Below, piece after piece: positions 1 to 64,000 of a DNA stretch of 64,000 bases. The notes below the pieces were generated by a model that saw only the letters and a program-made list of their open reading frames with translations, was not told the origin of the DNA and made no database searches. How positions within the stretch are numbered: position 1 is the stretch's first letter; every line of letters starts with the position of its first letter. A program made the translations under genes and the position numbers. This stretch comes from a virus: the IMG/VR virus record IMGVR_UViG_3300020437_000004, positions 60,854 to 124,853 of that record. One strand, given 5' to 3'.

Positions 1-2124
1 GTTTTTGTTAGAGTCCTTGGTAGGTGGCTCTTCTATTGTTTGCTTACGAATAGAATAGAAATGATTATCCATTTCTATGTTGCCAGTGCTTGCTTTATCT
101 ACCCGTGAAATTCTAATCGTCCCGTTACAATCGTCTCCATGTCCATCAAGAAGACAGACAGATTCATTGTCATTGTATATCCTATCAGCAAAATTACTAT
201 TAGCAGAGTGTAGATTCTGGAAAGTAATAGGGTAAGTGCCTGCTGACATGTTGGTAAATCTTTCAGTCTGACTACCTCTCGTGCCTCGACGCTCAAATGT
301 CTTGTTGTCAATAGTAAAACTATCACATGTCACACCTGCAATATTTGGAGAGTCTTTCCATGACCACTCGATAGTGAAGTCACAGTTACCAGAGACTGTA
401 ATACTTTGACCAGAGAATTTTACTTCTGCTGTAGAGAATAGTTTGTCATAATACCTATGTAATTCTTGTGCCTTTTCTTTCTTACCTAGGTATGGATTCA
501 TGGCTGCAGCATCTTCATATGCCCATCCTAAAATTTCTACGAAACCATACCCACCTGCGTTTAAGGTTGCTCTCTCACCATTGCCTGGTGTGTCAGGCTC
601 ACCTGGTTTAATTGTAAGTAGAGTATCTTTTCTAGAGTTGGAATAGTATTTGTATACTGCAACTGATCTATCGTCTTTCTTATTCTTATGTAAGTAGAAG
701 ACAGGTTGATTAGATGTCAGTGTATATCCTGTTGGAGGTGTAGAGGATGTGCCATAGTCATGATTAGTGCCTGCCTTGTTACCTTCCAACACCATGAATG
801 TGACATCAAAACTAGCACTGTCACCAGTAAATGATGCTGTGGTTTCTGTGCCTACAGCAGGTAGGTCACCAGTGTATGTGCAATACCATCTACTATCAAA
901 CTCACCATTGTCATTATATACTTCAACGTTAACAGTGATGTTAGCACTACCAAGAGTAGCACTGTATGTCCTGTTACCTGCAGACGTATAGATTTTATTA
1001 CCGCCAGGATTATCGATCTTACTACCATTCCATGACCCATCATAGTTTGTGGTCACACCTAATAGATTATGCAGACCACTACCATAAGGTTTAAATGCTA
1101 GAGCAGCACCTTTCTGTGTCACATACTCATAGATACCAACTCTATCTGGATAGCAGTTAGCAATACAGAATGACTTGATGTTACCGTTATATCCTCTAGG
1201 GTAGAAGGTAACACAATCCTGTGAAGGTGGTTGCCATGCACCATCAATGTATGGTTTAAACAAACACTCTAGTGCTTCCTCTACACACTTACCCCAGTCA
1301 TCATTTTTCTGCTCAGGTGGACAATAGAATTGCTCTCTTGTATCAGTCCTCTCCCAGTATCCATCACCAATATCTTTAACTAAATTATCTCTTTGCAACT
1401 CCCATATTTTATCACAGTCTTTACCTCCTCCACCGATAGTTGGTGGAAGAATACCTGTGCCAGGTGTAGGTATCTTAATAGGAAATTCTACACACGTACT
1501 AGGATCTGTAGCATACTTCTCACACTCTGGACAGAATGGTAAGTATGGAAACATATCACAGATCATATCGATCGGTGGGTCTACCCTGAGATCAGGTATA
1601 TCAAACGGAGGTAGATCAATATCAGGTTGTCTAATCCCACCATCATCAAGTCCTAGAGGAGGATAACATCTTCCAACCAACTGTCTGATAACTTCCCTAG
1701 GATCTATATCCTCATCAGATGGAGGAAGTGGAGGGGGTGTAGGTAGATCAGGTGACGTGCCTCGCTCAGGACTGTTAGGTATAGGAATAGGACCGTAACA
1801 TCTATTCGCAGGGTTGTCAGCAGGATCATCATAAGTTGGCACACCACTACTAGGAGGTGGCGGTGGTGTGGCGAGTGTGATTCTGACGGGATTAGATGCA
1901 TCCAACGGGTTAGGTTGGAGTGACTCCTGTCTAAACGGACCGTAGCATCTTCCATCAGCACCAATGATGGGATCACTAGGCTGCAGAGTCCCAGCCGCTT
2001 GCCTTGGGTCACTAGGAATATACTGTGTAACATCCCTAGGGTTGGCAGCGTCGAGTGCGTTAGGTTGTAATTGAGGTATCTGTGGTGAATAACTTCCACC
2101 ATAACACCTTGGGTCCGCTGTCAT
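1..2124 (-). CDS. Large proline-rich, cysteine-containing protein (C-terminus beyond window)
   Basis: The frame is open from an ATG at 2124 to the window edge, giving 708 codons without a stop, so the C-terminal part is missing. The first 200 residues are rich in proline and aspartate and carry four spaced RCY motifs: DPRCYGG, DGRCYGP, NRCYGP and GRCYPP. The middle has further Cys residues, including CPEC. The rest is Gly/Thr/Asn-rich and beta-like. No enzyme motif was recognised. The length, low-complexity start and a late-promoter-like motif just upstream suggest a virion-associated or exported product, but this is inference. Confidence 0.75.
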   Translation of the reverse strand, partial: MTADPRCYGGSYSPQIPQLQPNALDAANPRDVTQYIPSDPRQAAGTLQPSDPIIGADGRCYGPFRQESLQPNPLDASNPVRITLATPPPPPSSGVPTYDDPADNPANRCYGPIPIPNSPERGTSPDLPTPPPLPPSDEDIDPREVIRQLVGRCYPPLGLDDGGIRQPDIDLPPFDIPDLRVDPPIDMICDMFPYLPFCPECEKYATDPSTCVEFPIKIPTPGTGILPPTIGGGGKDCDKIWELQRDNLVKDIGDGYWERTDTREQFYCPPEQKNDDWGKCVEEALECLFKPYIDGAWQPPSQDCVTFYPRGYNGNIKSFCIANCYPDRVGIYEYVTQKGAALAFKPYGSGLHNLLGVTTNYDGSWNGSKIDNPGGNKIYTSAGNRTYSATLGSANITVNVEVYNDNGEFDSRWYCTYTGDLPAVGTETTASFTGDSASFDVTFMVLEGNKAGTNHDYGTSSTPPTGYTLTSNQPVFYLHKNKKDDRSVAVYKYYSNSRKDTLLTIKPGEPDTPGNGERATLNAGGYGFVEILGWAYEDAAAMNPYLGKKEKAQELHRYYDKLFSTAEVKFSGQSITVSGNCDFTIEWSWKDSPNIAGVTCDSFTIDNKTFERRGTRGSQTERFTNMSAGTYPITFQNLHSANSNFADRIYNDNESVCLLDGHGDDCNGTIRISRVDKASTGNIEMDNHFYSIRKQTIEEPPTKDSNKN

Positions 2125-2129
2125 TACAA

Positions 2130-2798
2130 CTAGTTATCTTCTTTGTTATTTATTTCCTCTTCCATAGTCTTGTATGCCCACTCATCTGTGTGTCCAACTG
2201 ACCACCATTTAGGTAGAGTTTCTACAGCATAGTTTTGTGTGCAGACTTTGAAGTCAGGTTGTAGTAGAGCATCATTGTTTACCAAACTGTTGTCAAAGAA
2301 TTGACATCTATTGTTAGGTTGTGCAGCAAACTGTCCATTGTCCAGTGCAATAATATTAAATGTCTTATGCTCAGGATCATGCTCTGAAAAGTTTGTATCC
2401 AATACAGAGAAGTCAGGGTGTGCTGTATCAATAGTGAATTCATATTCACCAGGATGCATCTTCCTATCTTTACCAAAGAAAGAGCAGCGACCAAGGATAG
2501 GTTTCTCAACCACTGTAATATTGTAGTCGAAACAATCCCACAACTCTAGGACATCTAGTGGTAGTTGATTATCTTTATCATAATCTTCCTTCCATACGAA
2601 TGCACTGAGTGGTAACTTGTCAAACAGTGCACCGTAATCAGTCAGTAGGGTCTCAAAGTATAATGCTTTCGCTTGTATACTTCTTACTGAGATCCAAATA
2701 CCAGGTGTGATCTCTCCATGACCCTTCTCTAGGTCATAAAGATACTCTTTCTTTACCCATACCTTTCTTGGAGGTAAGGGGTGGACTAGATAACTCAT
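2130..2798 (-). CDS. Conserved hypothetical protein, 222 aa
   Basis: The ATG at 2798 overlaps the stop of the upstream metallopeptidase-like gene (ATGA), so the two are probably translationally coupled. The protein has no signal peptide, no membrane segment and no catalytic motif that I recognise. It is mixed alpha/beta in composition with many aromatic residues (KVWVKKEYL near the start, PKWWSVGHTDEWAY near the end). Function unknown. Because it lies between an exported HEGWH protein and the large RCY-repeat protein in one transcription direction, it may belong to the same late operon. Confidence 0.75.
   Translation of the reverse strand: MSYLVHPLPPRKVWVKKEYLYDLEKGHGEITPGIWISVRSIQAKALYFETLLTDYGALFDKLPLSAFVWKEDYDKDNQLPLDVLELWDCFDYNITVVEKPILGRCSFFGKDRKMHPGEYEFTIDTAHPDFSVLDTNFSEHDPEHKTFNIIALDNGQFAAQPNNRCQFFDNSLVNNDALLQPDFKVCTQNYAVETLPKWWSVGHTDEWAYKTMEEEINNKEDN
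2146..2154 (-). promoter_or_regulatory. Late-promoter-like motif AATAAATAA
   Basis: The minus strand reads AATAAATAA about 22 bp before the ATG at 2124, inside the end of the preceding gene. This is the spacing seen for the other ATAAATA/CTAAATA sites in this window. Confidence 0.4.
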
Positions 2799-3505
2799 TC
2801 TTTAATGTAATTGTTTTCAATAAGCCACTGCTTAGTGAGTGGAGTGGGTGGATATACTTCCCACATAGGAGTGCCAGATGCACAGACTTCAAGTGCTTCC
2901 TGTGTCATGCCCTCTTCATGACCTGCCCAGAATGCCTCCTTCTCCCATGGGATCGCTTTAGGATTCTGGTAGTATGCTTTTGCTGCCATGTCTGCCCACA
3001 GACCAGGCACATCCTCTTCGGGTTTGATAATAGCAAGTAGTGTATTATCTAGCGTCCCTGCCATACAGTCTTGTGCAGCATGCCAACCCTCATGCCTGAG
3101 GACTGCCATCAAAATATGAGGACGACTAACCCATGCCTCATTCAGATACATATGGTTGCTCACCGTGTGGTATACACCTCTGTGAGCAGGAGGAAAGTAT
3201 CTGGGGGATGCAACGTATACATTGATATCTAATTTATCAAATGCATTTACAATGGCATCAAATTCTGCAGACACTACATCCCAATTCTGATTGGGAAACA
3301 TGTCTCTAATATCATCACTACTCTTTACTTGTGTAATATCTTCTTTGCATTCCTTTAATAGCATACACCCCATCGCATCATATGTAAACCATCCCTTCGT
3401 AATACTATCCTCTCCTGTCCAGTCACTTTTTACAGGTGCTGCTGAAGCACAAGTAGCGACACCTAGTGCGATCCCAACGGTCAATGCTGCAATTAATTTT
3501 TTCAT
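2795..3505 (-). CDS. Exported protein with HExxH zinc-metallopeptidase motif
   Basis: This 236-residue protein begins with a clear signal peptide: basic KK, a hydrophobic core, and cleavage expected after residues ASA near position 22. The motif RHEGWH at residues 137-142 fits the HExxH zinc-binding and catalytic signature of zincin metallopeptidases. A third zinc ligand is not certain; Glu residues in the WEKEAFWAGHEEG stretch are candidates. Cys residues near 47, 53, 147 and 208 could form disulfides, which fits export. The likely location is the host periplasm. Substrate unknown; a role in cell-wall or envelope processing is only inference. Confidence 0.75.
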   Translation of the reverse strand: MKKLIAALTVGIALGVATCASAAPVKSDWTGEDSITKGWFTYDAMGCMLLKECKEDITQVKSSDDIRDMFPNQNWDVVSAEFDAIVNAFDKLDINVYVASPRYFPPAHRGVYHTVSNHMYLNEAWVSRPHILMAVLRHEGWHAAQDCMAGTLDNTLLAIIKPEEDVPGLWADMAAKAYYQNPKAIPWEKEAFWAGHEEGMTQEALEVCASGTPMWEVYPPTPLTKQWLIENNYIKE

Positions 3506-3528
3506 TTCTTACTCCGCCGTACCTACTA

Positions 3529-3557
3529 ATTATAACATTAAAAAAGAGACCTGTGGA
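3529..3557 (-). promoter_or_regulatory. Possible sigma-70 promoter for the HEGWH gene
   Basis: The minus strand has TCCACA, 17 bp, then a perfect TATAAT. The -35 box matches 4 of 6. It lies 24 bp or more upstream of the ATG at 3505 and overlaps the terminator of the preceding small gene. Confidence 0.4.
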
Positions 3558-3569
3558 AGCAAGTCTCTT
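3541..3569 (-). terminator. Rho-independent terminator
   Basis: On the minus strand AAGAGAC and GTCTCTT form a 7-bp stem with a 12-nt loop, followed by a run of U. It follows the 51-residue small gene at 3595-3750. Nearly the same stem recurs at 31921-31947. Confidence 0.7.
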
Positions 3570-3594
3570 AAAAGATACGATAGATTTTATTGGT

Positions 3595-3750
3595 CTAGTA
3601 GTCTAACACCTCCTTACAGATTCGTTTGCACGCTGACCTTGTATCTGTACACTCAACCAAGCACTCGTAGTAATCATCCTCGCGATGATTTTGGTTAGGC
3701 TCAAAAGGATGCCATGCCTCTAGTTGATTGTAAGGTAGTACGTTTTTCAT
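3595..3750 (-). CDS. Small cysteine-pattern protein, 51 aa
   Basis: The ATG at 3750 opens a 51-codon frame ending in TAG. The C-terminal half has the pattern DDYYECLVEC followed by CKRIC, giving paired cysteines (CxxxC twice). Small acidic proteins with this Cys pattern occur in cyanophages as far as I know, but no function is established. The gene is bracketed by two terminators and a late-promoter-like motif (3821-3827), so it can be transcribed alone. Confidence 0.65.
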   Translation of the reverse strand: MKNVLPYNQLEAWHPFEPNQNHREDDYYECLVECTDTRSACKRICKEVLDY

Positions 3751-3820
3751 AAGCATTTCCGTTGTCGGACTCATAACAAAGATGAGTTTGATTCATCTTC
3801 CTACCCTCTAATTCTACTAT

Positions 3821-3827
3821 TATTTAT
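3821..3827 (-). promoter_or_regulatory. Late-promoter-like motif ATAAATA
   Basis: The minus strand reads TATAAATAA immediately after the U-run of the psbA terminator and about 70 bp before the small gene starting at 3750. Confidence 0.45.
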
Positions 3828-3852
3828 AAAAAAAGGGGGCATTTCTGCCCCC
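3828..3852 (-). terminator. Rho-independent terminator after psbA
   Basis: On the minus strand a perfect GGGGGC/GCCCCC 6-bp stem with a 6-nt loop is followed by seven U residues. It closes the psbA plus small-peptide transcript. Confidence 0.9.
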
Positions 3853-3877
3853 GACGTAATAAAAAGAAATGCCTAGT

Positions 3878-3976
3878 TTAAGTTAGGACTGGTCCTAAAG
3901 TGATACCTACAGCAACAAAGAATAAGAATTCAAAGATGGGTAGATAACCTGCATTCTTTAGTAGAAATTGAGTCAT
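3878..3976 (-). CDS. Small membrane peptide downstream of psbA, 32 aa
   Basis: A 32-codon frame (ATG at 3976, stop TAA) lies 26 bp after psbA and before its terminator, so it shares the psbA transcript. The peptide is almost entirely one hydrophobic segment (IFEFLFFVAVGITLG) after a short MTQFLLKNAGY start. Size and topology resemble low-molecular-weight photosystem subunits, but I do not recognise a specific one. Coding status rests on position, clean start and stop, and membrane-like composition. Confidence 0.55.
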   Translation of the reverse strand: MTQFLLKNAGYLPIFEFLFFVAVGITLGPVLT

Positions 3977-4002
3977 TTGACCTTGTGCTCCTCAGGTGTA
4001 AC

Positions 4003-5094
4003 TTAACCGATTGCAGGTGCAGTCAGTGCAACAGGCACGGACTCAGCAGCAGCGAGGTCAAGTGGGAAGTTGTGAGCATTACGCTCGTGCATTACTTCCA
4101 TACCAAGGTTTGCTCTGTTAAGAATGTCACCCCAAGTAGGAATAACTTTACCACCTGCATCAACAACTGACTGGTTAAAGTTGAAACCATTCAAGTTGAA
4201 TGCCATAGTAGAGATACCCATAGCAGTAATCCAGATACAAACAACTGGGAATGCTGCAAGGAAGAAGTGAAGACTTCTAGAGTTATTGAAAGAAGCATAC
4301 TGGAAGATAAGACGACCAAAGTAACCATGAGCAGCTACGATGTTGTATGTTTCTTCTTCTTGTCCAAATTTGTAACCGTAGTTTTGAGACTCTTGCTCAG
4401 TAGTTTCTCTAATAAGAGAAGAAGTAACAAGAGATCCGTGCATTGCACTAAACAAAGATCCACCAAACACACCTGCAACACCAATCATATGGAATGGGTG
4501 CATAAGAATGTTGTGCTCTGCTTGGAATACAAACATGAAGTTGAATGTACCTGCGATGCCAAGAGGCATACCATCAGAGAAAGATCCTTGACCGAAAGGA
4601 TATACTAGGAAAACTGACGCTGCTGCTGCAACTGGTGCAGAGTAAGCAACACAGATCCAAGGTCGCATACCTAGTCTGTAACTAAGTTCCCATTGGCGTC
4701 CCATGTAAGCTGAGATACCGATAAGGAAGTGGAAGATAACGAGTTGATAAGGTCCTCCGTTGTAGAGCCATTCGTCAACTGTTCCTGCTTCCCAGATTGG
4801 GTAGAAGTGTAGTCCGATTGCGTTGCTGCTTGGGACGACTGCTCCTGAGATGATGTTGTTTCCATAGAGTAGAGATCCTGCTACAGGTTCGCGAATACCG
4901 TCGATATCGACGGGAGGGGCTGCAATAAATGCAACGATGAAACATGCTGCTGCAGTGAGCAAGCATGGGATCATGAGCACACCAAACCAACCAACATAAA
5001 GTCTGTTGTTAGTAGATGTAACCCACTGACAGAACTCATCCCATCCAGAGAGGAGTCCACCACGTTGGCGAATGCCAGAGTTGATAGTAGTCAT
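4003..5094 (-). CDS. psbA: Photosystem II D1 protein
   Basis: This 363-residue D1 reaction-centre protein has all the expected hallmarks: [14 protein letters not shown], the Tyr-Z region [12 protein letters not shown], the [11 protein letters not shown] segment with chlorophyll and iron ligands, the [14 protein letters not shown] loop, and [17 protein letters not shown] with Mn-cluster ligands. The C-terminal extension removed by CtpA in hosts is present. It is four residues longer at the N-terminus than the usual 359. I chose the ATG at 5094 because the 19 codons upstream do not match D1. Phage D1 replaces photodamaged host D1 and keeps photosynthesis running during infection. A sigma-70 promoter and a structured leader lie upstream, a terminator downstream. 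No psbD is present in the window. Confidence 0.98.
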
Positions 5095-5213
5095 TAATTG
5101 AGAGTTTAAGTAATAGTGCAGGGAACACTGAGTATAATATTCCTGTCTCACCCTCAGAGGCAGGTATTAGAGACTTGCTTTACATCCCCATAGGTCTCGG
5201 TTAATGGGATGTT

Positions 5214-5250
5214 ATGTAACGAAACCGTTACATGGTGTTGGGATCAACAC
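5214..5250 (-). promoter_or_regulatory. Two perfect inverted repeats in the psbA leader
   Basis: ATGTAACG-4-CGTTACAT (5214-5233) and GTGTTG-4-CAACAC (5235-5250) are adjacent perfect palindromes. They start just at the expected transcription start of the psbA promoter, so they would form two hairpins at the mRNA 5' end, or a tandem operator. Confidence 0.6.
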
Positions 5251-5257
5251 GCTTCTT

Positions 5258-5287
5258 AGTATATAGGCTTTTTGGTTATTCTGTCAA
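5258..5287 (-). promoter_or_regulatory. Sigma-70 promoter for psbA
   Basis: The minus strand reads TTGACA, 18 bp, TATACT. The -35 box is a perfect consensus and lies within the last codons of the upstream gene. It gives a leader of about 150 nt before the psbA ATG. Confidence 0.75.
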
Positions 5288-5560
5288 GGGGTCAGGCAAA
5301 CCTAAAAATTCTTGCCCATACTTGTGATAGCAGTTGATTATCTCCTTGTGGATTTTCTCTTCATGAAAACCCTCTCCTTTTTTCATCTTCTCCAAGTGCT
5401 CTTGGAATAACCCTTGACTGATGTAGAGTGCACAAAATTCATAGACGTCGCGACTCAAGGGAATCTTAGCATAGATAAATGCGTTCAAACAAAACTGGCG
5501 AGCATGCATGTTTCCATCATTGTATCGCCAGTCGGAGGAGATGTCAGTCATCTTCTGCAA
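5276..5560 (-). CDS. Hypothetical protein, 94 aa
   Basis: A soluble acidic protein with a helical C-terminal half and two Cys residues. The ATG at 5560 overlaps the end of the preceding gene (stop at 5544); an in-frame ATG at 5551 is an alternative start. Not recognised. Its last codons (TTGACA) double as the -35 box of the psbA promoter. Confidence 0.7.
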   Translation of the reverse strand: MQKMTDISSDWRYNDGNMHARQFCLNAFIYAKIPLSRDVYEFCALYISQGLFQEHLEKMKKGEGFHEEKIHKEIINCYHKYGQEFLGLPDPLTE

Positions 5561-5714
5561 TCCTTACTACTTGGTTAATGTCTCTACTCATCTTAGCACA
5601 CATGAGTTGACTTAGGTAGTAGAGAAAGTTTGCTTTTGCTTTTGATAGGTTACGGTAGTGGACAAGTGACATCCACTCCTGACCATTCCATACTTCCAGT
5701 TTAAATTTCTTCAC
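5544..5714 (-). CDS. Small hypothetical protein, about 56 aa (GTG start)
   Basis: The frame runs upstream to 5780, but that would overlap the peroxiredoxin gene by 80 bp. A GTG at 5714 gives VKKFKLEVWNGQEWM, with 14 bp overlap; an ATG at 5738 is the other candidate. The product is small, mixed charged and aromatic, of unknown function. It is followed by an overlapping gene at 5560, consistent with coupling. Confidence 0.6.
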   Translation of the reverse strand: MKKFKLEVWNGQEWMSLVHYRNLSKAKANFLYYLSQLMCAKMSRDINQVVRIAEDD

Positions 5715-6222
5715 CAGTCCTGATCCAGTTGACGACATTCTCTGGATAGGATACCTCATAGGGATCCTCATCCGTGTCATCTACTTTACCAGGTTCTTCA
5801 AAAAGTTTAGTAATCACACCGTCTTCAATGACACATGCGTATCTCCATGAGCGGAGACCAAAACCCTTATCATTTTTGGTGACAAGTTGATTCATAAGTC
5901 CTGTCCACATAGCATTGCCATCAGGGATCAACTTGACCTTTTCAATACCTAACTCTCTCTGCCATGCATTCATTACGAATCCATCGTTAACAGAAATACA
6001 CCAAACCTCATCTACACCTTCCTCTTTGAAGTTGTTATAACATGCTTCGTAGGAAGGGAGTTGAAATTGGGTGCAGGTGGGAGTGAAAGCACCAGGCAGA
6101 GCAAACACTACATGCTTGCCCTTACCTAGTAGATCCACCGAGTTTATTTTGTCAAAACCAAATGCTTTGTCGTTACAATCTTTTTGACGGACGAAGACAA
6201 ATTCGACACTCGGGATATTCAT
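5701..6222 (-). CDS. Peroxiredoxin (Prx5/AhpC-TSA type)
   Basis: This 173-residue protein has the thioredoxin-fold peroxiredoxin signature PGAFTPTC with peroxidatic Cys at residue 50. The fold and length fit the Prx5 family, which reduces hydrogen peroxide and alkyl hydroperoxides using thioredoxin or glutaredoxin. Its position next to hli and psbA suggests protection against light-driven oxidative stress. A second Cys at about 62 and one in VDEVWC could resolve the sulfenate. The ATG at 6222 follows a short AT-rich gap. Confidence 0.88.
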   Translation of the reverse strand: MNIPSVEFVFVRQKDCNDKAFGFDKINSVDLLGKGKHVVFALPGAFTPTCTQFQLPSYEACYNNFKEEGVDEVWCISVNDGFVMNAWQRELGIEKVKLIPDGNAMWTGLMNQLVTKNDKGFGLRSWRYACVIEDGVITKLFEEPGKVDDTDEDPYEVSYPENVVNWIRTGEEI

Positions 6223-6251
6223 AATTATTAGTTACGCTATTTTATATAGTA

Positions 6252-6380
6252 TCATGCAAACACAGGAATTCCAACAGTTGCTGTTAGACCTGTGGCAAAC
6301 ATGAATGTAATAAATGGGATGTATTTAACTGACATTGGTCTTTTGTAAACTTCCATTACCTCATGATATGAATTAGACAT
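6252..6380 (-). CDS. Small membrane peptide, 42 aa
   Basis: The ATG at 6380 opens a 42-codon frame ending TGA. After a polar N-terminus (SNSYHEVMEVYKRP) comes one hydrophobic helix (IPFITFMFATGLTATVGIPVF). It lies between hli genes and the peroxiredoxin on the same strand, suggesting a thylakoid-related role, but that is position-based inference only. Confidence 0.55.
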   Translation of the reverse strand: MSNSYHEVMEVYKRPMSVKYIPFITFMFATGLTATVGIPVFA

Positions 6381-6391
6381 GAGATCGGACA

Positions 6392-6526
6392 TTAGAAAAT
6401 ACCGAAAAACATATGTCCAGTTAGAATGTCACTTGTTGCTGCTGCAACTAGACCAAGCATTGCTAGTCTACCATTCCAAGTTTCTGCCACTCTCTTCTGT
6501 GGCTCGATTGATTTAGTATTTGTCAT
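6392..6526 (-). CDS. hli: High-light-inducible protein 1
   Basis: A 44-residue single-helix chlorophyll-binding protein with the Hli core ETWNGRLAMLGLVAA (ExxNGRxAMxG). I chose the ATG at 6526 because the frame upstream reads through the neighbouring hli. The start overlaps the stop of hli 2 (TAATG), so the pair is coupled. Hli proteins bind chlorophyll and carotenoid and dissipate excess light energy around photosystem II. Confidence 0.95.
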   Translation of the reverse strand: MTNTKSIEPQKRVAETWNGRLAMLGLVAAATSDILTGHMFFGIF

Positions 6527-6633
6527 TAAAAGATACCAGGAATGATTTGTCCTGTGAATGTGTAAGCACCAACTGCTGCTACGAAACCAAGCATTGCTGC
6601 CCATCCATTAAATCTTTCTGCTTCTGGGGTCAT
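6526..6633 (-). CDS. hli: High-light-inducible protein 2, short form
   Basis: At 35 residues this is a minimal Hli: MTPEAERFNGWAAMLGFVAAVGAY. The usual Arg of NGR is replaced by Trp (NGWAAMLG), so the chlorophyll-ligand pair may be altered. It lies between hli 3 and hli 1 and its stop overlaps the hli 1 start. Confidence 0.9.
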   Translation of the reverse strand: MTPEAERFNGWAAMLGFVAAVGAYTFTGQIIPGIF

Positions 6634-6661
6634 GAGTTTGCTCCTATAAGGTTAGTTGTTG

Positions 6662-6862
6662 TTAGATTCCGAAGGCACCAAAAAAGAAGATGCTTCCAGA
6701 GAATGCGTATGAAATTACTCCTGATACAATCCCTAGCATTGCTAGACGACCGTTAAGTAATTCCGCTCTTTCGTTGTGAGTCACGGATACGTCCATTACT
6801 TGCATAGGTGGTTCCTTTGCAAACATGTTTTGCCTTCCGCCTGATTCAGTAGTAATTGTCAT
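6662..6862 (-). CDS. hli: High-light-inducible protein 3
   Basis: This 66-residue Hli has a longer hydrophilic N-terminus and the core ERAELLNGRLAMLGIVSG followed by the rest of the helix. It is the first gene after a sigma-70 promoter at 6892-6921 and heads the three-gene hli cluster. Confidence 0.95.
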   Translation of the reverse strand: MTITTESGGRQNMFAKEPPMQVMDVSVTHNERAELLNGRLAMLGIVSGVISYAFSGSIFFFGAFGI

Positions 6863-6891
6863 GAATAACGTTTGTTAAGTTATGTTACATA

Positions 6892-6921
6892 ATTATATAG
6901 GAAAGATTAAATTTCTGTCAA
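6892..6921 (-). promoter_or_regulatory. Sigma-70 promoter for the hli cluster
   Basis: The minus strand reads TTGACA, 18 bp, TATAAT: both boxes are perfect. The TGA of the -35 box is the stop codon of the upstream gene. Confidence 0.8.
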
Positions 6922-7172
6922 CCCCCAAATGTGATGACATCCGCACCTGCTGCTCCTTGAATAGGCACTTCCCCTGCAGCAACTGGGTAGTTATCAAAAT
7001 CAATGTGGAAACTTTCCACAGGTTTCTGTGTCTCTGCGATTGTCTTCAAACCAAGATAATGTCGCCACAACTCACCAGTGGTCTGGTCATCGACGTCGTT
7101 ATCTAGTGCCCACTTAAAGGCAGTCTTCGCTGCAGCGACAGCATCGTGAAATTCATTAGCGTAAGCCATCAT
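6918..7172 (-). CDS. Hypothetical protein, 84 aa
   Basis: The ATG at 7172 overlaps the stop of the preceding gene (ATGA). The protein is acidic with a helical N-terminal half (EFHDAVAAAKTAFKWALDNDV). No signal peptide or recognised motif. Its stop codon forms part of the hli promoter -35 box. Confidence 0.75.
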   Translation of the reverse strand: MMAYANEFHDAVAAAKTAFKWALDNDVDDQTTGELWRHYLGLKTIAETQKPVESFHIDFDNYPVAAGEVPIQGAAGADVITFGG

Positions 7173-7435
7173 GCTCCTTGATAAGGTGATACAACAACAT
7201 CCCTACGTCCACCATAGGCAGCGACCTCAGGATCAGGGTCTAACCACTTAGTGTATTCGGGATCTTCGATACAATAGTCCAACTGGATCGAGTTGTCAAG
7301 CTTATACATGGTGTAATAAGTCTTGGTGATCTCGTTGTATTTGAGAATGCGATAGTCAGGCATACCGTTGATCTCTAGTGTGCCACACTCGGCAAAACGG
7401 TATGGGAATCTGTCGAGAATTACTTTTACCTTCAT
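7169..7435 (-). CDS. Hypothetical protein, 88 aa
   Basis: A soluble, aromatic-rich protein with a beta-type pattern (TKTYYTMYKLD) and no recognised motif. It is coupled by ATGA overlap to the next gene. The 75-bp gap upstream is AT-rich and may hold its promoter, but no good boxes were found. Confidence 0.75.
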   Translation of the reverse strand: MKVKVILDRFPYRFAECGTLEINGMPDYRILKYNEITKTYYTMYKLDNSIQLDYCIEDPEYTKWLDPDPEVAAYGGRRDVVVSPYQGA

Positions 7436-7510
7436 GGTGTGTGTGAATCTATATGTATTCTAACGTTATCACACCAAGACTGTGACCTACTAAGGACAGT
7501 TATATAATTG

Positions 7511-7717
7511 TCACCTACGAAGAGTGTTAGCGTGTGTAATCATATACTCTCTGATCCACATCAACTCGTTAAAACATTTCTGATTGTGAGCACACCCACG
7601 AAGTTTAGGGTCTGGCTCGTGGAGAGACTCAATGAAGAGATCAAGTCCTCTATTCCACTTATCATTTTGCGAATCAAGATGTGCTTGATCTCTAGGTAAT
7701 TCGGATCTGTCTAACAT
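7511..7717 (-). CDS. Hypothetical protein, 68 aa
   Basis: The ATG at 7717 follows the oxygenase gene by 4 bp. The protein is mostly helical and has two Cys (CAHNQKC). Not recognised. Tight spacing and direction support it over the plus-strand frame on the same bases. Confidence 0.65.
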   Translation of the reverse strand: MLDRSELPRDQAHLDSQNDKWNRGLDLFIESLHEPDPKLRGCAHNQKCFNELMWIREYMITHANTLRR

Positions 7718-7721
7718 TTGT

Positions 7722-8333
7722 TTATTGGAATGAAAACCATCCTGTGATAATCATCTTCTCCTTAGTATCAGATACCCTTCCTCTATGGAAGTGTGTCCAA
7801 TCTGCTGGCCAGATGACTGTGTATCCTTTTTGTGCGGGGACATACTTATCTTGATGAAACCACTCGGTGCCACCATCAGGGACATCGTTTAGGTATGTCA
7901 TAAAGACAAGGTGTCTATAAACATTACTTGGTAGGCAGTTTGATCTCTCTGTATGCCAGAGTTTAAAACCACCACCCTTAGGATACCATTGTATAGAGAG
8001 TGGCTCGTTGATACGGAAGTTAGATAACTCACAGAAAGGAAATCTATCCATGTATTTCTCTAGGACTTCTTGCAACTCAACAAGATACTTCTCTAGGTGC
8101 ATGACTGCTGCTTGGAATGGGACATGCAGGTCACGAGAATCTTTAAATTCTTTATTTGTTTTTACTTCTCCTGCTTCCATGAGTTGACCTTCAATATAAG
8201 GCAACCACTGTTGATGCCTATAGAAATTTACAACCTCTTGGACTGCATCATCAGAAATAGTAGCACCCCAAATGAAGTCACTATCTTTGGTGCAGATCTT
8301 ATTCTTATAGGTTGTGATCTCAGGATCTAGCAT
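7722..8333 (-). CDS. 2OG-Fe(II) oxygenase family protein, 203 aa
   Basis: The C-terminal half has the double-stranded beta-helix layout of prolyl-4-hydroxylase-like dioxygenases: metal-binding WHTE (His127, Glu129), the LVFMTYLND strand, GGTEW, and a distal His in WTHFHRG (about 181-183), followed by basic residues that may bind 2-oxoglutarate. Glu in place of the usual Asp of HxD is tolerated in this superfamily. Substrate unknown. It begins a cluster of four oxygenase-like genes up to 10337. Confidence 0.75.
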   Translation of the reverse strand: MLDPEITTYKNKICTKDSDFIWGATISDDAVQEVVNFYRHQQWLPYIEGQLMEAGEVKTNKEFKDSRDLHVPFQAAVMHLEKYLVELQEVLEKYMDRFPFCELSNFRINEPLSIQWYPKGGGFKLWHTERSNCLPSNVYRHLVFMTYLNDVPDGGTEWFHQDKYVPAQKGYTVIWPADWTHFHRGRVSDTKEKMIITGWFSFQ

Positions 8334-8817
8334 CTATTCTATAACTAAAAATTGCTCTAGGAGATTTGGGGGATGCCTCATGATACATCCCTTTAGGTAT
8401 GTATAGTGCATCGCCAGGATTGATTGTGACGATATCCGCCATGCATGTTTCACATGCGTTAGTATCAAATCGATAGGATGTCCTACCCTTGACACCAATG
8501 ATAAGGACATTCTCCTGATCATTATGCCTGCCGAATGTATCAGCAGGTGCAAAGTATGAGACATAGACATCCATGTTTTGACACTCGTGTCCTGCCCACT
8601 CTTCAAACTCTCTCCTTGCCATAGTAAAAGAAGGAGGAGCAGCACTCCCCCTTCGCCATTTTGACATATAAGAAGGCGGTCCTCCATCACTAATACAATG
8701 ACAAAAACCTGTAGGGTCGTTAAGAGTTGCATTTACATACATCAACACTGCATCCCAAGGCACTGCAACATGCTTAGGGAAGATGTCTCTGTATACAATG
8801 TATCTCTCGTCATCCAT
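8320..8817 (-). CDS. Cupin-fold, JmjC-like oxygenase, 165 aa
   Basis: The protein carries a cupin metal site: GRHND (His98, Asp100) and PKGMYHEA (His146), separated by the typical NPGDALYIP turn. This HxD...H triad fits Fe(II)-dependent cupin/JmjC oxygenases. CETC near residue 122 may bind a second metal. It overlaps the next gene by 14 bp. Substrate unknown; a hydroxylase role alongside the neighbouring 2OG oxygenases is inferred. Confidence 0.7.
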   Translation of the reverse strand: MDDERYIVYRDIFPKHVAVPWDAVLMYVNATLNDPTGFCHCISDGGPPSYMSKWRRGSAAPPSFTMARREFEEWAGHECQNMDVYVSYFAPADTFGRHNDQENVLIIGVKGRTSYRFDTNACETCMADIVTINPGDALYIPKGMYHEASPKSPRAIFSYRIDARS

Positions 8818-9022
8818 AAACTAAATCATCACTAAGGTGGTCAATTAAAATCGCATAATCTTCTTCAACATCAATACCCCAGAAATGGACGTGGCGTTTG
8901 TCGGCATAAAATCGACATAATGCTTGGAAGAGAGATGGATACTCGGTATCCAATTCCACTTCACCATTGACTGCTGACCTGAGAATGGACAAGCAATCGG
9001 CAAAACGCTTTTCTACAGTCAT
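8810..9022 (-). CDS. Small hypothetical protein, 70 aa
   Basis: The ATG at 9022 is preceded by AATAGGAG, a good ribosome-binding site; the upstream codons of the frame would run into the tRNA. The product is acidic and helical (FADCLSILRSAVNGE; VEEDYAILIDHLSDDL). It overlaps the cupin gene by 8 bp. Not recognised. Confidence 0.7.
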   Translation of the reverse strand: MTVEKRFADCLSILRSAVNGEVELDTEYPSLFQALCRFYADKRHVHFWGIDVEEDYAILIDHLSDDLVYG

Positions 9023-9064
9023 AAGTAGACTCCTATTCTGTTGTGGCAATGGGGTTACCCCCAA

Positions 9065-9137
9065 CGACTCAGGTTGGATTCGAACCAACGACCGACTGTT
9101 TAGAAGACAGTTGCTCTATCCACTGAGCTACTGAATC
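9065..9137 (-). tRNA. tRNA-Arg (anticodon UCU)
   Basis: The 73-nt cloverleaf is complete: 7-bp acceptor (GATTCAG/CTGAGTC), 4-bp D stem, 5-bp anticodon stem with loop CTTCTAA (anticodon UCU, reading AGA), 5-bp T stem with TTCGAAT loop, discriminator G. No 3' CCA is encoded. It overlaps the last 2 nt of the upstream gene's stop codon. A TGGGG-GTAA-CCCCA hairpin follows directly (9050-9063) and may aid 3' end formation. AGA is favoured in this AT-rich phage. Confidence 0.95.
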
Positions 9138-9768
9138 AATAGGTGAGGAAATGTACCTCAGTAAACCGTGGTCTGTCTATGAATGTATTACCTACCAGTC
9201 TCATGGAATGATAGATGTCTCCATTGAAAAAGACAGCACAGTTATATCGATCTAGTATACAGTGGGTCTCATCTGCATCATTACACCATGGGTTGAAGTG
9301 CTCACCTCCTCCGTTGTAGTCAAAGGAATTGTAGAAAGATGTGCCTGGTCCATAATCGTTACACTTGTTGAGATAAACTAGTCCGTTGATGCAGTGGGGG
9401 TCAGTATGGGGAAACCAATGACCCTTTGGTAAGGAGTTTAGCATGGTCATATTAAACATGCAACCTCCTTGGAAGTATGTATTCTGGTGGATGCCTAGTA
9501 AGGAGGAGGCTTCCCTGTGTATGTCAAACCATTGTCGATCATATGCTTCTGTAATTGCTTGTCTACCATCAAAAAACTCAACACCATTTGCTGCCTGAGG
9601 ATCTTGTGGTTTGTGTGAAATAATAGGACAGTTTTGTAGATACTCTACCACTCTGTCTGGGTTTTTATATACGTTATCAACGTAGACAATCGGTCTTCCG
9701 TTTACGTCTTCCTTGGTAAATGTTAAGTTTGAATTTAATTGAAAGTCATCGCCTGTAAAAAACTTCAT
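9136..9768 (-). CDS. 2OG-Fe(II)-oxygenase-like protein, 210 aa
   Basis: Candidate metal ligands are FPHTDP (His121, Asp123) and DIYHSM (His187), with RPRF at 199-202 supplying a possible 2-oxoglutarate-binding Arg. The strand order (GLVYLNKC, AVFFNGDIYHSM, VHFL) fits a double-stranded beta-helix. It resembles the DUF6445-type proteins often found with tryptophan halogenases and phage oxygenases, though this is from memory. The stop TGA overlaps the tRNA-Arg 5' end. Confidence 0.65.
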   Translation of the reverse strand: MKFFTGDDFQLNSNLTFTKEDVNGRPIVYVDNVYKNPDRVVEYLQNCPIISHKPQDPQAANGVEFFDGRQAITEAYDRQWFDIHREASSLLGIHQNTYFQGGCMFNMTMLNSLPKGHWFPHTDPHCINGLVYLNKCNDYGPGTSFYNSFDYNGGGEHFNPWCNDADETHCILDRYNCAVFFNGDIYHSMRLVGNTFIDRPRFTEVHFLTY

Positions 9769-10337
9769 ATTACTTTTTTGGTTTTGTCTACATGTCCTTT
9801 AATATTAAATGATATGATTGTGCGTTTAACTGGTGATCTATTCGGTGGTGCTTCATGGTGCAGTGCAGCAGGAAAGAACACAATAGACCCTTCCTTGACT
9901 GGTGGCACATAGGACATTAAGTTGCCATCGATGAAGTCGTGGAAGGGTGAATAGAAAGTAGTAGGGTGATGAATGTTTTCATCGAAGTCATAGTATAGCA
10001 CACATGACCATCCATACATGCCATGATTGTGGACACGATGTTTGTGTGATGCAAATTGAGACTCAAACCACATTGATGAGATCTCCATCATGTGATTGCG
10101 ACCAAGGCAACCACTTTTTTTGAATTTATTTATCGGTAATGCTGCTGCATCAAACACTTGGTCAGCATATGGTGGCAAGATACCCTGCTGATCCCACTCA
10201 AAGAAATCAGTATAGACTTCCACACCCTGATCCAGATGTTTATCTGTAGGGTCTGGTAATTTAATGGTATCTTTCTTCTCCGCCCAGTCTTCAATCTCGT
10301 ATGTGCAGATCGGGACTCGGAATGGGAATTCCATCAT
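9765..10337 (-). CDS. 2OG-Fe(II) oxygenase family protein, 190 aa
   Basis: The protein has RVHNHG (His103/His105) followed by a WSCVLYYDFDEN strand and GSIVFFPAALHHEAPP (His160/161), then KRTIISFNIKG with Arg172 as a likely 2OG-binding residue. This is the layout of the putative 2OG-Fe(II) oxygenase family common in cyanophages. It is coupled by ATGA overlaps on both sides. Substrate unknown. Confidence 0.75.
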   Translation of the reverse strand: MMEFPFRVPICTYEIEDWAEKKDTIKLPDPTDKHLDQGVEVYTDFFEWDQQGILPPYADQVFDAAALPINKFKKSGCLGRNHMMEISSMWFESQFASHKHRVHNHGMYGWSCVLYYDFDENIHHPTTFYSPFHDFIDGNLMSYVPPVKEGSIVFFPAALHHEAPPNRSPVKRTIISFNIKGHVDKTKKVI

Positions 10338-10462
10338 GCTTCTTCAAGCTCTCGGATCTGCTTTGCTACCGTCTCTGCCTCTTCGGTCTTGCCTTCCTCA
10401 ATAAGGTAGTGCAATTTATCGATAAGATACTCAACTGAGTCTACGAATTCGATGGGAGCCAT
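10334..10462 (-). CDS. Small coiled-coil protein, 42 aa
   Basis: The ATG at 10462 is the first start after a sigma-70 promoter. The sequence is amphipathic and highly charged (LIDKLHYLIEEGKTEEAETV), predicting one or two helices. The stop overlaps the oxygenase start (ATGA). Function unknown. Confidence 0.65.
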   Translation of the reverse strand: MAPIEFVDSVEYLIDKLHYLIEEGKTEEAETVAKQIRELEEA

Positions 10463-10485
10463 GATTTGGTAGTGTAACTCTCGTA

Positions 10486-10514
10486 AGTATATATGGTCTC
10501 TGTCCATCTGTCAA
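10486..10514 (-). promoter_or_regulatory. Sigma-70 promoter before the oxygenase operon
   Basis: The minus strand reads TTGACA, 17 bp, TATACT. The TGA in the -35 box is the stop codon of the nuclease-like gene, repeating the arrangement at the hli promoter. Confidence 0.75.
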
Positions 10515-10843
10515 GGATTGTAATGCTTAATAAACCATTCGGCATCCAACACCACTAGTGCCTTCTTCCGATTTTTCTTCATAAAAAGAGCAGGTGTATG
10601 GTCACCTGCGTTTGCACACGCTTGATCGTATGCATCGTAAACGTTAAGTTTCTCTACATTTTTACATTCAATAGAGAAAGGAAACTTTTCTCTTGCTGCT
10701 CTTGCCATGATAAGATCTTCGCCACCTGCACCCATACTACGAGACTCAATGTCCTCAGGGTGGACGTCACGATGCTCAATGAGCATTTCTCTTACCCATT
10801 TCTGGAAGTTTCTTCCTTTAGCTTTAGCACTTTGCGGTTTCAA
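10511..10843 (-). CDS. PD-(D/E)XK endonuclease-like protein, 110 aa (TTG start)
   Basis: GGEDLIMA (Asp43) followed by FSIECKN (Glu59, Lys61) matches the D...ExK catalytic core of the PD-(D/E)XK nuclease fold, as in archaeal-type Holliday-junction resolvases and VRR-NUC proteins. The N-terminus is basic, suiting DNA binding. There is no ATG: the frame opens with TTG overlapping the upstream TGA (TTGA). A role in junction resolution or recombination is inferred. Confidence 0.65.
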   Translation of the reverse strand: MKPQSAKAKGRNFQKWVREMLIEHRDVHPEDIESRSMGAGGEDLIMARAAREKFPFSIECKNVEKLNVYDAYDQACANAGDHTPALFMKKNRKKALVVLDAEWFIKHYNP

Positions 10844-11013
10844 TCTGCGTAACCATCATCATCTCCATTGTATCTATACGACATACCTTCCTTAACTAGT
10901 GGATCGGAGACTACAGGTCTGTATGCATCCACATCTTCTTTAATAGCATCTTCCAAACTCTCTGCGAGGAGTTTAAGATTGTGTGCAATGAGTTTTACCT
11001 TTTGATAATTCAT
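10840..11013 (-). CDS. Small hypothetical protein, 57 aa
   Basis: The ATG at 11013 overlaps the talC stop (ATGA). An N-terminal helix (LIAHNLKLLAESLEDAIKED) is followed by an acidic tail (NGDDDGYAD). Its TGA overlaps the TTG start of the nuclease-like gene. Not recognised. Confidence 0.65.
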   Translation of the reverse strand: MNYQKVKLIAHNLKLLAESLEDAIKEDVDAYRPVVSDPLVKEGMSYRYNGDDDGYAD

Positions 11014-11672
11014 GGTTTAAGATTTTCTTGTAGGGTTTGCCAGTCCTTGTCAAATTGCTCTAGACCTTTATCGGTCAAGACATGCTTATACATTTTGTTA
11101 AACACGGCAGGAGGGATCGTGCAGATATCTGCACCAACTCCAAAACATCTACCGACCTGATGCACATCCCTAATAGATGCTGCTAGGATTTGTGTCTTTA
11201 CAGAATGCCTAGAGTATACATCAGAGATTGCTCTGATCAACTCAACACCTGAGACAGAATTATCATTCAATCTACCAACGAAAGGTGACACATAAGTAGC
11301 ACCTGCTTTCGCAGCAAGAATTGCTTGTGAGACTGAGAAGCAAAGAGTAACGTTAGTGGAGATACCATCCTCCGACAACTCTTTACATGCTTTAAGACCC
11401 TCTGGTGTGAGGGGCAATTTAATAGTTACACTAGGATGTATATCAATATAATCGTCTGCCATGTCTAGCATTTCTTCTGCTGTAGATCCAACGACCTCTG
11501 CAGAAACAGATGCTGTCCATCCAAACATGTTACAAATCTCAAGGATAACATCCCTAGGATCTTTCCCTTCTTTCATCATCAGGGAAGGGTTGGTAGTTAC
11601 ACCATCAATCAATCCAGTTGCAACTGCATCATAAACTACTTCGGTATTGCTACTGTCCAAAAATAGTTTCAT
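11010..11672 (-). CDS. talC: Transaldolase, TalC type
   Basis: This 220-residue protein matches the small TalC/fructose-6-phosphate-aldolase-like transaldolases: MKLFLDSSN, GVTTNPSLM, the Schiff-base Lys in VTIKLPLT, GATYVSPFVGRLND, and QILAASIRD. I started at MKLF (11672) rather than the frame's outer start. The enzyme moves three-carbon units between sugar phosphates. In cyanophages it is thought to push carbon through the pentose phosphate pathway, giving NADPH and ribose for nucleotide synthesis, which fits the nrdAB genes nearby. Confidence 0.95.
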   Translation of the reverse strand: MKLFLDSSNTEVVYDAVATGLIDGVTTNPSLMMKEGKDPRDVILEICNMFGWTASVSAEVVGSTAEEMLDMADDYIDIHPSVTIKLPLTPEGLKACKELSEDGISTNVTLCFSVSQAILAAKAGATYVSPFVGRLNDNSVSGVELIRAISDVYSRHSVKTQILAASIRDVHQVGRCFGVGADICTIPPAVFNKMYKHVLTDKGLEQFDKDWQTLQENLKP

Positions 11673-11693
11673 GACTCTCCTCATAGTTAAAGT

Positions 11694-11700
11694 TATTTAT
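11694..11700 (-). promoter_or_regulatory. Late-promoter-like motif ATAAATA before talC
   Basis: The minus strand reads AAATAAATAACT about 22 bp upstream of the talC ATG. Confidence 0.45.
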
Positions 11701-11705
11701 TTTCG

Positions 11706-11910
11706 TGAAAAAAAGGAGGGAGGTTGGGTTACTGTATACCAACAAAGAACGGGCATTACTACAGAGTAAATACGTCCTTGCCTACGACCTACTTGGTTGA
11801 GTAGTTCTGCTATTCCTAGCAGCGAGCACCACCTCTGTCGTATCACCTTATCCAGCCATATGCCAGAAAGATTATTCAGTCACTCCCAGTGTGCTGATCA
11901 GGCACAGATA
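11706..11910 (-). ncRNA. Candidate structured non-coding RNA
   Basis: This gap has no credible ORF but dense secondary structure. On the minus strand: TGTGC-7-GCACA; a long-range TACGAC/GTCGTA pair (11837-11842 with 11783-11788) enclosing two hairpins, CTGCTA-GGAA-TAGCAG and CTACT-6-AGTAG; then TTACT-4-AGTAA; then GTTGG-11-CCAAC followed nine bases later by seven U. It lies between a terminator and talC. A TTGACA in that terminator loop (11935-11940) with CATTAT 17 bp away could start it. Identity unknown; it may be a trans-acting RNA or a talC leader. Confidence 0.5.
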
Positions 11911-11921
11911 TATAATGGCAT

Positions 11922-11949
11922 AAAAAAAGGAGGGTGTCAACCCCTCCTT
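11922..11949 (-). terminator. Rho-independent terminator
   Basis: On the minus strand an 8-bp stem AAGGAGGG/CCCTCCTT with a 7-nt loop runs into seven U. It ends the transcript of the small genes at 11971-12407. Its loop contains TTGACA. Confidence 0.9.
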
Positions 11950-11970
11950 AGAAATGTGTATGAATGATAA

Positions 11971-12156
11971 CTATTTTTCACCCTTTCTTGGATTCTTTAG
12001 ATACCAAGAAGGTGTGCCAAACACGTTTAGTGTAACCCATTTGGCATACGAAACACCTCTATAACACAGTAAAGCAAACACTTTATCTGGGTCATGTTTT
12101 TCTGGATCGTATTCTGGTAGACCGTAGTCCCATTCAATTTTAACTTTTAACCGCAT
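11971..12156 (-). CDS. Small YRG-containing protein, 61 aa
   Basis: I start at MRLKVKIEW (12156). The sequence has a cluster CYRGVSYAKW, similar to the YRG motif of the small protein at 12267-12407 and of cyanobacterial DUF4278 proteins. Basic C-terminus. Function unknown. It overlaps the preceding small membrane gene by 17 bp. Confidence 0.65.
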   Translation of the reverse strand: MRLKVKIEWDYGLPEYDPEKHDPDKVFALLCYRGVSYAKWVTLNVFGTPSWYLKNPRKGEK

Positions 12157-12262
12157 CGCTGCCACCCTTTAAAAAATGGAGGAAGCGAACTTCTTGGTAG
12201 ATGAAGTAGATGAATACAACAGATCCAATAGTTATCCAACTAACAGTCTGTAGTGCTTCCAT
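12140..12262 (-). CDS. Small membrane peptide, 40 aa
   Basis: The ATG at 12262 opens a 40-codon frame with one membrane helix (VSWITIGSVVFIYFIY) and a basic tail. It lies between two small YRG proteins in the same direction. Function unknown. Confidence 0.6.
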   Translation of the reverse strand: MEALQTVSWITIGSVVFIYFIYQEVRFLHFLKGGSDAVKS

Positions 12263-12266
12263 CTTT

Positions 12267-12407
12267 CTACACCACTGCTAGTTTCTTTTCGACCTTAATA
12301 CCACGATACATAAGTTCATGGTTTCTTGCCTGTGCGGCTTCTGCTAGTACCTTTGCTTTGTACTGCTCAGCGTCATACTTGACGCCACGATATGTGATAG
12401 TAGTCAT
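12267..12407 (-). CDS. Small YRG-repeat protein (DUF4278-like), 46 aa
   Basis: The ATG at 12407 is preceded by TTAGGAGAAAC, a good ribosome-binding site. The protein holds two YRG motifs: ITYRGVKYD near the N-terminus and LMYRGIKVE near the C-terminus, separated by an amphipathic helix. TYRGVxY is typical of cyanobacterial DUF4278 proteins, whose function is unknown. Confidence 0.75.
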   Translation of the reverse strand: MTTITYRGVKYDAEQYKAKVLAEAAQARNHELMYRGIKVEKKLAVV

Positions 12408-12473
12408 TTGTTTCTCCTAAAGTTGGTGAAGTTTCTCCTTTAACCCTTGCGGGTGATCCGAGTTCCCGTTCCT

Positions 12474-12656
12474 TTAGTCGTTTGCGTCCCAATCGCATGT
12501 GAGACCTACTGCCTCAGTCAGATGTGTCTTGTACAATTCCACGATCTCTGCCCTCTGTTGAGGTGTAAGATCGGGATGTCGGTCTGCACGGTCAAGCTTT
12601 TCAGCAATGTCCACACAAGTAATACCTGCTACAAGTATTCCGACTAGATGTATCAT
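12474..12656 (-). CDS. Short protein downstream of riboswitch, 60 aa
   Basis: The ATG at 12656 lies 9 bp after a glutamine-type riboswitch candidate. A hydrophobic N-terminus (MIHLVGILVAGITCV) is followed by an acidic helical region and LTPQQRAEIVELYKTHL. It may be a single-pass membrane or exported peptide. Short ORFs are the usual companions of the downstream-peptide RNA. A small ACCC-GCAA-GGGT hairpin follows the stop. Confidence 0.65.
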   Translation of the reverse strand: MIHLVGILVAGITCVDIAEKLDRADRHPDLTPQQRAEIVELYKTHLTEAVGLTCDWDAND

Positions 12657-12664
12657 GGGATGAA

Positions 12665-12709
12665 CGCTCCGTTCCGCGACTTACTTGCGTCCCCTAAGGG
12701 ATGAACGAT
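12665..12709 (-). ncRNA. Downstream-peptide / glutamine-II-type riboswitch
   Basis: On the minus strand the element folds as CGTTC (P1), A, TCCC-TTAG-GGGA (P2), CGC-loop-GCG (P3) and closing GAACG (P1). The joining sequence GGGACGCAAGTAAG matches the conserved GACGxAAGUAGG core of glnA and downstream-peptide RNAs, which bind L-glutamine in cyanobacteria and their phages. It precedes a 60-residue ORF whose ATG is 9 bp downstream, as expected of this RNA class. Sequence match is from memory of the consensus. Confidence 0.75.
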
Positions 12710-12712
12710 ACA

Positions 12713-12728
12713 GATATGTTATCATATC
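12713..12728 (-). other. Perfect inverted repeat GATATG-4-CATATC
   Basis: A 6-bp perfect palindrome with TTAT spacer lies directly upstream of the riboswitch and contains a TATGAT that could serve as a -10 box. It may be an operator or the 5' hairpin of the leader. Confidence 0.4.
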
Positions 12729-12733
12729 CACAA

Positions 12734-12742
12734 CTATTTAGC
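12734..12742 (-). promoter_or_regulatory. Late-promoter-like motif GCTAAATAG
   Basis: The minus strand reads GCTAAATAG upstream of the riboswitch; the motif equals those ahead of gp20 and the 36297 gene. Confidence 0.4.
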
Positions 12743-12778
12743 AAACTTAGTCATTTAACTTAACGTTAACCTTAAGTT

Positions 12779-13213
12779 TTACGTCTTCTCTTCCCATGGG
12801 TCGGGGTATTCGGTAATATCCGATGCCTTTTCAGATGTGATTTCACCTGTTTCAAAAACTTCAAGTGGTCCTTTATACCAAAGCTCGGGTGGTGGCCATG
12901 AAGAGATGTACATGTCGTTGAGTCCTGCGACTTCTGATGGTTTTTCCACGATGATTGTGTTTTTCTTTTCTTCCTCATTCCATTGATCAACAATGTTTTC
13001 AATTTGTTGATCAACATCATGCATGGTCTTATCGACCTTAAATTCTAACCACCATTTTGCATACCAAGGTAGGCAAAAATTCAGAAGGATGAATCTAAAG
13101 ATACCCTTCTGTTTCTTAGACCAATCCTCAAACTGTTGCACTTCAGTAGGGACACCGCCCCACCTGTGCGTAAACTCAAAGTGAAAATCCTGCGAAGGTG
13201 TCTTTCCCAACAT
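12779..13213 (-). CDS. Hypothetical protein downstream of nrdB, 144 aa
   Basis: I choose the ATG at 13213 (MLGKTPSQDF), which overlaps nrdB by 38 bp in another frame. The N-terminal part is aromatic (FEFTHRWGGVP, FCLPWYAKWWLEF), the C-terminal part acidic and proline-containing. No recognised motif and no clear membrane helix. The position suggests co-expression with ribonucleotide reductase. Confidence 0.65.
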   Translation of the reverse strand: MLGKTPSQDFHFEFTHRWGGVPTEVQQFEDWSKKQKGIFRFILLNFCLPWYAKWWLEFKVDKTMHDVDQQIENIVDQWNEEEKKNTIIVEKPSEVAGLNDMYISSWPPPELWYKGPLEVFETGEITSEKASDITEYPDPWEEKT

Positions 13214-14312
13214 CTTGTTTGATGCCTCCCACAATGTATGATTCAATCTCAGTTTCCTGAGGAGCATTCTGTTGCCCTTTGCTATTTAGCCAGTGGTTTG
13301 TCCATGGGAGTGGGTTAGTGCTCAGTGGTTGATCGAATACTGGTGTCAATCCAATCGCTTTCATGCGACGGTTTGCAGTCCATTCAACATACTGAGTCAG
13401 TAGTCTTTCATTAAGACCAATGATGCTACCTTGTGAGAAGAGATAGGTTGCCCAATCTTTCTCCTCTTCTACAGCATCAACAAACATTTGTGTAATGTTT
13501 TCTCTTTCTTCGCGTGCAATCTCTTGCATCTCTGGATCATCACCTTGATCCCATCGTTTAAGGATCTTCTGTGTGATGTTTAGATGTTGTGATTCATCTC
13601 TTGCAATCAATGCAATGATCTTTGCTGACCCTTCCATGAGTTTCAACTCACCGAAAGCGAAAGAGCATGCAAATGAAACATAGAAACGAATACCTTCTAG
13701 GATGTTGACGTTAGCAACTGCCCTATAAAGTTTTCTCTTGAGGTCGTGCAATGTCCACTGTGAAGTAGGTGAGTCTCTCCAATCCTTCTTCCAGAAGTTG
13801 CTGTCTGCATACTGTCCTACTGCTTCAAGGAATTCATCGTATGCACTTGTGACAGACTTGGCACGAGCTAAAATCTTTTCGTCATCTAAAACTGTATCAA
13901 ATACCTCTGATGGATCTGAGTATACATTCTTGATGATGTGTGTATATGAGCGTGAATGAATTTGCTCCATGAAATTCCATACACCAATACATCCTTCCAA
14001 CTCAGGAAGACTACAGTAAGGTGCAAATGCCATGCCAGGACCTCTGCCCTGCACACTGTCAAGAAGGATTTGATACTTAAGGTTAGAAGTATAAATGTGC
14101 TTCTGTTGATCGTTTAGTGTTTTGTAATCTGAGCGATCCTTCTGTAGAGATACCTCCTCAGGTCTCCAAAAGAATCCTAGTTGTGATTGAGTTAGTCTCT
14201 CAAAGTCTGGATACTTATATTCATCATACCTCTGCATCCCTAGGGGTGCTCCAAAAAACATTGGTTGTTTAGTAGTGTCGGTCTTGTTGCTATTAAAAAC
14301 AGTTACGGACAT
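13176..14312 (-). CDS. nrdB: Ribonucleotide reductase small subunit (class Ia beta)
   Basis: This 378-residue protein carries the ferritin-like diiron core: the EGCIGVWNFMEQIHS segment (two Glu and a His ligand) and FGELKLMEG...ARDESQH (two Glu and a His). I start at MSVTVF (14312). The C-terminus DTFAGFSL is the short tail expected to dock to NrdA. The subunit generates the tyrosyl radical used by NrdA to reduce ribonucleoside diphosphates. It follows nrdA by 20 bp and is probably cotranscribed. Confidence 0.95.
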   Translation of the reverse strand: MSVTVFNSNKTDTTKQPMFFGAPLGMQRYDEYKYPDFERLTQSQLGFFWRPEEVSLQKDRSDYKTLNDQQKHIYTSNLKYQILLDSVQGRGPGMAFAPYCSLPELEGCIGVWNFMEQIHSRSYTHIIKNVYSDPSEVFDTVLDDEKILARAKSVTSAYDEFLEAVGQYADSNFWKKDWRDSPTSQWTLHDLKRKLYRAVANVNILEGIRFYVSFACSFAFGELKLMEGSAKIIALIARDESQHLNITQKILKRWDQGDDPEMQEIAREERENITQMFVDAVEEEKDWATYLFSQGSIIGLNERLLTQYVEWTANRRMKAIGLTPVFDQPLSTNPLPWTNHWLNSKGQQNAPQETEIESYIVGGIKQDVGKDTFAGFSL

Positions 14313-14331
14313 TCGATTATTAGGGATAGGG

Positions 14332-16620
14332 TTATACATTACAAGCGTCACAATCTGCCTCATCACCAGACAGAATTTCATTTACTAGGTCTTCTACTTT
14401 AGCAGAAGTATCGTCTTCATCTTTCTTATTATCGTATGTGTTTTGATAGTATGATGTTTTCCATCCATATTTGTATGTCGTAAGCAAGTCGTTTGCCATT
14501 ACTGACATAGGGACATCACTATTCGCATAATTTTGTGGATTGTATGACCAGTTACCACTGATCGCTTGGTCAAAGAACTTTTGCATGACCGCAACAACCT
14601 TGATATATCCCTCATTGGATGGCATATCCCACAAGAGAGTGTAGTTATTTTTTAGTGTGTTGTATTGCGGAACAATCTGCTTAAGAGGTCCTTTCTTCGA
14701 TTTCTTAATGGACAGGTAGTCGCGAGGTGGTTCGATTCCATTTGTTGCATTTGACACAACGGAACTGCTCTCCGATGGCATCTGTGCGGACAGAGTGCTG
14801 TGTCTGAGTCCGAACCTGAGGATGTCATCCCGTAAAGAATTCCAATCATGTTGATACTCTGGTGCGACGATGTTATCTACGTCCTTCTTATATGTATCGA
14901 TCGGAAGAATTCCATCATGATACTTTGTGACTGAGAAATTACCACAAGGTCCTCTCTCTTTTGACAGAGTATTTGATGCTCTCAACAGGTAGTATTGGAA
15001 TGACTCTGTAAGTTTATGGACAAGATCATATGCCTCTTGTGAGTCATAACTTGCACCATTCTTAGCAAGGTAATGTGCTAGTCCAATGTAACCAATACCT
15101 AGTGAGCGACGTGCGATAGTAGAATCTTCTGCTGCCTTAACAGGATACTCTTGATAGTCAATCAACTCCTCAAGACCACGGACTGCAAGGTCACATAGAT
15201 TCTCCAACTCCTCTACTCTATTGATCTTACCTACGTTGATAGCAGACAAGATACACAATGCAATCTCACCCTGTCCTTGGATAGATTGAATAGGATCTGT
15301 AGGTAGAGTGATCTCTTGACACAAGTTACTCATATTCACTTTGTCTTTGAAAGATGAATGAGAGTTACAGTGATCGATATTCATAATGTAAATACGACCT
15401 GTCTCTGATCTCTCTTTCAATAGAGAAAGAATTATCTCCTGTGCGGAGACAACAGTCTTAGGGATGGTTTCGTCGGATTCGTATCTGGTGTAAAGATCGT
15501 CAAAGCTATCAGTGCCAAAGGCATCATAAAGACCAGGCACGTCATGAGGACTGAATAGACTGATCGTTGCATCTTGAATAAACCTCTTATAAAATAACTC
15601 AGAAATTTGAATGCTGTAGTCTAGTTTACGGACACGATTATCCTCTGTCCCTTTATTATTTTTTAAGACAAGGATGTCTTCTATTTCTTGGTGCCAAATG
15701 GGGAAGTGGACAGTCGCTGATCCACCACGGATGCCATTTTGAGTGCAACATCTGACAGTGCTTTCAAACTTTTTGAGGAACGGGACAACACCTGTGTGCT
15801 GCACTTCACCCCCACGGATTTTGCTGTTGATGCCACGGATTCTGCCTGCGTTAATCCCGATTCCAGCCCTTTGAGCAACGTAGTAACCAATAGCCATGTC
15901 ACTGCTAAAGATGCTATCGAGGGTGTCATCAATATCAACAAGAACACAGCTAGCAAATTGCCTAAGGGGAGTCCGCACACCTCCCATGATAGGGGTGGGG
16001 ATGTTGATTTTGTGCCTTGAGATTGCGTCGTAGTATTTTTTGACATAGGTTAGTCTGCTATCAAGAGGATAGCGTTGAAAAAGTGTAGCAGCGATCATGA
16101 TATACATCTGCTGTGGTGTTTCATACACCTCACCAGAGGATCGATCTTGTACGAGATATTTATCAACTACTTGTCGAATACCTGCATATGTGAACAAATA
16201 GTCTCGATCATAGTCAACCATGTTGTTGATTTCGCTCCACTCCTCTTCGCTATAAGCGTCTAGAAGGGCAGGGTCATACAGTCCATGATCAATACAGTCT
16301 TTGATGTGCTGATACAAATGTGGATGTGAGTCTGGATGGTTGTCATAGACTGCTTTCCTAAGAGAAAACAGGAGCAAACGTGCTGCGACAAACTGATAGT
16401 TTGGTGCGTCCAGAGAAATCAAATCGTTTGCAGACTTGATAAGAATCTCTTGGATGTCATTAGTTTTGATGCCGTCAAAAAATTGAATGTTAGCATTCAT
16501 TTCGATGGCAGACTCGGAGACTCCTCCGATGCCTTCACATGCCATCTCGACCATCTTATGAATTTTTTCTAAGTTAAGTGACTCAACACTGCCATTACGC
16601 TTGACGACGTTGGTGCTCAT
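14332..16620 (-). CDS. nrdA: Ribonucleotide reductase large subunit (class Ia alpha)
   Basis: This 762-residue protein starts with VVKRNGSVESLNLEKIHK, the usual NrdA N-terminus (reduced ATP-cone-like region), followed by the ten-stranded barrel with ASCVLVDIDD, NLCQEITLPT and the radical-transfer region. The C-terminus DCDACNV is the CxxC redox tail re-reduced by thioredoxin or glutaredoxin. It makes deoxynucleotides for phage DNA synthesis. The start overlaps the primase stop (ATGA). Confidence 0.96.
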   Translation of the reverse strand: MSTNVVKRNGSVESLNLEKIHKMVEMACEGIGGVSESAIEMNANIQFFDGIKTNDIQEILIKSANDLISLDAPNYQFVAARLLLFSLRKAVYDNHPDSHPHLYQHIKDCIDHGLYDPALLDAYSEEEWSEINNMVDYDRDYLFTYAGIRQVVDKYLVQDRSSGEVYETPQQMYIMIAATLFQRYPLDSRLTYVKKYYDAISRHKINIPTPIMGGVRTPLRQFASCVLVDIDDTLDSIFSSDMAIGYYVAQRAGIGINAGRIRGINSKIRGGEVQHTGVVPFLKKFESTVRCCTQNGIRGGSATVHFPIWHQEIEDILVLKNNKGTEDNRVRKLDYSIQISELFYKRFIQDATISLFSPHDVPGLYDAFGTDSFDDLYTRYESDETIPKTVVSAQEIILSLLKERSETGRIYIMNIDHCNSHSSFKDKVNMSNLCQEITLPTDPIQSIQGQGEIALCILSAINVGKINRVEELENLCDLAVRGLEELIDYQEYPVKAAEDSTIARRSLGIGYIGLAHYLAKNGASYDSQEAYDLVHKLTESFQYYLLRASNTLSKERGPCGNFSVTKYHDGILPIDTYKKDVDNIVAPEYQHDWNSLRDDILRFGLRHSTLSAQMPSESSSVVSNATNGIEPPRDYLSIKKSKKGPLKQIVPQYNTLKNNYTLLWDMPSNEGYIKVVAVMQKFFDQAISGNWSYNPQNYANSDVPMSVMANDLLTTYKYGWKTSYYQNTYDNKKDEDDTSAKVEDLVNEILSGDEADCDACNV

Positions 16621-17594
16621 ACCTTTTTCCAGAATGTTAGTTTTACTTTTGCTTCGGCACCCTTAAAGGTGTTACGTTTTACGATCTCTTTAACGTCATG
16701 ACCTGCTAGGTGCATGTCATTGAGATCTTTTTCTTTAATTGTTTTAGGGAATATCACTACAGGATATCCTTTATCAATAGTATTACTTATTTTATCAACG
16801 ATCTCCTTGTTTCGTGGTTCGTTGTCGAAGACGAATACAAATTGATAATCGAAAGTGCTGTAGTCAACATCACTACCACACATAGCAATAGCATTTCCAA
16901 GGAAATAACTGTCGAATGGTCCTTCTGTGACATATACAATCTCATCTTTGTTGATACGATCTAGTCCAAAGAGTTTAGTCTTATCTTTGTTGAAGATACA
17001 TGTGATATATCTTAGCACACTTTTAGGTGCTAGAGACCTACCTTGTATTCCAAACCAGTTACCATCCACATCGATGAGTGGGATGATGATTCTTGGTTGG
17101 TCATTCTTCAAACTCTCAAAGTAGTTTGGACTTTGTTTGTTGACCCATGCTTTAAACTTGTCAACATAATACAGAGAATAGAATGCCTCTGCAGGTAGTT
17201 GCCTCTTTGTTAAATACTCTCTTGCGGGATGCTCATTATTTAGACTAGCAATCGATTCCAGACCTGTTGGCTTACTAGCAAAGTAAGGCTTTGCTGACAG
17301 GTCAGGTAGCACGTCTTTCTTCTTAGGTTTCTTATACTTTTCTAAGAGATATTCTGAGTATAAGTCTGATGCCTGATCCTTTAAGAAGGTAGAAAGAGAC
17401 TTAGAGATACCACAGTTGTGACATTTATAAACGTAATCGTTATTGCGGACAAAAAAATACCCCCTCGCTTTACTCTTATAGCGTTGGGAGTCACCACAAT
17501 AGGGACACCTAAAGTTGTAGGTGCGTCCTTGATGTTTGAATTTTTCTAACCTGACACCAACACGATCAATGTATTGGGTATCAATGTAACTCAT
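16617..17594 (-). CDS. gp61: DNA primase, T4 gp61-like
   Basis: The 325-residue protein begins with a zinc-binding domain, RCPYCGDS and KCHNCGIS (about residues 34-62), followed by a TOPRIM domain with YVTEGPFDS (catalytic Glu) and FVFDNEPRN (acidic metal site). This is the architecture of T4 gp61, which lays RNA primers for lagging-strand synthesis with gp41 helicase, encoded at 25710-27077. It overlaps both neighbours by 4 bp. Confidence 0.92.
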   Translation of the reverse strand: MSYIDTQYIDRVGVRLEKFKHQGRTYNFRCPYCGDSQRYKSKARGYFFVRNNDYVYKCHNCGISKSLSTFLKDQASDLYSEYLLEKYKKPKKKDVLPDLSAKPYFASKPTGLESIASLNNEHPAREYLTKRQLPAEAFYSLYYVDKFKAWVNKQSPNYFESLKNDQPRIIIPLIDVDGNWFGIQGRSLAPKSVLRYITCIFNKDKTKLFGLDRINKDEIVYVTEGPFDSYFLGNAIAMCGSDVDYSTFDYQFVFVFDNEPRNKEIVDKISNTIDKGYPVVIFPKTIKEKDLNDMHLAGHDVKEIVKRNTFKGAEAKVKLTFWKKV

Positions 17595-17983
17595 TCAAGT
17601 CGGTGCATCTCTCCGACCATCATACTGGATTGTTGCTCAGGTGTCAACACGTTACCTAAAATTTTCTGGCCTGCAGGAGACACTACGAAAGAAATTACTG
17701 TGAGGGCACCTGCGATAGTCCACATTTTCTTCTCCATCATACGGAGTCTGTCGTCTACCAGACGGATGTCTCTCTCACATCCTTTCTTGATAGCATCTGT
17801 CTCTCTAGTAATATCTGCGTGGATTCTGTCAACCTTTTCAAACAAAACCTGATCGATCTTGTCTTGCTTGTCCAGTTTTTCATTGTGTACAGCAAGAAGT
17901 TGACCCATCTTTACAGAATTTTCCTGTAATGTGTCAACTACTCTTTCTAATCTTTCTAATATTGCAGAATTAATGTCAGACAT
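17591..17983 (-). CDS. Coiled-coil protein with one membrane helix, 130 aa
   Basis: Residues 5-85 form a long heptad-patterned coiled coil (ILERLERVVDTLQENSVKMG), followed by one hydrophobic helix (MWTIAGALTVISFVV, about 87-101) and a short polar tail. The layout resembles XhlA-type lysis accessory proteins, but also membrane-anchored phage tail or assembly factors. No direct assignment. It is coupled to the primase start. Confidence 0.7.
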   Translation of the reverse strand: MSDINSAILERLERVVDTLQENSVKMGQLLAVHNEKLDKQDKIDQVLFEKVDRIHADITRETDAIKKGCERDIRLVDDRLRMMEKKMWTIAGALTVISFVVSPAGQKILGNVLTPEQQSSMMVGEMHRLE

Positions 17984-18378
17984 TATACGCCTAGTGCTTT
18001 TTGTCTCTTGTCCCAGTAGAATTTGATTACTTGATTAGGGTATAGTCGTGTGATTTTAATCTTGTTATGCACCTCAGGTCTGTAGATCTTTCTGAGTTGT
18101 ATCTTTATTTCTGACGGTGACTTACCGTACAAAACATATGAATCGATTCCATCGAAATGAATAAGGTAAGGGATGATGCTGCTATCTTTTTGATAGTGAC
18201 TTGCTTCTTCTCCTATTCCTACGTTAGTTACAACGTGTCCTTTGGGTTTATACTTTCTCTTCTTGACTTTCTTTCCCCCTAGCATGGGGTCATACCCTGC
18301 AACAGGACCACTAGCAGCAGCAGATCCAGAGAATCCACCGTTGCCTGCACTCATTGTTGGGGCATCTTCATTAATCAT
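17983..18378 (-). CDS. Probable virion protein sharing a capsid N-terminal motif, 131 aa
   Basis: Residues 5-33 (APTMSAG, GFSGS, GPVAG, DPML) nearly repeat residues 53-81 of the major capsid protein gp23 encoded at 53424. In gp23 the motif follows LTE, a likely prohead-protease site; here it follows MINE, which also fits the (I/L)xE cleavage rule. The remainder is basic (KKVKKRKYKPKG), then an alpha/beta domain. I infer a prohead-targeted or gp21-processed protein. It overlaps the next gene by 8 bp. Confidence 0.7.
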   Translation of the reverse strand: MINEDAPTMSAGNGGFSGSAAASGPVAGYDPMLGGKKVKKRKYKPKGHVVTNVGIGEEASHYQKDSSIIPYLIHFDGIDSYVLYGKSPSEIKIQLRKIYRPEVHNKIKITRLYPNQVIKFYWDKRQKALGV

Positions 18379-18748
18379 TGATTGACGTCAAGGTATCGTA
18401 TACATCCATATCAATATCCACATCGTTAAATGAGCCTGCATTGATTTCTGGATACCTATCTAAAAATATTAGAAAGGTTTTAAGTATAGACCAATACTCA
18501 CGCTCAAGCTTATACATTAGCAACGGTATGGTTGCCTCACCAAACACATTGAATAGTATAACCAGATGGTTGATTATTAAGTTTGTACGTAATGTCCCAG
18601 TCTTTAAGTATCTTTTAAGCAGTCGCTTAAGATATTTGAATTTCTTCATGTCTTCCATGAAGTCATCCACGGTAACCGATTGCGGATTACTATAGTGTTT
18701 GATTGCAAACAGCAAGTGATTCTTATCGGTTAAACTTTCAAAACGCAT
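18371..18748 (-). CDS. Conserved helical hypothetical protein, 125 aa
   Basis: An all-helical basic N-terminal half (MKKFKYLKRLLKRYLKTG) and an acidic C-terminus (GSFNDVDIDMDVYDTL). No catalytic motif. Its place beside the primase and its size make a helicase-loader or DNA-binding accessory role possible, but this is speculative. Confidence 0.75.
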   Translation of the reverse strand: MRFESLTDKNHLLFAIKHYSNPQSVTVDDFMEDMKKFKYLKRLLKRYLKTGTLRTNLIINHLVILFNVFGEATIPLLMYKLEREYWSILKTFLIFLDRYPEINAGSFNDVDIDMDVYDTLTSIND

Positions 18749-18752
18749 TACG

Positions 18753-18771
18753 AATCAGGATTTTCCTGATT
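18753..18771 (-). other. Perfect 8-bp hairpin AATCAGGA-3-TCCTGATT
   Basis: This perfect inverted repeat separates the Ig-like virion gene from the next gene. It lacks a U-run on the minus strand, so it is more likely a leader hairpin just after the late-promoter motif than a terminator. Confidence 0.5.
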
Positions 18772-18772
18772 T

Positions 18773-18779
18773 TATTTAT
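18773..18779 (-). promoter_or_regulatory. Late-promoter-like motif ATAAATA
   Basis: The minus strand reads TGATAAATAA about 25 bp upstream of the ATG at 18748, overlapping the stop of the preceding gene. Confidence 0.45.
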
Positions 18780-19624
18780 CAGCTTCCGAATGTAAGAGTT
18801 GCGGATCCGTTAGTGATAACTTCTTCAGCACCCTTAGAGGTGTTAACAACACATCTATATTTCTGTCCGTCCAACGCATTGCTTGAAAGTCCACTATATG
18901 CAAGAGTTGCAGTGGTGAAGTTTGCGTATGTAATACCTGTGTCTGTGTTGGCAGCGATGTCAACCCATCTAACAGTAGCACTTGCAGTCTGTCTCTGCCA
19001 CTTGTAAGTGATGGTGCCAGACTGATCAACTGTGGCAGCAACTGCGAATGTCCCTGCTCCACTAGATGAAGTAGAGTTTGCAGGTTGTGTGCCGATAGTG
19101 ATTGTTTCTTGGACGTCTGCTACCACTGTATCGTCTGCGTCATCGCCAGCCGCGGCTGCGGTAGCGTGAGTAAATGCGAGACACTCTGCCTTATGACGTG
19201 TGTCACCATTGTATGTGGTGTATGTGCGATACAACCACCAACCAGGACCAGTGATACCTCTAGACTTGTTTGCTGCTTTAGTTCTCTCAGTCTCGTCAAC
19301 AAATACGAGCTGATAGTCAGAGATGCTATCGCCACCCTTGATAACGTACTCTGCTACTGCCTTAGGAGGAGTCCTTCTAACGGCATTTGCTGCGGTGATT
19401 GTTGCAGTAGATCCTGCATACACCTTATGAAGCTCTAGAGCAGTTGCTGACGTTACTTGTTTTACAATGTAAGCGACACCAGAGATTTCCAACACGTCAC
19501 CTACTTTGACAAGGTTGTCAGAAGCGTCCGTGAAGTCTCCAGAAGTTGTTACGGTGGCATCTCCATTGGTTACACCAATGTTTGTGCCCATTGCTTTCGC
19601 ATCGAGTAGTCCAAATACAGCCAT
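18779..19624 (-). CDS. Virion protein with C-terminal Ig-like domain, 281 aa
   Basis: The N-terminal part (MAVFGLLDAKAMG, then Thr/Ala/Asp-rich beta segments) resembles phage structural proteins. Residues about 175-280 form an Ig-like domain: TITIGTQPAN, TYKWQRQT, GQKYRCVVNTSKGAEEV, matching the C-terminal strands and Trp/Cys core of Ig folds displayed on phage capsids and tails. Such domains are thought to help weak binding to host surfaces. A late-promoter motif lies upstream. Confidence 0.75.
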   Translation of the reverse strand: MAVFGLLDAKAMGTNIGVTNGDATVTTSGDFTDASDNLVKVGDVLEISGVAYIVKQVTSATALELHKVYAGSTATITAANAVRRTPPKAVAEYVIKGGDSISDYQLVFVDETERTKAANKSRGITGPGWWLYRTYTTYNGDTRHKAECLAFTHATAAAAGDDADDTVVADVQETITIGTQPANSTSSSGAGTFAVAATVDQSGTITYKWQRQTASATVRWVDIAANTDTGITYANFTTATLAYSGLSSNALDGQKYRCVVNTSKGAEEVITNGSATLTFGS

Positions 19625-19659
19625 TTTTCTCTAGTAGCGGGGTGGTATCATCTATATGT

Positions 19660-19666
19660 TATTTAT
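19660..19666 (-). promoter_or_regulatory. Late-promoter-like motif ATAAATA
   Basis: The minus strand reads TATATAAATAAC 36 bp before the Ig-like virion gene start at 19624. Confidence 0.5.
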
Positions 19667-19671
19667 ATAAC

Positions 19672-19869
19672 TTACTCCTTTGCAGCCAAAGCTTCCTTCA
19701 CTTTCTCAAAGAGAGCGTCATCTGCTGTGGTTTTAGTAAGTTTTACTGCCTTTCCGATGATAAGGAGACAGATATCGATAAGTTTTTCGCCCAATTCTGC
19801 GTCGTCAGGAATCTTAGCGACTGCTGAATCAATTACCTTATAGGCAAGGGGCATTAGAAAGCTCAACAT
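19672..19869 (-). CDS. Small helical protein, 65 aa
   Basis: A hydrophobic N-terminus (MLSFLMPLAYKVIDSAV) and a second apolar helix (KLIDICLLIIGKAV) suggest a membrane-associated or capsid-internal helical peptide. Not recognised. Preceded by its own late-promoter-like motif. Confidence 0.65.
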   Translation of the reverse strand: MLSFLMPLAYKVIDSAVAKIPDDAELGEKLIDICLLIIGKAVKLTKTTADDALFEKVKEALAAKE

Positions 19870-19892
19870 AATTCTATAAACAAGGGGTACCT

Positions 19893-19899
19893 TATTTAT
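19893..19899 (-). promoter_or_regulatory. Late-promoter-like motif ATAAATA
   Basis: The minus strand reads CTATAAATAAGG 24 bp before the ATG at 19869. Confidence 0.5.
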
Positions 19900-20315
19900 A
19901 GCTTTTTATATTCAGTAGGCTCAAGTCCAGCTTGTTGTGCATCATGTTGTTGTGTTAAAGAGATCATCTTTTGTCTCATTCTCTCTTTAATAACAGCCTT
20001 TGCTGCTTTATCTTCTTCGTCCTCATGTGGAATCACATTGCCTTCTGCATCAGTCTGATGATGCTCCTTCTTTACTTCATGAGGCTCATAGCCAATGCCA
20101 TCACCATCGTCGTCCCACCAACGTTTGACTTTACCTTTGGTTTTGCCTTTGGCATTTTTCTTAGCAGCTTCTTTAAGACTATCTATAGATGCCTTAACGC
20201 TGTTTCTTAGTGCTTCTTTCATAAGATCTTCCTTCTTTGGATTAACTGTAATACCTTTCTTAGTAACAGTCTTGAGACCACTTTTCCTATCAACAGTTTT
20301 GCTTGTAGGTTGCAT
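19896..20315 (-). CDS. Lysine-rich protein with Ca-binding-like loop, 139 aa
   Basis: The protein is dominated by Lys, Glu and Ala. Residues 66-78 read WWDDDGDGIGYEP, whose DxDGDGxGYE spacing resembles EF-hand, dockerin or excalibur calcium loops. The ATG at 20315 shares its A with the upstream TGA. Given its neighbours, a DNA-associated internal head protein or prohead core component is plausible but unproven. Confidence 0.7.
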   Translation of the reverse strand: MQPTSKTVDRKSGLKTVTKKGITVNPKKEDLMKEALRNSVKASIDSLKEAAKKNAKGKTKGKVKRWWDDDGDGIGYEPHEVKKEHHQTDAEGNVIPHEDEEDKAAKAVIKERMRQKMISLTQQHDAQQAGLEPTEYKKL

Positions 20316-21697
20316 CAAATGTCTCCTTTAATGTTACTTCTCCAATCGTATCTGGACTGTTCTCCCAAACGTTTTGCGAGTTTGCCAGCTCCTTTGGAGA
20401 CTAAACGAGATCCTTTACCAACAACTTTCTTGATACCTTTCTTAAGAGCAGATCCGAATTTCTTCAAATTCTCTTTAGTCTTTGATCCATCACCACCAGA
20501 TCCAGAAGATCCAGAGGTTGTTGTTGATCCACCACCACTAGTAGAAGACGAGGAAGATGATCCTGCATCCTTAGGTGGAGTGTCACTCATTGTGGAAGAG
20601 GTAGATTTGCTAGATCCAGATGAGGATGTCCCAGTCTGGGTCGATTTGTAACCGTCTTTGGCAGCAGAAGCCATTTTGCCTGCTGTATTTTTTGCCATGC
20701 CTGCAGCTTTACCTGCATACTTAGCACCCTTAACGGCACCTTTAGCAACTACTTTAGCAGCAGTCTTAAGACCTGCCTTGATACGATCCTTGAGGGATGG
20801 TTTACCTGCAGGTGCTGCTGATTCCTTCTTCTTCTGAGGTGCCTGCACTGCAATATTAGGATTTGCAGAGTGCTGACTTGGTGCCTCAGTAAGAAGCTCC
20901 ATTGAATCAATAAGATCGATTGCCTCATTGAGCAATGGTTGATCCAACTCAAGAAGAGTCTCTACACAGATGTCATGGATCTCATCAAACGTTAGATCCT
21001 CATACTCTGGTAGACACAATGCTTCTATCATTGCATCAAAACTTTGGTTACTTTCTACGTTAAGTGTCTTGGGGTAATCTTTATCACCAGGTTTTGCAGG
21101 TTTCTCGCCTCTCTTTCTCTTGGCGTGAATGTTATCCCACAATCCTTTCTTACCCTCAGCGACCTCATCTTCTTTAACGCAGTTAGGGACTACCTTTCCT
21201 CCCTTTTTCTTGGTGCCTTTAGCCTTGTATCCGTCCCAACAAGTAGACGCACCAACATTCTTACGAGCCTGTTTCATTGACTCATGCAGGTCATCGAGAT
21301 CAACACCCACTACCTGCTCTTTAGCAACGACACCGATATCAACTGCATCCTTTGCAGTCTTACGACCGTCCTTACCCATAACAACATAGCGTCCGTCTGC
21401 CTTACGACCAGTGACTAGCATCTGATCTCCACCAGAGGTGACGACTCTACCTACATTCTTGTCACGCTTAAACTCCATCTTCTTCTTAGCAACTGCTTCC
21501 TTTTCAATAGGAAACCCGCCATAACCCTCAACGATAGGCTCCCATGAGTCCATTGCGTCGATTGCTTTCTCAGCACCCTCTTGTAGATGCTTAGTCAGTT
21601 TGTCTACAGTGCCAGTCTCTAGTGCATGGAAGATTTTTCTCTGCTCTAGGAAGGAATACTTCATGAGTGCAGCAGACACTTTGATATCTAAAGTCAT
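20315..21697 (-). CDS. Low-complexity virion-associated protein, 460 aa
   Basis: The N-terminal 150 residues are globular. At 151-176 is a cysteine-bounded basic motif, STCWDGYKAKG...VVPNC, and at 186-210 LWDNIHAKRKRGE...KDYP. An acidic helical middle ends in ELLTEAPS, a possible prohead-protease site. The last third is Lys/Ala/Gly-rich, then a long Ser/Thr/Gly tract, then basic again. Such mosaic, motif-bearing proteins occur in marine T4-like phages as I recall. Likely head-associated. Confidence 0.7.
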   Translation of the reverse strand: MTLDIKVSAALMKYSFLEQRKIFHALETGTVDKLTKHLQEGAEKAIDAMDSWEPIVEGYGGFPIEKEAVAKKKMEFKRDKNVGRVVTSGGDQMLVTGRKADGRYVVMGKDGRKTAKDAVDIGVVAKEQVVGVDLDDLHESMKQARKNVGASTCWDGYKAKGTKKKGGKVVPNCVKEDEVAEGKKGLWDNIHAKRKRGEKPAKPGDKDYPKTLNVESNQSFDAMIEALCLPEYEDLTFDEIHDICVETLLELDQPLLNEAIDLIDSMELLTEAPSQHSANPNIAVQAPQKKKESAAPAGKPSLKDRIKAGLKTAAKVVAKGAVKGAKYAGKAAGMAKNTAGKMASAAKDGYKSTQTGTSSSGSSKSTSSTMSDTPPKDAGSSSSSSTSGGGSTTTSGSSGSGGDGSKTKENLKKFGSALKKGIKKVVGKGSRLVSKGAGKLAKRLGEQSRYDWRSNIKGDI

Positions 21698-21730
21698 TGC
21701 TTTACTAAGTTGGTCGTCAAGAATGTATTA

Positions 21731-22807
21731 TTATTTAGTCTTAGACTTCTTTCTAAAGTCACTAAATTTGATTGTCGCTTGTCCAGGTGTCATGTCTTGC
21801 ACTGCTTTACGGTATGCATCTGTGCCTACTTTCCATGTATTACCACTACCATCGTCTGCAGAATAGTTAGATTGATCTTCTCTCTCAGTGATGTGCTGTA
21901 ACCATGCACGGTGCTCATTGCCATCTGGCATTCTGAATATTACATAATTAGTGCCACGATGCACAACATGTCCTGTAAGACCTGTGTCATCATGCTCTAC
22001 TAGTGCACCCACCTTGAAGATGTGGTTAAGCATATAGTAGTCACGAAAGTTTTCGTAGTCTAGTTTAGGTGCATATTCCCATACAGATTCATTCAACCAC
22101 TCATGTAGTCCTTCACCCTTCTTAGGTTTCTTACTCTTAGGTGGTGGGGTCATACCCTTAAGGACATCTGCCATCAGTTGTGCACTGTGTTTCTTGCTGA
22201 TACCCTTTGGCATTCCACCATGGAATGAATCATGATCATTACCTTGTGCATGTGCACGCATCTTAGATGCTGACATGGTTTCGATAGGATCGTCGGACTT
22301 ATCGTCCCTAGCACCTGCTGATTTAATATTGATAGATTTGAAGTCGTAATGGACTCCGTTGTATTTGTTTGCTAGTGTTTCAAATTCTTTTACTCGGTCA
22401 TCACCGACAACCATAGTAACATGAGCATGACCTTCGTCATTCAAGTCTCTAAGGATGTCAAAGATATTACGGTGTGCCTCGTTATTTTGGATCTTGTCCT
22501 TGTGATGTGGAAACATCTTTCTCATGTGACCTACTTTTTGGTCTGCTGAGAGGGGGTTTTTCTTGTGGTCTTGGGATCTTGATGGGTAGATTCTATAGTT
22601 TCCAGAGTCTCCTCCGTAAGATCTAACAGCATCGAGTAACTTACCATGGCCAGCATGAGGAGGGTTAAACCTGCCAAAAGTAATTGCAACGTGGGGGTCA
22701 TCTGGTTGTTGATTCTTCTTTGCACTGGAAGATTGACCCTTTGCGGACGCTGAGGGTTTCTTTGTCTTTGTGTCTTTTGCTTCTCGAATGAAATCTAGAA
22801 AACGCAT
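21731..22807 (-). CDS. Nucleotidyltransferase (HxGH) with C-terminal KOW/SH3-like domain, 358 aa
   Basis: After a basic linker, ITFGRFNPPHAGHGKLL (His51, His54) is the HxGH signature of NMN/nicotinate/pantetheine-type nucleotidyltransferases, and SASKMRAHA (about 180-188) resembles the downstream (I/S)SxxxR motif. The C-terminal third (LNHIFKVGALVEHDDTGLTG, RGTNYVIF) looks like a small beta-barrel. The start ATG overlaps the preceding stop (TAATG). It might act in NAD metabolism or on nucleic acid; the substrate cannot be read from sequence. Confidence 0.8.
   Translation of the reverse strand: MRFLDFIREAKDTKTKKPSASAKGQSSSAKKNQQPDDPHVAITFGRFNPPHAGHGKLLDAVRSYGGDSGNYRIYPSRSQDHKKNPLSADQKVGHMRKMFPHHKDKIQNNEAHRNIFDILRDLNDEGHAHVTMVVGDDRVKEFETLANKYNGVHYDFKSINIKSAGARDDKSDDPIETMSASKMRAHAQGNDHDSFHGGMPKGISKKHSAQLMADVLKGMTPPPKSKKPKKGEGLHEWLNESVWEYAPKLDYENFRDYYMLNHIFKVGALVEHDDTGLTGHVVHRGTNYVIFRMPDGNEHRAWLQHITEREDQSNYSADDGSGNTWKVGTDAYRKAVQDMTPGQATIKFSDFRKKSKTK
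21732..21738 (-). promoter_or_regulatory. Late-promoter-like motif CTAAATA
   Basis: The minus strand reads ACTAAATAATAATAC 35 bp before the ATG at 21697, overlapping the end of the preceding gene. Confidence 0.5.
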
Positions 22808-23997
22808 TAGCCCCAATCTTTTGCTACGGTGAAGTTGGCACGACTAAATTCAAGTCTGTCAACGAGTTTGAGTGCAGTGCCATCTTTAATAGCAACAAAC
22901 CCTTCTGGACTTGTTACACGATAACCTGTCTCGGTTTCGAGGAAGGTGCCAACACCTTCAATCTTTTTCAGTTTATTTATAACCATATTCTTAGCGTCCA
23001 TTAGATTACGGAAACCTGCTAGAGCAGCGAACATAGTTGTCTTGTTACTATTTAGGAAAGAAATAGAGTCTGCACGACGCTTCTCCCATTCTTTCTGTGA
23101 CTTCTCAGTCTTTTTCTTGATGATTTCCTTCTTATACCTGTCGTTTAGGAAGGTTTCAAACCCCTTTGCCATACCCATAGAGGTAGTAGGGATCTTTCCA
23201 CTACGAATAACTTGGTTGAAGTAGATCTTAAACATAGATGCAGGAGAGAAACTACTCTTATCCTTTACTATGACGTCAAGAAACTTACCACCAGACTTAA
23301 GATTGCTCTTTGCCTGCCTAATAGTATTGTTGATCTGATTTCTCTCACTAATCGTTAGGTTGGCAATACCATTCACGTTTTGGAATGTCGATGAGAATAC
23401 AGCAATGTCTTTGACCTTCTGTAAACCAGATACATCTACACCAAATGATGCAGACAAACTAGTTATATCACTACCAGAATAGCGTGTGTGAAATACGATG
23501 CCAAGTTTAGACTTTGCAACCTTTCCACCCATCTCACTATTCTGATCTACAAGGTAAGTGATTGTATTTGGTTTAAATCTATAGCCTCGCTTACCACCAA
23601 TGGCAACAAGAGGAGGGGTAGAAGTATAGAGGAGATCACCTTGGAGGATACCCTCAATAGGGAGTTTGGATAACTCTCTGTAGCACTGTTTGAGGATGCC
23701 ATTGATAGCACCTTCGTAGTGGAAGTCGATGAATTCTTCATTGTAACCTATTTTTGGTGTCGTCTTATTAAAGACTGACTTTGTGCCAACAAAAAACTGA
23801 CCTGTCTGTGGATCTTTACCGCAGATCACAGCAGGTGCACCATCCCACTTCACAGTCACCTTTGTATTGGCACCACCTTGACCTGCTGTAAGCATGTCAC
23901 GAAGTGACTCTAGAAAATTGACTGCATTGGCAGCACCTGCTGACCCCTGATTAAAGATGTCGTCTTCGAGGTGCTCTAGATGGGTGTTTTTTGCCAT
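22807..23997 (-). CDS. Ligase-like covalent nucleotidyltransferase (DUF6267-like), 396 aa
   Basis: VKWDGAPAV (Lys50) matches the KxDG motif I of DNA/RNA ligases and capping enzymes. GILQGDLLYT (116-125) is like motif III, GIVFHTRY like IIIa, PEGFVAI near residue 370 like motif IV, and LKLVDRLEF like motif V. All motifs appear in the proper order, so adenylyl transfer is plausible. The length is typical of phage DUF6267 proteins as I recall. It is translationally coupled to the HxGH nucleotidyltransferase, suggesting a shared pathway such as nucleic-acid end repair. Confidence 0.7.
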   Translation of the reverse strand: MAKNTHLEHLEDDIFNQGSAGAANAVNFLESLRDMLTAGQGGANTKVTVKWDGAPAVICGKDPQTGQFFVGTKSVFNKTTPKIGYNEEFIDFHYEGAINGILKQCYRELSKLPIEGILQGDLLYTSTPPLVAIGGKRGYRFKPNTITYLVDQNSEMGGKVAKSKLGIVFHTRYSGSDITSLSASFGVDVSGLQKVKDIAVFSSTFQNVNGIANLTISERNQINNTIRQAKSNLKSGGKFLDVIVKDKSSFSPASMFKIYFNQVIRSGKIPTTSMGMAKGFETFLNDRYKKEIIKKKTEKSQKEWEKRRADSISFLNSNKTTMFAALAGFRNLMDAKNMVINKLKKIEGVGTFLETETGYRVTSPEGFVAIKDGTALKLVDRLEFSRANFTVAKDWG

Positions 23998-24046
23998 GCC
24001 TTTATTATAATGTATAGGTTACGGTAATGGTGAAGTAGTGTGCCAC

Positions 24047-24835
24047 TTATAAACCTGGCTTGAGCAGGAAATTCGTGTCGCCATCTAGATCCATACTACT
24101 CTTTCTAAGTCCTGAGATCTTGAGTGCCATCAGAAACGACCATCTTGCATTCGACTTGGAGTTAGTCTTAATACGAATTCTGATACTACTGTTTGCTACA
24201 GAGGTAGAGAATTGTGGGCATCCATATCCCTCAACATCTCTTCCCATATAATATAGTCCCTTTCCTTTCACCTGTATATAATAAGTATTCTTTGAGTTGT
24301 AGTATTTCTCTACCTCTCTTGCTGCTGCTTGACCCTCTGCTAGAAACTTATCTGGAAATCTCTTAAGATCTAGTGAGTGTGCTGACTTACGTTGTGTAAG
24401 GGTTGCATCATTCGACAACGTAAACTTAGCAGGTATATTTCTTTTAGGATTCCAATGAGCGTTTGCTTCTCTTATAATATTATAAGACTCAGCAATACCA
24501 ATCATTGTCTTTGCTGCTTCCTTCTGAGCAGATGCTTTAGTCTTGTCAATGGTAAACTGCATTGACCCAGTATCAAAATCAAAATTCATTTGAGCGAAGT
24601 CGGCAGACAACTTCTCCTTTAACTCAAACTTAATAACCTGTGCTTTATAAGTAGGTGTCAACTCCAAGTCTGCCTTGGCACTGTCCGCTCCTGCAGGATC
24701 AGACACGTTAAAACCTTTCTCTCTCAGTGCCCTGATGAGATCCAACTCATATTGAAACCCCGCATTTACTTTAAGAGGTTTTGCTGATGCCCCCTCTCCA
24801 TCCATCAGGGGCTCTTGATCTGTCTTGCGTGACAT
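24047..24835 (-). CDS. Nuclease-fold-like hypothetical protein, 262 aa
   Basis: Glu30 in FQYELDLIRALRE, Asp56 in SAKADLEL and the ELK at 71-73 (IKFELKEKL) fit the E...D...ExK pattern of PD-(D/E)XK nucleases, in the right order and spacing. The rest has a beta-rich C-terminus (SSIRIRIKTNS). A start at 24805 (MDGEGAS) would reduce overlap with the preceding gene. Function not established; it neighbours the ligase-like protein. Confidence 0.65.
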   Translation of the reverse strand: MSRKTDQEPLMDGEGASAKPLKVNAGFQYELDLIRALREKGFNVSDPAGADSAKADLELTPTYKAQVIKFELKEKLSADFAQMNFDFDTGSMQFTIDKTKASAQKEAAKTMIGIAESYNIIREANAHWNPKRNIPAKFTLSNDATLTQRKSAHSLDLKRFPDKFLAEGQAAAREVEKYYNSKNTYYIQVKGKGLYYMGRDVEGYGCPQFSTSVANSSIRIRIKTNSKSNARWSFLMALKISGLRKSSMDLDGDTNFLLKPGL

Positions 24836-25052
24836 GTGTCGTTACTGGTAACACCTTGTATTTAGGTTCGTCACAATCAGATCTATTATTCCAGTGTCTT
24901 ATGACACCAGAAATGATAAAACAATTAGTAACCAGATAAGAAATGAAAATAACAGAGCGGACGGCAGCAACATAGTTGTCATATGGTTTAGTTTTATCAT
25001 CACTAAAACTTCCTAGACTATACTTCCAGACCTTACCAATATTAGATATCAC
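24771..25052 (-). CDS. Small membrane protein, 93 aa (GTG start)
   Basis: A GTG at 25052 gives VISNIGKVWKYSLGSFSDDK, then one membrane helix (VRSVIFISYLVTNCFIISGV) and a polar, proline-containing tail. An ATG at 25085 would overlap mazG by 44 bp. Its 3' end overlaps the next gene by 64 bp. Not recognised. Confidence 0.65.
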   Translation of the reverse strand: MISNIGKVWKYSLGSFSDDKTKPYDNYVAAVRSVIFISYLVTNCFIISGVIRHWNNRSDCDEPKYKVLPVTTHVTQDRSRAPDGWRGGISKTS

Positions 25053-25713
25053 CTGGTTTCCTATTTTCGGAGTAATACTCATCAAACTTCATTTTAGGGT
25101 AGCGTGCTGCTAGTTTCAGAGTATTGATATAGATAACTTCATCCATACGGACGTCAAGTGCAGCACATGCATTCTGTGCATACCATAGGACGTCACCCAA
25201 CTCTTTGATAAGGTGATCCTTGGTATCCTCATTCCATGGTTTGCCTTGGTATTTAAGTTTCTTTACGATCTCCATAAACTCACCGCCTTCTGCAGACATT
25301 CCTGAGGCAGCAGTGTCAAGACGATTGATATCGCAACCGTTTGCAGTCAACTCATCCATCCGTGCCTTAAAGACTTTGTAGTCTTTACTAGGGTTAGAGC
25401 ATGTTTGATCTACAAATTCAGCATACCTATCAAAGTTAATGTTGATTTTGTTGGCACCTGACTTCTTATTTTTCTCAGCAGTCTTCATCTTCTGCCTTAC
25501 CTTTTGCTTAGTCTTATAAGCACTATTAAAGCGTTGATCAGTTACAACATCTTCTGCATCCTTAGGTGCTTCTTCTGCTGCTTCTTTCGCTGCTCGCTCA
25601 AAGTTTTCTGCAGCGTCCGTTGCAGCATTAGAAAACTTCTCTGCTTGTTGTTGGATGTCATCACCACCACCTGTCTCTGGTGCAGGGGCAAAACCGCCAG
25701 GATTAACCTTCAT
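25042..25713 (-). CDS. mazG: MazG-like NTP pyrophosphohydrolase, 223 aa
   Basis: The C-terminal 90 residues carry the MazG core: GGEFMEIVKKLKYQGK, then HLIKELGDVLWYAQ, giving the ExxE...ExxD magnesium-binding set. The N-terminal 120 residues are an Ala/Glu/Lys-rich extension absent from minimal cyanophage MazG. Phage MazG hydrolyses dNTPs, with preference for dGTP/dCTP reported, and was proposed to lower ppGpp. It overlaps gp41 by 4 bp. Confidence 0.88.
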   Translation of the reverse strand: MKVNPGGFAPAPETGGGDDIQQQAEKFSNAATDAAENFERAAKEAAEEAPKDAEDVVTDQRFNSAYKTKQKVRQKMKTAEKNKKSGANKININFDRYAEFVDQTCSNPSKDYKVFKARMDELTANGCDINRLDTAASGMSAEGGEFMEIVKKLKYQGKPWNEDTKDHLIKELGDVLWYAQNACAALDVRMDEVIYINTLKLAARYPKMKFDEYYSENRKPGDI

Positions 25714-27077
25714 ATTTTAAAACCTTGAAATTTGGATTTGGTATCGGTTGTAAATTCTTCTTGATTAGCATCAAGAATATTGTCTTGAGCAGACTGCTCA
25801 CAATCATACAGCCTCATCTTCGCTCTGTCAATACCTAACACAAAACGTTTGTTGACTGTAGGATCATTATATCTATTTTTTAACTGTTTGACCATGATTT
25901 GATTCATGTTTTCTAGATCTTCAGTTGCAATAAGTGCAAACATAAGATCAGCAGTTGCAGGCAGACCGAAAGACTCGCTAGTATCAGTAAGCTCCACGTC
26001 ACTATTGCCGTAGCCTGAGCGAGTGGTTTGCGTAGCGGACACGATCGGGACTCTAAATTCGCCTGCGAGTCCTCGTAACTCTTCGGCAACTGATTTGACA
26101 TAAGTATAGGAATTCACAATGTTGTTTTTATATCGTGACGATGCACAGATATTAAGATAGTCTACAAAGATAATGTCAGGATGAAAACCTTTCTTCAGTG
26201 ACAACTCATTGAGTAGAGACTTGAAGTGATTAACATGTGCAGATGCAGTGGGATACTCCTTGATAACAAGGCGACCCTGTGTCTTCTCTGACAACTTGTC
26301 TATCTTAGATTGATACTTACTCTTACTGAATAAGGGATCACTTAGTTGTTGGATTGGGACGTCGAGGAGGTTGGCATCAATTCGCTCAGCAATCTTCTCC
26401 TCTGCCATTTCAAGTGTAATGTAGAGAACGTTTCTGCCCTGCAAGAGGCAGGCACTAGCGACGTGGCACATGAATAGACTTTTCCCGACACCTGTACCAG
26501 CAAGTGCGATATTGAGAGTCTTATTAGGTAACCCACCTTTTGTAATTTTGTTGAAGAAGTCGAGATCAAATGGGATCTTTTCTTCTTTTCTGTGATAGAA
26601 GTCATATCTTGACTCTGAATCCTCAATGTAATCGTGTCCTACATGGTCATCAAAGCACACACTAAGTGCGTCCGACATAATTGACGGAATTGCATCCTGA
26701 TTACGAGTCTTATCCTGACCATCAGCAATTTGGACAGACTCCATGAGAGCATTATAAATCGCTCGCTCTTTACACCACTTCTCAGTAGTGTCAAGCAACC
26801 AATCTTCATTATACTCCGTCCTATCTAGTCCTTTAAGGATTTGTAGGACTTGATTAACAGCATCCTCTGTCAAATCTTTACGCTTCTCAACCTCTAGAGC
26901 AATAGCATTAGGCTCTGGGAGGTTGTCATACTCATTAACAAATTCAGATATCTCTTTGAAGACTACCTTCTGTGATAGATCATCAAAGTATTCTTCTTTC
27001 ACGAAAGGTAAAACCTTTCTCATGTAATCTGGATTACAAATCAGATTACTAATAACAATTTCTTCTATACCTGGCAT
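25710..27077 (-). CDS. gp41: Replicative DNA helicase, T4 gp41-like
   Basis: This 455-residue protein has an N-terminal helical domain and a DnaB/RecA-like helicase domain with Walker A AGTGVGKS at about residue 192, VLYITLEMAEEKIAERI (H1a), FVDYLNI (Walker B) and SATQTTRSGY (H3). It unwinds DNA 5'-3' ahead of gp43 and works with the gp61 primase. Overlaps mazG and the P4H-like gene. Confidence 0.95.
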   Translation of the reverse strand: MPGIEEIVISNLICNPDYMRKVLPFVKEEYFDDLSQKVVFKEISEFVNEYDNLPEPNAIALEVEKRKDLTEDAVNQVLQILKGLDRTEYNEDWLLDTTEKWCKERAIYNALMESVQIADGQDKTRNQDAIPSIMSDALSVCFDDHVGHDYIEDSESRYDFYHRKEEKIPFDLDFFNKITKGGLPNKTLNIALAGTGVGKSLFMCHVASACLLQGRNVLYITLEMAEEKIAERIDANLLDVPIQQLSDPLFSKSKYQSKIDKLSEKTQGRLVIKEYPTASAHVNHFKSLLNELSLKKGFHPDIIFVDYLNICASSRYKNNIVNSYTYVKSVAEELRGLAGEFRVPIVSATQTTRSGYGNSDVELTDTSESFGLPATADLMFALIATEDLENMNQIMVKQLKNRYNDPTVNKRFVLGIDRAKMRLYDCEQSAQDNILDANQEEFTTDTKSKFQGFKI

Positions 27078-27652
27078 TATTGATAGTGTAGATATGTGCC
27101 TACAATGTATTTGTCATTGCTAATAGGTTGCTCTCCGAGATGAGGATACATCCATACAGGAGGGAAGCATAGCACACTACCTTGCTTTGGTTTTACCTTA
27201 AGATCTAGAGCAGGAAAGGTAGTCTCTCCTCCCTCATTGACATCATTAAGATAGAAAAACATAACAAGGAAGCGACGTGCCGTAGCATAGTCACCTACAT
27301 CAATGTGAATATCAAATCGATCCTCAGTATCAACTGAATACTTCTTCATACGGATCTGCTCAATACTATTCTTAGGTGGCCAAAAGGGTGAGCACCCTGT
27401 ATCACGCATATAAAATTCGGATACGTTTTGAATAGCAGTAATAATTTGATTCTGGATCGCTGTCCATTTCTGATTCTTATCTCTCTCAGCAAGGAGAGTG
27501 ATATTCATCTGGGTAAACTGCGGTTTGTGAGAATTCTCCCAACGATCCTGTGCATCAGGTGTCTCGTTGAAGAGTTTAATCGCATTGTTGCAGCAGTTTG
27601 GGTCGAGTGCATTATCATACACTCGGATAAAATCTTTTAAATCACTCGCCAT
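27077..27652 (-). CDS. Prolyl-4-hydroxylase-like 2OG-Fe(II) oxygenase, 191 aa
   Basis: The P4H core is complete: FDIHIDVGD (His116, Asp118), [27 protein letters not shown] (His171) and [10 protein letters not shown] (Lys181, the 2OG-binding residue of P4H enzymes). I start at MASDLKDF (27652), which overlaps uvsX by 11 bp. Substrate unknown; phage P4H-like enzymes may hydroxylate protein or a nucleobase. It lies within the replication operon. Confidence 0.85.
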
Positions 27653-28661
27653 AACAGAATTCTTTTTTAGCGGCTTCGTCCAATTCATGCATTACTTCTT
27701 CTGTGAAGTACTTCTCGGGATCAGCGAGAATAGACTTAGGATAAACAGAAGATTCACCAACACGGTAGCGATTACCGATCCGTTGGAAGATTCCATACTT
27801 CTCACCCAATTCCAGTAACCCATAATACTTGTCCAGTCCGCGTTCGTCATAGAATAACCTCGTCTCTACTTGTGAATTTTCTTTTGTAAGTCGAGACTTT
27901 GCTGCCTTGACCTTGATAATATTCCCAACCACATCCGTACCATCTTTCTCCTTCTTTTTGGAAAGATATACGATAGTGGAAGCAGCATACTTAAGACCAC
28001 TACCGCCACCCATTTCCTTCGTGGGCACATAACTACCGACAACATCATAGGTGTGATTAGTAACGATCATAGGTACATTAGCAAGACCTAGTTTCAGTGT
28101 CAAGACCCTAAAGGCACCCTTAAGGACTTGTGCTCTAGTCATATCTCGTGTGTCTTTGCCTGCCTCTGTGTCTCCAATCTCTTTTGTAGTGGATAGCATG
28201 CCCAATGAATCCAACACAAACATCAATGGTTTGCGATCAGATTCCTTCTGAGTTAAGTATTTATCAACAATCTTAACTGCCTGAGTGCGGAATTCCTGCA
28301 CAGTAGTGACAGGCACAATGATCATGCGTTTAGAATCGATGCCTCTCTCCTCAATCATACTGCGAGAGATAGCAGACTCTGACTCAAAATAAATGACACC
28401 TGCATCAGGGTCAGTCTCTAGGAAGTGACGGACAACAGAGAGTGCATAGAATGTTTTACCTGTGCTACTCTCACCTGCTAGTGCTGTGATCTTATTAGAA
28501 GGTAGACCACCATAGATACTGCCACTCAATAGAGCGTTAAGAATATAAGATCCAGTATCTACATATTGAGTAATGTCACCTGCAGTGATACCTTCAGAGG
28601 CAACTGCTGCGTATTCATTATCAATCTCCTTTACAATTTCAGTGAAAAAACTACTTGTCAT
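27642..28661 (-). CDS. uvsX: RecA-like recombinase UvsX
   Basis: The 339-residue protein has Walker A GESSTGKT (about residue 62), VLDSLGMLS (Walker B) and the [11 protein letters not shown] region of T4 UvsX. It forms filaments on single-stranded DNA and drives strand invasion for recombination-dependent replication, loaded by UvsY (51431-51859). I start at MTSSFF (28661), 2 bp after the gp43 stop codon. Confidence 0.95.
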
Positions 28662-28663
28662 AA

Positions 28664-31183
28664 TTAACCAAACATGGCTTCTAGTGTGGCACGCTTCTTG
28701 GCAGACCAACCGATCTGGTCAAGAATAACGGAAAGTGGATCAAGAAATGCTTTAGAAAATTGCATATCATAATCAATGTAATCCTCAAGTTTAAACTCCG
28801 AGGGGAGTGTCCTAAAGAAAGAGATGACATTTTGGAAGTCACCCTTCTCCCCATGGCGACCAAGTTTGTTAGGTGTCTTGAGGAAGACATACTTGATCTT
28901 TTCACCCTCTTGAATGAGGGGATACTTATGGGTAAGTTTATTCTTTTTAATAGAGTTATTATATAGTAGCACACCTCGGACGTGAATGGGGCAATGTGCT
29001 CCATACAATTTCTTTGGATCGTGATACTTCTTTAGGTTATTGCATGATCGAGGGAATGCAATCTCGTCTGTGGGCAGTTGTTTAAACTGCTTCTCGAAGT
29101 CTTTGACAAACTTCTGCACCTGACGCTCGTCTGTATTCATCATGAGTTTTAGGACATCACGGAGTGCTCCACGACATGATGATGGAGTAGAGGATTTGAC
29201 TGCCTCAATACCCATGATCTTTAGGGAAGGCTCTTGATACCTGACACCCTCACTGTCCCATACGTTTAGAATATATCTTTTCTTAGCAGTCCAGACACCA
29301 CGATTAGCGATGTTTTCTCGCTTCATAAACATCTTCTGCTCGTAGGCATTTACATAGGTTGCCAATTCTTCATAAGAATTCTGAATATACTTTTCAAATT
29401 CCACATCACACACCTTCGTAAGGAACCGCAATACGCTTTGATCGCTCTCCTCTCGCTCTTTGAATATCTTTTTAACCAGAGGATCCATATGCAAATAAAT
29501 GGAATCGGTATCAGAAGCAATAACATAATCTTTATCTTCTGTCTCTAATAGTTTATTAAGAAATTTGTTTATCTTATTTTCAATCCATCGGATAGAGACC
29601 TGACCAGATAGAGTGATTGCCTCAGCGTTTGCCAAGTTATAGTAACGGAAGTATTGATTACCAATAGCACCATAGGCACTATTAAGTTGAATCTTCCTTG
29701 CCATTTGGATGTTGTTGAAGGTGGAGATATCATTCTTTAGTTTGGGATCACCAGTCTTCTCAAACTCCTGCTTGGCAGCGAGCATTTTCTTCTTATAGAT
29801 CTTCCTTTCATCGTAGATGCGTTGCATCATCTCAGGAAGAAATCCATGTATATCCTTACGATACTGAGCACCATTAGCACAGACAGCGTAATCAGGATGG
29901 GCAGTAAACTCTTCGTCAAGGATCCTATCTACTGATACTCGTGGGTGTCTCTCATCGATAAGTGTCTCGGGAGAGATGTTATACTGCATTATAAGGTGAG
30001 GATACAGAGAATTCAAGTCGAAACTACACACCCAGTCATAAACACCAGGCACAGGCTCTTTGACGTATGCCCCTGCATACTTATCATCCTTGTCGGATGT
30101 TTGCTTAGGGGGCACAACAATATTCTTTTGATACAAATCATTATAGATGAGAGTATCCCACATCTTTACTTGTGAGAATACATCATCAATGTTTACCTTG
30201 GCATCGTATGCCATGGTGACTGCCAACTCAACAAGTTTCATCTTGCCTTCCAGACGGTCAACCAATTCAACGTCATGGATGTTGTAGTCTACAAACTTTT
30301 GCCAGTCAGATGTATAGAAGTCCTTGAAGTTTTCATACATGCTGTGATCAAGTTTGTGCTCACCCAATTCAACAGTAGAGATATGCTCTAGACTGTAGGA
30401 TTCCTGTGCAGAATAGGTAAACTTTTTGTATAGATCAAGGTAGTCAAGGATAGTAACACCAAGAATATCGTAGACAAGATTTGCTCGGCCTTGCACATTT
30501 ACTGTGCGGTCTTTTACAACATTCCAAGGTGAGAGACTCTTCATCCACTTCTCTCCTAGGATCTTCTCAATTCTACGACAGATATAAGGCATGTCATAGA
30601 AGTTATTATTCCACCCTGTGATGATGTCAGGGGTGTCATGCACCCAATGCTTATGGAAGTCCTGCAGCATTTCATGCTCAGTGTTGAAGACACGATACTC
30701 CACACCTTCGGGAGGATCATACTCTCGTGTGCCCCATGAAATGATCTTCTTACTGATCATATTCTTCATGGTGATACACAACATGTCTTCTTGACATGCA
30801 TCTACATCAGGGAATCCATTCTCACATGCAACCTCGATATCGATTGTCCATATACTCATCTTAGACATGTCATAGTTGACACGAGTAGGGTATTTCTGGG
30901 CGATATGTTGGAATACAAACCGCTCATACCCATGGACTTCCATTCCTTCTACGTCGGAATACTTCTGCAGGAAGTCTCGTGCCTCACGGACACCATCAAA
31001 CTTTTTCTTATGTGCATACCTACCATCCAGAGTCTTATACTTGGATGGTTTTGATTGATTTGCAGGCACCAAGTAGAGTGAAGGGGAGGTCTTCTCACGG
31101 TATTGCACACGCTCACCGTTACGGTATCCCCTTACCAACGCAGTGTCACCAAAGATGATTACGTTAGTGTAAAAATCACTCAT
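28664..31183 (-). CDS. gp43: Family B DNA polymerase, T4 gp43-like
   Basis: This 839-residue polymerase has exonuclease motif I (TIDIEVA, near residue 110), [13 protein letters not shown] (exo II), polymerase motif [10 protein letters not shown] (near 386), [10 protein letters not shown] (motif B), and motif C SDTDSIY (near 556), then TAKKRYIL. It is somewhat shorter than T4 gp43 (898). Both polymerase and proofreading sites look intact. The C-terminus should contact the gp45 clamp. Confidence 0.97.
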
Positions 31184-31445
31184 TCTTGTCTGTCTTCTTC
31201 TCTTTGGATTCTAGCATTACTAGGTATTGTTTTGCAACCTTTGCCGAGGGATCTACTACCGTTAATACATCAGTACTGTCGATGAATAGGTCGTCTTGAT
31301 CGCTATAATATGGAAACTTCTTGAGTCCATCCTCTGTTACCTCGTGGCAGTTTTGGATCAGGAAACTAGGCTCCTCATCCATCTCCACTAGGTCACCCAA
31401 TAACGAGACCTTCGGGTGGTACTTCAGAATAATCAACTTTAACAT
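31176..31445 (-). CDS. Hypothetical protein upstream of gp43, 89 aa
   Basis: A small acidic protein (MLKLIILKYHPKVSLLGDLVE) with beta-type N-terminus and a charged tail. It overlaps the preceding gene by 53 bp and gp43 by 8 bp, so it is translated from within the replication operon. It is not RegA, which is encoded at 36321. Function unknown. Confidence 0.65.
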   Translation of the reverse strand: MLKLIILKYHPKVSLLGDLVEMDEEPSFLIQNCHEVTEDGLKKFPYYSDQDDLFIDSTDVLTVVDPSAKVAKQYLVMLESKEKKTDKNE

Positions 31446-31788
31446 CATCTTTTCGTGATTTTTTAATGGTTTTCAATGCGTCTTCATATCGCTTGAGGAC
31501 TTCCCAATGTGGATCAGCAATACTCACAACGTGTTGTAGAGAAATAAAATTAGATCCTACAGTCAATGGGAAGAATGGATAAAATCTCATACGAATATTA
31601 CCAAGAGGGTTAGATTTACCCGCCTCCTCGACAAGATACTCTTGGTCATTCATTTCTAATTGAATAGAGAAAGAGTCTTTAAATTCATATGCAAGGACAC
31701 GAGCTTCATCACCTTCGGAGTCTCTAACTTCCTTGATGTCAGCGATTACGTCCTCGCCGTTTGCCATTCTTGCTACCTTTACGCTCAT
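31393..31788 (-). CDS. Sm-like small protein, 131 aa
   Basis: VKVARMANGEDVIADIKEV at the N-terminus, then short beta strands (NIRMRFYPFFPL, NFISLQHVVSIADP) and a terminal helix, fit an LSm-like barrel with C-terminal helix. The protein at 49566-49991 has the same layout. A role in RNA binding is possible but unproven. Overlaps both neighbours. Confidence 0.6.
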   Translation of the reverse strand: MSVKVARMANGEDVIADIKEVRDSEGDEARVLAYEFKDSFSIQLEMNDQEYLVEEAGKSNPLGNIRMRFYPFFPLTVGSNFISLQHVVSIADPHWEVLKRYEDALKTIKKSRKDDVKVDYSEVPPEGLVIG

Positions 31789-31900
31789 AGTTTTCTTCTA
31801 GTAGGGTTAGCACCTCATCTAGTTTATCAGATGGCACGTCCAAAGTCAACATAGTTAGATCTTTGCAATGAGGTGGTGCCAGATTTACATACATGTTCAT
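31739..31900 (-). CDS. Small basic-tailed protein, 53 aa
   Basis: I choose the ATG at 31900 (MNMYVNLAPPHCKDL). The middle is an amphipathic helix (SDKLDEVLTLLEENY) and the end is strongly basic (RKGSKNGKRRGR). First gene after the hsp20 terminator. Not recognised; nucleic-acid contact is possible. Confidence 0.6.
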   Translation of the reverse strand: MNMYVNLAPPHCKDLTMLTLDVPSDKLDEVLTLLEENYERKGSKNGKRRGRNR

Positions 31901-31915
31901 AGTCAGTGTCTCCAA

Positions 31916-31950
31916 ACAAAAAGAGACCCCTGTGTTAAGAGTCTCTTTTC
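31916..31950. terminator. Bidirectional-type terminator
   Basis: AAGAGAC (31921-31927) and GTCTCTT (31941-31947) form a 7-bp stem with a U-run on either strand. On the minus strand it ends the hsp20 transcript before the replication operon. The stem repeats that at 3544-3569. Confidence 0.65.
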
Positions 31951-31984
31951 TTGTGTAGTATATAGTATACCACAGTATAGGTCT

Positions 31985-32161
31985 ATGAAATTGTTGTCGG
32001 TGTTGAAGCACCCAGTGACCCAATTCAATCTACTTATCCTAGGAATGCTAGGGGTCATTCAAATCATACACACCCATGCACACTATAAAATGGAGATGGA
32101 TGTGCACGCATACTGTAGACAGAATGCAGAGTGGGTAGAGTCCCAGTCTACTGAATATTGA
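31985..32161 (+). CDS. Small plus-strand membrane protein, 58 aa
   Basis: An ATG at 31985 opens a 58-codon frame against the direction of its neighbours. It has a basic start (MKLLSVLKHP), one membrane helix (FNLLILGMLGVIQIIH) and a polar tail with one Cys. It converges with hsp20, overlapping its end by 14 bp. TATA-rich sequence upstream could be a promoter. Nothing on the minus strand competes here apart from the hsp20 3' end. Confidence 0.5.
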   Translation: MKLLSVLKHPVTQFNLLILGMLGVIQIIHTHAHYKMEMDVHAYCRQNAEWVESQSTEY

Positions 32162-32594
32162 AGACCTTTCTCTTCTGGTGATCTGGGATAATTTTATTGA
32201 GAGTGATAGATAACATACCGTTGTTGAAGGTAACTTCACTAACCTCTACGTCATCAGATAGATTGAATCCTCGTGTGAAGGATCTACCTGCTACACCTTT
32301 GTATACAAAGTCCTCTTTGTCTGGTTTCTCTTCTTGATCTACTGACTTGACAATTAGGATATTACTCTCTGTGCTTACCTCAATGTCTTCTGGTCTCCAT
32401 CCTGCTAGTGCTAGATCGATTCTCCATTTGACGTTGGATTCCTTAATGATATTGTATGGAGGATACTGACCACCTGGTGATCCTGCTCCATATGAATGCA
32501 GTCTGTAGAATAGATCGTCTAGTCCTACGCTGTAGCGATTGGCTGCATCAAAAATTGCATCGACATCCTTAGATGTCCACTTAGTTAGTTTCAT
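32148..32594 (-). CDS. hsp20: Small heat-shock protein (Hsp20/IbpA type)
   Basis: The 148-residue protein has an alpha-crystallin domain: WRIDLALAGWRPEDIEVS, NILIVKS, YKGVAGRSFTRGFNLSDDVEV and NGMLSITL. These are the strands and the A-x-x-n-G-v-L-like core of Hsp20 proteins. It holds unfolding proteins in a refoldable state, and in cyanophages may help virion assembly. AAGGAGAATT precedes the ATG as a strong ribosome-binding site. Confidence 0.93.
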   Translation of the reverse strand: MKLTKWTSKDVDAIFDAANRYSVGLDDLFYRLHSYGAGSPGGQYPPYNIIKESNVKWRIDLALAGWRPEDIEVSTESNILIVKSVDQEEKPDKEDFVYKGVAGRSFTRGFNLSDDVEVSEVTFNNGMLSITLNKIIPDHQKRKVFNIQ

Positions 32595-32647
32595 AATTCT
32601 CCTTAAAAAGCGAGTTTGATTGTGTGGTCCCCGAAGGCAACCACCTA

Positions 32648-32654
32648 TATTTAG
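32648..32654 (-). promoter_or_regulatory. Late-promoter-like motif CTAAATA before hsp20
   Basis: The minus strand reads GCTAAATATAG about 54 bp upstream of the hsp20 ATG. It faces a matching plus-strand site at 32728. Confidence 0.5.
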
Positions 32655-32727
32655 CGTGTATGACTAGGTTTTGTATAGGGTAATACCCGAAGAAATATTT
32701 GGTAACAACCGTCTAATAATTATTTCG

Positions 32728-32734
32728 CTAAATA
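32728..32734 (+). promoter_or_regulatory. Late-promoter-like motif CTAAATA before the exported-protein island
   Basis: The plus strand reads GCTAAATAGAG 29 bp before the ATG at 32763. Same motif as on the minus strand, so the two sites are divergent. Confidence 0.5.
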
Positions 32735-32762
32735 GAGCTAGCACATCCCTCGCGAGGATAAA

Positions 32763-33266
32763 ATGAAAAAGATTTCAGCAGTGCTCTTCGGAATGTTTAT
32801 GTTGACCGCACCCGCACAGGCGGATATCACGCATCGCTTGTCCAGTAGTGTACAACTCACTGTGGATGCAGCTGCAACAAATGTACAGAGAGTTGGTAGC
32901 TCATATGCTGTCACAGGTAACAACGTTACCACACAATATACACCTTCTGGTGGTAGTGCAACAAGCTCTATTGGTAGTCTGACTGTCTCCTCAGGCGTTG
33001 GAGCGATTCCTACGTTGTCAGCGACCCAAGCAACTGCAGGGGAAAGTTTCAGCTTCTCTCAAACTTTCTATCAAGGTGATGCTCTAGGTTCTAGTGCACC
33101 GACAGTTGGTGAAGTACATAACTTCAGTAACCAGACAAGTACTGCTGCAGGTACTGCAGGCAATCTAGCTGGTACTATTGATTCATCATCAACGATGGGT
33201 CTAACAGCTGGAGGAGCAGGCACATCAGCTACTGGACAATTCACTAGCGAAATCCTAATCAAGTAG
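32763..33266 (+). CDS. Exported protein 1 of plus-strand island, 167 aa
   Basis: GCGAGGAT precedes the ATG. The signal peptide MKKISAVLFGMFMLTAPAQA should be cleaved before Asp21. The mature part is Ser/Thr/Gly/Ala-rich and lacks Cys, in beta-type strands, like a phage fibre or outer-membrane-directed protein. No known domain recognised. Two bases separate it from the next gene. Confidence 0.75.
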   Translation: MKKISAVLFGMFMLTAPAQADITHRLSSSVQLTVDAAATNVQRVGSSYAVTGNNVTTQYTPSGGSATSSIGSLTVSSGVGAIPTLSATQATAGESFSFSQTFYQGDALGSSAPTVGEVHNFSNQTSTAAGTAGNLAGTIDSSSTMGLTAGGAGTSATGQFTSEILIK

Positions 33267-33267
33267 G

Positions 33268-33732
33268 ATGATAAAGAGGTTTACTATAGGCATGTTGTTA
33301 CTGTGTAGCAGTGCTGCACAGGCAGTGCCTGTAGTACCTAATTTTCAGCAAGGCCAAATGACTAGCCATACAGAAACTACTTCTGAAGTGACTGAGGTCA
33401 TAAATTCGATGGATTACTCCACAGGATATACATACAGTATATCAGGTCATGGGGTGAAACCACAGGACAATGGGACAATCACACCTGGTGCAACAAGCAG
33501 CATTGGAGTGACCGCACCACAAACGTCTACAACTAGTAATGGAATTAATTCGACATGGACAGGATTAAACCTAGACCCAAGCAACAAACCAACGTGGGTC
33601 CAAAGCACACCTGGTGGAAACTTCAGTTTCATGGAAACGTATCACGGACCAGGTCTGCAAAATCACACGATCATCGAGAGAACAACAAAAATTCAAAGCG
33701 TAACAGATACCACAAGTATCTTTACCCAGTAA
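33268..33732 (+). CDS. Exported protein 2 of plus-strand island, 154 aa
   Basis: The signal peptide MIKRFTIGMLLLCSSAAQA is followed by a Thr/Ser/Pro/Gln-rich mature region. SFSQTF in protein 1 and NFSFMETYHG here, plus similar composition, suggest that proteins 1 and 2 are related. Function unknown. Confidence 0.75.
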   Translation: MIKRFTIGMLLLCSSAAQAVPVVPNFQQGQMTSHTETTSEVTEVINSMDYSTGYTYSISGHGVKPQDNGTITPGATSSIGVTAPQTSTTSNGINSTWTGLNLDPSNKPTWVQSTPGGNFSFMETYHGPGLQNHTIIERTTKIQSVTDTTSIFTQ

Positions 33733-34478
33733 TTGCACTAGCATTTGCAGCACCAGTTAACGCTGAGACTGTAGGTGGTGTGTCTGCGACAGCAAACCCA
33801 GTCGCGAATAGCTCAGGCTCAGTGACCAACCAGGCAATTCAAGTTTTACAAGGACCGTATATCCAGAATGGATATGGTGATGGTATTGTGTGTCAGGGAC
33901 CTACCGCTAATTTTACTCCATATGTCACTAGGTCAACTTCATGGAATTTTCCTTACGAACCGACCTATCAAGATCCTGTATACAACATGCTTGACCTTGT
34001 TGGAGACTTTGATGACAATGGCAACGCAATTCCAGACGGGATTCCCGATCATCCAGGTCAGATTTTGTATCATAGAGAAATAAGAACGGGACAAAAAGAT
34101 AACTATAACTGGAATGCAGGTTTCTCTGCCACTATTTCATGGCCATTGGACGGAGAAGCACAGGAATTGTGTAAGGAAGCAGCAAGAAATCACAACATGT
34201 TGCGTGAGCAAATGACTGCTAATCGTAGATTAGAATTTGAGCTTACAAGATTATCCAGATGTGGTGAGCTTGCCCAGAATGGTATTACATTCGCAACTTG
34301 GAGTCCTTATTTTGACCTATGTAAGGATGTGGTAGTGAATCCTAAGATGATTCAAGGTGTGCCACATACACATAGTATCAATCCAGTTTCCTCTTCAAAG
34401 GTGGTAACCCCCTCTTCGAACGGTAACGGTCAGTCCTCCTCTCTGAAAGAGATAAGTGTCGGGGATGTGACCCCTTAG
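33555..34478 (+). CDS. Exported protein 3 of plus-strand island (start uncertain)
   Basis: The real protein seems to begin near 33700 with the signal peptide KYLYPVIALAFAAPVNA, then VGGVSATANPVANSSGSVTN and a Cys-containing body. No ATG, GTG or TTG exists in frame near that point; the only standard start is the ATG at 33555, which adds 50 basic residues and overlaps gene 2 by 178 bp. A rare start codon, an assembly error or a point mutation are possible. The end overlaps the convergent gene by 101 bp. Confidence 0.6.
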   Translation: MDRIKPRPKQQTNVGPKHTWWKLQFHGNVSRTRSAKSHDHRENNKNSKRNRYHKYLYPVIALAFAAPVNAETVGGVSATANPVANSSGSVTNQAIQVLQGPYIQNGYGDGIVCQGPTANFTPYVTRSTSWNFPYEPTYQDPVYNMLDLVGDFDDNGNAIPDGIPDHPGQILYHREIRTGQKDNYNWNAGFSATISWPLDGEAQELCKEAARNHNMLREQMTANRRLEFELTRLSRCGELAQNGITFATWSPYFDLCKDVVVNPKMIQGVPHTHSINPVSSSKVVTPSSNGNGQSSSLKEISVGDVTP

Positions 34479-35181
34479 AACTAATCTTAGACATTACCTT
34501 CTTCACAGCAGGTTTTACAACCTTTAATAGTAATTCTGCTAAAGGTTTTGCTAATAGAGCAGAGGTTGTTGCAACTACAGCAATAGATGTAGTAGCCATT
34601 ATTGCCCCTGCAGTGGGTATATTTCCAACAACTTGGTCAGGTATTGACACCTTGACCTTTATAGGCACACATTCTATCTGTGTGCCATTTTTTATGAGTT
34701 TATACTCGACAATCTTTTGATCACCAGTTACTGTGCCTACTGGCTCCTTCGCTTCTTGGATCTCAGTAGGGCATTGCTGCTCCTCTTCTTTAGTTACACC
34801 ACTTGTATCAGGCACTGGTGGAGGACCTGGCAATTCTGCCTCTGGGGGTGGTTGATATACAGGGACAGGTGGCTCATACTTATATTGTATTCTACTTGCG
34901 TCGTAATCTATAGGTGAAAATGATGGTACACCACTATCACATAAGACCATATTACCGTCTTTATCATTCTTCCTCAACTCATCCTGCATCTTACCAGTGG
35001 TTGATTGCTCCTTATGATAGGTAACACAACCAGGTATATTAATAATAGGAGATCCTATCTGTTGGGTAATAGGATGAAGATTTGGAAGGGTCGTAGGCAT
35101 ATTGCGTAACCACTCAGGTGTATAAACCTGAGGGATTTCTCTTACACCTACCTCATTTATCTTGATCGAAGGTATCGTCAT
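34378..35181 (-). CDS. Proline-rich protein with C-terminal membrane segment, 267 aa
   Basis: I start at MTIPSIKI (35181). The middle is proline-rich (VPVYQPPPEAELPGPPPVP); a hydrophobic Ala/Thr/Val stretch (AGAIMATTSIAVVATTSALL) follows near residue 205, then a basic C-terminus. The last 100 bp overlap the convergent exported protein gene. Likely membrane-anchored; function unknown. It is the last gene of a group of four membrane proteins running from 36297. Confidence 0.65.
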   Translation of the reverse strand: MTIPSIKINEVGVREIPQVYTPEWLRNMPTTLPNLHPITQQIGSPIINIPGCVTYHKEQSTTGKMQDELRKNDKDGNMVLCDSGVPSFSPIDYDASRIQYKYEPPVPVYQPPPEAELPGPPPVPDTSGVTKEEEQQCPTEIQEAKEPVGTVTGDQKIVEYKLIKNGTQIECVPIKVKVSIPDQVVGNIPTAGAIMATTSIAVVATTSALLAKPLAELLLKVVKPAVKKVMSKISSKGSHPRHLSLSERRTDRYRSKRGLPPLKRKLD

Positions 35182-35758
35182 CACAATGCTCACTAAAATC
35201 AGTTGCCATCTGACCACCTATCTTGGCACCTTGATCAGCACCACCTAGTGCGACAAGACCCGCCAATACAGGTCCCACAAATGGTATACCAGAAACAGCA
35301 GGGGCTGCTGCAGCACCCATACTAGCTCCCACCACACGTCCTGTTTGCTCTCCACCGCCCGCCGACTTGATACATGCGACTGCACGGTCGTCGAGCTTTC
35401 CCACCGAGGGGGATCCACTCCCATCCTGCCATGATCGAGGATTTGACACTTGTCCGCCTTGGTTGGTCTTACCATCCATGACGTATTCTTCTACTACTTG
35501 AGTCCTCTTTTTACCTAGACCAAGCAGTCCAGCTGGTTTTTCAATATCTCTAGTGATATGCATAGTCTTTGGATCGTTTGCTCTATAAGCAATCGAATAA
35601 CCATCCTCATCAACTCTTGCTGAGTATGTTGAATAAGGTCCTACAGGAGGTTGGATAAGTGGCAAAGTATTATTCTTGGAAATCATTCCAATCATACCAA
35701 TATGTCCTATACCTAGGACAATACCAAGTCCACCTGCAAACCAATTAATAGGTTTCAT
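35153..35758 (-). CDS. Membrane protein with glycine-zipper segment, 201 aa
   Basis: An N-terminal membrane helix (WFAGGLGIVLGIGHIGMIGMI) is followed by a polar region and a second Gly/Ala-rich hydrophobic part (VVGASMGAAAAPAVSG, VGPVLAGLVALGGADQG) that resembles a glycine zipper. Acidic tail. Function unknown; perhaps injected or membrane-acting. It overlaps neighbours at both ends. Confidence 0.65.
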   Translation of the reverse strand: MKPINWFAGGLGIVLGIGHIGMIGMISKNNTLPLIQPPVGPYSTYSARVDEDGYSIAYRANDPKTMHITRDIEKPAGLLGLGKKRTQVVEEYVMDGKTNQGGQVSNPRSWQDGSGSPSVGKLDDRAVACIKSAGGGEQTGRVVGASMGAAAAPAVSGIPFVGPVLAGLVALGGADQGAKIGGQMATDFSEHCDDDTFDQDK

Positions 35759-35991
35759 TTTCCTGGTAGCGTTGGGATAGCGGGTCCTGTCGCTTTAGGA
35801 ATCTTTGGCACCTCTGCATCAATAGCAACAGGAAGTGCATCAGACAATGCAGCAGTAATAGCCTTCGTAACACGAGACTTTACATTCTCTTTAATCTCTT
35901 CTCTCTGTAGATAAACATATCCACCTGTGCCTACAATGGCAAGAGAAACAACACCTGCAAAGATCGCAAGTCCGTCAATAATCTTTCGCAT
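35755..35991 (-). CDS. Small single-pass membrane protein, 78 aa
   Basis: One helix near the N-terminus (GLAIFAGVVSLAIVGTGGYVYL), then a charged coiled region and a proline-rich C-terminus (PKIPKATGPAIPTLPGK). It may form part of a membrane complex with its neighbours. Function unknown. Confidence 0.65.
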   Translation of the reverse strand: MRKIIDGLAIFAGVVSLAIVGTGGYVYLQREEIKENVKSRVTKAITAALSDALPVAIDAEVPKIPKATGPAIPTLPGK

Positions 35992-35994
35992 AAT

Positions 35995-36297
35995 TTACTC
36001 CTTTTCTTTCTTAGCGACATATTCCACAGTGTATGTGGTCTTAGCACCTGCACTTGGCTTCTTCTCATCACCATTCTTCTTGGTCGTAGCGACGCCAAAA
36101 GTAGCTAACGTTCCTGTGAAGACCGAGGCTATGAAAGTTGGATCAATATTGGTCTTTGCTAGACCTGGCACCTGCAAATAATTAATAGTCAGGATAGCCG
36201 CAGACCACCCAAGGATAGTAAGACGCACCAAAGTGGCGACACCTTCATCCAATAAGTCAAACTTTTTTTCTTGCTTAACTTTAGGAGTTTCAGCCAT
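35995..36297 (-). CDS. Two-helix membrane protein (holin-like topology), 100 aa
   Basis: Two hydrophobic segments, about residues 24-43 (RLTILGWSAAILTINYLQV) and 54-70 (FIASVFTGTLATFGVATTKK), with charged N- and C-termini match class II holin topology and size. No endolysin is visible beside it, so the holin label is a hypothesis only. A late-promoter motif inside an inverted repeat lies just upstream. Confidence 0.6.
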   Translation of the reverse strand: MAETPKVKQEKKFDLLDEGVATLVRLTILGWSAAILTINYLQVPGLAKTNIDPTFIASVFTGTLATFGVATTKKNGDEKKPSAGAKTTYTVEYVAKKEKE

Positions 36298-36317
36298 GAT
36301 TCTAGTGTAAGTACCTC

Positions 36318-36324
36318 TATTTAG
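36318..36324 (-). promoter_or_regulatory. Late-promoter-like motif CTAAATA within an inverted repeat
   Basis: The minus strand reads GCTAAATAG 21 bp before the ATG at 36297. It is flanked by GTAAGTA and TACTTAC (36307-36332). Confidence 0.5.
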
Positions 36325-36752
36325 CTACTTACAGATTCCACTGGTTGTTTCTTCTTTCCGATATTATATTTACTCTCTAACGTCCACTCTCCCTTGTCCT
36401 TATATGACAGGACTTTGATCTGATTAAGGGGTGCCAACTCATCGTCACCTACTGGTGCTACAACTACGATAAGTCCCCAGTCAGATAGGAGTCTAGCAAT
36501 ACGATTGCGTCTTTGTACATCATTCGTAGTCATGTTTGATGGTTTCCCATCTAGTGCAAACAATTCTTTGAAGTGTACTATGTAATACTTGCCCTTCTTA
36601 TGAAGGATATGGCACGATTGATATAGTTTTTTCTCTTTACGAGAAGCTACACCGATCCTAGTAAGGGTTTCTCTAACTTTTAGGAAGTCATCTGGTTCTT
36701 TTAATGTAACCTCAACCATCATGCTAGGAGACCAAGAGATCTCATCACTCAT
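36321..36752 (-). CDS. regA: Translational repressor RegA
   Basis: VEVTLKEPDDFLKVRETLTRIG, YQSCHILHKKGKYYIVHFKELF, RRNRIARLLSDWGLI and EWTLESKYNIGKK align by eye with T4 RegA over its full length. RegA binds mRNAs near start codons and shuts down translation of early genes. The ATG at 36752, with GGAGGA a few bases upstream and an ATGA overlap with gp62, adds ten residues to the T4-type start. Confidence 0.95.
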   Translation of the reverse strand: MSDEISWSPSMMVEVTLKEPDDFLKVRETLTRIGVASRKEKKLYQSCHILHKKGKYYIVHFKELFALDGKPSNMTTNDVQRRNRIARLLSDWGLIVVVAPVGDDELAPLNQIKVLSYKDKGEWTLESKYNIGKKKQPVESVSS

Positions 36753-37141
36753 TTCATTCCTCCGCTATTCAATTTAGACCTAATAACTTGGATTTCTTCC
36801 TTGTTTAGCAGTTTCAGTGCTTGCTCTGCCTTCTCTGTAGAATAGTTATAATACTTTTTAACTAGGTCAAGATCTGGATGAGTGGACTTCTTTGCCCAAG
36901 GGGAAAACCTTTTAGATTTCCTAACACTATGTATAAAAAAATTATATTGCATGTCCTTATCAAGCGTGCTACCAAGGCGATTCATCTCGTTGGAATGCAT
37001 GATGGTATCAATAAAATATGACAGTGCCTTGTTGACCATGAATGCAGGATAATGTCTCATATACCCCTCATCTTGGGTATAATCTGCATTCTTTAGGTTG
37101 ATTGAGTTAACGTAGTCAAAGGGATTGTAGTCTGCGGACAT
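36749..37141 (-). CDS. gp62: Clamp loader small subunit, T4 gp62-like
   Basis: I start at MSADYNPFDYV (37141), 26 bp inside the end of pcyA. The 130-residue protein is helical; FMVNKALSYF, HSNEMNRLGS and YNFFIHSVRKSKRFSPWAK resemble segments of T4 gp62 (MVENALSQF, PRGKRYGKWAK). It joins gp44 to load the gp45 clamp. Its position before regA is that of T4, though gp44 and gp45 are separated here by pcyA, dam and oxygenases. Confidence 0.85.
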   Translation of the reverse strand: MSADYNPFDYVNSINLKNADYTQDEGYMRHYPAFMVNKALSYFIDTIMHSNEMNRLGSTLDKDMQYNFFIHSVRKSKRFSPWAKKSTHPDLDLVKKYYNYSTEKAEQALKLLNKEEIQVIRSKLNSGGMK

Positions 37142-37823
37142 TTGGTTTATCAAATAAAATTTCATTAATGTAGTTTTCTGCCCATGCCTCATCAAACCAC
37201 TGTGATAAGACCGCTTTCGTCTTCTTATTCTTTCTTTGTGAGAGCACATAGTGACACTGGTCGTCTATCCTATGCATCACAGGCACCCAGTCTCCTAGTT
37301 TACCATTGTCATCATCATACTCTGCATTCTTGATGCAATCAGTCATTACTCTCAGGTATTCACTAGTCACATCCAGATAACTTTGTCTTGACTCAGGATC
37401 TTTTAACCTAGCAAACTTACAGAAGGGAGAAAAGACACCCTCTGTCCATAGTGGTAGCACTCTCCAATCTTTAAAGAAATATCTTGATGAAATTGGTGCT
37501 AATTTATCGCTTAAATCGACCCCAAATACAGGTGATATATCAACGACGGCAGCAGTAACTTGATCAGGTGTTTCAATTATATCACATCCAAAGATAGGGA
37601 TGCGATACTTAGGAATAGGGTAAAAAACACAGTGCACAATCTTTAATTTCTCACCTAGAGATGCTCTTTCGATGTGCAACTTTCTCATGCCCCTACACTT
37701 CCACATCTCATTGCGGATAGTGATATCACCCTTCCGAATTAACTTATGATTCGTCTCTAGGATCTCTATAGCAGGCAGTGAAACCAGACTTTGACGTATG
37801 AGATCGGCTAACTCATCCTGCAT
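37116..37823 (-). CDS. pcyA: Ferredoxin-dependent bilin reductase, PcyA-like
   Basis: The 235-residue protein fits phycocyanobilin:ferredoxin oxidoreductase: CRGMRKLHIERASLG, IVHCVFYPIPKY, PIFGCDII, VVDISPVFGV and WAENYINEILFD. Glu52, His64 and Asp81 correspond to the catalytic Glu76, His88 and Asp105 of PcyA. This argues for PcyA-type reduction of biliverdin to phycocyanobilin, although the phage variant PcyX, which yields phycoerythrobilin, is related. Auxiliary pigment gene within the replication block. Confidence 0.88.
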   Translation of the reverse strand: MQDELADLIRQSLVSLPAIEILETNHKLIRKGDITIRNEMWKCRGMRKLHIERASLGEKLKIVHCVFYPIPKYRIPIFGCDIIETPDQVTAAVVDISPVFGVDLSDKLAPISSRYFFKDWRVLPLWTEGVFSPFCKFARLKDPESRQSYLDVTSEYLRVMTDCIKNAEYDDDNGKLGDWVPVMHRIDDQCHYVLSQRKNKKTKAVLSQWFDEAWAENYINEILFDKPNVRRLQSL

Positions 37824-38664
37824 ACATGACCTCTAGAGGAGATGCAACTTTTGCTTCGTAATTTCTAATCAATAACTCTTGTTGATTACGATTTCTACTT
37901 CCTCTATGCTTCATGCCGTATGTTAACTGAAAATACTCTTGCTTATATCTATCATACCACTCCTCGATCTCCTCATCAATATTATATGTAATCATCCAGT
38001 CATGAGGACACACTTCACAGTTGTCAAAGAAGATTTTATGGTCAAAATCCTTGTGCAATTCAGCGTTTGTGCCATACAAATATGACTTGATTTTGTATGG
38101 AGGATCTAGAAATACAAATACATTACCACGATGATCATGATCGTCATTCATGACCTCTGCATAGTCCTTATTAGTGATATTCCAGTGACCTATGAGTGCA
38201 CCTACTGACTTGAGATTCTCTGCTCCACGGACAGTAAAATTTTGCTTTGATGCAGTCTTAGAAAACGATGAATTCTCCGTCAAACCACTGTAACTACACT
38301 TGTTTAAGATCCAAAAGTAGCATGCTCTATCGAATGATTCAGCATCAGCAATAGACTCCTTGGCAGTGTTAAACAACTCTCTTGCCAAGACCTCATCATT
38401 GTGTGAATTCTTGTATTCAATAAGAGAATCAGACAAATTCTTATAGTCTGTCTGCAATACACTCCAAAAATTATAGAGGTGACCATACAAGTCATTGACC
38501 CACACATCTGCAGTAGGATTATCTTGTGTGAATCGTAGTGCAACGCTACCACCACCTAGAAATGGCTCTCTAAACTCCTTACACTTAGGTGCTAGTTTGA
38601 GTAGTCTTTCTGCTGCTCTAGATTTACCGCCAGGATATCTGAGCGGTGTCTTAATGTATCTCAT
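37813..38664 (-). CDS. dam: DNA adenine methyltransferase (Dam/D12 class)
   Basis: The N-terminal PLRYPGGKSRAAERL is the D12-class SAM-binding motif (FxGG type with PFLGGGS), and FVFLDPPYKIKSY (near residue 185) is the DPPY catalytic motif for adenine N6 methylation. Size and order (motif I then DPPY) match T4 Dam and M.DpnII-like enzymes. Methylation probably protects phage DNA; target sequence unknown, possibly GATC. Confidence 0.92.
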   Translation of the reverse strand: MRYIKTPLRYPGGKSRAAERLLKLAPKCKEFREPFLGGGSVALRFTQDNPTADVWVNDLYGHLYNFWSVLQTDYKNLSDSLIEYKNSHNDEVLARELFNTAKESIADAESFDRACYFWILNKCSYSGLTENSSFSKTASKQNFTVRGAENLKSVGALIGHWNITNKDYAEVMNDDHDHRGNVFVFLDPPYKIKSYLYGTNAELHKDFDHKIFFDNCEVCPHDWMITYNIDEEIEEWYDRYKQEYFQLTYGMKHRGSRNRNQQELLIRNYEAKVASPLEVMYAG

Positions 38665-39278
38665 AATACTTCAATGTTTGCCATTGGGTAACCAAAAGGA
38701 CCAGGATTTATATTTCCTGCAGGAAAAGCATTAAAACTAATGGTCATCCTGTCATAATCAAAAAAATGGCGATCAGATTCATGGACTAACCATGAAGGAA
38801 ACAGAATAAGTTTACCTTCTTCTGCTGCCAACTTTTCTATAGGACCTCCACGATCTGCAAGGTTGTCAGATATGACCTCCATACAGTCCATAACACGAGG
38901 ATATACAGGATCATGAAAAACTGTCGCTACACCTTGTGTAAGATAGAAAACTCCTGACACAAGTGACATATTATGTCTGTGTCGTGGGTGTCCTACCCCT
39001 GATCCTGCAGGTGCAACGTTGCCCCACATGAGAGAGATGTCTAGTCTATCACATTGCAGGGCATTTGCTACTTTATATTCTTCAAGGCACTCTTCAAACC
39101 ACTCTACGAGCGTATAGAATCTCTCATTTTTGTGAAGGTTTCCACACGTCGTTTCAACTCCCTCTGGAAAATTAAACTGTTCTCGTTTTTCGGATCTAAG
39201 AGCGTCCTTAATTTCTTGAAGATCTCCTTCATAAGAAAATTCGGGGACAATAATAGGAAACAGTTGATTTATTTTCAT
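38661..39278 (-). CDS. 2OG-Fe(II) oxygenase family protein (Oxy_5-like), 205 aa
   Basis: GHPRHRHNMSLVSGVFYL (His97 to His102), VFHDP (Asp123), LILFPSWLVHES (His166) and RMTISFNAFPAG (Arg177) follow the putative 2OG-Fe(II) oxygenase pattern common in marine phages. It is the paralogue of the next gene, with the same motif order. Coupled to dam by overlap. Substrate unknown. Confidence 0.82.
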   Translation of the reverse strand: MKINQLFPIIVPEFSYEGDLQEIKDALRSEKREQFNFPEGVETTCGNLHKNERFYTLVEWFEECLEEYKVANALQCDRLDISLMWGNVAPAGSGVGHPRHRHNMSLVSGVFYLTQGVATVFHDPVYPRVMDCMEVISDNLADRGGPIEKLAAEEGKLILFPSWLVHESDRHFFDYDRMTISFNAFPAGNINPGPFGYPMANIEVL

Positions 39279-39910
39279 CTTACAATCTTTCTTTCAAGAT
39301 TCATCATAGGGACATCCCATGCACCTAAGTTTTGATTACCAAATGGAAAGAGATTTGCTGAAACAGTAAACCTATCCTCTGATCTATCATTAGGTTGTGA
39401 CCCATGCATCAAATAACTGGGGAAAATCAACAAAGTACCAGGAAATGGACGGTAATTATATCTTGTCTCCGAGTAAGGACCTCCATCTAAGTGTAATTGT
39501 GCCCACTCTCGCTGTGCTAGAGGGTCAATAAACGTGGTGGGACTACCACCAGTCAGATAATATACACAACTCCAATAGGACATGGGATGCCTGTGTGGAG
39601 TATGATGGTGACCTGTATTTGCATTCGCTCTGTTACACCACATAGAGGTGATTTCCATCCTTTCAGCAAGGAATTTGTTATCCTTTAGGACATCATTAGC
39701 ACATTGCTCGATCCACATCTTCAACTCAGTCCACTCGGGACGTTGCTCAAGGTGTGGGTAAGATGTGCCAACACCACCATCTAGATTATACGCTCTATAT
39801 TCCTCTTTTTCTGCAGAAAAAAGGGCATTACTGAGTAGATGTTGACTACTTTTAAACTCCCATACCCTTACAGGAAACCAGAGTTTTTCTTTGTAAGTCT
39901 TCTCATTCAT
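39275..39910 (-). CDS. 2OG-Fe(II) oxygenase family protein (Oxy_5-like), 211 aa
   Basis: TPHRHPMSYWSCVYYL (His106/His108), TTFIDP (Asp129), LLIFPSYLMHGS (His169) and RFTVSANLFPFGN (Arg180) mirror the preceding paralogue, so the two arose by tandem duplication. Overlap with neighbours suggests coupling. Function unknown. Confidence 0.82.
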   Translation of the reverse strand: MNEKTYKEKLWFPVRVWEFKSSQHLLSNALFSAEKEEYRAYNLDGGVGTSYPHLEQRPEWTELKMWIEQCANDVLKDNKFLAERMEITSMWCNRANANTGHHHTPHRHPMSYWSCVYYLTGGSPTTFIDPLAQREWAQLHLDGGPYSETRYNYRPFPGTLLIFPSYLMHGSQPNDRSEDRFTVSANLFPFGNQNLGAWDVPMMNLERKIVR

Positions 39911-40043
39911 TACGCACCTCTTCTGTTTGAGTTACACCTAACCATACACCGATTACTGGGACTGCGAAGATAAGCACCCTTGCAAGACCAGTAACTGCTA
40001 AAAAGATTAGCACTCTTTTAGAGGATTTCCATCGTCTATTCAT
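39903..40043 (-). CDS. Small membrane protein, 46 aa
   Basis: The ATG at 40043 overlaps the gp44 stop (ATGA). A basic start (MNRRWKSSKR) precedes a hydrophobic stretch (VLIFLAVTGLARVLIFAVPVIGVWL) and an acidic tail. Function unknown. Confidence 0.6.
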   Translation of the reverse strand: MNRRWKSSKRVLIFLAVTGLARVLIFAVPVIGVWLGVTQTEEVRNE

Positions 40044-40984
40044 TTGAATTCACAACGCATCATGATTTCAGTCAAGAAAGCAACAGAATTGATCTCCAAG
40101 TCAGCAACAAACGCTGCCTTATACTGATACTCACCAATGATGAGCACCGCCTCAGGGATTGATTGAGGCTGAAGATATTCATATAGCTTATCATATATAG
40201 CACGAAATAGTAACTTGTAATCGTTATCCATATTCGTGACAATCCACTTACGCATGTTGGTAAACTCTTTGTTTTTAAGGTAACCAACAAGTTTGTCGAT
40301 GTTTGTGTTGCCAGATCTACCTAGAATACCAACATCGATCTTTCCTGTAGCAGAGTATGCTTGCAACTCATTAAGAGTGCGACGGAAGTCAGGGAAATAC
40401 TTACCAACAACCTCTGCTGCAACTTTTGCATCGTAGTCAATACCTTCTTTAGTAAGGATATCCATAACTCTTTTATGGAAACTTGCTGCAAGCACAGCAC
40501 GATCCTTACCTTTTGTAGACATATCAACAACAGAGCATCGAGACTTGATAGGATCGATGATTTTGTTGATGTAGTTACAAGTGAAGATAAACCGACAGTT
40601 ATTCTGAAATTCCTCGATGACAGCACGCAATAGCAACTGCACATCGGGTGTAGAATTGTCTGCCTCATCAATAATTACAACCTTATGCTTGCCACCGACA
40701 AGCGAGGAAGAAGATGCAAAGGACTTACATTTTGTGCGGACAGTATCCAAGTAACGTCCTTCATCAGATCCGTTGATTAGATAGTAGTCAGCACCAATTT
40801 CTTCACACAGTGCCTTGGCAAGAGTAGTCTTACCAATACCTGCGGTGCCAGGCAACAGAAGATTAGGGATCTCTCCCTTATCAACGTAACCTTGGAAGAC
40901 CGCACGATTGACATCTGTTAGGATACAATCAGAAACTGTCCTCGGACGATACTTTTCAACCCAGAGAAACAGTTTATTTGTCAT
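40040..40984 (-). CDS. gp44: Clamp loader ATPase, T4 gp44-like
   Basis: AAA+ clamp-loader features are clear: EKYRPRTVSDCIL, Walker A GTAGIGKTT (near residue 45), Walker B VVIIDEADN, sensor 1 FIFTCNY and the SRC motif IKSRCSVV. With gp62 it opens and loads the gp45 ring. It directly follows gp45, sharing one base. Confidence 0.95.
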   Translation of the reverse strand: MTNKLFLWVEKYRPRTVSDCILTDVNRAVFQGYVDKGEIPNLLLPGTAGIGKTTLAKALCEEIGADYYLINGSDEGRYLDTVRTKCKSFASSSSLVGGKHKVVIIDEADNSTPDVQLLLRAVIEEFQNNCRFIFTCNYINKIIDPIKSRCSVVDMSTKGKDRAVLAASFHKRVMDILTKEGIDYDAKVAAEVVGKYFPDFRRTLNELQAYSATGKIDVGILGRSGNTNIDKLVGYLKNKEFTNMRKWIVTNMDNDYKLLFRAIYDKLYEYLQPQSIPEAVLIIGEYQYKAAFVADLEINSVAFLTEIMMRCEFK

Positions 40985-41715
40985 TAGTCAGCGTCAGGCT
41001 CGAGTGCGATGAAATAGTTGAGAGATGATTCAGAAAGAGAGTTGAAGTTAATCACATTCTTGTCTGAGATGCACACATGATATGTGCCGTCGAGGATCTT
41101 AAGATTCTCAATCTTCAAGCAGTAACAGAAGTTACGCTCATGAGTAGGAGTCGTGCCCCAATAGTCTGCTTCCCATACAACCTTTTCAACTGGGACAGAG
41201 AATACATGACTGTTGTCAGTCTTCTTATCTCTAACAGAAATAGACAACTCACCTTGGAAAGAATTGACACAGAAGTCAGTCACACCAAAATTGTATGCTG
41301 CTTCCTTAAGGAGTTTAAGATTCCTCATGGTCAACTCAAAGTTTACGACCTTCTCAGGAAGATTAGGATCGTAAGTCTTAGGAGGTTGGACAATAATATC
41401 AGGGTCAGACTTGACATAAGTTGCCTTACCCTTGGTTGCTTTATCTACGATATAAACTTTATTCTTGCCAAGAAAAACTAGGTGTGGTTGCTCAAACATA
41501 GAGCAAGTTTTCACAAACAAAGGCAGGTCATAGATAGGAAGATCCTCTGGAATGTCTTCTGCACAGGATGAGAAGGCAAGGATATTCTTATTGACTGCCA
41601 TTGTTGCTAGTGTTTTTTGAGAAGCTTTAATAACAATAGATTTATTAATCTCACTAAAGTTTTTCAGAAAACTGAGGGTCTTTTTAGAGAGACGAATTTC
41701 AAGTGCTTCATTCAT
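40984..41715 (-). CDS. gp45: Sliding clamp, T4 gp45-like
   Basis: I start at MNEALEIRLSKK (41715), 5 codons inside the frame. The 243-residue protein has the two-domain beta-clamp layout of T4 gp45: LSKKTLSFLKNFSEINKSI, the VNFELTMRNLKLLKEA second-domain start, and FNSLSESSLNYFIALEPD at the end. It tethers gp43 to DNA and, in T4, activates late transcription with gp55 and gp33. Confidence 0.93.
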   Translation of the reverse strand: MNEALEIRLSKKTLSFLKNFSEINKSIVIKASQKTLATMAVNKNILAFSSCAEDIPEDLPIYDLPLFVKTCSMFEQPHLVFLGKNKVYIVDKATKGKATYVKSDPDIIVQPPKTYDPNLPEKVVNFELTMRNLKLLKEAAYNFGVTDFCVNSFQGELSISVRDKKTDNSHVFSVPVEKVVWEADYWGTTPTHERNFCYCLKIENLKILDGTYHVCISDKNVINFNSLSESSLNYFIALEPDAD

Positions 41716-42013
41716 GGAGTGTTGATTCAATAAGGTTTTCTTGTCGGACGCGATTGCGGTCGTTAAAACACATTAGAAGTATACAATAATGCATTGCCTT
41801 CATAATGTCAACCCTTGCGGTGCCTTTCTTGTCATAACGAGACAAGTATTTGATTGCGTTGGATCGGCAAAATGCTTCAGCATCACCGACTGCTTCAATG
41901 AGATCCAGTGTTTGCACACCGTCGCTACCAGAAGAGTAGTGTTGCTGATATGTGCCACTAATATAGGATGAGACCTCCTTCAAGATCCCATCCTCATTGT
42001 ATTTGTATGCCAT
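41708..42013 (-). CDS. DUF3310-like protein, 101 aa
   Basis: The core DAEAFCRSNAIKYLSRYDKKGTARVD followed by IMKAMHYCIL matches DUF3310 proteins (fCxGNaiKYlxRxxxKgxxxxDxxKAxxY) found in many phages. Often labelled as nucleotide-kinase-like without proof. It overlaps gp45 by 8 bp and cobS by one base. Function unknown. Confidence 0.75.
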   Translation of the reverse strand: MAYKYNEDGILKEVSSYISGTYQQHYSSGSDGVQTLDLIEAVGDAEAFCRSNAIKYLSRYDKKGTARVDIMKAMHYCILLMCFNDRNRVRQENLIESTLHE

Positions 42014-43107
42014 TACGAATTAAACAGATTTTCTACTTGAGACATGTCTACCTCACCATCAATCTTATCATAAAGATCGAGGAATGACTGCTTTGTTTCA
42101 TCGTCGAAACGGTTAAGGCAGACCTTGATTGCTTTTGCACGGTCACTGAAGATAGCATATGCACGGATGATGTGCACAAGACGACGTGTAGAGATCACTT
42201 CGTCAACACCACCTTCCTTAAATGTCCTACGGATCATGTCTGCCCATGTGACAAGGTTAGCGATATACTTATCGTCGCATGCATCCAACTCTTTGCAGTA
42301 GTTGTTAAGCATCTTTGTCTCGATAGCAGGAGTAGGATACTCTTGCTCAAATGTGAGGGGGAATCTCTCAAGGAATGCTTCGTTGAGCACGTTAGTGCCG
42401 ATAAAACGACCATCGTCGCTACCTTTACCCTTCGTGTTTGCAGTAGCAATCACTGTGAAACCTTTTGCAGGTTGCACATACCTACCGATCTTCTTGAGGA
42501 AGACTCCTTTACCTTCAAGGATAGACTGAAGACAAAGGATTTTGTTAGACGCAAGGTCAATCTCGTCTAGAAGGAGGACAGCTCCCCTCTCCAAAGCTTC
42601 GATGACAGGACCGTTGTGCCAAACTGTATTGCCATCCACAAGACGAAACCCACCAATAAGATCATCTTCGTCTGTTTCAATGGTAATGTTTACACGAATC
42701 AACTCTCTATTTAGAGCAGCACATGCTTGCTCTACACCAAGAGTCTTACCATTTCCTGACAGACCTGTGATGAATGCAGGGTAGAATACCTTGGACTTGA
42801 TGATCTTTTTGATATCAGTGAAGTTACCAAAAGGAACGAAATTGCTATCTTTAGTTGGAATCAACCTCTCTTGGACGGTGGGTGCTTGGAATGCCTTCTC
42901 AAGATTCTCTTTCTTCTCTGTCAAAGTAAGATCCCACTTGCCAATACCTTTCTTGTATTGCTTCAAGCGTTTCTTGACAGTAGCAACTGAGCAGTTAAAA
43001 TGATCTGCTGCTTCAACAAGGTTTTGGAAGGTAACATCGTTACCATGCTTTGCATGGAGGAATGTCTTTAGGTCGTCGGTGGTCACAGGGACAGGAGCGA
43101 ATGGCAT
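42013..43107 (-). CDS. cobS: CobS-like AAA+ ATPase (MoxR family)
   Basis: This 364-residue protein has Walker A GLSGNGKT (near residue 115), Walker B AVLLLDEIDL, sensor FTVIATANT and ERFPLTF, as in the CobS subunit of aerobic cobaltochelatase and MoxR ATPases. An N-terminal helical region with a possible HTH precedes it. In cyanophages CobS is thought to work with a CobT-like VWA protein, which is encoded nearby (43679-45877). Role in cobalamin synthesis or in protein remodelling is unresolved. Confidence 0.88.
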   Translation of the reverse strand: MPFAPVPVTTDDLKTFLHAKHGNDVTFQNLVEAADHFNCSVATVKKRLKQYKKGIGKWDLTLTEKKENLEKAFQAPTVQERLIPTKDSNFVPFGNFTDIKKIIKSKVFYPAFITGLSGNGKTLGVEQACAALNRELIRVNITIETDEDDLIGGFRLVDGNTVWHNGPVIEALERGAVLLLDEIDLASNKILCLQSILEGKGVFLKKIGRYVQPAKGFTVIATANTKGKGSDDGRFIGTNVLNEAFLERFPLTFEQEYPTPAIETKMLNNYCKELDACDDKYIANLVTWADMIRRTFKEGGVDEVISTRRLVHIIRAYAIFSDRAKAIKVCLNRFDDETKQSFLDLYDKIDGEVDMSQVENLFNS

Positions 43108-43133
43108 GTTTTGTATTTGTGTCTATACAGATA

Positions 43134-43682
43134 TTATACAAGTAAAAAGTCTGCAATGCCACTACTAGTGGACACTATCCAATCTGGTCTACGCTCTGGT
43201 TTACGAAGGTAATTATCAGGTGCCCATGGTTTACTGGCAACATAGCGTTTGTATGCAGTCACTGTGGATATAGACATGTCATATTTGAAGTGGTCTGGCA
43301 TGGCACGAGCGAATGGTGTGTGTCTAGCACTACAACCATTAGGTGCAATCATCATAGCGAGTCTTATGCTATCTTCACAACCGTGCTTCTTATCATATCT
43401 ATAAGTGTATTCCTCACAAAGTGCAATGCCATGCTCTAACAACCACGCAACATTGTCGAATGACTCCGCTACCCACTTAGTGCAGGGGTGATTACGGAAG
43501 GCACCCTTCTCTGTTTTGTATGGTGTGCCATCAGACTTGAAAACCTGACCGATATTGTGATACCAGTCAGAGTAAACAATGGATAGCATTTGGCAGGTTT
43601 CTAGTGGCATCTTTACAACGTGCTTATCTGGCAACTGATACGCTGACAGATAAGGATCGTTGTTGACGCAGAATATATTCAT
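43134..43682 (-). CDS. Conserved phage protein of unknown function, 182 aa
   Basis: The N-terminus MNIFCVNNDPYLSAYQLPDKHVVKMPLETCQML carries the DKHVVKMxxETxQ pattern seen in an uncharacterised phage and large-virus family, followed by HPCTKWV and a Cys/His-containing body. Its conserved His, Lys, Glu and Gln suggest an enzyme, but activity is not known. It separates cobS from the cobT-like gene. Confidence 0.75.
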   Translation of the reverse strand: MNIFCVNNDPYLSAYQLPDKHVVKMPLETCQMLSIVYSDWYHNIGQVFKSDGTPYKTEKGAFRNHPCTKWVAESFDNVAWLLEHGIALCEEYTYRYDKKHGCEDSIRLAMMIAPNGCSARHTPFARAMPDHFKYDMSISTVTAYKRYVASKPWAPDNYLRKPERRPDWIVSTSSGIADFLLV

Positions 43683-45877
43683 GCAATTTGAGCGATAAAG
43701 GAAGAGAGAATCTTCTTGTTGTTTGACTTGGCACCTAGAGACTTCTTGAATGCAGTCCTGATCTGAGCATTAGTAGCATCTTGCTTGACCTCAAACTCTG
43801 AATCCTGATTAAGGTTAGTCTTGTTGATTAGATACAACTCTTGGTAACCATTTGTGTTAGGTAGGCAGATAGACTTCTGCTTTTTCCATGTCTTGAGGAT
43901 AGGATCTTCTTGCTGATACTCACGACCACAACCCCATCTTAGAAAATGACCTGCATCCTGACCACTGATGATGCGGAAACCAACAAAATTAGTGGTAGGG
44001 AATGCATACTTGAGATACTCAAGGATACCTTTAGTCAATGCACCGTGGCAGTTGTCAGTCATCTTTCCATGGTAACCTATCTTTTTGTCTCTGACAACAC
44101 AGCGACCACGAAGTCCACCACGAAACAACTCTGCCTGCTGTCCTTCAAAGCGTGGACGTTGTAGGACACCGATGCTGTTAGACTCACCGTCAGTCAAAGT
44201 AACAACGTGTAGTTTCTCAACGTTATACTTCTTCTTGAAGTCAGGAATCATAGTCCTTACTGCAACCAGTGTGTCATTCAGAGGTGTGCCACCAAGACCT
44301 AGACATGGAGCAATAGGGAAGTTGTAACCCCAGTAGTTATAACGATTCTGGAAGTGAGCACCGAGACGATATAGGTAGTGCATGCACTTGTCAAACTCTT
44401 GATTGTTAGAATCGCTTGTCAAGAATTGAATGAGACGTAGGTGTGGGTAGATAGCAAACTCACCTTCATTTCCTTTGCCATTTTTGTATGCACTGAAGTC
44501 TTGCTCTGAAGATTTGAATTCATAGTCTCCATGATAAGACCAGTATTGATCGCTGAATGCATGTGCTACGAATGGAATCTTTGCTTTACGGCAGAAGAGT
44601 GCAAGAGAAAGAAGTTGCTTTACAGTCTGGTGCATTTCACCACTCATAGATCCTGACCAGTCAAGGAGAAAGATCAGACCGTGATTCTTACCATCAGGTG
44701 TGATTGTGATCTTCTTGAAGATATCGTCGTTGTATTTGTATGTGAATAGTTTTGTAGTATCAAGGACACCAGTTTTAGAAACAGATGCACGAGCGTATGC
44801 TGCAGCAGACTTCTTACACTCAAACTCTTTCACCATGTAGTTGACTTCTTGATTGACTTGCTTACGAAACTTAGCGTAGTCTTTATCAACTTCACTGAAA
44901 TCAATACCAACATAGTGCTCAACATTAGGATCTGTGTAGCATGGACTATTCCAGAAGTCCTCAAGATCTTTGATCCAAACGTCATGATGGATAGTGATAT
45001 TCTTGAGATTCAACTCAGGCACATCAGCGTATGATGGATGGTGATACTCAGGCATATCCTCTGCCAATTCTTGTAGATTCTCAGCGAAGTTTTTGTCAGT
45101 TACACCTTCGTTGTAGTCGAAACCACCTTGGCGATCAAAGTTACCTTCGTCAAGATCTTCCAATTCTTCATCTGCATCACCCTTCTCTTGTGAATTCTGA
45201 GGTTGTGGCATGTTGCCATCCTGCTTGTCATCAGGTTTAGCATCAGATTCAGTTTGGATAGTATCGAAAGACTCAGAGTCATTACCTTCTGCCTCAGACT
45301 TAGCAGGCATATCTTCCATCTCTTCTTGCATATCCTTCTCACCTTGCCACTCATAGATTCTTTGAGCAAGTGCAATTACATCTTCAAAAGAATTACATGT
45401 GTCTGCCTCAGCAACCCAGTCTTGCTCATCCTCAGAGAAAGGAATAGGTTTAGTATGATCAACAACACCTACCTTGTAATGTAGATTGATACGGTCGATT
45501 AGTTTTAGTCTAGGTAGATCTAGAGACTCAACACCGAAGAAGTCCTTATCATTCAACTCACGGTATCCTGCAAAGAAGTCTTTACGAAGACCTGGAAACT
45601 TCTCTTTCATTGCTTTCTCGATACGCACATCCTCAAGAATATTGACGTAAGACTTAGGCACATCAGTCATGCCTTCCCAACCTTCTGCAGGTGTATATAG
45701 AGCATGACCTACTTCATGACCCACTAGCATGTCGTAAACGCTCTCAGAAGCGATCCAGAGGGGCAGAGAGAGGACACGATTTTTCACATCAAAGGATGCG
45801 GTCTCGCACTTGATGTGCTCAACAGTCAGATTCTCTGTAGCGAGGAGTTTTGCAAGGGTGCCTTTGATGTCGTGCAT
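43679..45877 (-). CDS. cobT: CobT-like VWA protein with HExxH metalloprotease motif, 732 aa
   Basis: The N-terminal domain has LVGHEVGHALYTP, an HExxH zinc motif at residues 54-58. An acidic low-complexity linker follows (about 180-270). The C-terminal half holds a VWA domain with MIDAS residues LLDWSGSMSGE (about 404) and TLTDGES. Acidic linker plus VWA is the CobT layout, and its presumed partner CobS is two genes away. The protease-like domain is not part of classical CobT. A MoxR-VWA remodelling pair is the general inference. Confidence 0.85.
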   Translation of the reverse strand: MHDIKGTLAKLLATENLTVEHIKCETASFDVKNRVLSLPLWIASESVYDMLVGHEVGHALYTPAEGWEGMTDVPKSYVNILEDVRIEKAMKEKFPGLRKDFFAGYRELNDKDFFGVESLDLPRLKLIDRINLHYKVGVVDHTKPIPFSEDEQDWVAEADTCNSFEDVIALAQRIYEWQGEKDMQEEMEDMPAKSEAEGNDSESFDTIQTESDAKPDDKQDGNMPQPQNSQEKGDADEELEDLDEGNFDRQGGFDYNEGVTDKNFAENLQELAEDMPEYHHPSYADVPELNLKNITIHHDVWIKDLEDFWNSPCYTDPNVEHYVGIDFSEVDKDYAKFRKQVNQEVNYMVKEFECKKSAAAYARASVSKTGVLDTTKLFTYKYNDDIFKKITITPDGKNHGLIFLLDWSGSMSGEMHQTVKQLLSLALFCRKAKIPFVAHAFSDQYWSYHGDYEFKSSEQDFSAYKNGKGNEGEFAIYPHLRLIQFLTSDSNNQEFDKCMHYLYRLGAHFQNRYNYWGYNFPIAPCLGLGGTPLNDTLVAVRTMIPDFKKKYNVEKLHVVTLTDGESNSIGVLQRPRFEGQQAELFRGGLRGRCVVRDKKIGYHGKMTDNCHGALTKGILEYLKYAFPTTNFVGFRIISGQDAGHFLRWGCGREYQQEDPILKTWKKQKSICLPNTNGYQELYLINKTNLNQDSEFEVKQDATNAQIRTAFKKSLGAKSNNKKILSSFIAQIA

Positions 45878-45881
45878 GTGA

Positions 45882-46046
45882 TTATCGTTTGTATATACAC
45901 ATTATAATAGAAAACCGCCTCTTGGGGCGGTGCTGCAGACACTTTATCAACTGTCCACGACGTTTCCTTGCTTGACGCAATGCTTGTGGCTTCAAGTGTC
46001 GTTTCTTTTCTTTCTTAGAATGGTGTTGCCAGTTAGGGGTTGTCAC
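45882..46046 (-). CDS. Possible small basic protein, 54 aa (GTG start)
   Basis: A GTG at 46046, inside the gp46 end, opens a 54-codon frame (VTTPNWQHHSKKEKKRHLK) that is strongly basic. It contains the gp46 terminator sequence in its 3' half, which counts against it. No ribosome-binding site could be read. Weak candidate. Confidence 0.25.
   Translation of the reverse strand: MTTPNWQHHSKKEKKRHLKPQALRQARKRRGQLIKCLQHRPKRRFSIIMCIYKR
45910..45931 (-). terminator. Rho-independent terminator after gp46
   Basis: On the minus strand ACCGCC and GGCGGT form a 6-bp stem followed by TTTTC. It separates gp46 from the cobT-like gene, whose upstream region has a TATAAT at 45901-45906. Confidence 0.75.
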
Positions 46047-47757
46047 GGTCTGAATACCTTACGGATGAGAATTCGTTTTCTTTAACAAACTCAAGACTAG
46101 ATTCAAATGCGTCTAACAATGTGTCAATCATCTTGTGTGAAATCACATAGATGTTGGATTTGTCAGTCATTTTACGCAGGATCTTAAGTAGATCTCCTGT
46201 TGCATTAGTGTCTAGACTGGAATCAAATACTTCATCAAGTAGAAGAAGGTTAGTTGCTGCAGAATTTTTCATCCTAGCAATGTCTCTCCATGTAAACAGG
46301 AGTGCTAGGTCAATCTTTTGCTTTTCTCCCTCAGAGAATGAGGCATAGGAAAAAATATCTCTATGTCTACTCTTAATCACCTCGTTAAATTCTTCGTCAA
46401 GGGTAAAATTGACGTAGAAATCCATATCTTGTAGATATTTATTGATGTGAGTGTTGATAATAGGGATAAACTTCTTAATAATCTTACTCTTGATTCCATT
46501 ATCACGCAACAGAGTGCTGACCACTTTGTGATGTGACTGCTGAGTATTCACATCTGCACATTCTGCTACCTTTTTCTCTAATTCTTCCTTATAAATTGCT
46601 AATTGTTTCTTCTCACACTCCAAATCCTTGTTTGTAGTCTTCTTTCCCTTGACAGCATTCAGTCTAGCAGTGATAGTTTTCTTCTCTTTGTTATATCCTT
46701 TGACTTCTCCCTTCAATCTTTGGTATTCCTCTGCCATTTTGCTGTCTTCCTTGACCTTTTTGTCAAGTTTATCCAAGACACTCTCCATCTCTTTGAGTTT
46801 TGCCTGATAATCCTCATCTTTTTTGGTAAACTCTTCTACTCTGGACACCTTTGTGTCTTCATTAATAGACTGTGTGCAGGTAGGACAGGTATCATTCTTC
46901 ATAAAGAAGTCAAGATCAGACAAATTTCTGCTGACCTTAGTCTTTACTGACGTAATATACTCTCTCATCTTACCATACTGTGCCTGTGAGGACGCAGAGC
47001 TAGCAAGTTTGTCAGTCAGATCACGCAATTCTGTCTCTGCTTTCGCCAGATTTGCTTCTACAGTAAAGTTTTCTTCTTTCAGTTGTAGTAGTTGTGTTGT
47101 AAGATCATCCTGTTGATCCTTGACCATGCCTTCCATGCGTTTCACAGTGGCAGTTTGCATGTCAAAAGTCTTTTGATGTAGTGTGACTGTGTGCTCACAC
47201 TCTTTTACCTCATTATTAAGGTCTCTCAAGCGATCCTTGAGCAACAAATTCATGCGTGAGAATACTTTGATGTCAAGGAGGTCTTCGATAACTTCTCTTC
47301 TATTTGGAGCATTAAGTTGCATGAATGGAACGAAAGTGCTAGACCCAAGAATAGAAATCTGAGTGAAAGATTTGTAATTAAATTTGAGTATCTTTTGCTC
47401 AAGATACTTTTGGTAGTCATTGTTTGCTGCAGACTGGTCAATAAGTGTGCCGTTACGATATATCTCAAAGACATTAGGTTTAATTCCCCTTACTACTTTG
47501 TAACTTGACTGCCCTACTCTAAACTCACACTCAACTACAGTATCCCTTTCATTGATCGTGTTAACCAACTGCGATCTACTAATCTTTCTGAAGGGTTTAT
47601 TAAACAATACAAAGCACAAGGCATCAAGCATTGTTGATTTCCCTGCACCATTCTCTCCAAATACAACAGTGGATTTGTATCTCTCAAGATCTAAATATGT
47701 GAATCCATTTCCTGTCGATAGGAAATTTTTCCACTTCACTTTTTCAAAAATAATCAT
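46033..47757 (-). CDS. gp46: Recombination nuclease ATPase subunit, T4 gp46-like
   Basis: A SbcC/Rad50-type protein: Walker A GENGAGKST near residue 36, long coiled coils with a CPTC zinc hook near residue 291, ABC signature SFSEGEKQKID and Walker B LLLLDEVFD. Length 574 is near T4 gp46 (560). With gp47 it resects double-strand ends for recombination and host DNA breakdown. Confidence 0.95.
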   Translation of the reverse strand: MIIFEKVKWKNFLSTGNGFTYLDLERYKSTVVFGENGAGKSTMLDALCFVLFNKPFRKISRSQLVNTINERDTVVECEFRVGQSSYKVVRGIKPNVFEIYRNGTLIDQSAANNDYQKYLEQKILKFNYKSFTQISILGSSTFVPFMQLNAPNRREVIEDLLDIKVFSRMNLLLKDRLRDLNNEVKECEHTVTLHQKTFDMQTATVKRMEGMVKDQQDDLTTQLLQLKEENFTVEANLAKAETELRDLTDKLASSASSQAQYGKMREYITSVKTKVSRNLSDLDFFMKNDTCPTCTQSINEDTKVSRVEEFTKKDEDYQAKLKEMESVLDKLDKKVKEDSKMAEEYQRLKGEVKGYNKEKKTITARLNAVKGKKTTNKDLECEKKQLAIYKEELEKKVAECADVNTQQSHHKVVSTLLRDNGIKSKIIKKFIPIINTHINKYLQDMDFYVNFTLDEEFNEVIKSRHRDIFSYASFSEGEKQKIDLALLFTWRDIARMKNSAATNLLLLDEVFDSSLDTNATGDLLKILRKMTDKSNIYVISHKMIDTLLDAFESSLEFVKENEFSSVRYSDRDNP

Positions 47758-48023
47758 TCTACAACAGAAGGAGGAGGCACAACAAAATCATTCTCGGTAA
47801 TAATACTATACCGATATCCATGATGTCTACAATTAGAGATGACATCCTTACGCTCTACTTGTGCTATTTCAAGGTCTTTAGGAAAATCAACAGACAAAAG
47901 CATTTCATGATACCTTTCAGCATCATCCTCTAGAGCAAATATTTGGACGATACGCTCATGGGTTTTGTCATCCTTTACAGCGTATACACCACCAGTTGTT
48001 TTTTCTACGAGGACATACATCAT
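47754..48023 (-). CDS. DUF3110-like protein, 89 aa
   Basis: MYVLVEKTTGGVYAV, IFALEDDAERYHEML and VDFPKDLEIAQVER recall cyanobacterial DUF3110 proteins (YVLxxxxGxxGxxH; FExxDDAxRYxxxLxxxDFP). Function unknown. The ATG at 48023 overlaps the gp47 stop and its own stop overlaps the gp46 start, so it lies coupled between the two nuclease subunits. Confidence 0.75.
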   Translation of the reverse strand: MMYVLVEKTTGGVYAVKDDKTHERIVQIFALEDDAERYHEMLLSVDFPKDLEIAQVERKDVISNCRHHGYRYSIITENDFVVPPPSVVE

Positions 48024-49045
48024 ACTTCTACCGATTCTACATACAGATTCTTTAAGATAGCAAAGATTTCTTCCTTATGTGGAAGCTCTTGGACACACGT
48101 CTCTAGGATAGTTAGCGTGTCTTCTACTTCTACATCAGTCACATCCTCAAGGATGTAAGTATTGTCTTCAATAATTTTCAAGTCTGCTACACCTGCACAT
48201 TGGATGTAGCGAATGGTCTGATCAAATTTTGCTTGATCGGTCTTGTCGTCAACAATCAGTTTAACATAGGTATTAGTAAAGTCAAGACCTTTGATATCAT
48301 CTACAGTTGTTTCAGAATAATAGATCTTATGAAAAACATCATATGGATTGTGCGTAAATGTCAGTTTAAGATCATCTGTATTTAGGATGTGAAATCCTTT
48401 TTTCTGACCGTAATCATTCCAGTAGAGTTGATTCGGATTACCGAGGTATTGAATATTCTTTTTCTTACTCTTCAGATGATAGTGTCCTGATAAGACCATA
48501 TCGAATTTATCGTAGGCTGATGGGTCATCCCCATGAGACATAGTAATTCCAGGTATAGCTTCAAAACCGCTAAGCTCGAGATGCCCCACACAGATATCCG
48601 CAGCACTAGTCTCGATTGCTGCTCTTGTGGTATCTCTGCTCTCATCACATACCCAAGGAATACAGCACACAGTCCTGCCACCAATATTATAGTCTCCAGG
48701 TACGTCAATAATATTAATGTTGCCATAGTCCTTAAGCAATAACTCTGGTGCATTTACCTTAAGAGTATTCTTAAAGTAGATATCGTGATTACCAATCAAC
48801 ATATTCATAGTGACACCACGATCACGGAGTGGGTCAAACCACATCTCCTTCGCACTATCTAAACTATTGAAGTTGATAGTCTTCCTCTTGTCAAATGTAT
48901 CACCTAGGCATAGCACTTCAGTGATACCCAATTTATCAATGGTGGGTATAACAATTTGAGAATAGAATTGTCTGTATCTTTCTAGGAAAATAAGACTGTC
49001 ATTACGAACTCCAAAGTGTTGATCTGTTATGACCAATACATTCAT
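48020..49045 (-). CDS. gp47: Recombination nuclease subunit, T4 gp47-like
   Basis: An SbcD/Mre11-type phosphoesterase with five metal motifs in order: ITDQHFG, LGDTFD, GNHDIY, GHLELSG and SGHYHLKS. The 341-residue length matches T4 gp47 (339). It provides the nuclease activity of the gp46/47 complex. Confidence 0.95.
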   Translation of the reverse strand: MNVLVITDQHFGVRNDSLIFLERYRQFYSQIVIPTIDKLGITEVLCLGDTFDKRKTINFNSLDSAKEMWFDPLRDRGVTMNMLIGNHDIYFKNTLKVNAPELLLKDYGNINIIDVPGDYNIGGRTVCCIPWVCDESRDTTRAAIETSAADICVGHLELSGFEAIPGITMSHGDDPSAYDKFDMVLSGHYHLKSKKKNIQYLGNPNQLYWNDYGQKKGFHILNTDDLKLTFTHNPYDVFHKIYYSETTVDDIKGLDFTNTYVKLIVDDKTDQAKFDQTIRYIQCAGVADLKIIEDNTYILEDVTDVEVEDTLTILETCVQELPHKEEIFAILKNLYVESVEV

Positions 49046-49048
49046 GAA

Positions 49049-49519
49049 TTATCCTCTCATAGTTGTTTCAATTCTGCTCTTGATAGAATTCATCTGAGCA
49101 TGATCATCCTTATTGTCTGTTGAGAATACCTCGTCGTATCCACTCTTCTCAATCAGTTTGTCTTTAATATCCATCTGTCGCTTCTCTTTCGCAATACGAC
49201 GTAGAAATGCATAATACACTATTTGTGTGAAGTATGCAAATGGGTTTGTAGATTTAGCAGGATCGAAGTTATCAATATACTGTACACAATTCTCTATCCC
49301 ATCGCAGATCATGTCATCCTTATACATGTAATTAATAAAGTTAGGACGATAAGAGAGGTGTGTTGCAATCTTTAGAAAACACTCTCCGATATAGTTTGGG
49401 ATTCTTGGTTTGGGTAGATCAAATTCTGCAGCATGCTTGACGTCCTTGCGGTATACCACGAGCTCGTCGAGAAACTTTTTATTGTCTACATAGTGTTGTT
49501 TTTTCGCTTTCCGTGGCAT
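49049..49519 (-). CDS. gp55: Late-transcription sigma factor, T4 gp55-like
   Basis: The 156-residue protein resembles T4 gp55: the YIGECFLKIATHLSYRPNFINY stretch, CVQYIDNFDPAKSTNPFAYFTQIVYYAFLRRIAKEKRQ (sigma region 2-like). It directs host RNA polymerase to late promoters. The ATAAATA/CTAAATA motifs before many genes here are its likely targets. A sigma-70 promoter precedes it directly. Confidence 0.9.
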   Translation of the reverse strand: MPRKAKKQHYVDNKKFLDELVVYRKDVKHAAEFDLPKPRIPNYIGECFLKIATHLSYRPNFINYMYKDDMICDGIENCVQYIDNFDPAKSTNPFAYFTQIVYYAFLRRIAKEKRQMDIKDKLIEKSGYDEVFSTDNKDDHAQMNSIKSRIETTMRG

Positions 49520-49540
49520 TTATTGCTTCCGAATAACTTA

Positions 49541-49569
49541 AGTATACAACAGTTATATCTTTACGTCAA
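49541..49569 (-). promoter_or_regulatory. Sigma-70 promoter for gp55
   Basis: The minus strand reads TTGACG, 17 bp, TATACT, with a leader of about 15 nt to the gp55 ATG at 49519. The -35 box overlaps the stop codon of the upstream gene. Confidence 0.7.
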
Positions 49570-49991
49570 CCAGTGTTACGCCACTGCTTCTCTAATTTTT
49601 TACGGAAATCATCAACTCTACCAATGAGTCCCATGGATTCATTCACTGGTGCCTTGTAACCTTCTTCAGGACCTCCATATTCTCTCCGCAACCACATGCG
49701 ATACATTGCAATAGATTCATCACTCATAGGAGCAACACAGATTACATCAGGCTCTCTGATGAGATAGAAATCTTCTTCACTAAACATCATCCATTTGGTG
49801 AATCCAATAGCAAGACCTTGATTGCCCTTGTTATCATTCACTGGTGTGGGGTGTGGTTTAGCAGGATTAGATACAAAGATCAATGTATCTCCATGATCAT
49901 CCGTTGCGATCATAGGACCGAGCAACTCTTCCCCAGAGGTCAACTTAACGACTCCGTAGAATTCTTGATCGTGTTGGATGTAGTTAATCAT
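49566..49991 (-). CDS. Sm-like conserved protein, 141 aa
   Basis: YGVVKLTSGEELLGPMIA, then short strands and a FTKWMMFSEEDFYLI helix/strand region ending in MSDESIAMYRMWL. The GExxxG-like first strand pair and C-terminal helix resemble the protein at 31393-31788. An LSm-type RNA-binding fold is inferred, not proven. Overlaps uvsW by 8 bp. Confidence 0.65.
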   Translation of the reverse strand: MINYIQHDQEFYGVVKLTSGEELLGPMIATDDHGDTLIFVSNPAKPHPTPVNDNKGNQGLAIGFTKWMMFSEEDFYLIREPDVICVAPMSDESIAMYRMWLRREYGGPEEGYKAPVNESMGLIGRVDDFRKKLEKQWRNTG

Positions 49992-51444
49992 TTTTGAATC
50001 TTACTTTGGTAACTTCATAATCAAACTCCTCAGACTCGTATATCTTCATCCTTTCTATAAGATGTCTGAAAGTGTAGTTGTGATATGACCCCTTAGTGCA
50101 ATCGTCAGCAATGTCGTATAAGGTTGCTTGTGATTTGTTTTCTCCCTTCCTCAAAACCCTACCAATAGATTGGAGGTTTCGGACTCTAGACTTAGAAGGA
50201 CTGGCAAAAATCACGTTGTGCAAATTGCGAATATTGATACCAGTAGAGAAGGTGCCATAACTTGCTACAATTATAGCATCTTTTTCTAATTCGGTAATCC
50301 GTCTCGCTTCTTCACGCTCTTCTGTGTCAATACCGCCATGTATAAAGAATACACGACGTTTAGTATTGTAACTATTTATCAATTCGTAAAGAGGCTCACC
50401 ATGTTTCTCGACGTAATTAAAGAGGATTAAGGTGTTGCCAACCGTATCTAATGCTAGTTTACTGATAAATTTGTTACGTCTCTCATGCATACACAGGTAT
50501 TCTATCTCCTGTTGATAGTAATCAAACGGCACCCATCCATGTTTAAGTAATATTACATTTACTTTAAGTGGTGTTAGGTGACCTTTCTTCTGTAGATCCT
50601 TAGTCTTTGTGACTTGATTGACACTACCAAAGAGACCTTCTAATACTAGTTGGTGGGTTTGCAACCCATCAAGTGTCCCTGTTAGACCGACACGATACTT
50701 AGTATCAAGCATCTTGGTGAGGATACCCGACAATGATTTTGCTTTATACAGGTGTGCTTCGTCTCCAATGACGGCATCAAACCTTGCAAAAAATGACTTA
50801 GGCTCCTTGTATATACTCTGCCAAGTAGATATTACTACTGGGTTATCAACATATTTCTCTTTCCCTGCTCTAATCTTATGACAGTAGGCACTTGCCTTCC
50901 ATCCATAAGTCTCAAAATCTTTATACATCTGCTCTACCAATGATGTGGTAGGCACGATAATCAATACCTCTAGTCCTTTCTGCAGATACCAACGGACAAG
51001 AGCATAGATGATCAGGGATTTTCCTGATCCTGTGGGGGATAATAGAAGCTTCCTACGCGACTTAAGTGCTTGATATATGCCTCGTAGTTGGTAGTCCCTT
51101 GCTGCGAAAGGGAGACCCAGAGACCTAACAAAAGACGCTGTGCTTTCAGGTGTGACATAATCTTCTTCCTCCTCGGGGATACCGTAATTGTCATCTAGTT
51201 TGACAGTATACTTATATCCCTTGTTAATAAAAAATTGTTGTAAGTAATCGTATAGTCCAACGTATATTTCACCTGTGCCTGGCGAGTATAGACGGATCTT
51301 GCCATCCCATACACGCTTCTTATAGTGTGGCATAAACTTTGCGTTGGGCACATCAAAACAGAAATACTCTGATAACTCTTTATGGATATGCTGCTCAGTC
51401 TCTACCTTTAAATATACCTCATTCTTCTTGCTAACGTATGTCAT
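49984..51444 (-). CDS. uvsW: DNA/RNA helicase UvsW
   Basis: I start at MTYVSKKNEVYLKV (51444). The 486-residue SF2 helicase has an N-terminal DNA-binding domain, Walker A SPTGSGKS (near 135), DEAH box GDEAHLY (near 226), GLTGTLDG and motif VI QSIGRVLRKG. T4 UvsW remodels recombination intermediates, unwinds R-loops and shifts replication from origin- to recombination-dependent mode. Confidence 0.94.
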   Translation of the reverse strand: MTYVSKKNEVYLKVETEQHIHKELSEYFCFDVPNAKFMPHYKKRVWDGKIRLYSPGTGEIYVGLYDYLQQFFINKGYKYTVKLDDNYGIPEEEEDYVTPESTASFVRSLGLPFAARDYQLRGIYQALKSRRKLLLSPTGSGKSLIIYALVRWYLQKGLEVLIIVPTTSLVEQMYKDFETYGWKASAYCHKIRAGKEKYVDNPVVISTWQSIYKEPKSFFARFDAVIGDEAHLYKAKSLSGILTKMLDTKYRVGLTGTLDGLQTHQLVLEGLFGSVNQVTKTKDLQKKGHLTPLKVNVILLKHGWVPFDYYQQEIEYLCMHERRNKFISKLALDTVGNTLILFNYVEKHGEPLYELINSYNTKRRVFFIHGGIDTEEREEARRITELEKDAIIVASYGTFSTGINIRNLHNVIFASPSKSRVRNLQSIGRVLRKGENKSQATLYDIADDCTKGSYHNYTFRHLIERMKIYESEEFDYEVTKVRFKND

Positions 51445-51859
51445 AGTATTTGATGATGTCAAACGCATTCTTAATAGAGAAACCTCTAGAGTCAATCTGC
51501 TTAAGAATCCTTTCACAACAATTTATACACGTTTCTAAGTAGTGTATCTTTGCTGTTGCTCTACACAATTCATCATCACCGTCCATGTATACAGACAGAT
51601 CTCCTTTCATAACTTTGTAAGGAAATGCTCTGCCATCCTCGTCGGTTTTTTTACCAGAATAATATTGCCACTTCTCTAATCGCATTACTTTAATATCTCT
51701 TTCTGCCTCAGATAGCATGAGACGAAATTGATTCAACCACTTGAGATACTTGGAGTGTAACTTTGCAGTCTCTAATGAGTCATTTGCAAGCAACTCAGGC
51801 AACTCCCTATGGAGTTGTGAGTCCTTCTCCCACATCTCTTCAATTTTGTTAAGATTCAC
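51431..51859 (-). CDS. uvsY: Recombination mediator UvsY
   Basis: The 142-residue helical protein fits T4 UvsY: LHSKYLKWLNQFRLMLSEAERD, EKWQYYSGK and a C-terminal ILKQIDSRGFSIKNAFDI (T4: IKSRGFAIKHIQDM). UvsY loads UvsX onto gp32-coated single strands. It overlaps uvsW by 14 bp and shares one base with the next gene. Confidence 0.9.
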   Translation of the reverse strand: MNLNKIEEMWEKDSQLHRELPELLANDSLETAKLHSKYLKWLNQFRLMLSEAERDIKVMRLEKWQYYSGKKTDEDGRAFPYKVMKGDLSVYMDGDDELCRATAKIHYLETCINCCERILKQIDSRGFSIKNAFDIIKYYDIR

Positions 51860-52431
51860 TATTCGTAACTAGCAGAGCGTACGTTAGTTTCACCACTCTG
51901 AATCTCATACAAGATATATTTAAAGGTGGCGGTCGCTGTTGCGTACTGTGTGCCATCTATTGTAGCATTAAAATCAAGTCCTTGCAAGGCAACAGGGAAT
52001 AGACCCTTGAATACTACGTTGAAATTTGTATTAAAGTTTGAATTCAATACAGTAATAGATGCATCTGCTGAGAGTAGATCCCAATCCTTTGCATCATACT
52101 GAAATCTTGCCTTCATGAATTCAATAAACTCTGTCCTCTCTTTTGCCTTCTCGGGGACACCAAGTGCACGCAACCAGTTATGTAGGAGAAGATAATTCTC
52201 CATGTCCTCATCTACAATGAAAGACATTTCAAAGTCTTCATACTGGAAGGTGCCTTCTAAGGGCAACTGACGTCCATACCTTGTGGACTGCATTGGTTGT
52301 GTAAGACTGATAGCAGGAATAGCAGCAGACTGAGAAAAGTACACTACCTTAGGAAACTTCGGCATCACCATCTTAAATCCTAAGGGTGATAAGAAATTTC
52401 TATTCTCTATCTGTTTATTCCAAGTCGTCAT
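51859..52431 (-). CDS. Tail-tube-like structural protein, 190 aa
   Basis: IENRNFLSPLGFKMVMPKFPKV at the start, then FEMSFIVDEDMENYLLLHNWL, a KGLFPVALQGLDF segment and a closing beta strand (TATATFKYILYEI) match the order seen in gp19-type tube proteins (for example gp19 here: KFEGIWPSNISAIDLAW, YTVEFQVQYW). It could be a tube-initiator (gp48/gp54-like) or baseplate-hub tube component. Confidence 0.7.
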   Translation of the reverse strand: MTTWNKQIENRNFLSPLGFKMVMPKFPKVVYFSQSAAIPAISLTQPMQSTRYGRQLPLEGTFQYEDFEMSFIVDEDMENYLLLHNWLRALGVPEKAKERTEFIEFMKARFQYDAKDWDLLSADASITVLNSNFNTNFNVVFKGLFPVALQGLDFNATIDGTQYATATATFKYILYEIQSGETNVRSASYE

Positions 52432-52601
52432 TACATCGGTGCATATGCAGGGATCATGATACCGCCTTCGGGATCATCATCGTCGTCATCATTATTTATA
52501 TCTGTAAGGTCAAAGACTACCTTTAACACAAAGTGTGCAAATAATCCTATTGTTAGACCTCGAATTAAATTAATCAGCGTAATGCTGCTATCGTAATCCA
52601 T
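52431..52601 (-). CDS. Small membrane protein with acidic tail, 56 aa
   Basis: The ATG at 52601 opens a 56-codon frame: one membrane helix (LIRGLTIGLFAHFVLKVVF), an Asp run (NNDDDDDDP) and a short tail. Its stop overlaps the next start (TAATG). A late-promoter-like ATAAATA lies within it. Confidence 0.6.
   Translation of the reverse strand: MDYDSSITLINLIRGLTIGLFAHFVLKVVFDLTDINNDDDDDDPEGGIMIPAYAPM
52493..52499 (-). promoter_or_regulatory. Late-promoter-like motif ATAAATA
   Basis: The minus strand reads ATATAAATAATG about 62 bp before the tail-tube-like gene at 52431, inside the small membrane gene. Confidence 0.4.
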
Positions 52602-52941
52602 ATCTTTGTATTGGTGCTAAGTCGTGTTTGACTGCTTCCACAACTTTGTCCAAGATATCAATATCAATCCCCATGAATGGTGGAATGATACCAAGCAATC
52701 TTAGAGTGCCGTCTAGGAATAGTGCTAGGCATGTGAAACCTAGAATCATACTGATTACAGTAGCGTCACGATTATGCTTTTTCATTGACTCTTCGTCAAT
52801 TCTGCGTGCCTCTTCCACGGCAGCAGCAATCATGGCATCTACTTCACCTTTTGTGTAAGCATACTTACGGATTTTGTCTTCGGTCATAGTCCACTCAACA
52901 ATTTCAGTAGTAGGGAATGCTTCAATCAGTTTTTTGATCAT
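52588..52941 (-). CDS. Membrane protein, 117 aa
   Basis: I start at MIKKLIEAFPTTE (52941). An N-terminal charged helix (GEVDAMIAAAVEEARRIDEESMKK) precedes two hydrophobic segments (ATVISMILGFTCLALFLDG and LRLLGIIPPFMGI). Function unknown; a holin-like or packaging-membrane role cannot be excluded. Confidence 0.6.
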   Translation of the reverse strand: MIKKLIEAFPTTEIVEWTMTEDKIRKYAYTKGEVDAMIAAAVEEARRIDEESMKKHNRDATVISMILGFTCLALFLDGTLRLLGIIPPFMGIDIDILDKVVEAVKHDLAPIQRYGLR

Positions 52942-53077
52942 GAATGTCCTCTGGATGATTCCAAAAATCTTTCCAGTCTTTCGGAGAGTCAGTGACGTCC
53001 TCAATTCTGGTGATTTTGTTTTTCATGGTTTCGATGTCATCAAGAAGATCATCGATGTTGTCTAAATCTTTTCGCAT
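52922..53077 (-). CDS. Small acidic protein, 51 aa
   Basis: The ATG at 53077 opens a 51-codon frame with a coiled helix (MRKDLDNIDDLLDDIETMKNK) and an acidic/aromatic tail. It overlaps the next gene by 20 bp. Not recognised. Confidence 0.6.
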   Translation of the reverse strand: MRKDLDNIDDLLDDIETMKNKITRIEDVTDSPKDWKDFWNHPEDIHDQKTD

Positions 53078-53078
53078 G

Positions 53079-53246
53079 TTATGCAATGTATTCTTGGAGC
53101 ATGTCTAGGACATCATTGAATGCCTTATGTGCTGCATCCTTCTGCTCTTCAGTATACTCCCCATGATACGATCCGTCAAATAAGCCTTTCTTATACTTGT
53201 AGACACGAGATAGCATGTCTACTTTCGTGATAACTCCTCTGCTCAT
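53079..53246 (-). CDS. Small hypothetical protein, 55 aa
   Basis: The ATG at 53246 opens a 55-codon frame. KKGLFDGSYHGEYTEEQKDAA and a C-terminal helix suggest a small soluble protein. One base separates its stop from the following gene. Function unknown. Confidence 0.6.
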   Translation of the reverse strand: MSRGVITKVDMLSRVYKYKKGLFDGSYHGEYTEEQKDAAHKAFNDVLDMLQEYIA

Positions 53247-53247
53247 G

Positions 53248-53334
53248 TTACGATCCCAACCTCAATAGATAAATGAAAAATAATCCAATGATCAATGTTA
53301 GCATAATTCCGTAAACAAAATCGTATACGACCAT
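53248..53334 (-). CDS. Very small membrane peptide, 28 aa
   Basis: The ATG at 53334 opens a 28-codon frame that is one hydrophobic helix (FVYGIMLTLIIGLFFIYLL). A late-promoter motif lies 20 bp upstream and the next gene starts 2 bp after its stop, which supports translation. Confidence 0.5.
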   Translation of the reverse strand: MVVYDFVYGIMLTLIIGLFFIYLLRLGS

Positions 53335-53353
53335 GGTGCTAATGCGTTTCGAG

Positions 53354-53360
53354 TATTTAG
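53354..53360 (-). promoter_or_regulatory. Late-promoter-like motif CTAAATA
   Basis: The minus strand reads TCCTAAATACTC directly after the gp23 terminator and 20 bp before the ATG at 53334. Confidence 0.5.
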
Positions 53361-53371
53361 GACCATCCTAA

Positions 53372-53396
53372 TAAAAAAGGGTGGCATTCGCCACCC
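53372..53396 (-). terminator. Rho-independent terminator after gp23
   Basis: On the minus strand GGGTGGC-4-GCCACCC (7-bp stem) is followed by six U. It ends the capsid-gene transcript. Confidence 0.92.
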
Positions 53397-53423
53397 CCTG
53401 TCTTTGTATCGTGACAATACGAT

Positions 53424-54770
53424 TTACATGAGATTGTCAACAAGCACACGTCTGTAGTAACGGTTCTTGTTAGGATCAAGATCGCCATTACCTTGAGTGG
53501 TGCCTTCAGCGAATGGGTTAGCAACCATGCCGTAACGAGTCTTAAACCCGATTTTTGGCTGGAAGGTGTCCTGACCCACAGCTCTGACCATTTGTAGAGG
53601 CACATATGGACAGTAGAAGAGTCCTGCATCGTATGCAGAGGATCCTTTGTAACCTGCAACATAGAAGTGTCTGTCACTTACGTTTGCAGAGTAAGGATCA
53701 ACATAGACCTTGATTCTACCATTCAAAGTACCAGCAAGAGTGCTGCTGTTATCGTCTGGAAGAAGGTTGCTGTTGCCAGAAAGAGCAGGAGTGTAATCAA
53801 GCACACCAGCCATTGAGAGAGCACTAGCCACGTCTGCAGAGCAGATGAGGATGTTACCCTTTCCACGACGAGTTTCATGCCCGATAGCATTCATATCTCT
53901 TTCGATCTGGAAAAGAAGACCTTTGAATTTCTCAACAGACCAACGACCATTAGAGTCAACGTCTAGGTCGAAGATACCTGCAGTTGCAGTGTTGTTTTGT
54001 GCACCAGGTCTTGCGACTCTGTATACAGATCTAACAACTTCACGGTTGATTTCAGCCAAAACTTCAGTTGACAGAATGTTTGCCAACTCAGACTCAGCAT
54101 CAAGTCCGTGGACTGCCTTAAGGTCTTGAGCCAATTCAAGAGAATACTCTGCTTTGAGTGCTCTGGACTTCGCAGTCACAGTAACTTTCTCAATGCTGAA
54201 GTTCATCTCAGCGAATTGGTTGCCAGCTGCGTCACCAAGTGCTTCAGCCTCAGCAGTAGGCATACCATCAGAAACGGTATAAGTGCCACTGTCATTGAGA
54301 AGACCTGGGTTGCTTCCTGACTGAGCAGTTCTTCCAAGGTCAGACGCTGCGTTTTCTGCTGAAAACTCGGAGTCTGCTTCGTTGAAGAATGCTTCTGAAC
54401 CTGCGGTTCTGTTAGTGCCGTAGCGAGATCTCATCGCGAAGATAAGTCCAGTAGGACCAGTCATAGGTTGTACACCTGCGATGTCGTAAGCGATCAGCTT
54501 AGGCATGGATCTCCTGATTAGGGAGATGAGTACTGGGTCGAAACCTGCGACAGGACCTGTAGCTGTGCTGCTACCACTGAAACCTGCAGTACCTGCAGAC
54601 ATGGTAGGAGCGGCTTCAGTCAATACGCCAGCTTCTTCCTTGATAAATCTTTCTTGGTTCTCGAGAAGAACTGCGGTTACCGCTTTTCTATAGTTATCAC
54701 CGATCTCAGGGAGATCGCCGTGTGTAAGAATGGGTGACCACTTCTCCTGCAAGTGCTCAGAATTAAACAT
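53424..54770 (-). CDS. gp23: Major capsid protein, T4 gp23-like
   Basis: The 448-residue protein shows gp23 landmarks: LIRRSMPKLIAYDIAGVQPMTGPTGLIFAMRSRYG, the TKSR-like VTAKSRALKAEYSLELAQDLKAVHG, and FKTRYGMVANPFAEG near the end. The N-terminal propeptide probably ends at LTE (residue 52), where gp21 would cut; the motif after it (APTMSAG to DPVL, 53-81) is shared with the protein at 17983-18378. Forms the capsid hexamer lattice. Confidence 0.96.
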   Translation of the reverse strand: MFNSEHLQEKWSPILTHGDLPEIGDNYRKAVTAVLLENQERFIKEEAGVLTEAAPTMSAGTAGFSGSSTATGPVAGFDPVLISLIRRSMPKLIAYDIAGVQPMTGPTGLIFAMRSRYGTNRTAGSEAFFNEADSEFSAENAASDLGRTAQSGSNPGLLNDSGTYTVSDGMPTAEAEALGDAAGNQFAEMNFSIEKVTVTAKSRALKAEYSLELAQDLKAVHGLDAESELANILSTEVLAEINREVVRSVYRVARPGAQNNTATAGIFDLDVDSNGRWSVEKFKGLLFQIERDMNAIGHETRRGKGNILICSADVASALSMAGVLDYTPALSGNSNLLPDDNSSTLAGTLNGRIKVYVDPYSANVSDRHFYVAGYKGSSAYDAGLFYCPYVPLQMVRAVGQDTFQPKIGFKTRYGMVANPFAEGTTQGNGDLDPNKNRYYRRVLVDNLM

Positions 54771-54803
54771 TTTCTGTTTTACCTCTAGGAATTGTGGGGT
54801 TAA

Positions 54804-55853
54804 TTACTTTGACCAACGGGATAGAGCCTTAACATAGGCATCCATTCCTTCATTGATTGGCTCAGGATTCGCTACTTCGTTGTCCTCGGAAGGTGCAGAT
54901 GCAGCTTCAGCAGACTTAGTAGAGAAATAAGACTCTCTTAGGGTATGGATCTTTTCCTTGTATGACTCAACATCATCAAACTCAACAGCCTCTGCGAGAG
55001 CAGACAGTTTTTCGCGTTGCGAAAGGGTCAGACCCTCGGACGCTTCATTCACAATCCCATTCTTAATATAGCCGCCAATCTCTTTGGTCAGAGAAACATT
55101 CTCTTCGATTGACTGGTTGAGTTTATCTTCCATTTGATCGAGTTGTGAGGTCATCTCATCAACAAGATCAAGTTTTTCCTCGGGAATCTCAATGTGATTC
55201 TCGACGAAAACTTTTTTGATTCCGTCTAGGACGTTTTCTGCCATCTCATTCTTGATACCATGCTCAATAGCAAGGGAATTGGTATCCATCCAGTTTTTAA
55301 CTGAGTATGAGAGGTAGTCGTCAACCTTTTCTGCAAGGTCTTTTTTGACAGATTCAATTTCTTCTTCAAGGACTTTAGCGTATTCCTCGTGCATGCGATC
55401 CAACTCTTCGTTGAGTCTAGAAACAACCGCAGCTTCAAAGATAGTCTTTGCTTTCTCTTTGAATTCTTCACTTAGGTTTTCGCCTTCAGTCAAAGCTTGC
55501 ACGTCAGCACTGAGGTCAACCTCAATGACGTTTTGCTCTGCGTCCTCTTCAGCAATTACTTCGCCTTCAGGTTCATGTCCCGCCTTGACATCACCTTTAG
55601 TGCTAAACTCTGCCTTCTGTCCACTAGCATCAGATGGTTTAGTGCTAGGAGGAGTAGCAGTAGGTCCGCCACCAGTCTTGTACTTATTAGACTCGTCGTC
55701 AGGTTTTGAATTCTGAGGAGTAGGTCCACCAAGATCCTGATAACCAGGTTGACCAGGTGTGCCAGATTCAGCTTTCGGCATTGGATCCGCAGGTTTGGCG
55801 TTTTTAGTTACTGCGTTTTCATCCAGTGTTTTTTCTTCAATTTTAGACATCAT
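54804..55853 (-). CDS. gp22: Prohead core scaffold protein, T4 gp22-like
   Basis: An acidic, largely coiled-coil protein of 349 residues with a proline/glycine-rich N-terminus and helical middle (LNEELDRMHEEYAKVLEEEI). Position between gp21 and gp23 is that of T4 gp22. It forms the transient prohead core degraded by gp21. Start at 55853 or one codon later. Confidence 0.88.
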   Translation of the reverse strand: MMSKIEEKTLDENAVTKNAKPADPMPKAESGTPGQPGYQDLGGPTPQNSKPDDESNKYKTGGGPTATPPSTKPSDASGQKAEFSTKGDVKAGHEPEGEVIAEEDAEQNVIEVDLSADVQALTEGENLSEEFKEKAKTIFEAAVVSRLNEELDRMHEEYAKVLEEEIESVKKDLAEKVDDYLSYSVKNWMDTNSLAIEHGIKNEMAENVLDGIKKVFVENHIEIPEEKLDLVDEMTSQLDQMEDKLNQSIEENVSLTKEIGGYIKNGIVNEASEGLTLSQREKLSALAEAVEFDDVESYKEKIHTLRESYFSTKSAEAASAPSEDNEVANPEPINEGMDAYVKALSRWSK

Positions 55854-55891
55854 TGTCTCCTAAGTGTACAAAGGGCGGTAATTGCTATAGT

Positions 55892-55898
55892 TATTTAT
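55892..55898 (-). promoter_or_regulatory. Late-promoter-like motif ATAAATA before gp22
   Basis: The minus strand reads TATATAAATAACT 39 bp before the gp22 start, in line with the T4 late consensus TATAAATA. Confidence 0.6.
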
Positions 55899-55901
55899 AT
55901 A

Positions 55902-56549
55902 TTAGAAACTTTGAAGATACTCAGCAAACGCGGAAAGTTTCCTTTCTTCCATTTGTGAGCGTGCAGCGTTGTCGATTCTACGCTTAATTGTCTCGATGGT
56001 TTGCTCGTGAATTGCTCCACCTGCATAAACCCATTCCTTTCCTTCCATGATGCCATCTACAAAGGCATCGGGTGCGGAAGGATCGGCAACAATATCTGCT
56101 GCAGTTGCAAGCATAAAGTCATCCATGACGACTTTCATGCCATTTTCTTCCTTGATTGTCCCCAATCCTCTAGAGGAAACGCCAAGTTTTACACCTTCAT
56201 CAAGAAGATTCTTGGCAATGTTACCCATAGGAGTGTCGAGGATTCTCGCTTTTCCAATAAAGTTGTTTCCCTCATTAGTAAGGGATGTGATTAGATGTGA
56301 CACGCGGTCGAGATTAATCGTAGGACCATCAGGATGACCCAACTCTCCGAGTGCACGTCCTTTCTTAATGTATGATTCGTTATATTTATCAACCTCTCTT
56401 GCAAGAGTCTGCACAGGATACATCCTACCATTACGGTTTTTGATGGCACCTTGAAGGAACACGCCCTCAATGAAGTGACGTTTCTTTCCATCCTTGCCTT
56501 CGGTAATAGTTACCTTAGCGGATTCAATTTCCTCCCTGATCAGTTTCAT
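55902..56549 (-). CDS. gp21: Prohead core protease, T4 gp21-like
   Basis: HFIEGVFLQGAIKNRNGRMYP, GELGHPDG (catalytic His72) and GVSSRGLG (catalytic Ser125/126) are the prohead-protease (U9/herpesvirus-type) motifs. Length 215 matches T4 gp21 (212). It cleaves scaffold and head proteins after (I/L)xE sites. Its start overlaps the gp67-like gene by 26 bp. Confidence 0.93.
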   Translation of the reverse strand: MKLIREEIESAKVTITEGKDGKKRHFIEGVFLQGAIKNRNGRMYPVQTLAREVDKYNESYIKKGRALGELGHPDGPTINLDRVSHLITSLTNEGNNFIGKARILDTPMGNIAKNLLDEGVKLGVSSRGLGTIKEENGMKVVMDDFMLATAADIVADPSAPDAFVDGIMEGKEWVYAGGAIHEQTIETIKRRIDNAARSQMEERKLSAFAEYLQSF

Positions 56550-56775
56550 CGGGTGTCTCCTCTGGTTGTTCTTCTGTTTCAGTTGATGCTTCTGGTTGCT
56601 CTACCTCTTCCTCCTCGGGAGGCTCAGGTGCAAGAATGGTCTTGCCAACCTCTGCTTTTCTCGCATCGATTGCATCGACGGCAGCATCTTTCATTCCAGT
56701 AGCAACGTAATCACTTACGTCCTTCTTTCCTGCAAAAAGTGCATTAACGATATCTAAGGCTGCTTGAGTAGGCAT
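56524..56775 (-). CDS. gp67: Prohead core protein, gp67-like, 83 aa
   Basis: A helical N-terminus (ALDIVNALFAGKKDVSDYV, GMKDAAVDAIDARKAEVGK) is followed by a strongly acidic Glu/Pro-rich tail. Size, acidic tail and position between gp20 and gp21 match T4 gp67, a core component needed for head shape. Sequence identity is weak, so the symbol rests on layout. Confidence 0.78.
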   Translation of the reverse strand: MPTQAALDIVNALFAGKKDVSDYVATGMKDAAVDAIDARKAEVGKTILAPEPPEEEEVEQPEASTETEEQPEETPDETDQGGN

Positions 56776-56796
56776 AATTTAATAAATCAATAATAT

Positions 56797-56803
56797 TATT
56801 TAT
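56797..56803 (-). promoter_or_regulatory. Late-promoter-like motif ATAAATA
   Basis: The minus strand reads ATATAAATAATAT 22 bp before the gp67-like start, overlapping the gp20 end. Confidence 0.55.
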
Positions 56804-58428
56804 ATATTTCCCTGCTCATAGTCTGCGGGATCAATACCTTGCTCCGCAGGATCAGGCTCAGGAGGTTGTAAAGACATCTCCATTTGTGCCAATTCCAGTT
56901 GTTGCATCGCCATTGGGTCGATCAACTGTCCGCTATCGATTTCTTTCTTCATTTGCTTATCAATTTCGTTAAATTCTGCCTCAGTTTGACGTAGAATTTG
57001 ACGTCTTAGATACTCTAATGAGAAATATTTACCCGCATATGGATCCATTTGCTGCAGCAAAGCAAGTCTTTCGTTAAGAATTTCTTGTTGCTTAAGCTCA
57101 GAGAAGTAGTTATCTGCAACGTAATCGTATTGGATATGCTCCTTCATGTTATCCCAGTCTTCAAGTGTGATAACACCTTTGAGGACTAATTGGGTCTTCA
57201 GTAGATCATTAAAAAGATCACTGAAACGTTTGCGGAGTCTGACTATAAACTTTTGGAATTTAACTTCGTCTCTGGTGATCTCTGCAGACCTACCAATGTT
57301 GAAGCTGTTATCTGATTCCAGTCTGGACTCAGGGACGTTGAGTGCACGATATAATTTCTTTTGGAAATACTTGACATCCTCCAACTCACCTAGGTTTTGA
57401 CCACCTGGCAATGTAGAGATCTCTGTGCCTCTTCCTCCTTCACGTCTTGGTAGCCAGAAATCTTCTAGCATAGACATGAATTTCTTGTCGTCTCGAATCT
57501 CACCAGTATCCGCATTGTATACCAGTTTGTTTCTATATCGACTCATTACCTCGCGGAGGTATTGCTCTGCCTTTTGCTTAGGCAAGTTTCCTACATCGAT
57601 GTAGAAGATTCTTCTTTCGGGTGCTCTGGATAGACGATAGATAACCAGAGAATCCTCAATCATTCTTAGTTGATTGAGTGCTTTGATTGCCTTATGTAGG
57701 TGAGATAAGACAATATTTCTATTCATGTCCCTCTTACCAGAGTGGACATAACAGATAGCGTCGGGTGCAATCTTTACACCTTTATTCTCAAAACCACGGA
57801 GTCCTTTAGGAGCATAGATGTAATACTCTAAACTCTTTGGCACCAGTGATTCTGTAGTGGGATCGCCAGGTCCGTTTGCAAGACCAGATCCTCCTTTACC
57901 TCTGTCGTATTCGACAACCTTTTTGATTTTGCGGGGGTCGATATATCTTAATTCTGTGATTCCTTCCTGAGGTCTCTCAGGATTAATCATCTTATGGTAG
58001 AAAAGTCTACCATCGATATACCATCTGCGGAAAATATCGTACGCTCTTCTATCAAAATCCAACAAAGAAAGGACGTTTTCAAACTCCTCTCTGATTCTTT
58101 TCTTCATAGAATCGGAGACTTGGAGGTTAGAAAGCTCGATATCAATAGGATGATCGTCTAACTCACCTGCGATTGCCTCATTAACAACATCGTTGATAGC
58201 AGCATCCGCTTCTGGATGCAAACTCATCTCACGATATCTACCAATGAGATCCATCTCCGTGCCTTTGGATGACTCTTTGTCACCAAAGTCAACATACTGA
58301 CCGAAATAACCACCCGCTACAATAGGTTCGGCTGCGTCCTCACTATCTTTACGCACGAAAGAAGGACCCTTCGGTTGCGAGGAGCCCTTCTTCTTGCGAT
58401 CAAGAGAATAACCAAATAATTGAGCCAT
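56800..58428 (-). CDS. gp20: Portal vertex protein, T4 gp20-like
   Basis: At 542 residues it matches the T4 portal: GRYREMSLHPEADAAINDVVNEAI, HKAIKALNQLRMIEDSLVIYRL, ERRIFYIDVGNLPK, EISTLPGGQNLGELEDVKYFQ. It forms the dodecameric ring at the unique vertex, initiates head assembly and is the DNA conduit used by gp17. Confidence 0.96.
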   Translation of the reverse strand: MAQLFGYSLDRKKKGSSQPKGPSFVRKDSEDAAEPIVAGGYFGQYVDFGDKESSKGTEMDLIGRYREMSLHPEADAAINDVVNEAIAGELDDHPIDIELSNLQVSDSMKKRIREEFENVLSLLDFDRRAYDIFRRWYIDGRLFYHKMINPERPQEGITELRYIDPRKIKKVVEYDRGKGGSGLANGPGDPTTESLVPKSLEYYIYAPKGLRGFENKGVKIAPDAICYVHSGKRDMNRNIVLSHLHKAIKALNQLRMIEDSLVIYRLSRAPERRIFYIDVGNLPKQKAEQYLREVMSRYRNKLVYNADTGEIRDDKKFMSMLEDFWLPRREGGRGTEISTLPGGQNLGELEDVKYFQKKLYRALNVPESRLESDNSFNIGRSAEITRDEVKFQKFIVRLRKRFSDLFNDLLKTQLVLKGVITLEDWDNMKEHIQYDYVADNYFSELKQQEILNERLALLQQMDPYAGKYFSLEYLRRQILRQTEAEFNEIDKQMKKEIDSGQLIDPMAMQQLELAQMEMSLQPPEPDPAEQGIDPADYEQGNI

Positions 58429-58452
58429 TCAAATAAGTAACTAGGTTGTAGT

Positions 58453-58459
58453 TATTTAG
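58453..58459 (-). promoter_or_regulatory. Late-promoter-like motif CTAAATA before gp20
   Basis: The minus strand reads CGCTAAATAACT 25 bp before the gp20 ATG. Confidence 0.55.
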
Positions 58460-58472
58460 CGACTTCCAAAAA

Positions 58473-59120
58473 CTAGTTTTTTGGTTGGTGGTGTGCTGCG
58501 TTAACGTCTGACGCATAAGTCCAGTACTGAACCTGGAACTCAACAGTATACTCTTCGGGAGTATCGTTGCTATCCCATGCAAGATCGATTGCACTGATGT
58601 TGCTTGGCCAGATACCTTCAAACTTGTATGCACGAGTCTGCTCAGATTGTCTGTCATACTGACGGACGATTGCCTGAGTCTGGTAGTTAGCAGGTGAATC
58701 GAATGATTGGAAGTTCTGTTGAAGTGCTTGGATCTGTGTAGACCAGTTTTCCAACTGATTTCTAATCACGAAGTTAGCGTCGTTAAGAACGGTAACTGTC
58801 CATGGTTCGTAAGTCCTGTCTCCTGCAATCTTAATGGTGCGTCCTCTATAAGGGACTTCGATAACACCAACAGTGGATGCGGGAATGTTTGCTGCTTTAA
58901 CAAGAAGAGTAGCAAGGTTACCACCGAAAGGTTGACTTGCTGCTTCTGCTTCTGCTGCGTCGGATGCACCACCGCTTCCGCCGATGTTTGCAGATTGAGA
59001 AAGTTGAGGGAAAGTTAACTCTACTTGGAACAGATTAGGGCGAGCAAGATCCCCAATCTTATTTCTGAAGTCGAAAATAGGAGAGTTAATCTGCCCTCCT
59101 TCGACGTTATTGACTGCCAT
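58473..59120 (-). CDS. gp19: Tail tube protein, T4 gp19-like
   Basis: The 215-residue protein contains tail-tube elements: FRNKIGDLARPNLFQVELTFP, IEVPYRGRTIKIAGDRTYEPWTVTVLND, RAYKFEGIWPSNISAIDLAW and YTVEFQVQYWTY. Longer than T4 gp19 (163), with an inserted Gly/Ala/Ser-rich stretch near residues 45-65. It stacks as hexamers forming the inner tail tube inside gp18. Confidence 0.95.
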   Translation of the reverse strand: MAVNNVEGGQINSPIFDFRNKIGDLARPNLFQVELTFPQLSQSANIGGSGGASDAAEAEAASQPFGGNLATLLVKAANIPASTVGVIEVPYRGRTIKIAGDRTYEPWTVTVLNDANFVIRNQLENWSTQIQALQQNFQSFDSPANYQTQAIVRQYDRQSEQTRAYKFEGIWPSNISAIDLAWDSNDTPEEYTVEFQVQYWTYASDVNAAHHQPKN

Positions 59121-59149
59121 GTGAAAAATCTCCTATTTAATCGAATTGA

Positions 59150-59163
59150 CTACGAAGTCGTAG
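59150..59163 (-). other. Hairpin between gp18 and gp19
   Basis: CTACG-4-CGTAG is a perfect 5-bp inverted repeat in the 53-bp gap. It has no U-run, so it may mark RNA processing or stability rather than strong termination. Confidence 0.4.
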
Positions 59164-59173
59164 CACGGTTTAC

Positions 59174-61945
59174 TTAGGTTGCAACCTCGGAGAAGCTAGC
59201 TCCAGTCCTTGTTGCAGTGAAGGTTAGTGTGATGAAGTTAATAGATCTAGTAGGTTTGATGAAGATCTCAGCATAAAACTCGCCTCTGTCAATAGACTCA
59301 GGTGGGTTGTTAGTGCTGTCGCAGACAACCAAGAAGTCAGTAACGCCACGACGTGACTGTACGGATCTCATGAAAGGTTCTACGATATTCTTGAAACCTT
59401 GGCGAGTAAACTCGTCATTCAATTCAAAGAGTTGTGTCTTAGCAGCTTGTGCGATCGCACCTTCCAAGACAAGGAAGAGACGTCTTACGTTGATTCTATC
59501 GAATGCAGACTGATAAGCGAGAGCGGTCTTGTCTCCGAAGAGGACGATACCTTCGCCAGGGAATGCAACGATTGGGTTAACTCTAGCAGCGTAAAGTCTA
59601 TCTCTGTGATCTTTAAGAGGAGAGTAAGCAAGTTTAACTGCGTTACGAAGTTGTCCTCTATTGAAACCTGCAGGTGAGAACCAAGGCTCCTGATTCAGAG
59701 TTGTGCTAAGTGTAAGACCTGCAACGTCTGCGTTACATGGGATGTAACGGTAAACATCGTTGTAGCGGTCATAGATGTATTTGTAGTTATTGTCAAATAC
59801 TGCGTAAGAAGAAGATGAAAGTTGATCAAAGAAACTTACAGTCTTGTCAACAATGTCTCCAACTGCAGAAACACCAACAACGTCACCTCTGTAAGGTGAG
59901 ATGAATGCCATGCAGTCTTTACGAGTGCTTGCGATATCGATAACCTTCTGTGCCTTAGCGATTGTGTCGCTGAGGTTACTCATTGAAGGTCCCATGAGGA
60001 CGTAATCTACTTCCTCAGTCTCAGCATCACTAAAGAGATCGTAACCTGCAAGTAGTGAAGGACGGTCAACAGTGAAACCATCTACACCACCTTGAAGGTG
60101 ATACTTAACGGTGCCGTTATTCTTAGTGCCGATAACAGGGATGCTGTTAGGATCAAGACCACTGATGTCGTCTCCACCATAAAGAGCATTATCCGCTTTG
60201 ATCAAGTCAAAGTCTCTGTTAGTTACGCTACCACCCCATGATCCGTCTGCTGTGCCAGAGCGGTCAAAGATGTTATTGGTCTCGTGAGATCCCCAGTAAA
60301 CATAGGAGGATTTATTCATCAAGACATCGACGTAGTAAAGTGACTCGCCTTGTGGAGACTTAGCGTCGGATGCCTTAGAAAGGTTAGTAAACTTCTCAAG
60401 CAATGAGCCAGGTGTGCCTGTCAAACCTCCGTCACCATCAAGGATGAGGACGTGCACGAGGTCTCTGTATCCACCACGGTCATCTGCCCATGCAGAAGTG
60501 CCAGGACGAGGAGCGATGTTGATCCACTTCTCGTTGTAACCATACTGTCTGCTCTCGTAGTCACTACCGATTGCAATAGCAGATACAGTAGCAGCGTTTC
60601 CGTCAGAAACAGTTTGGTTTGCTTGGAAGAGAGGAGAAGTCTTGTTAAGAGAAACTCTCAATTCTCTAGAGATAGACAAGATCTTACCAGATGTGCCAGT
60701 AGCAGATCCAGGTGATCCTGCATTGTTTGCCAACTCAGTAATAGTATCTCCAACTTCCCAGAAGTCAGATGCAGTGCTATCAATGCTTACTTCAAGTTTC
60801 TGTGTTTCCTTGTCGAAAGCAACAACGCCACCAGTGATGTTACCAGAAAGACCGTTGTAGAAGTTACCTGCTTTGAAGTTACCCACTAGAGTGCTATTCT
60901 CTTCAAGAGTAATAACAACAGTGTAGGAGTAAACCTTACCGAAGATGTTAGCAGCAGAGTAAGAGATTTCAGCACCAGATGCGAATTCCCACTCAGCAGA
61001 AGATGGTTGTGCAAGATAAAGTACTTGATCAGCACCTGCATCAGTCATTACGACTCTAATGCTGTTGCCGAATTGACCAGGAGTCTTAGATGCCCACTTC
61101 CAGTTATTAGAAGCATCCTTAACAGTTGACTCATATGCATCAAGATTCTTAATCAAAGGAGCAGTAATACCAGTAGAGGTTTGCTCGTTGATTTGAGTCT
61201 TGTTAGAAGAAACCGTTAGGAGAGTAACAGTAGATCCATCAGTGTGTGCTGCTGCAGTAGAGCTCAATGCTGAGCGAGTAACAGTAAGGTCGTTACCTGC
61301 AACACCAGTTACTTGGAGAATCTCATCGTCAATTCTAATATAGGAGTTAGTACCTGCTCCAAGAGTTGCTACAGAAGCAACAGTAAGAGTGGTATCAGCA
61401 TCAGTAAATGTAGATCCTTCGTTGATGGTAGAAGTGCTACCTGCAGTCTCGATCAAAGTGACTTGTGATCCTGCTGCGTGAGAAACCCCAGATGTCTGAA
61501 GTTGTCCACGAGTAACAACAACGTCGTTACCAGACACAGACCCAATGGTCATGATCTCTGCGTCAATCAAAAGAAGATCAGCGACATCAAAGTCAGTGGT
61601 AGACAATACTGTGAGTGTAGTGTCGTTAGCACTAAAAGTAGTATTAGTAAACTGTGCAGTGTCAATAGCATTCTTAAGTGAATTGCTCATTGCACGGACA
61701 ATCTTCATGGTGCCACCATAAAGAAGGTATTGTGCTGCACTAAACCAATACTCAAAGTTTGAATTACTTGGTCTACCGAAAATTGCGAGAAGCTCCTTCT
61801 CACTAGTTACCGAGACGATTTGCTCTACTGGTCCTTTCTCAAAACTTCCAACCATTGCTGCTACGTTATCTACGGTAGCGTTAACAACGTTAGTGAGATC
61901 TCTTTCCAGTACAACAACACCTGGTGAAAGTTGCGTTGATGCCAT
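59174..61945 (-). CDS. gp18: Tail sheath protein, T4 gp18-like
   Basis: At 923 residues it is much longer than T4 gp18 (659). The C-terminal sheath core is clear: LYAARVNPIVAFPGEGIVLFGDKTAL, RINVRRLFLVLEGAIAQAAK, FEFNDEFTR-like region and PTRSINFITLTF. An insertion near the N-terminus contains two tandem repeats of about 65 residues (103-166 and 179-244; TFSANDTTLTV and TFTDADTTLTV). The sheath contracts to drive the tube through the host envelope. Confidence 0.96.
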   Translation of the reverse strand: MASTQLSPGVVVLERDLTNVVNATVDNVAAMVGSFEKGPVEQIVSVTSEKELLAIFGRPSNSNFEYWFSAAQYLLYGGTMKIVRAMSNSLKNAIDTAQFTNTTFSANDTTLTVLSTTDFDVADLLLIDAEIMTIGSVSGNDVVVTRGQLQTSGVSHAAGSQVTLIETAGSTSTINEGSTFTDADTTLTVASVATLGAGTNSYIRIDDEILQVTGVAGNDLTVTRSALSSTAAAHTDGSTVTLLTVSSNKTQINEQTSTGITAPLIKNLDAYESTVKDASNNWKWASKTPGQFGNSIRVVMTDAGADQVLYLAQPSSAEWEFASGAEISYSAANIFGKVYSYTVVITLEENSTLVGNFKAGNFYNGLSGNITGGVVAFDKETQKLEVSIDSTASDFWEVGDTITELANNAGSPGSATGTSGKILSISRELRVSLNKTSPLFQANQTVSDGNAATVSAIAIGSDYESRQYGYNEKWINIAPRPGTSAWADDRGGYRDLVHVLILDGDGGLTGTPGSLLEKFTNLSKASDAKSPQGESLYYVDVLMNKSSYVYWGSHETNNIFDRSGTADGSWGGSVTNRDFDLIKADNALYGGDDISGLDPNSIPVIGTKNNGTVKYHLQGGVDGFTVDRPSLLAGYDLFSDAETEEVDYVLMGPSMSNLSDTIAKAQKVIDIASTRKDCMAFISPYRGDVVGVSAVGDIVDKTVSFFDQLSSSSYAVFDNNYKYIYDRYNDVYRYIPCNADVAGLTLSTTLNQEPWFSPAGFNRGQLRNAVKLAYSPLKDHRDRLYAARVNPIVAFPGEGIVLFGDKTALAYQSAFDRINVRRLFLVLEGAIAQAAKTQLFELNDEFTRQGFKNIVEPFMRSVQSRRGVTDFLVVCDSTNNPPESIDRGEFYAEIFIKPTRSINFITLTFTATRTGASFSEVAT

Positions 61946-61986
61946 GTTTGTATACTCCTAAAACGGGTCAATACGGATGCTATGAA

Positions 61987-61993
61987 TATTTAT
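61987..61993 (-). promoter_or_regulatory. Late-promoter-like motif ATAAATA before gp18
   Basis: The minus strand reads ACAATAAATATTC 42 bp before the gp18 ATG. Confidence 0.55.
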
Positions 61994-62034
61994 TGTTTTA
62001 GGTTTTTCAAAGGGGTGATCATGACGTGAGCATA

Positions 62035-62259
62035 TTACCAGTCAGGATAGTCAGACCATTTTACTTTTCTTTTTCGGGATTTATTTACTCTTCTTACTGT
62101 GCATTCCTTACATGTATATGCGTAGGCAGATGGGACGTTGCCTCGGTCTTTCTTTGTCATATAAAAACCATCTATCAAGTCAAACGTCCTCAGGCATTTC
62201 CTACATTGCCTTTCTACGAATAAAAGATTCTCTAAACCAAACTGCTCTTCAATACTCAT
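62035..62259 (-). CDS. Small zinc-ribbon protein, 74 aa
   Basis: I start at MSIEEQFGLENLLF (62259). CRKC and CKEC (CxxC pairs about 28 residues apart) make a zinc-ribbon; the tail is basic (RRVNKSRKRKVKW). This suggests nucleic-acid binding. Position between gp17 and gp18 does not identify it; a gp33-like transcription cofactor or HNH remnant are alternatives. Confidence 0.7.
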   Translation of the reverse strand: MSIEEQFGLENLLFVERQCRKCLRTFDLIDGFYMTKKDRGNVPSAYAYTCKECTVRRVNKSRKRKVKWSDYPDW

Positions 62260-62362
62260 CTTCTTCGGACTTCCTCGCCCAGTATCCAAACACCACACCT
62301 GCAGTGAATATCATTAAGACAAACAATATGTTGCCCATAGAAACTAAGTTTGCTTCTATCAT
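62249..62362 (-). CDS. Small membrane peptide, 37 aa
   Basis: The ATG at 62362 overlaps the upstream TGA (ATGA). One membrane helix (NILFVLMIFTAGVVFGYW) and a charged tail (ARKSEEDEY). Its stop overlaps the zinc-ribbon gene by 11 bp. Function unknown. Confidence 0.6.
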   Translation of the reverse strand: MIEANLVSMGNILFVLMIFTAGVVFGYWARKSEEDEY

Positions 62363-62550
62363 TTGATAAAGTTATGTTTAGATGTGCTGCTCTTTGTCCT
62401 GTTATGGATAACGATAAATCTATCTGCTGCAAACGTGCCTGCAAGACAGACATCAATCTCGTCACCATCTTCCCAGTTGATATCACCATTCTTCTTGGTG
62501 TGATTCATTGCTTCTTGAATCTTATCAATAATCGCAGTCGTTAATTCCAT
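62359..62550 (-). CDS. Small hypothetical protein, 63 aa
   Basis: A helical start (TTAIIDKIQEAMNHTKKNG), then INWEDGDEIDVCLAG and a basic tail. It overlaps the preceding gene by 26 bp. Not recognised; conserved-looking order near gp17. Confidence 0.65.
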   Translation of the reverse strand: MELTTAIIDKIQEAMNHTKKNGDINWEDGDEIDVCLAGTFAADRFIVIHNRTKSSTSKHNFIK

Positions 62551-62734
62551 AGGGTGTTAGATCATATTTAACTTGGGCAATGCCCTCATGTTCTATTTTA
62601 ACAGGTTGTCCGATAATCGCGAGGATATCGGCAGGGATTTTTTTCTTAGTGATATCATAAGGGATGGGTGCATTTGACACACATACCCTTATGCATTCCC
62701 ATTGCTCCTCCGTGAGGGAGTAACTAGTCGTCAT
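62525..62734 (-). CDS. Small hypothetical protein, 69 aa
   Basis: I start at MTTSYSLTEEQWECI (62734); the frame has another ATG two codons upstream. Mixed alpha/beta with two Cys. Function unknown. Overlaps neighbours on both sides. Confidence 0.65.
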   Translation of the reverse strand: MTTSYSLTEEQWECIRVCVSNAPIPYDITKKKIPADILAIIGQPVKIEHEGIAQVKYDLTPYGINDCDY

Positions 62735-62933
62735 GGTCATCCCATGGATCTGCTAGTCCTTTATTATCAAAGAATGCTTTGTATACACCAAAACCTGCAA
62801 GCAACACAGTAATGACTACGAATGAGATAGCAAACGTAATGTTTGGGTTAGCGTTGTAATGCGGAATAATTGCATTACACTTTGTCCAAGTGCCAGGCAG
62901 TGTGTAGACTGGCGGACAAGAAATAAAAATCAT
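62724..62933 (-). CDS. Small membrane protein, 69 aa
   Basis: The ATG at 62933 overlaps the gp17 stop (ATGA). A proline/cysteine-bearing N-terminus (FISCPPVYTLPGTWTKCNA) is followed by one membrane helix (ITFAISFVVITVLLAGFGVY) and an acidic tail. It may be anchored with the N-terminus outside. Function unknown. Confidence 0.65.
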   Translation of the reverse strand: MIFISCPPVYTLPGTWTKCNAIIPHYNANPNITFAISFVVITVLLAGFGVYKAFFDNKGLADPWDDHDD

Positions 62934-64000
62934 CGAAATTCCCACATGTAAGATCGGTCACCGTATTCGTCAGTATGCCATCTATCACCATCTTTGTCAA
63001 CAAATGTTTCCTCATCCATTCCATCGTCGATGAAACCAAAGGGTGCCATGTCTGCTTCAATCTGCTCTTTCTGCTCTTGATACAGACGTGCTCGGACATC
63101 ATTGTCATGCAACTCTCTGAAGTAATCAGATGTTGCCAACCAACTAAAGATAACAATACACATGGCAAGGTCGTCGTTACAACCTTCTTCTGCTTCCCAC
63201 GCTTGACCTTTCTGTATGAAAGTAGTTAACTCTGCAATTATATCATAATCTAGGAAGGTTAGTTTATCTGTTTCAATCAATGTTTTCATATTAGAACATC
63301 CAGTCTTCTTGACTGTGGTGCTCATCTTGACACCTAATTGTGTCTTACTCCCTGAGAATCCTTGTCCCACAACCTGTCCTGCACGTCCCCGCATAGCACA
63401 CATCAATAGATTGTCATACTCAAGATCATACTGCAGGATGTCCGCAACCTGACCGCCGATATCATTTACCTCTGCCATGATATACGCATGGTTATAACTG
63501 CATGCAACCTGATGAATTACATTAGGGAATAGCATAGGTTTAATTACATTATTCCTATACTTTGCTACGATGCGATATGGGATAGTAGTGGTGTCAAATA
63601 CAATAAATGCTGAGTAATCCTTTGTAATACCTCTTGCTACGTCAACTGTCATCACATATGTATTGTCCGCAACAGGTTCTTCGTATATGTCTAGTCCCGC
63701 ATTCCTAGTCAAAGGATCTTCATATGTGAGAATCTTTAGTTTACTTGATGTGATCAGTGTGTTGACAGATCCTAGAAACTCACACTCAAACTCTTGGTTA
63801 AACTGCTCTTCAGATGTGTTAGCAATAGTTTGCTCTCGCCAATTCTCATCTCTACCTGGCACCTCAGACCAGTGCACTTCTGTTGTTACATACTCATTCC
63901 TATTCAACTCTGCGTCATGCCAGAGTTTATAAAACATATTCATACCCTTAGGGGTAGAAATGATAATCACCTTAGTTGACTTACCTGAGGATATAGTAGG
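62930..64000 (-). CDS. gp17: Terminase large subunit, T4 gp17-like (N-terminus beyond window)
   Basis: 357 codons are open to the window edge, so the ATPase domain is mostly missing. The visible part begins PTISSGKSTKVIIISTPKGMN, the end of the ATPase with its coupling motif, and contains the RNase H-like nuclease domain: VMTVDVARGITKDYSAF (catalytic Asp) with downstream MAEVNDIGG and GCNDDLAMC acidic residues. It cuts concatemers and pumps DNA through gp20. Confidence 0.95.
   Translation of the reverse strand, partial: PTISSGKSTKVIIISTPKGMNMFYKLWHDAELNRNEYVTTEVHWSEVPGRDENWREQTIANTSEEQFNQEFECEFLGSVNTLITSSKLKILTYEDPLTRNAGLDIYEEPVADNTYVMTVDVARGITKDYSAFIVFDTTTIPYRIVAKYRNNVIKPMLFPNVIHQVACSYNHAYIMAEVNDIGGQVADILQYDLEYDNLLMCAMRGRAGQVVGQGFSGSKTQLGVKMSTTVKKTGCSNMKTLIETDKLTFLDYDIIAELTTFIQKGQAWEAEEGCNDDLAMCIVIFSWLATSDYFRELHDNDVRARLYQEQKEQIEADMAPFGFIDDGMDEETFVDKDGDRWHTDEYGDRSYMWEFR

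Follow-up and report, generated by a model that had tools for sequence, protein, structure and literature searches.

What is the densely folded stretch that lies between an intrinsic terminator and talC in the virus record IMGVR_UViG_3300020437_000004, and on what does it act? We analyzed 64,000 nt of this record (positions 60,854 to 124,853; hereafter, the window). A sequence-only reading had proposed an independent small RNA or a structured talC leader, with a promoter of its own, of a class that it did not recognize. A cmscan search of the window returned a full-length match to manA RNA (RF01745, model positions 1–192) at 11906–11713 (–), with a score of 182.6 bits against a gathering cut-off of 55.2 (E = 2.9e-49), and the sequence makes it practically certain that the window RNA is manA RNA. 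The structured RNA therefore stood, as did its own promoter, for which promoter-like sites in relatives speak; the unrecognized class did not, since RF01745 is known and, according to the available part of Weinberg 2010 (PMC2864571), was described in that year from marine metagenomes, cyanophages and gamma-proteobacteria. The minus-strand elements that had been named (hairpins, long-range pair, terminator, TTGACA and U7 run) were all located in the sequence, and TACGAC/GTCGTA, CTGCTA-GGAA-TAGCAG and CTACT-6-AGTAG proved to be consensus helices of RF01745. The features are collected in Table 1.

Table 1. Features around the manA RNA and talC, in window coordinates
Feature	Position	Strand	Basis
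Intrinsic terminator hairpin of the upstream transcript, then U tract; the loop holds the –35 box	11927-11949	-	8 pairs, loop 7, T tail
–35 box TTGACA	11935-11940	-	in terminator loop; promoter scan
–10 box CATTAT, spacer 17	11912-11917	-	promoter scan
Predicted transcription start, +/-2 nt, inside P1	11905	-	inferred from spacing to –10 box
manA RNA, RF01745	11713-11906	-	cmscan
P1 hairpin	11890-11906	-	Rfam consensus
Pseudoknot 5' strand GGGAG	11883-11887	-	pairs in 65/65 rows
Pseudoknot 3' strand CUCCC	11718-11722	-	pairs in 65/65 rows
Multibranch helix TACGAC (11842-11837)/GTCGTA (11788-11783), enclosing three hairpins	11783-11842	-	Rfam consensus
Hairpin CTGCTA-GGAA-TAGCAG	11807-11822	-	sequence, Rfam consensus
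Hairpin CTACT-6-AGTAG	11789-11804	-	sequence, Rfam consensus
Long hairpin whose loop has CUGU (11764-11761), able to kiss ACAG (11735-11732) in the hairpin that follows	11745-11779	-	kissing covariation
Last hairpin GUUGG...CCAAC, directly 5' of pseudoknot strand	11723-11743	-	covariation
U7 run directly 3' of pseudoknot; possible termination/attenuation point	11708-11714	-	sequence; function inferred
AATAAATA, match to late-promoter motif NATAAATA, between manA and talC	11694-11701	-	motif search
Ribosome-binding-site-like GAGGAG 5' of talC	11677-11682	-	sequence
talC, transaldolase / fructose-6-phosphate aldolase family	11010-11672	-	Pfam PF00923, E 7.7e-57

The start of talC lies 41 nt past the last RF01745 model position, which makes manA a potential 5' UTR, and a second in-frame ATG for talC is present at 11684. 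The relatives of this region are cyanophages, and the closest-covered named phage is P-TIM40 (84% of the query, 80.6% identity). The 124,853-base virus record contains one manA copy. In its full-length match, helices, pseudoknot, marine cyanophage setting and position before a fructose-metabolism gene, the window copy agrees with manA as presented in the available part of PMC2864571, and nothing sets it apart; it is an ordinary family member, and it is the comparative picture that deserves attention. Short ORFs listed across the gap, for example at 11697–11846 (–; 49 aa), are taken as spurious. Small hypothetical ORFs are likewise annotated across manA in P-SSM4 (L242 2562-2735), P-HM2 (L245 2558-2662), P-HM1 (L247 2452-2628) and S-SSM5 (L250 2505-2711), and these are probably not genes.

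For this comparison, at least 120 viral loci were collected using a pattern of 14 fixed bases inside the RNA, and nhmmer seeded with the window sequence found the RNA in 106 of the 120 listed; the last round gave 109 hits in 108 loci, including the window's own record (L001) and L237. We added 13 named phages with a blastn hit, drawn from 39 matching records, many of them duplicates of one phage. Without L001, the set comprised 121 elements, 117 of which had 90 nt of upstream sequence, and a larger set, enriched by a scan of viral contigs for the K hairpin described below, held 183 full-length elements. Because the pattern that chose the loci lies inside the RNA, that stretch is conserved by choice, while the promoter and 3' flank are not; as the loci are related, the counts are not independent. 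ORF calls in contigs were mechanical, and those of L049, L088, L089 and L240 were corrected by hand before the final neighbor count. On the host side, at least 118 genome-contig stretches with the pattern yielded a single nhmmer hit, a weak one (Shewanella, L237, E = 3.4e-4), in which manA was absent from the cmscan list at E up to 1, and the gamma-proteobacterial copies of Weinberg 2010 were not recovered among the matches listed from genome contigs.

We examined the fold in 65 elements dereplicated from the 183, using the 49 Rfam pairs outside P1. Covariation, whose absence would have spoken against the proposed fold, was strongly present: the Rfam pairs were standard in 92.8% of cells, compared with 81.9% in shuffles, pairing fell to 35–48% when one strand was slid by 1–3 columns, double-sided changes occurred at least once in 31 of the 49 pairs, and none of 500 shuffles reached any of five covariation measures. 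All six pairs of the multibranch helix changed on both sides, and the last hairpin was paired in 100% of cells with double changes in four of its five pairs; two short helices were weak (61.9% and 70.8% of cells paired). The pseudoknot, which carries a question mark in the figure legend of Weinberg 2010 (PMC2864571, seen in part), was paired in every row, with A-U replaced by U-A in four. Covariation in these sequences thus backs the manA fold, pseudoknot included. The kissing contact between the loops of the last two hairpins was paired in 97.7% of cells with 18 double changes, with the caveat that 25 of 500 shuffles reached two of the five measures; it is probably not new, because the available part of Rivas 2020 has a toy alignment derived from manA with an alternative helix between two hairpin loops. 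At the P1 site, a hairpin of at least 4 pairs was found in 183/183 elements with 68 different stems, a count made without a chance control. The conserved fold is large and includes invariant unpaired stretches. Folding energy, which the sequence-only reading had put forward as a check, did not bear the fold out: the nested fold of the window RNA had a minimum free energy of –56.5 kcal/mol (z = +0.80), and 157 of 200 shuffles were at least as stable. Folding energy alone would therefore miss manA and is of no use as evidence.

The suggestion that TTGACA in the terminator loop serves as a promoter gained strength from the relatives. Among the matches listed, a near-consensus promoter of the sigma-70 type, taken as a TTGACA/TATAAT pair matching at 10 or more of 12 positions, was present upstream of 113 of the 117 elements (score 11 or 12 in 106 of those 113), whereas 5.6% of 1075 positions drawn at random from these loci reached that score. 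Exact TTGACA occurred in 100 of the 114 listed elements scoring at least 9/12, and a promoter-like site was present in 178 of the 180 elements listed from the larger set. In 105 of these 178, the –10 box ended 5 nt before P1, the commonest distance, which would place the start at the first few bases of P1. By a strict test, the –35 box lay inside the terminator hairpin loop in 42 of the 117 elements listed, the window included. From these sequence patterns, the TTGACA is very likely the manA promoter, and the view that manA forms the 5' end of its own transcript appears well supported. The window promoter has 10/12 matches and would accordingly be weaker than in most relatives. Between the window and P-TIM40, the terminator–promoter block was identical at 47/49 positions and talC at 572/660, as against 112/173 in the RNA body, as if two old RNA alleles can sit behind one promoter. 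A small ORF just upstream of the terminator (11971–12165, –) had 0/195 positions aligned in P-TIM40.

Four of the 117 elements listed scored below 10 (L059, L072, L010 and L071). Read by eye, L059 contains a TTGACA that the scan left without a good –10 partner, and in L072 the element comes after a tRNA-like sequence. On the minus strand of L010 and L071, P1 adjoins a tRNA-like 3' end without an intervening promoter, and tRNA processing might therefore generate the 5' end in these two. No upstream tRNA was reported by ARAGORN in a set that included L072 but not the truncated L010 and L071. Elsewhere in the window, near 3557 (–), a terminator-like hairpin with a T run is directly followed by TATAAT, which suggests that manA is not the only place where this phage fuses a terminator with a promoter.

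On the 3' side, the elements were less uniform. Directly behind the pseudoknot, a U run was found in 45 of the 107 elements listed and a K hairpin in 21 (both in 18), and six of the 107 ran directly into a tRNA located within 130 nt. Terminators follow some of the copies listed, and many others have no terminator before the next gene; in the window, the 3' side has the U7 run, and the scan found no canonical terminator hairpin. A ribosome-site core was present in 11 of the 50 listed genes within 60 nt, the window talC being scored as lacking one because the caller took the upstream ATG. A universal anti-ribosome-site switch, suggested by the complementarity of the 3' strand CCUCCC to GGAGG, was considered and rejected as not general, given these 11 of 50. 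Between the RNA and the start codon, NATAAATA or CTAAATA occurred in 30 of 95 listed cases, whereas mononucleotide shuffles gave 3.6 on average and never more than 10 in 200 draws. The available part of PMC2984593 reports NATAAATA as the late promoter of S-PM2 and others and describes genes with both early and late promoters in these phages. A late motif behind manA suggests that manA is carried by early transcripts and that late ones may bypass it.

The K hairpin (AGACCUAAGAUGCAACU...AGUSGGGCAGAUGGUCU) lies directly behind manA in some uncultured lineages; L019 3492-3530 is an example. In the first set, 22 of the 25 CCTAAGATGC occurrences among the matches listed were directly behind manA. 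A second scan of viral contigs with a K-hairpin 15-mer gave at least 99 new loci; among the 99 listed, 88 had manA directly upstream, one lay at an edge, and 10 were without manA and, by eye, lacked the 3' half of the hairpin. The 32 distinct copies share a single hairpin fold, interrupted by internal loops, in which two pairs show changes on both sides; its conserved 5' half is fixed by the search pattern. It had no Rfam match at E up to 1 in four bearing loci, and the pattern used did not find it in any of the 13 named phages. Since U's do not always follow it, the hairpin is probably more than a terminator.

On balance, we lean slightly towards the reading that an early talC transcript has manA as its structured 5' end, a portable leader that would act on the gene behind it. 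In this mechanism, host polymerase would terminate the upstream transcript at the hairpin and, inside the same 45 bp, initiate another, which would begin at P1 and form a compact domain that the GGGAG/CUCCC pseudoknot closes. This RNA would either stop near the U7 run or read on into talC, so that manA could gate or protect the early expression of talC. Transcription from the NATAAATA site late in infection would yield a talC mRNA that lacks manA. The RF01745 match and its fold, the promoter-like site fused with the terminator on the 5' side, talC directly on the 3' side and the late motif between them are consistent with such a leader, as are the promoter-like sites of the relatives with their spacing to P1. 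Against it stand the lack of a uniform expression platform (U run, K hairpin or tRNA in the 107 elements listed, and a ribosome-site core in 11 of the 50 genes, as above), and P-HM1 and MED4-213, in which a terminator and a late-promoter motif lie between manA and the next gene. HK022 put, a promoter-proximal phage RNA that acts on its own transcript, is an analogy for how such a leader might work, and for nothing beyond that.

The neighboring genes favor this leader in one respect. Among the matches listed, gp32 came first downstream in 19/106 rows and upstream in 0/103, and talC or PMM was first or second downstream in 24/106 and upstream in 0/103; since gp32, talC and PMM sit downstream and never upstream, the RNA would seem to act on the gene behind it. 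HSP20 was found on both sides (11 downstream, 4 upstream). Neighboring genes in the same listed matches were co-oriented with manA in 104/108 cases downstream and 102/114 upstream; the raw contrast in opposite orientation (4/108 versus 12/114) gave P = 0.068, and P = 0.0027 only if three of the four opposite downstream ORF calls are taken as spurious, as their sequences suggest, so that a bias significant only after hand correction counts against the leader. The identity of the neighbors was highly variable: with corrected ORFs, the first downstream genes fell into 34 families in 106 rows and the upstream genes into 44 in 103, and without correction the counts were 37 in 108 downstream and 46 in 114 upstream, the 101 pairs then being of 71 kinds (all among the matches listed). 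On a weak tree of 108 RNA bodies (49 of 98 inner branches open), no fewer than 72 changes of downstream family were needed (shuffled mean 81.2, sd 1.7) and 77 of upstream family (shuffled mean 85.6, sd 1.8), and these near-shuffled counts suggest that the position of manA is only loosely inherited.

This mobility, together with copy number, bears on a second explanation, which we rate as possible and somewhat unlikely: manA would be an autonomous, trans-acting, single-copy phage RNA gene with an early host or phage target, the downstream gene being incidental. One copy each was found in 14 of 20 complete named cyanophages, 13 of the 14 (all except P-RSM1) having been pre-chosen by a blastn hit; no manA was found in ACG-2014b, S-SM1, S-RS29, ACG-2014a, Syn9 and S-PM2 under stricter search filters, which lose weak matches. 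Under the same filters, six large IMG/VR records had one copy each, and a seventh had a below-cut-off match. One copy per genome in 14/14 carriers, combined with a changing downstream gene, is ill-suited to a gene-specific regulator. Two copies in a genome would speak against a single-copy RNA gene, and the only such case among the matches listed is L091, a 4756-base contig with two different copies (136-312 and 3656-3833) and a possible assembly error.

Relocation between close relatives, with reciprocal empty sites, also fits an RNA acting in trans. In P-HM1 and MED4-213, the RNA follows gp23 and the pebS–gp32 gap is empty, whereas in P-HM2 the RNA lies in the pebS–gp32 gap before gp32 and the gap after gp23 is empty. 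The gp32 promoter is kept with the RNA (P-HM2) and without it (P-HM1, MED4-213), and in P-HM2 the RNA sits between this promoter and gp32, exactly behind the –10 region, a placement that speaks for the leader. After gp23, P-HM1 and MED4-213 have a terminator–promoter, the RNA and a second terminator, which places the P-HM1 copy between two terminators; at the matching place, P-HM2 has a stretch resembling a hairpin, with a T run, and all three phages continue with CTAAATA and the next gene. Identical RNA bodies also occur in unlike places: L041 (followed by tRNA-Asn, then talC) matches P-SSM2 (regA before, a gene annotated purL behind), and L042 (PurS behind) matches P-SSM7 (ferredoxin before, a gene of unknown function behind). 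The near-exclusive pairing of the K hairpin with manA among the matches listed, the six of 107 that run directly into a tRNA gene and the promoter-like site in 113 of the 117 point the same way, but the directional link to gp32, talC and PMM and the numerous copies that lack a terminator ahead of the next gene do not. The stable small RNAs beside the tRNA genes of phage T4, likened here by description, are an analogy of working only.

A sugar-phosphate riboswitch (for fructose-6-phosphate, mannose-6-phosphate or a relative) controlling talC, PMM and mannose-phosphate isomerase genes seems improbable. Its appeal lies in the class name, which suggests such control, in the large fold with invariant unpaired stretches, and in the rating "y" (probably a riboswitch) in the available part of Weinberg 2010 (PMC2864571), since when manA has been a probable riboswitch with no ligand named there. 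The downstream representatives do include TAL_FSA, PMM and MannoseP_isomer by Pfam, but also gp32, PurS, HSP20 and DUF1825, one large family had no Pfam match, many further downstream genes are unknown, and no common expression platform was seen among the matches listed. This gene list agrees with that in the part of PMC2864571 consulted, which contained no mention of gp32 or capsid-region neighbors. A chance fold of an intergenic gap, with which the unremarkable folding energy would agree, is refuted by the Rfam E-value and the covariation and has a negligible probability.

Comparison of many copies suggests that manA is a portable RNA module that carries a promoter of its own and is bound to no single gene. 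We tentatively entertain that it has been misfiled as a gene-specific leader and may instead be a single-copy, relocatable RNA gene that acts in trans early in the infection of ocean cyanobacteria and can also serve as the leader of any gene before which it lands, with a promoter often fused into a terminator, a P1-to-pseudoknot body and, in some lineages, a second hairpin. Promoter coupling, single copy, relocation and the second hairpin were not mentioned in the available part of Weinberg 2010 (PMC2864571), nor was such an RNA in that of the P-HM2 RNA-seq paper. If manA is not tied to the metabolism of one gene, ligand hunts guided by its neighbors would be misdirected. P-HM1 and P-HM2, whose records bear the same species name and the same host strain (Prochlorococcus MED4), carry the RNA at different sites and form a natural pair for comparison.

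Besides manA, the Rfam matches above cut-off in the window were one tRNA and one PhotoRC-II. According to the available part of PMC2864571, wcaG RNA (RF01761) and PhotoRC-II (RF01717) are also structured RNAs common to marine metagenomes and cyanophages, and both are families different from manA; wcaG had no match above cut-off in the window by cmscan. The glutamine riboswitches RF01739 and RF01704, also present in cyanophages, are unrelated small aptamers, and a stretch resembling them at 12663–12710 (–) had overlapping below-cut-off matches to RF01739 (30 bits, cut-off 35) and RF01704 (26.2 bits, cut-off 33). PhotoRC-II lies at 5129–5224 (–; 64 bits, cut-off 39), and a strong promoter-like site starts near it, at 5287 (–).
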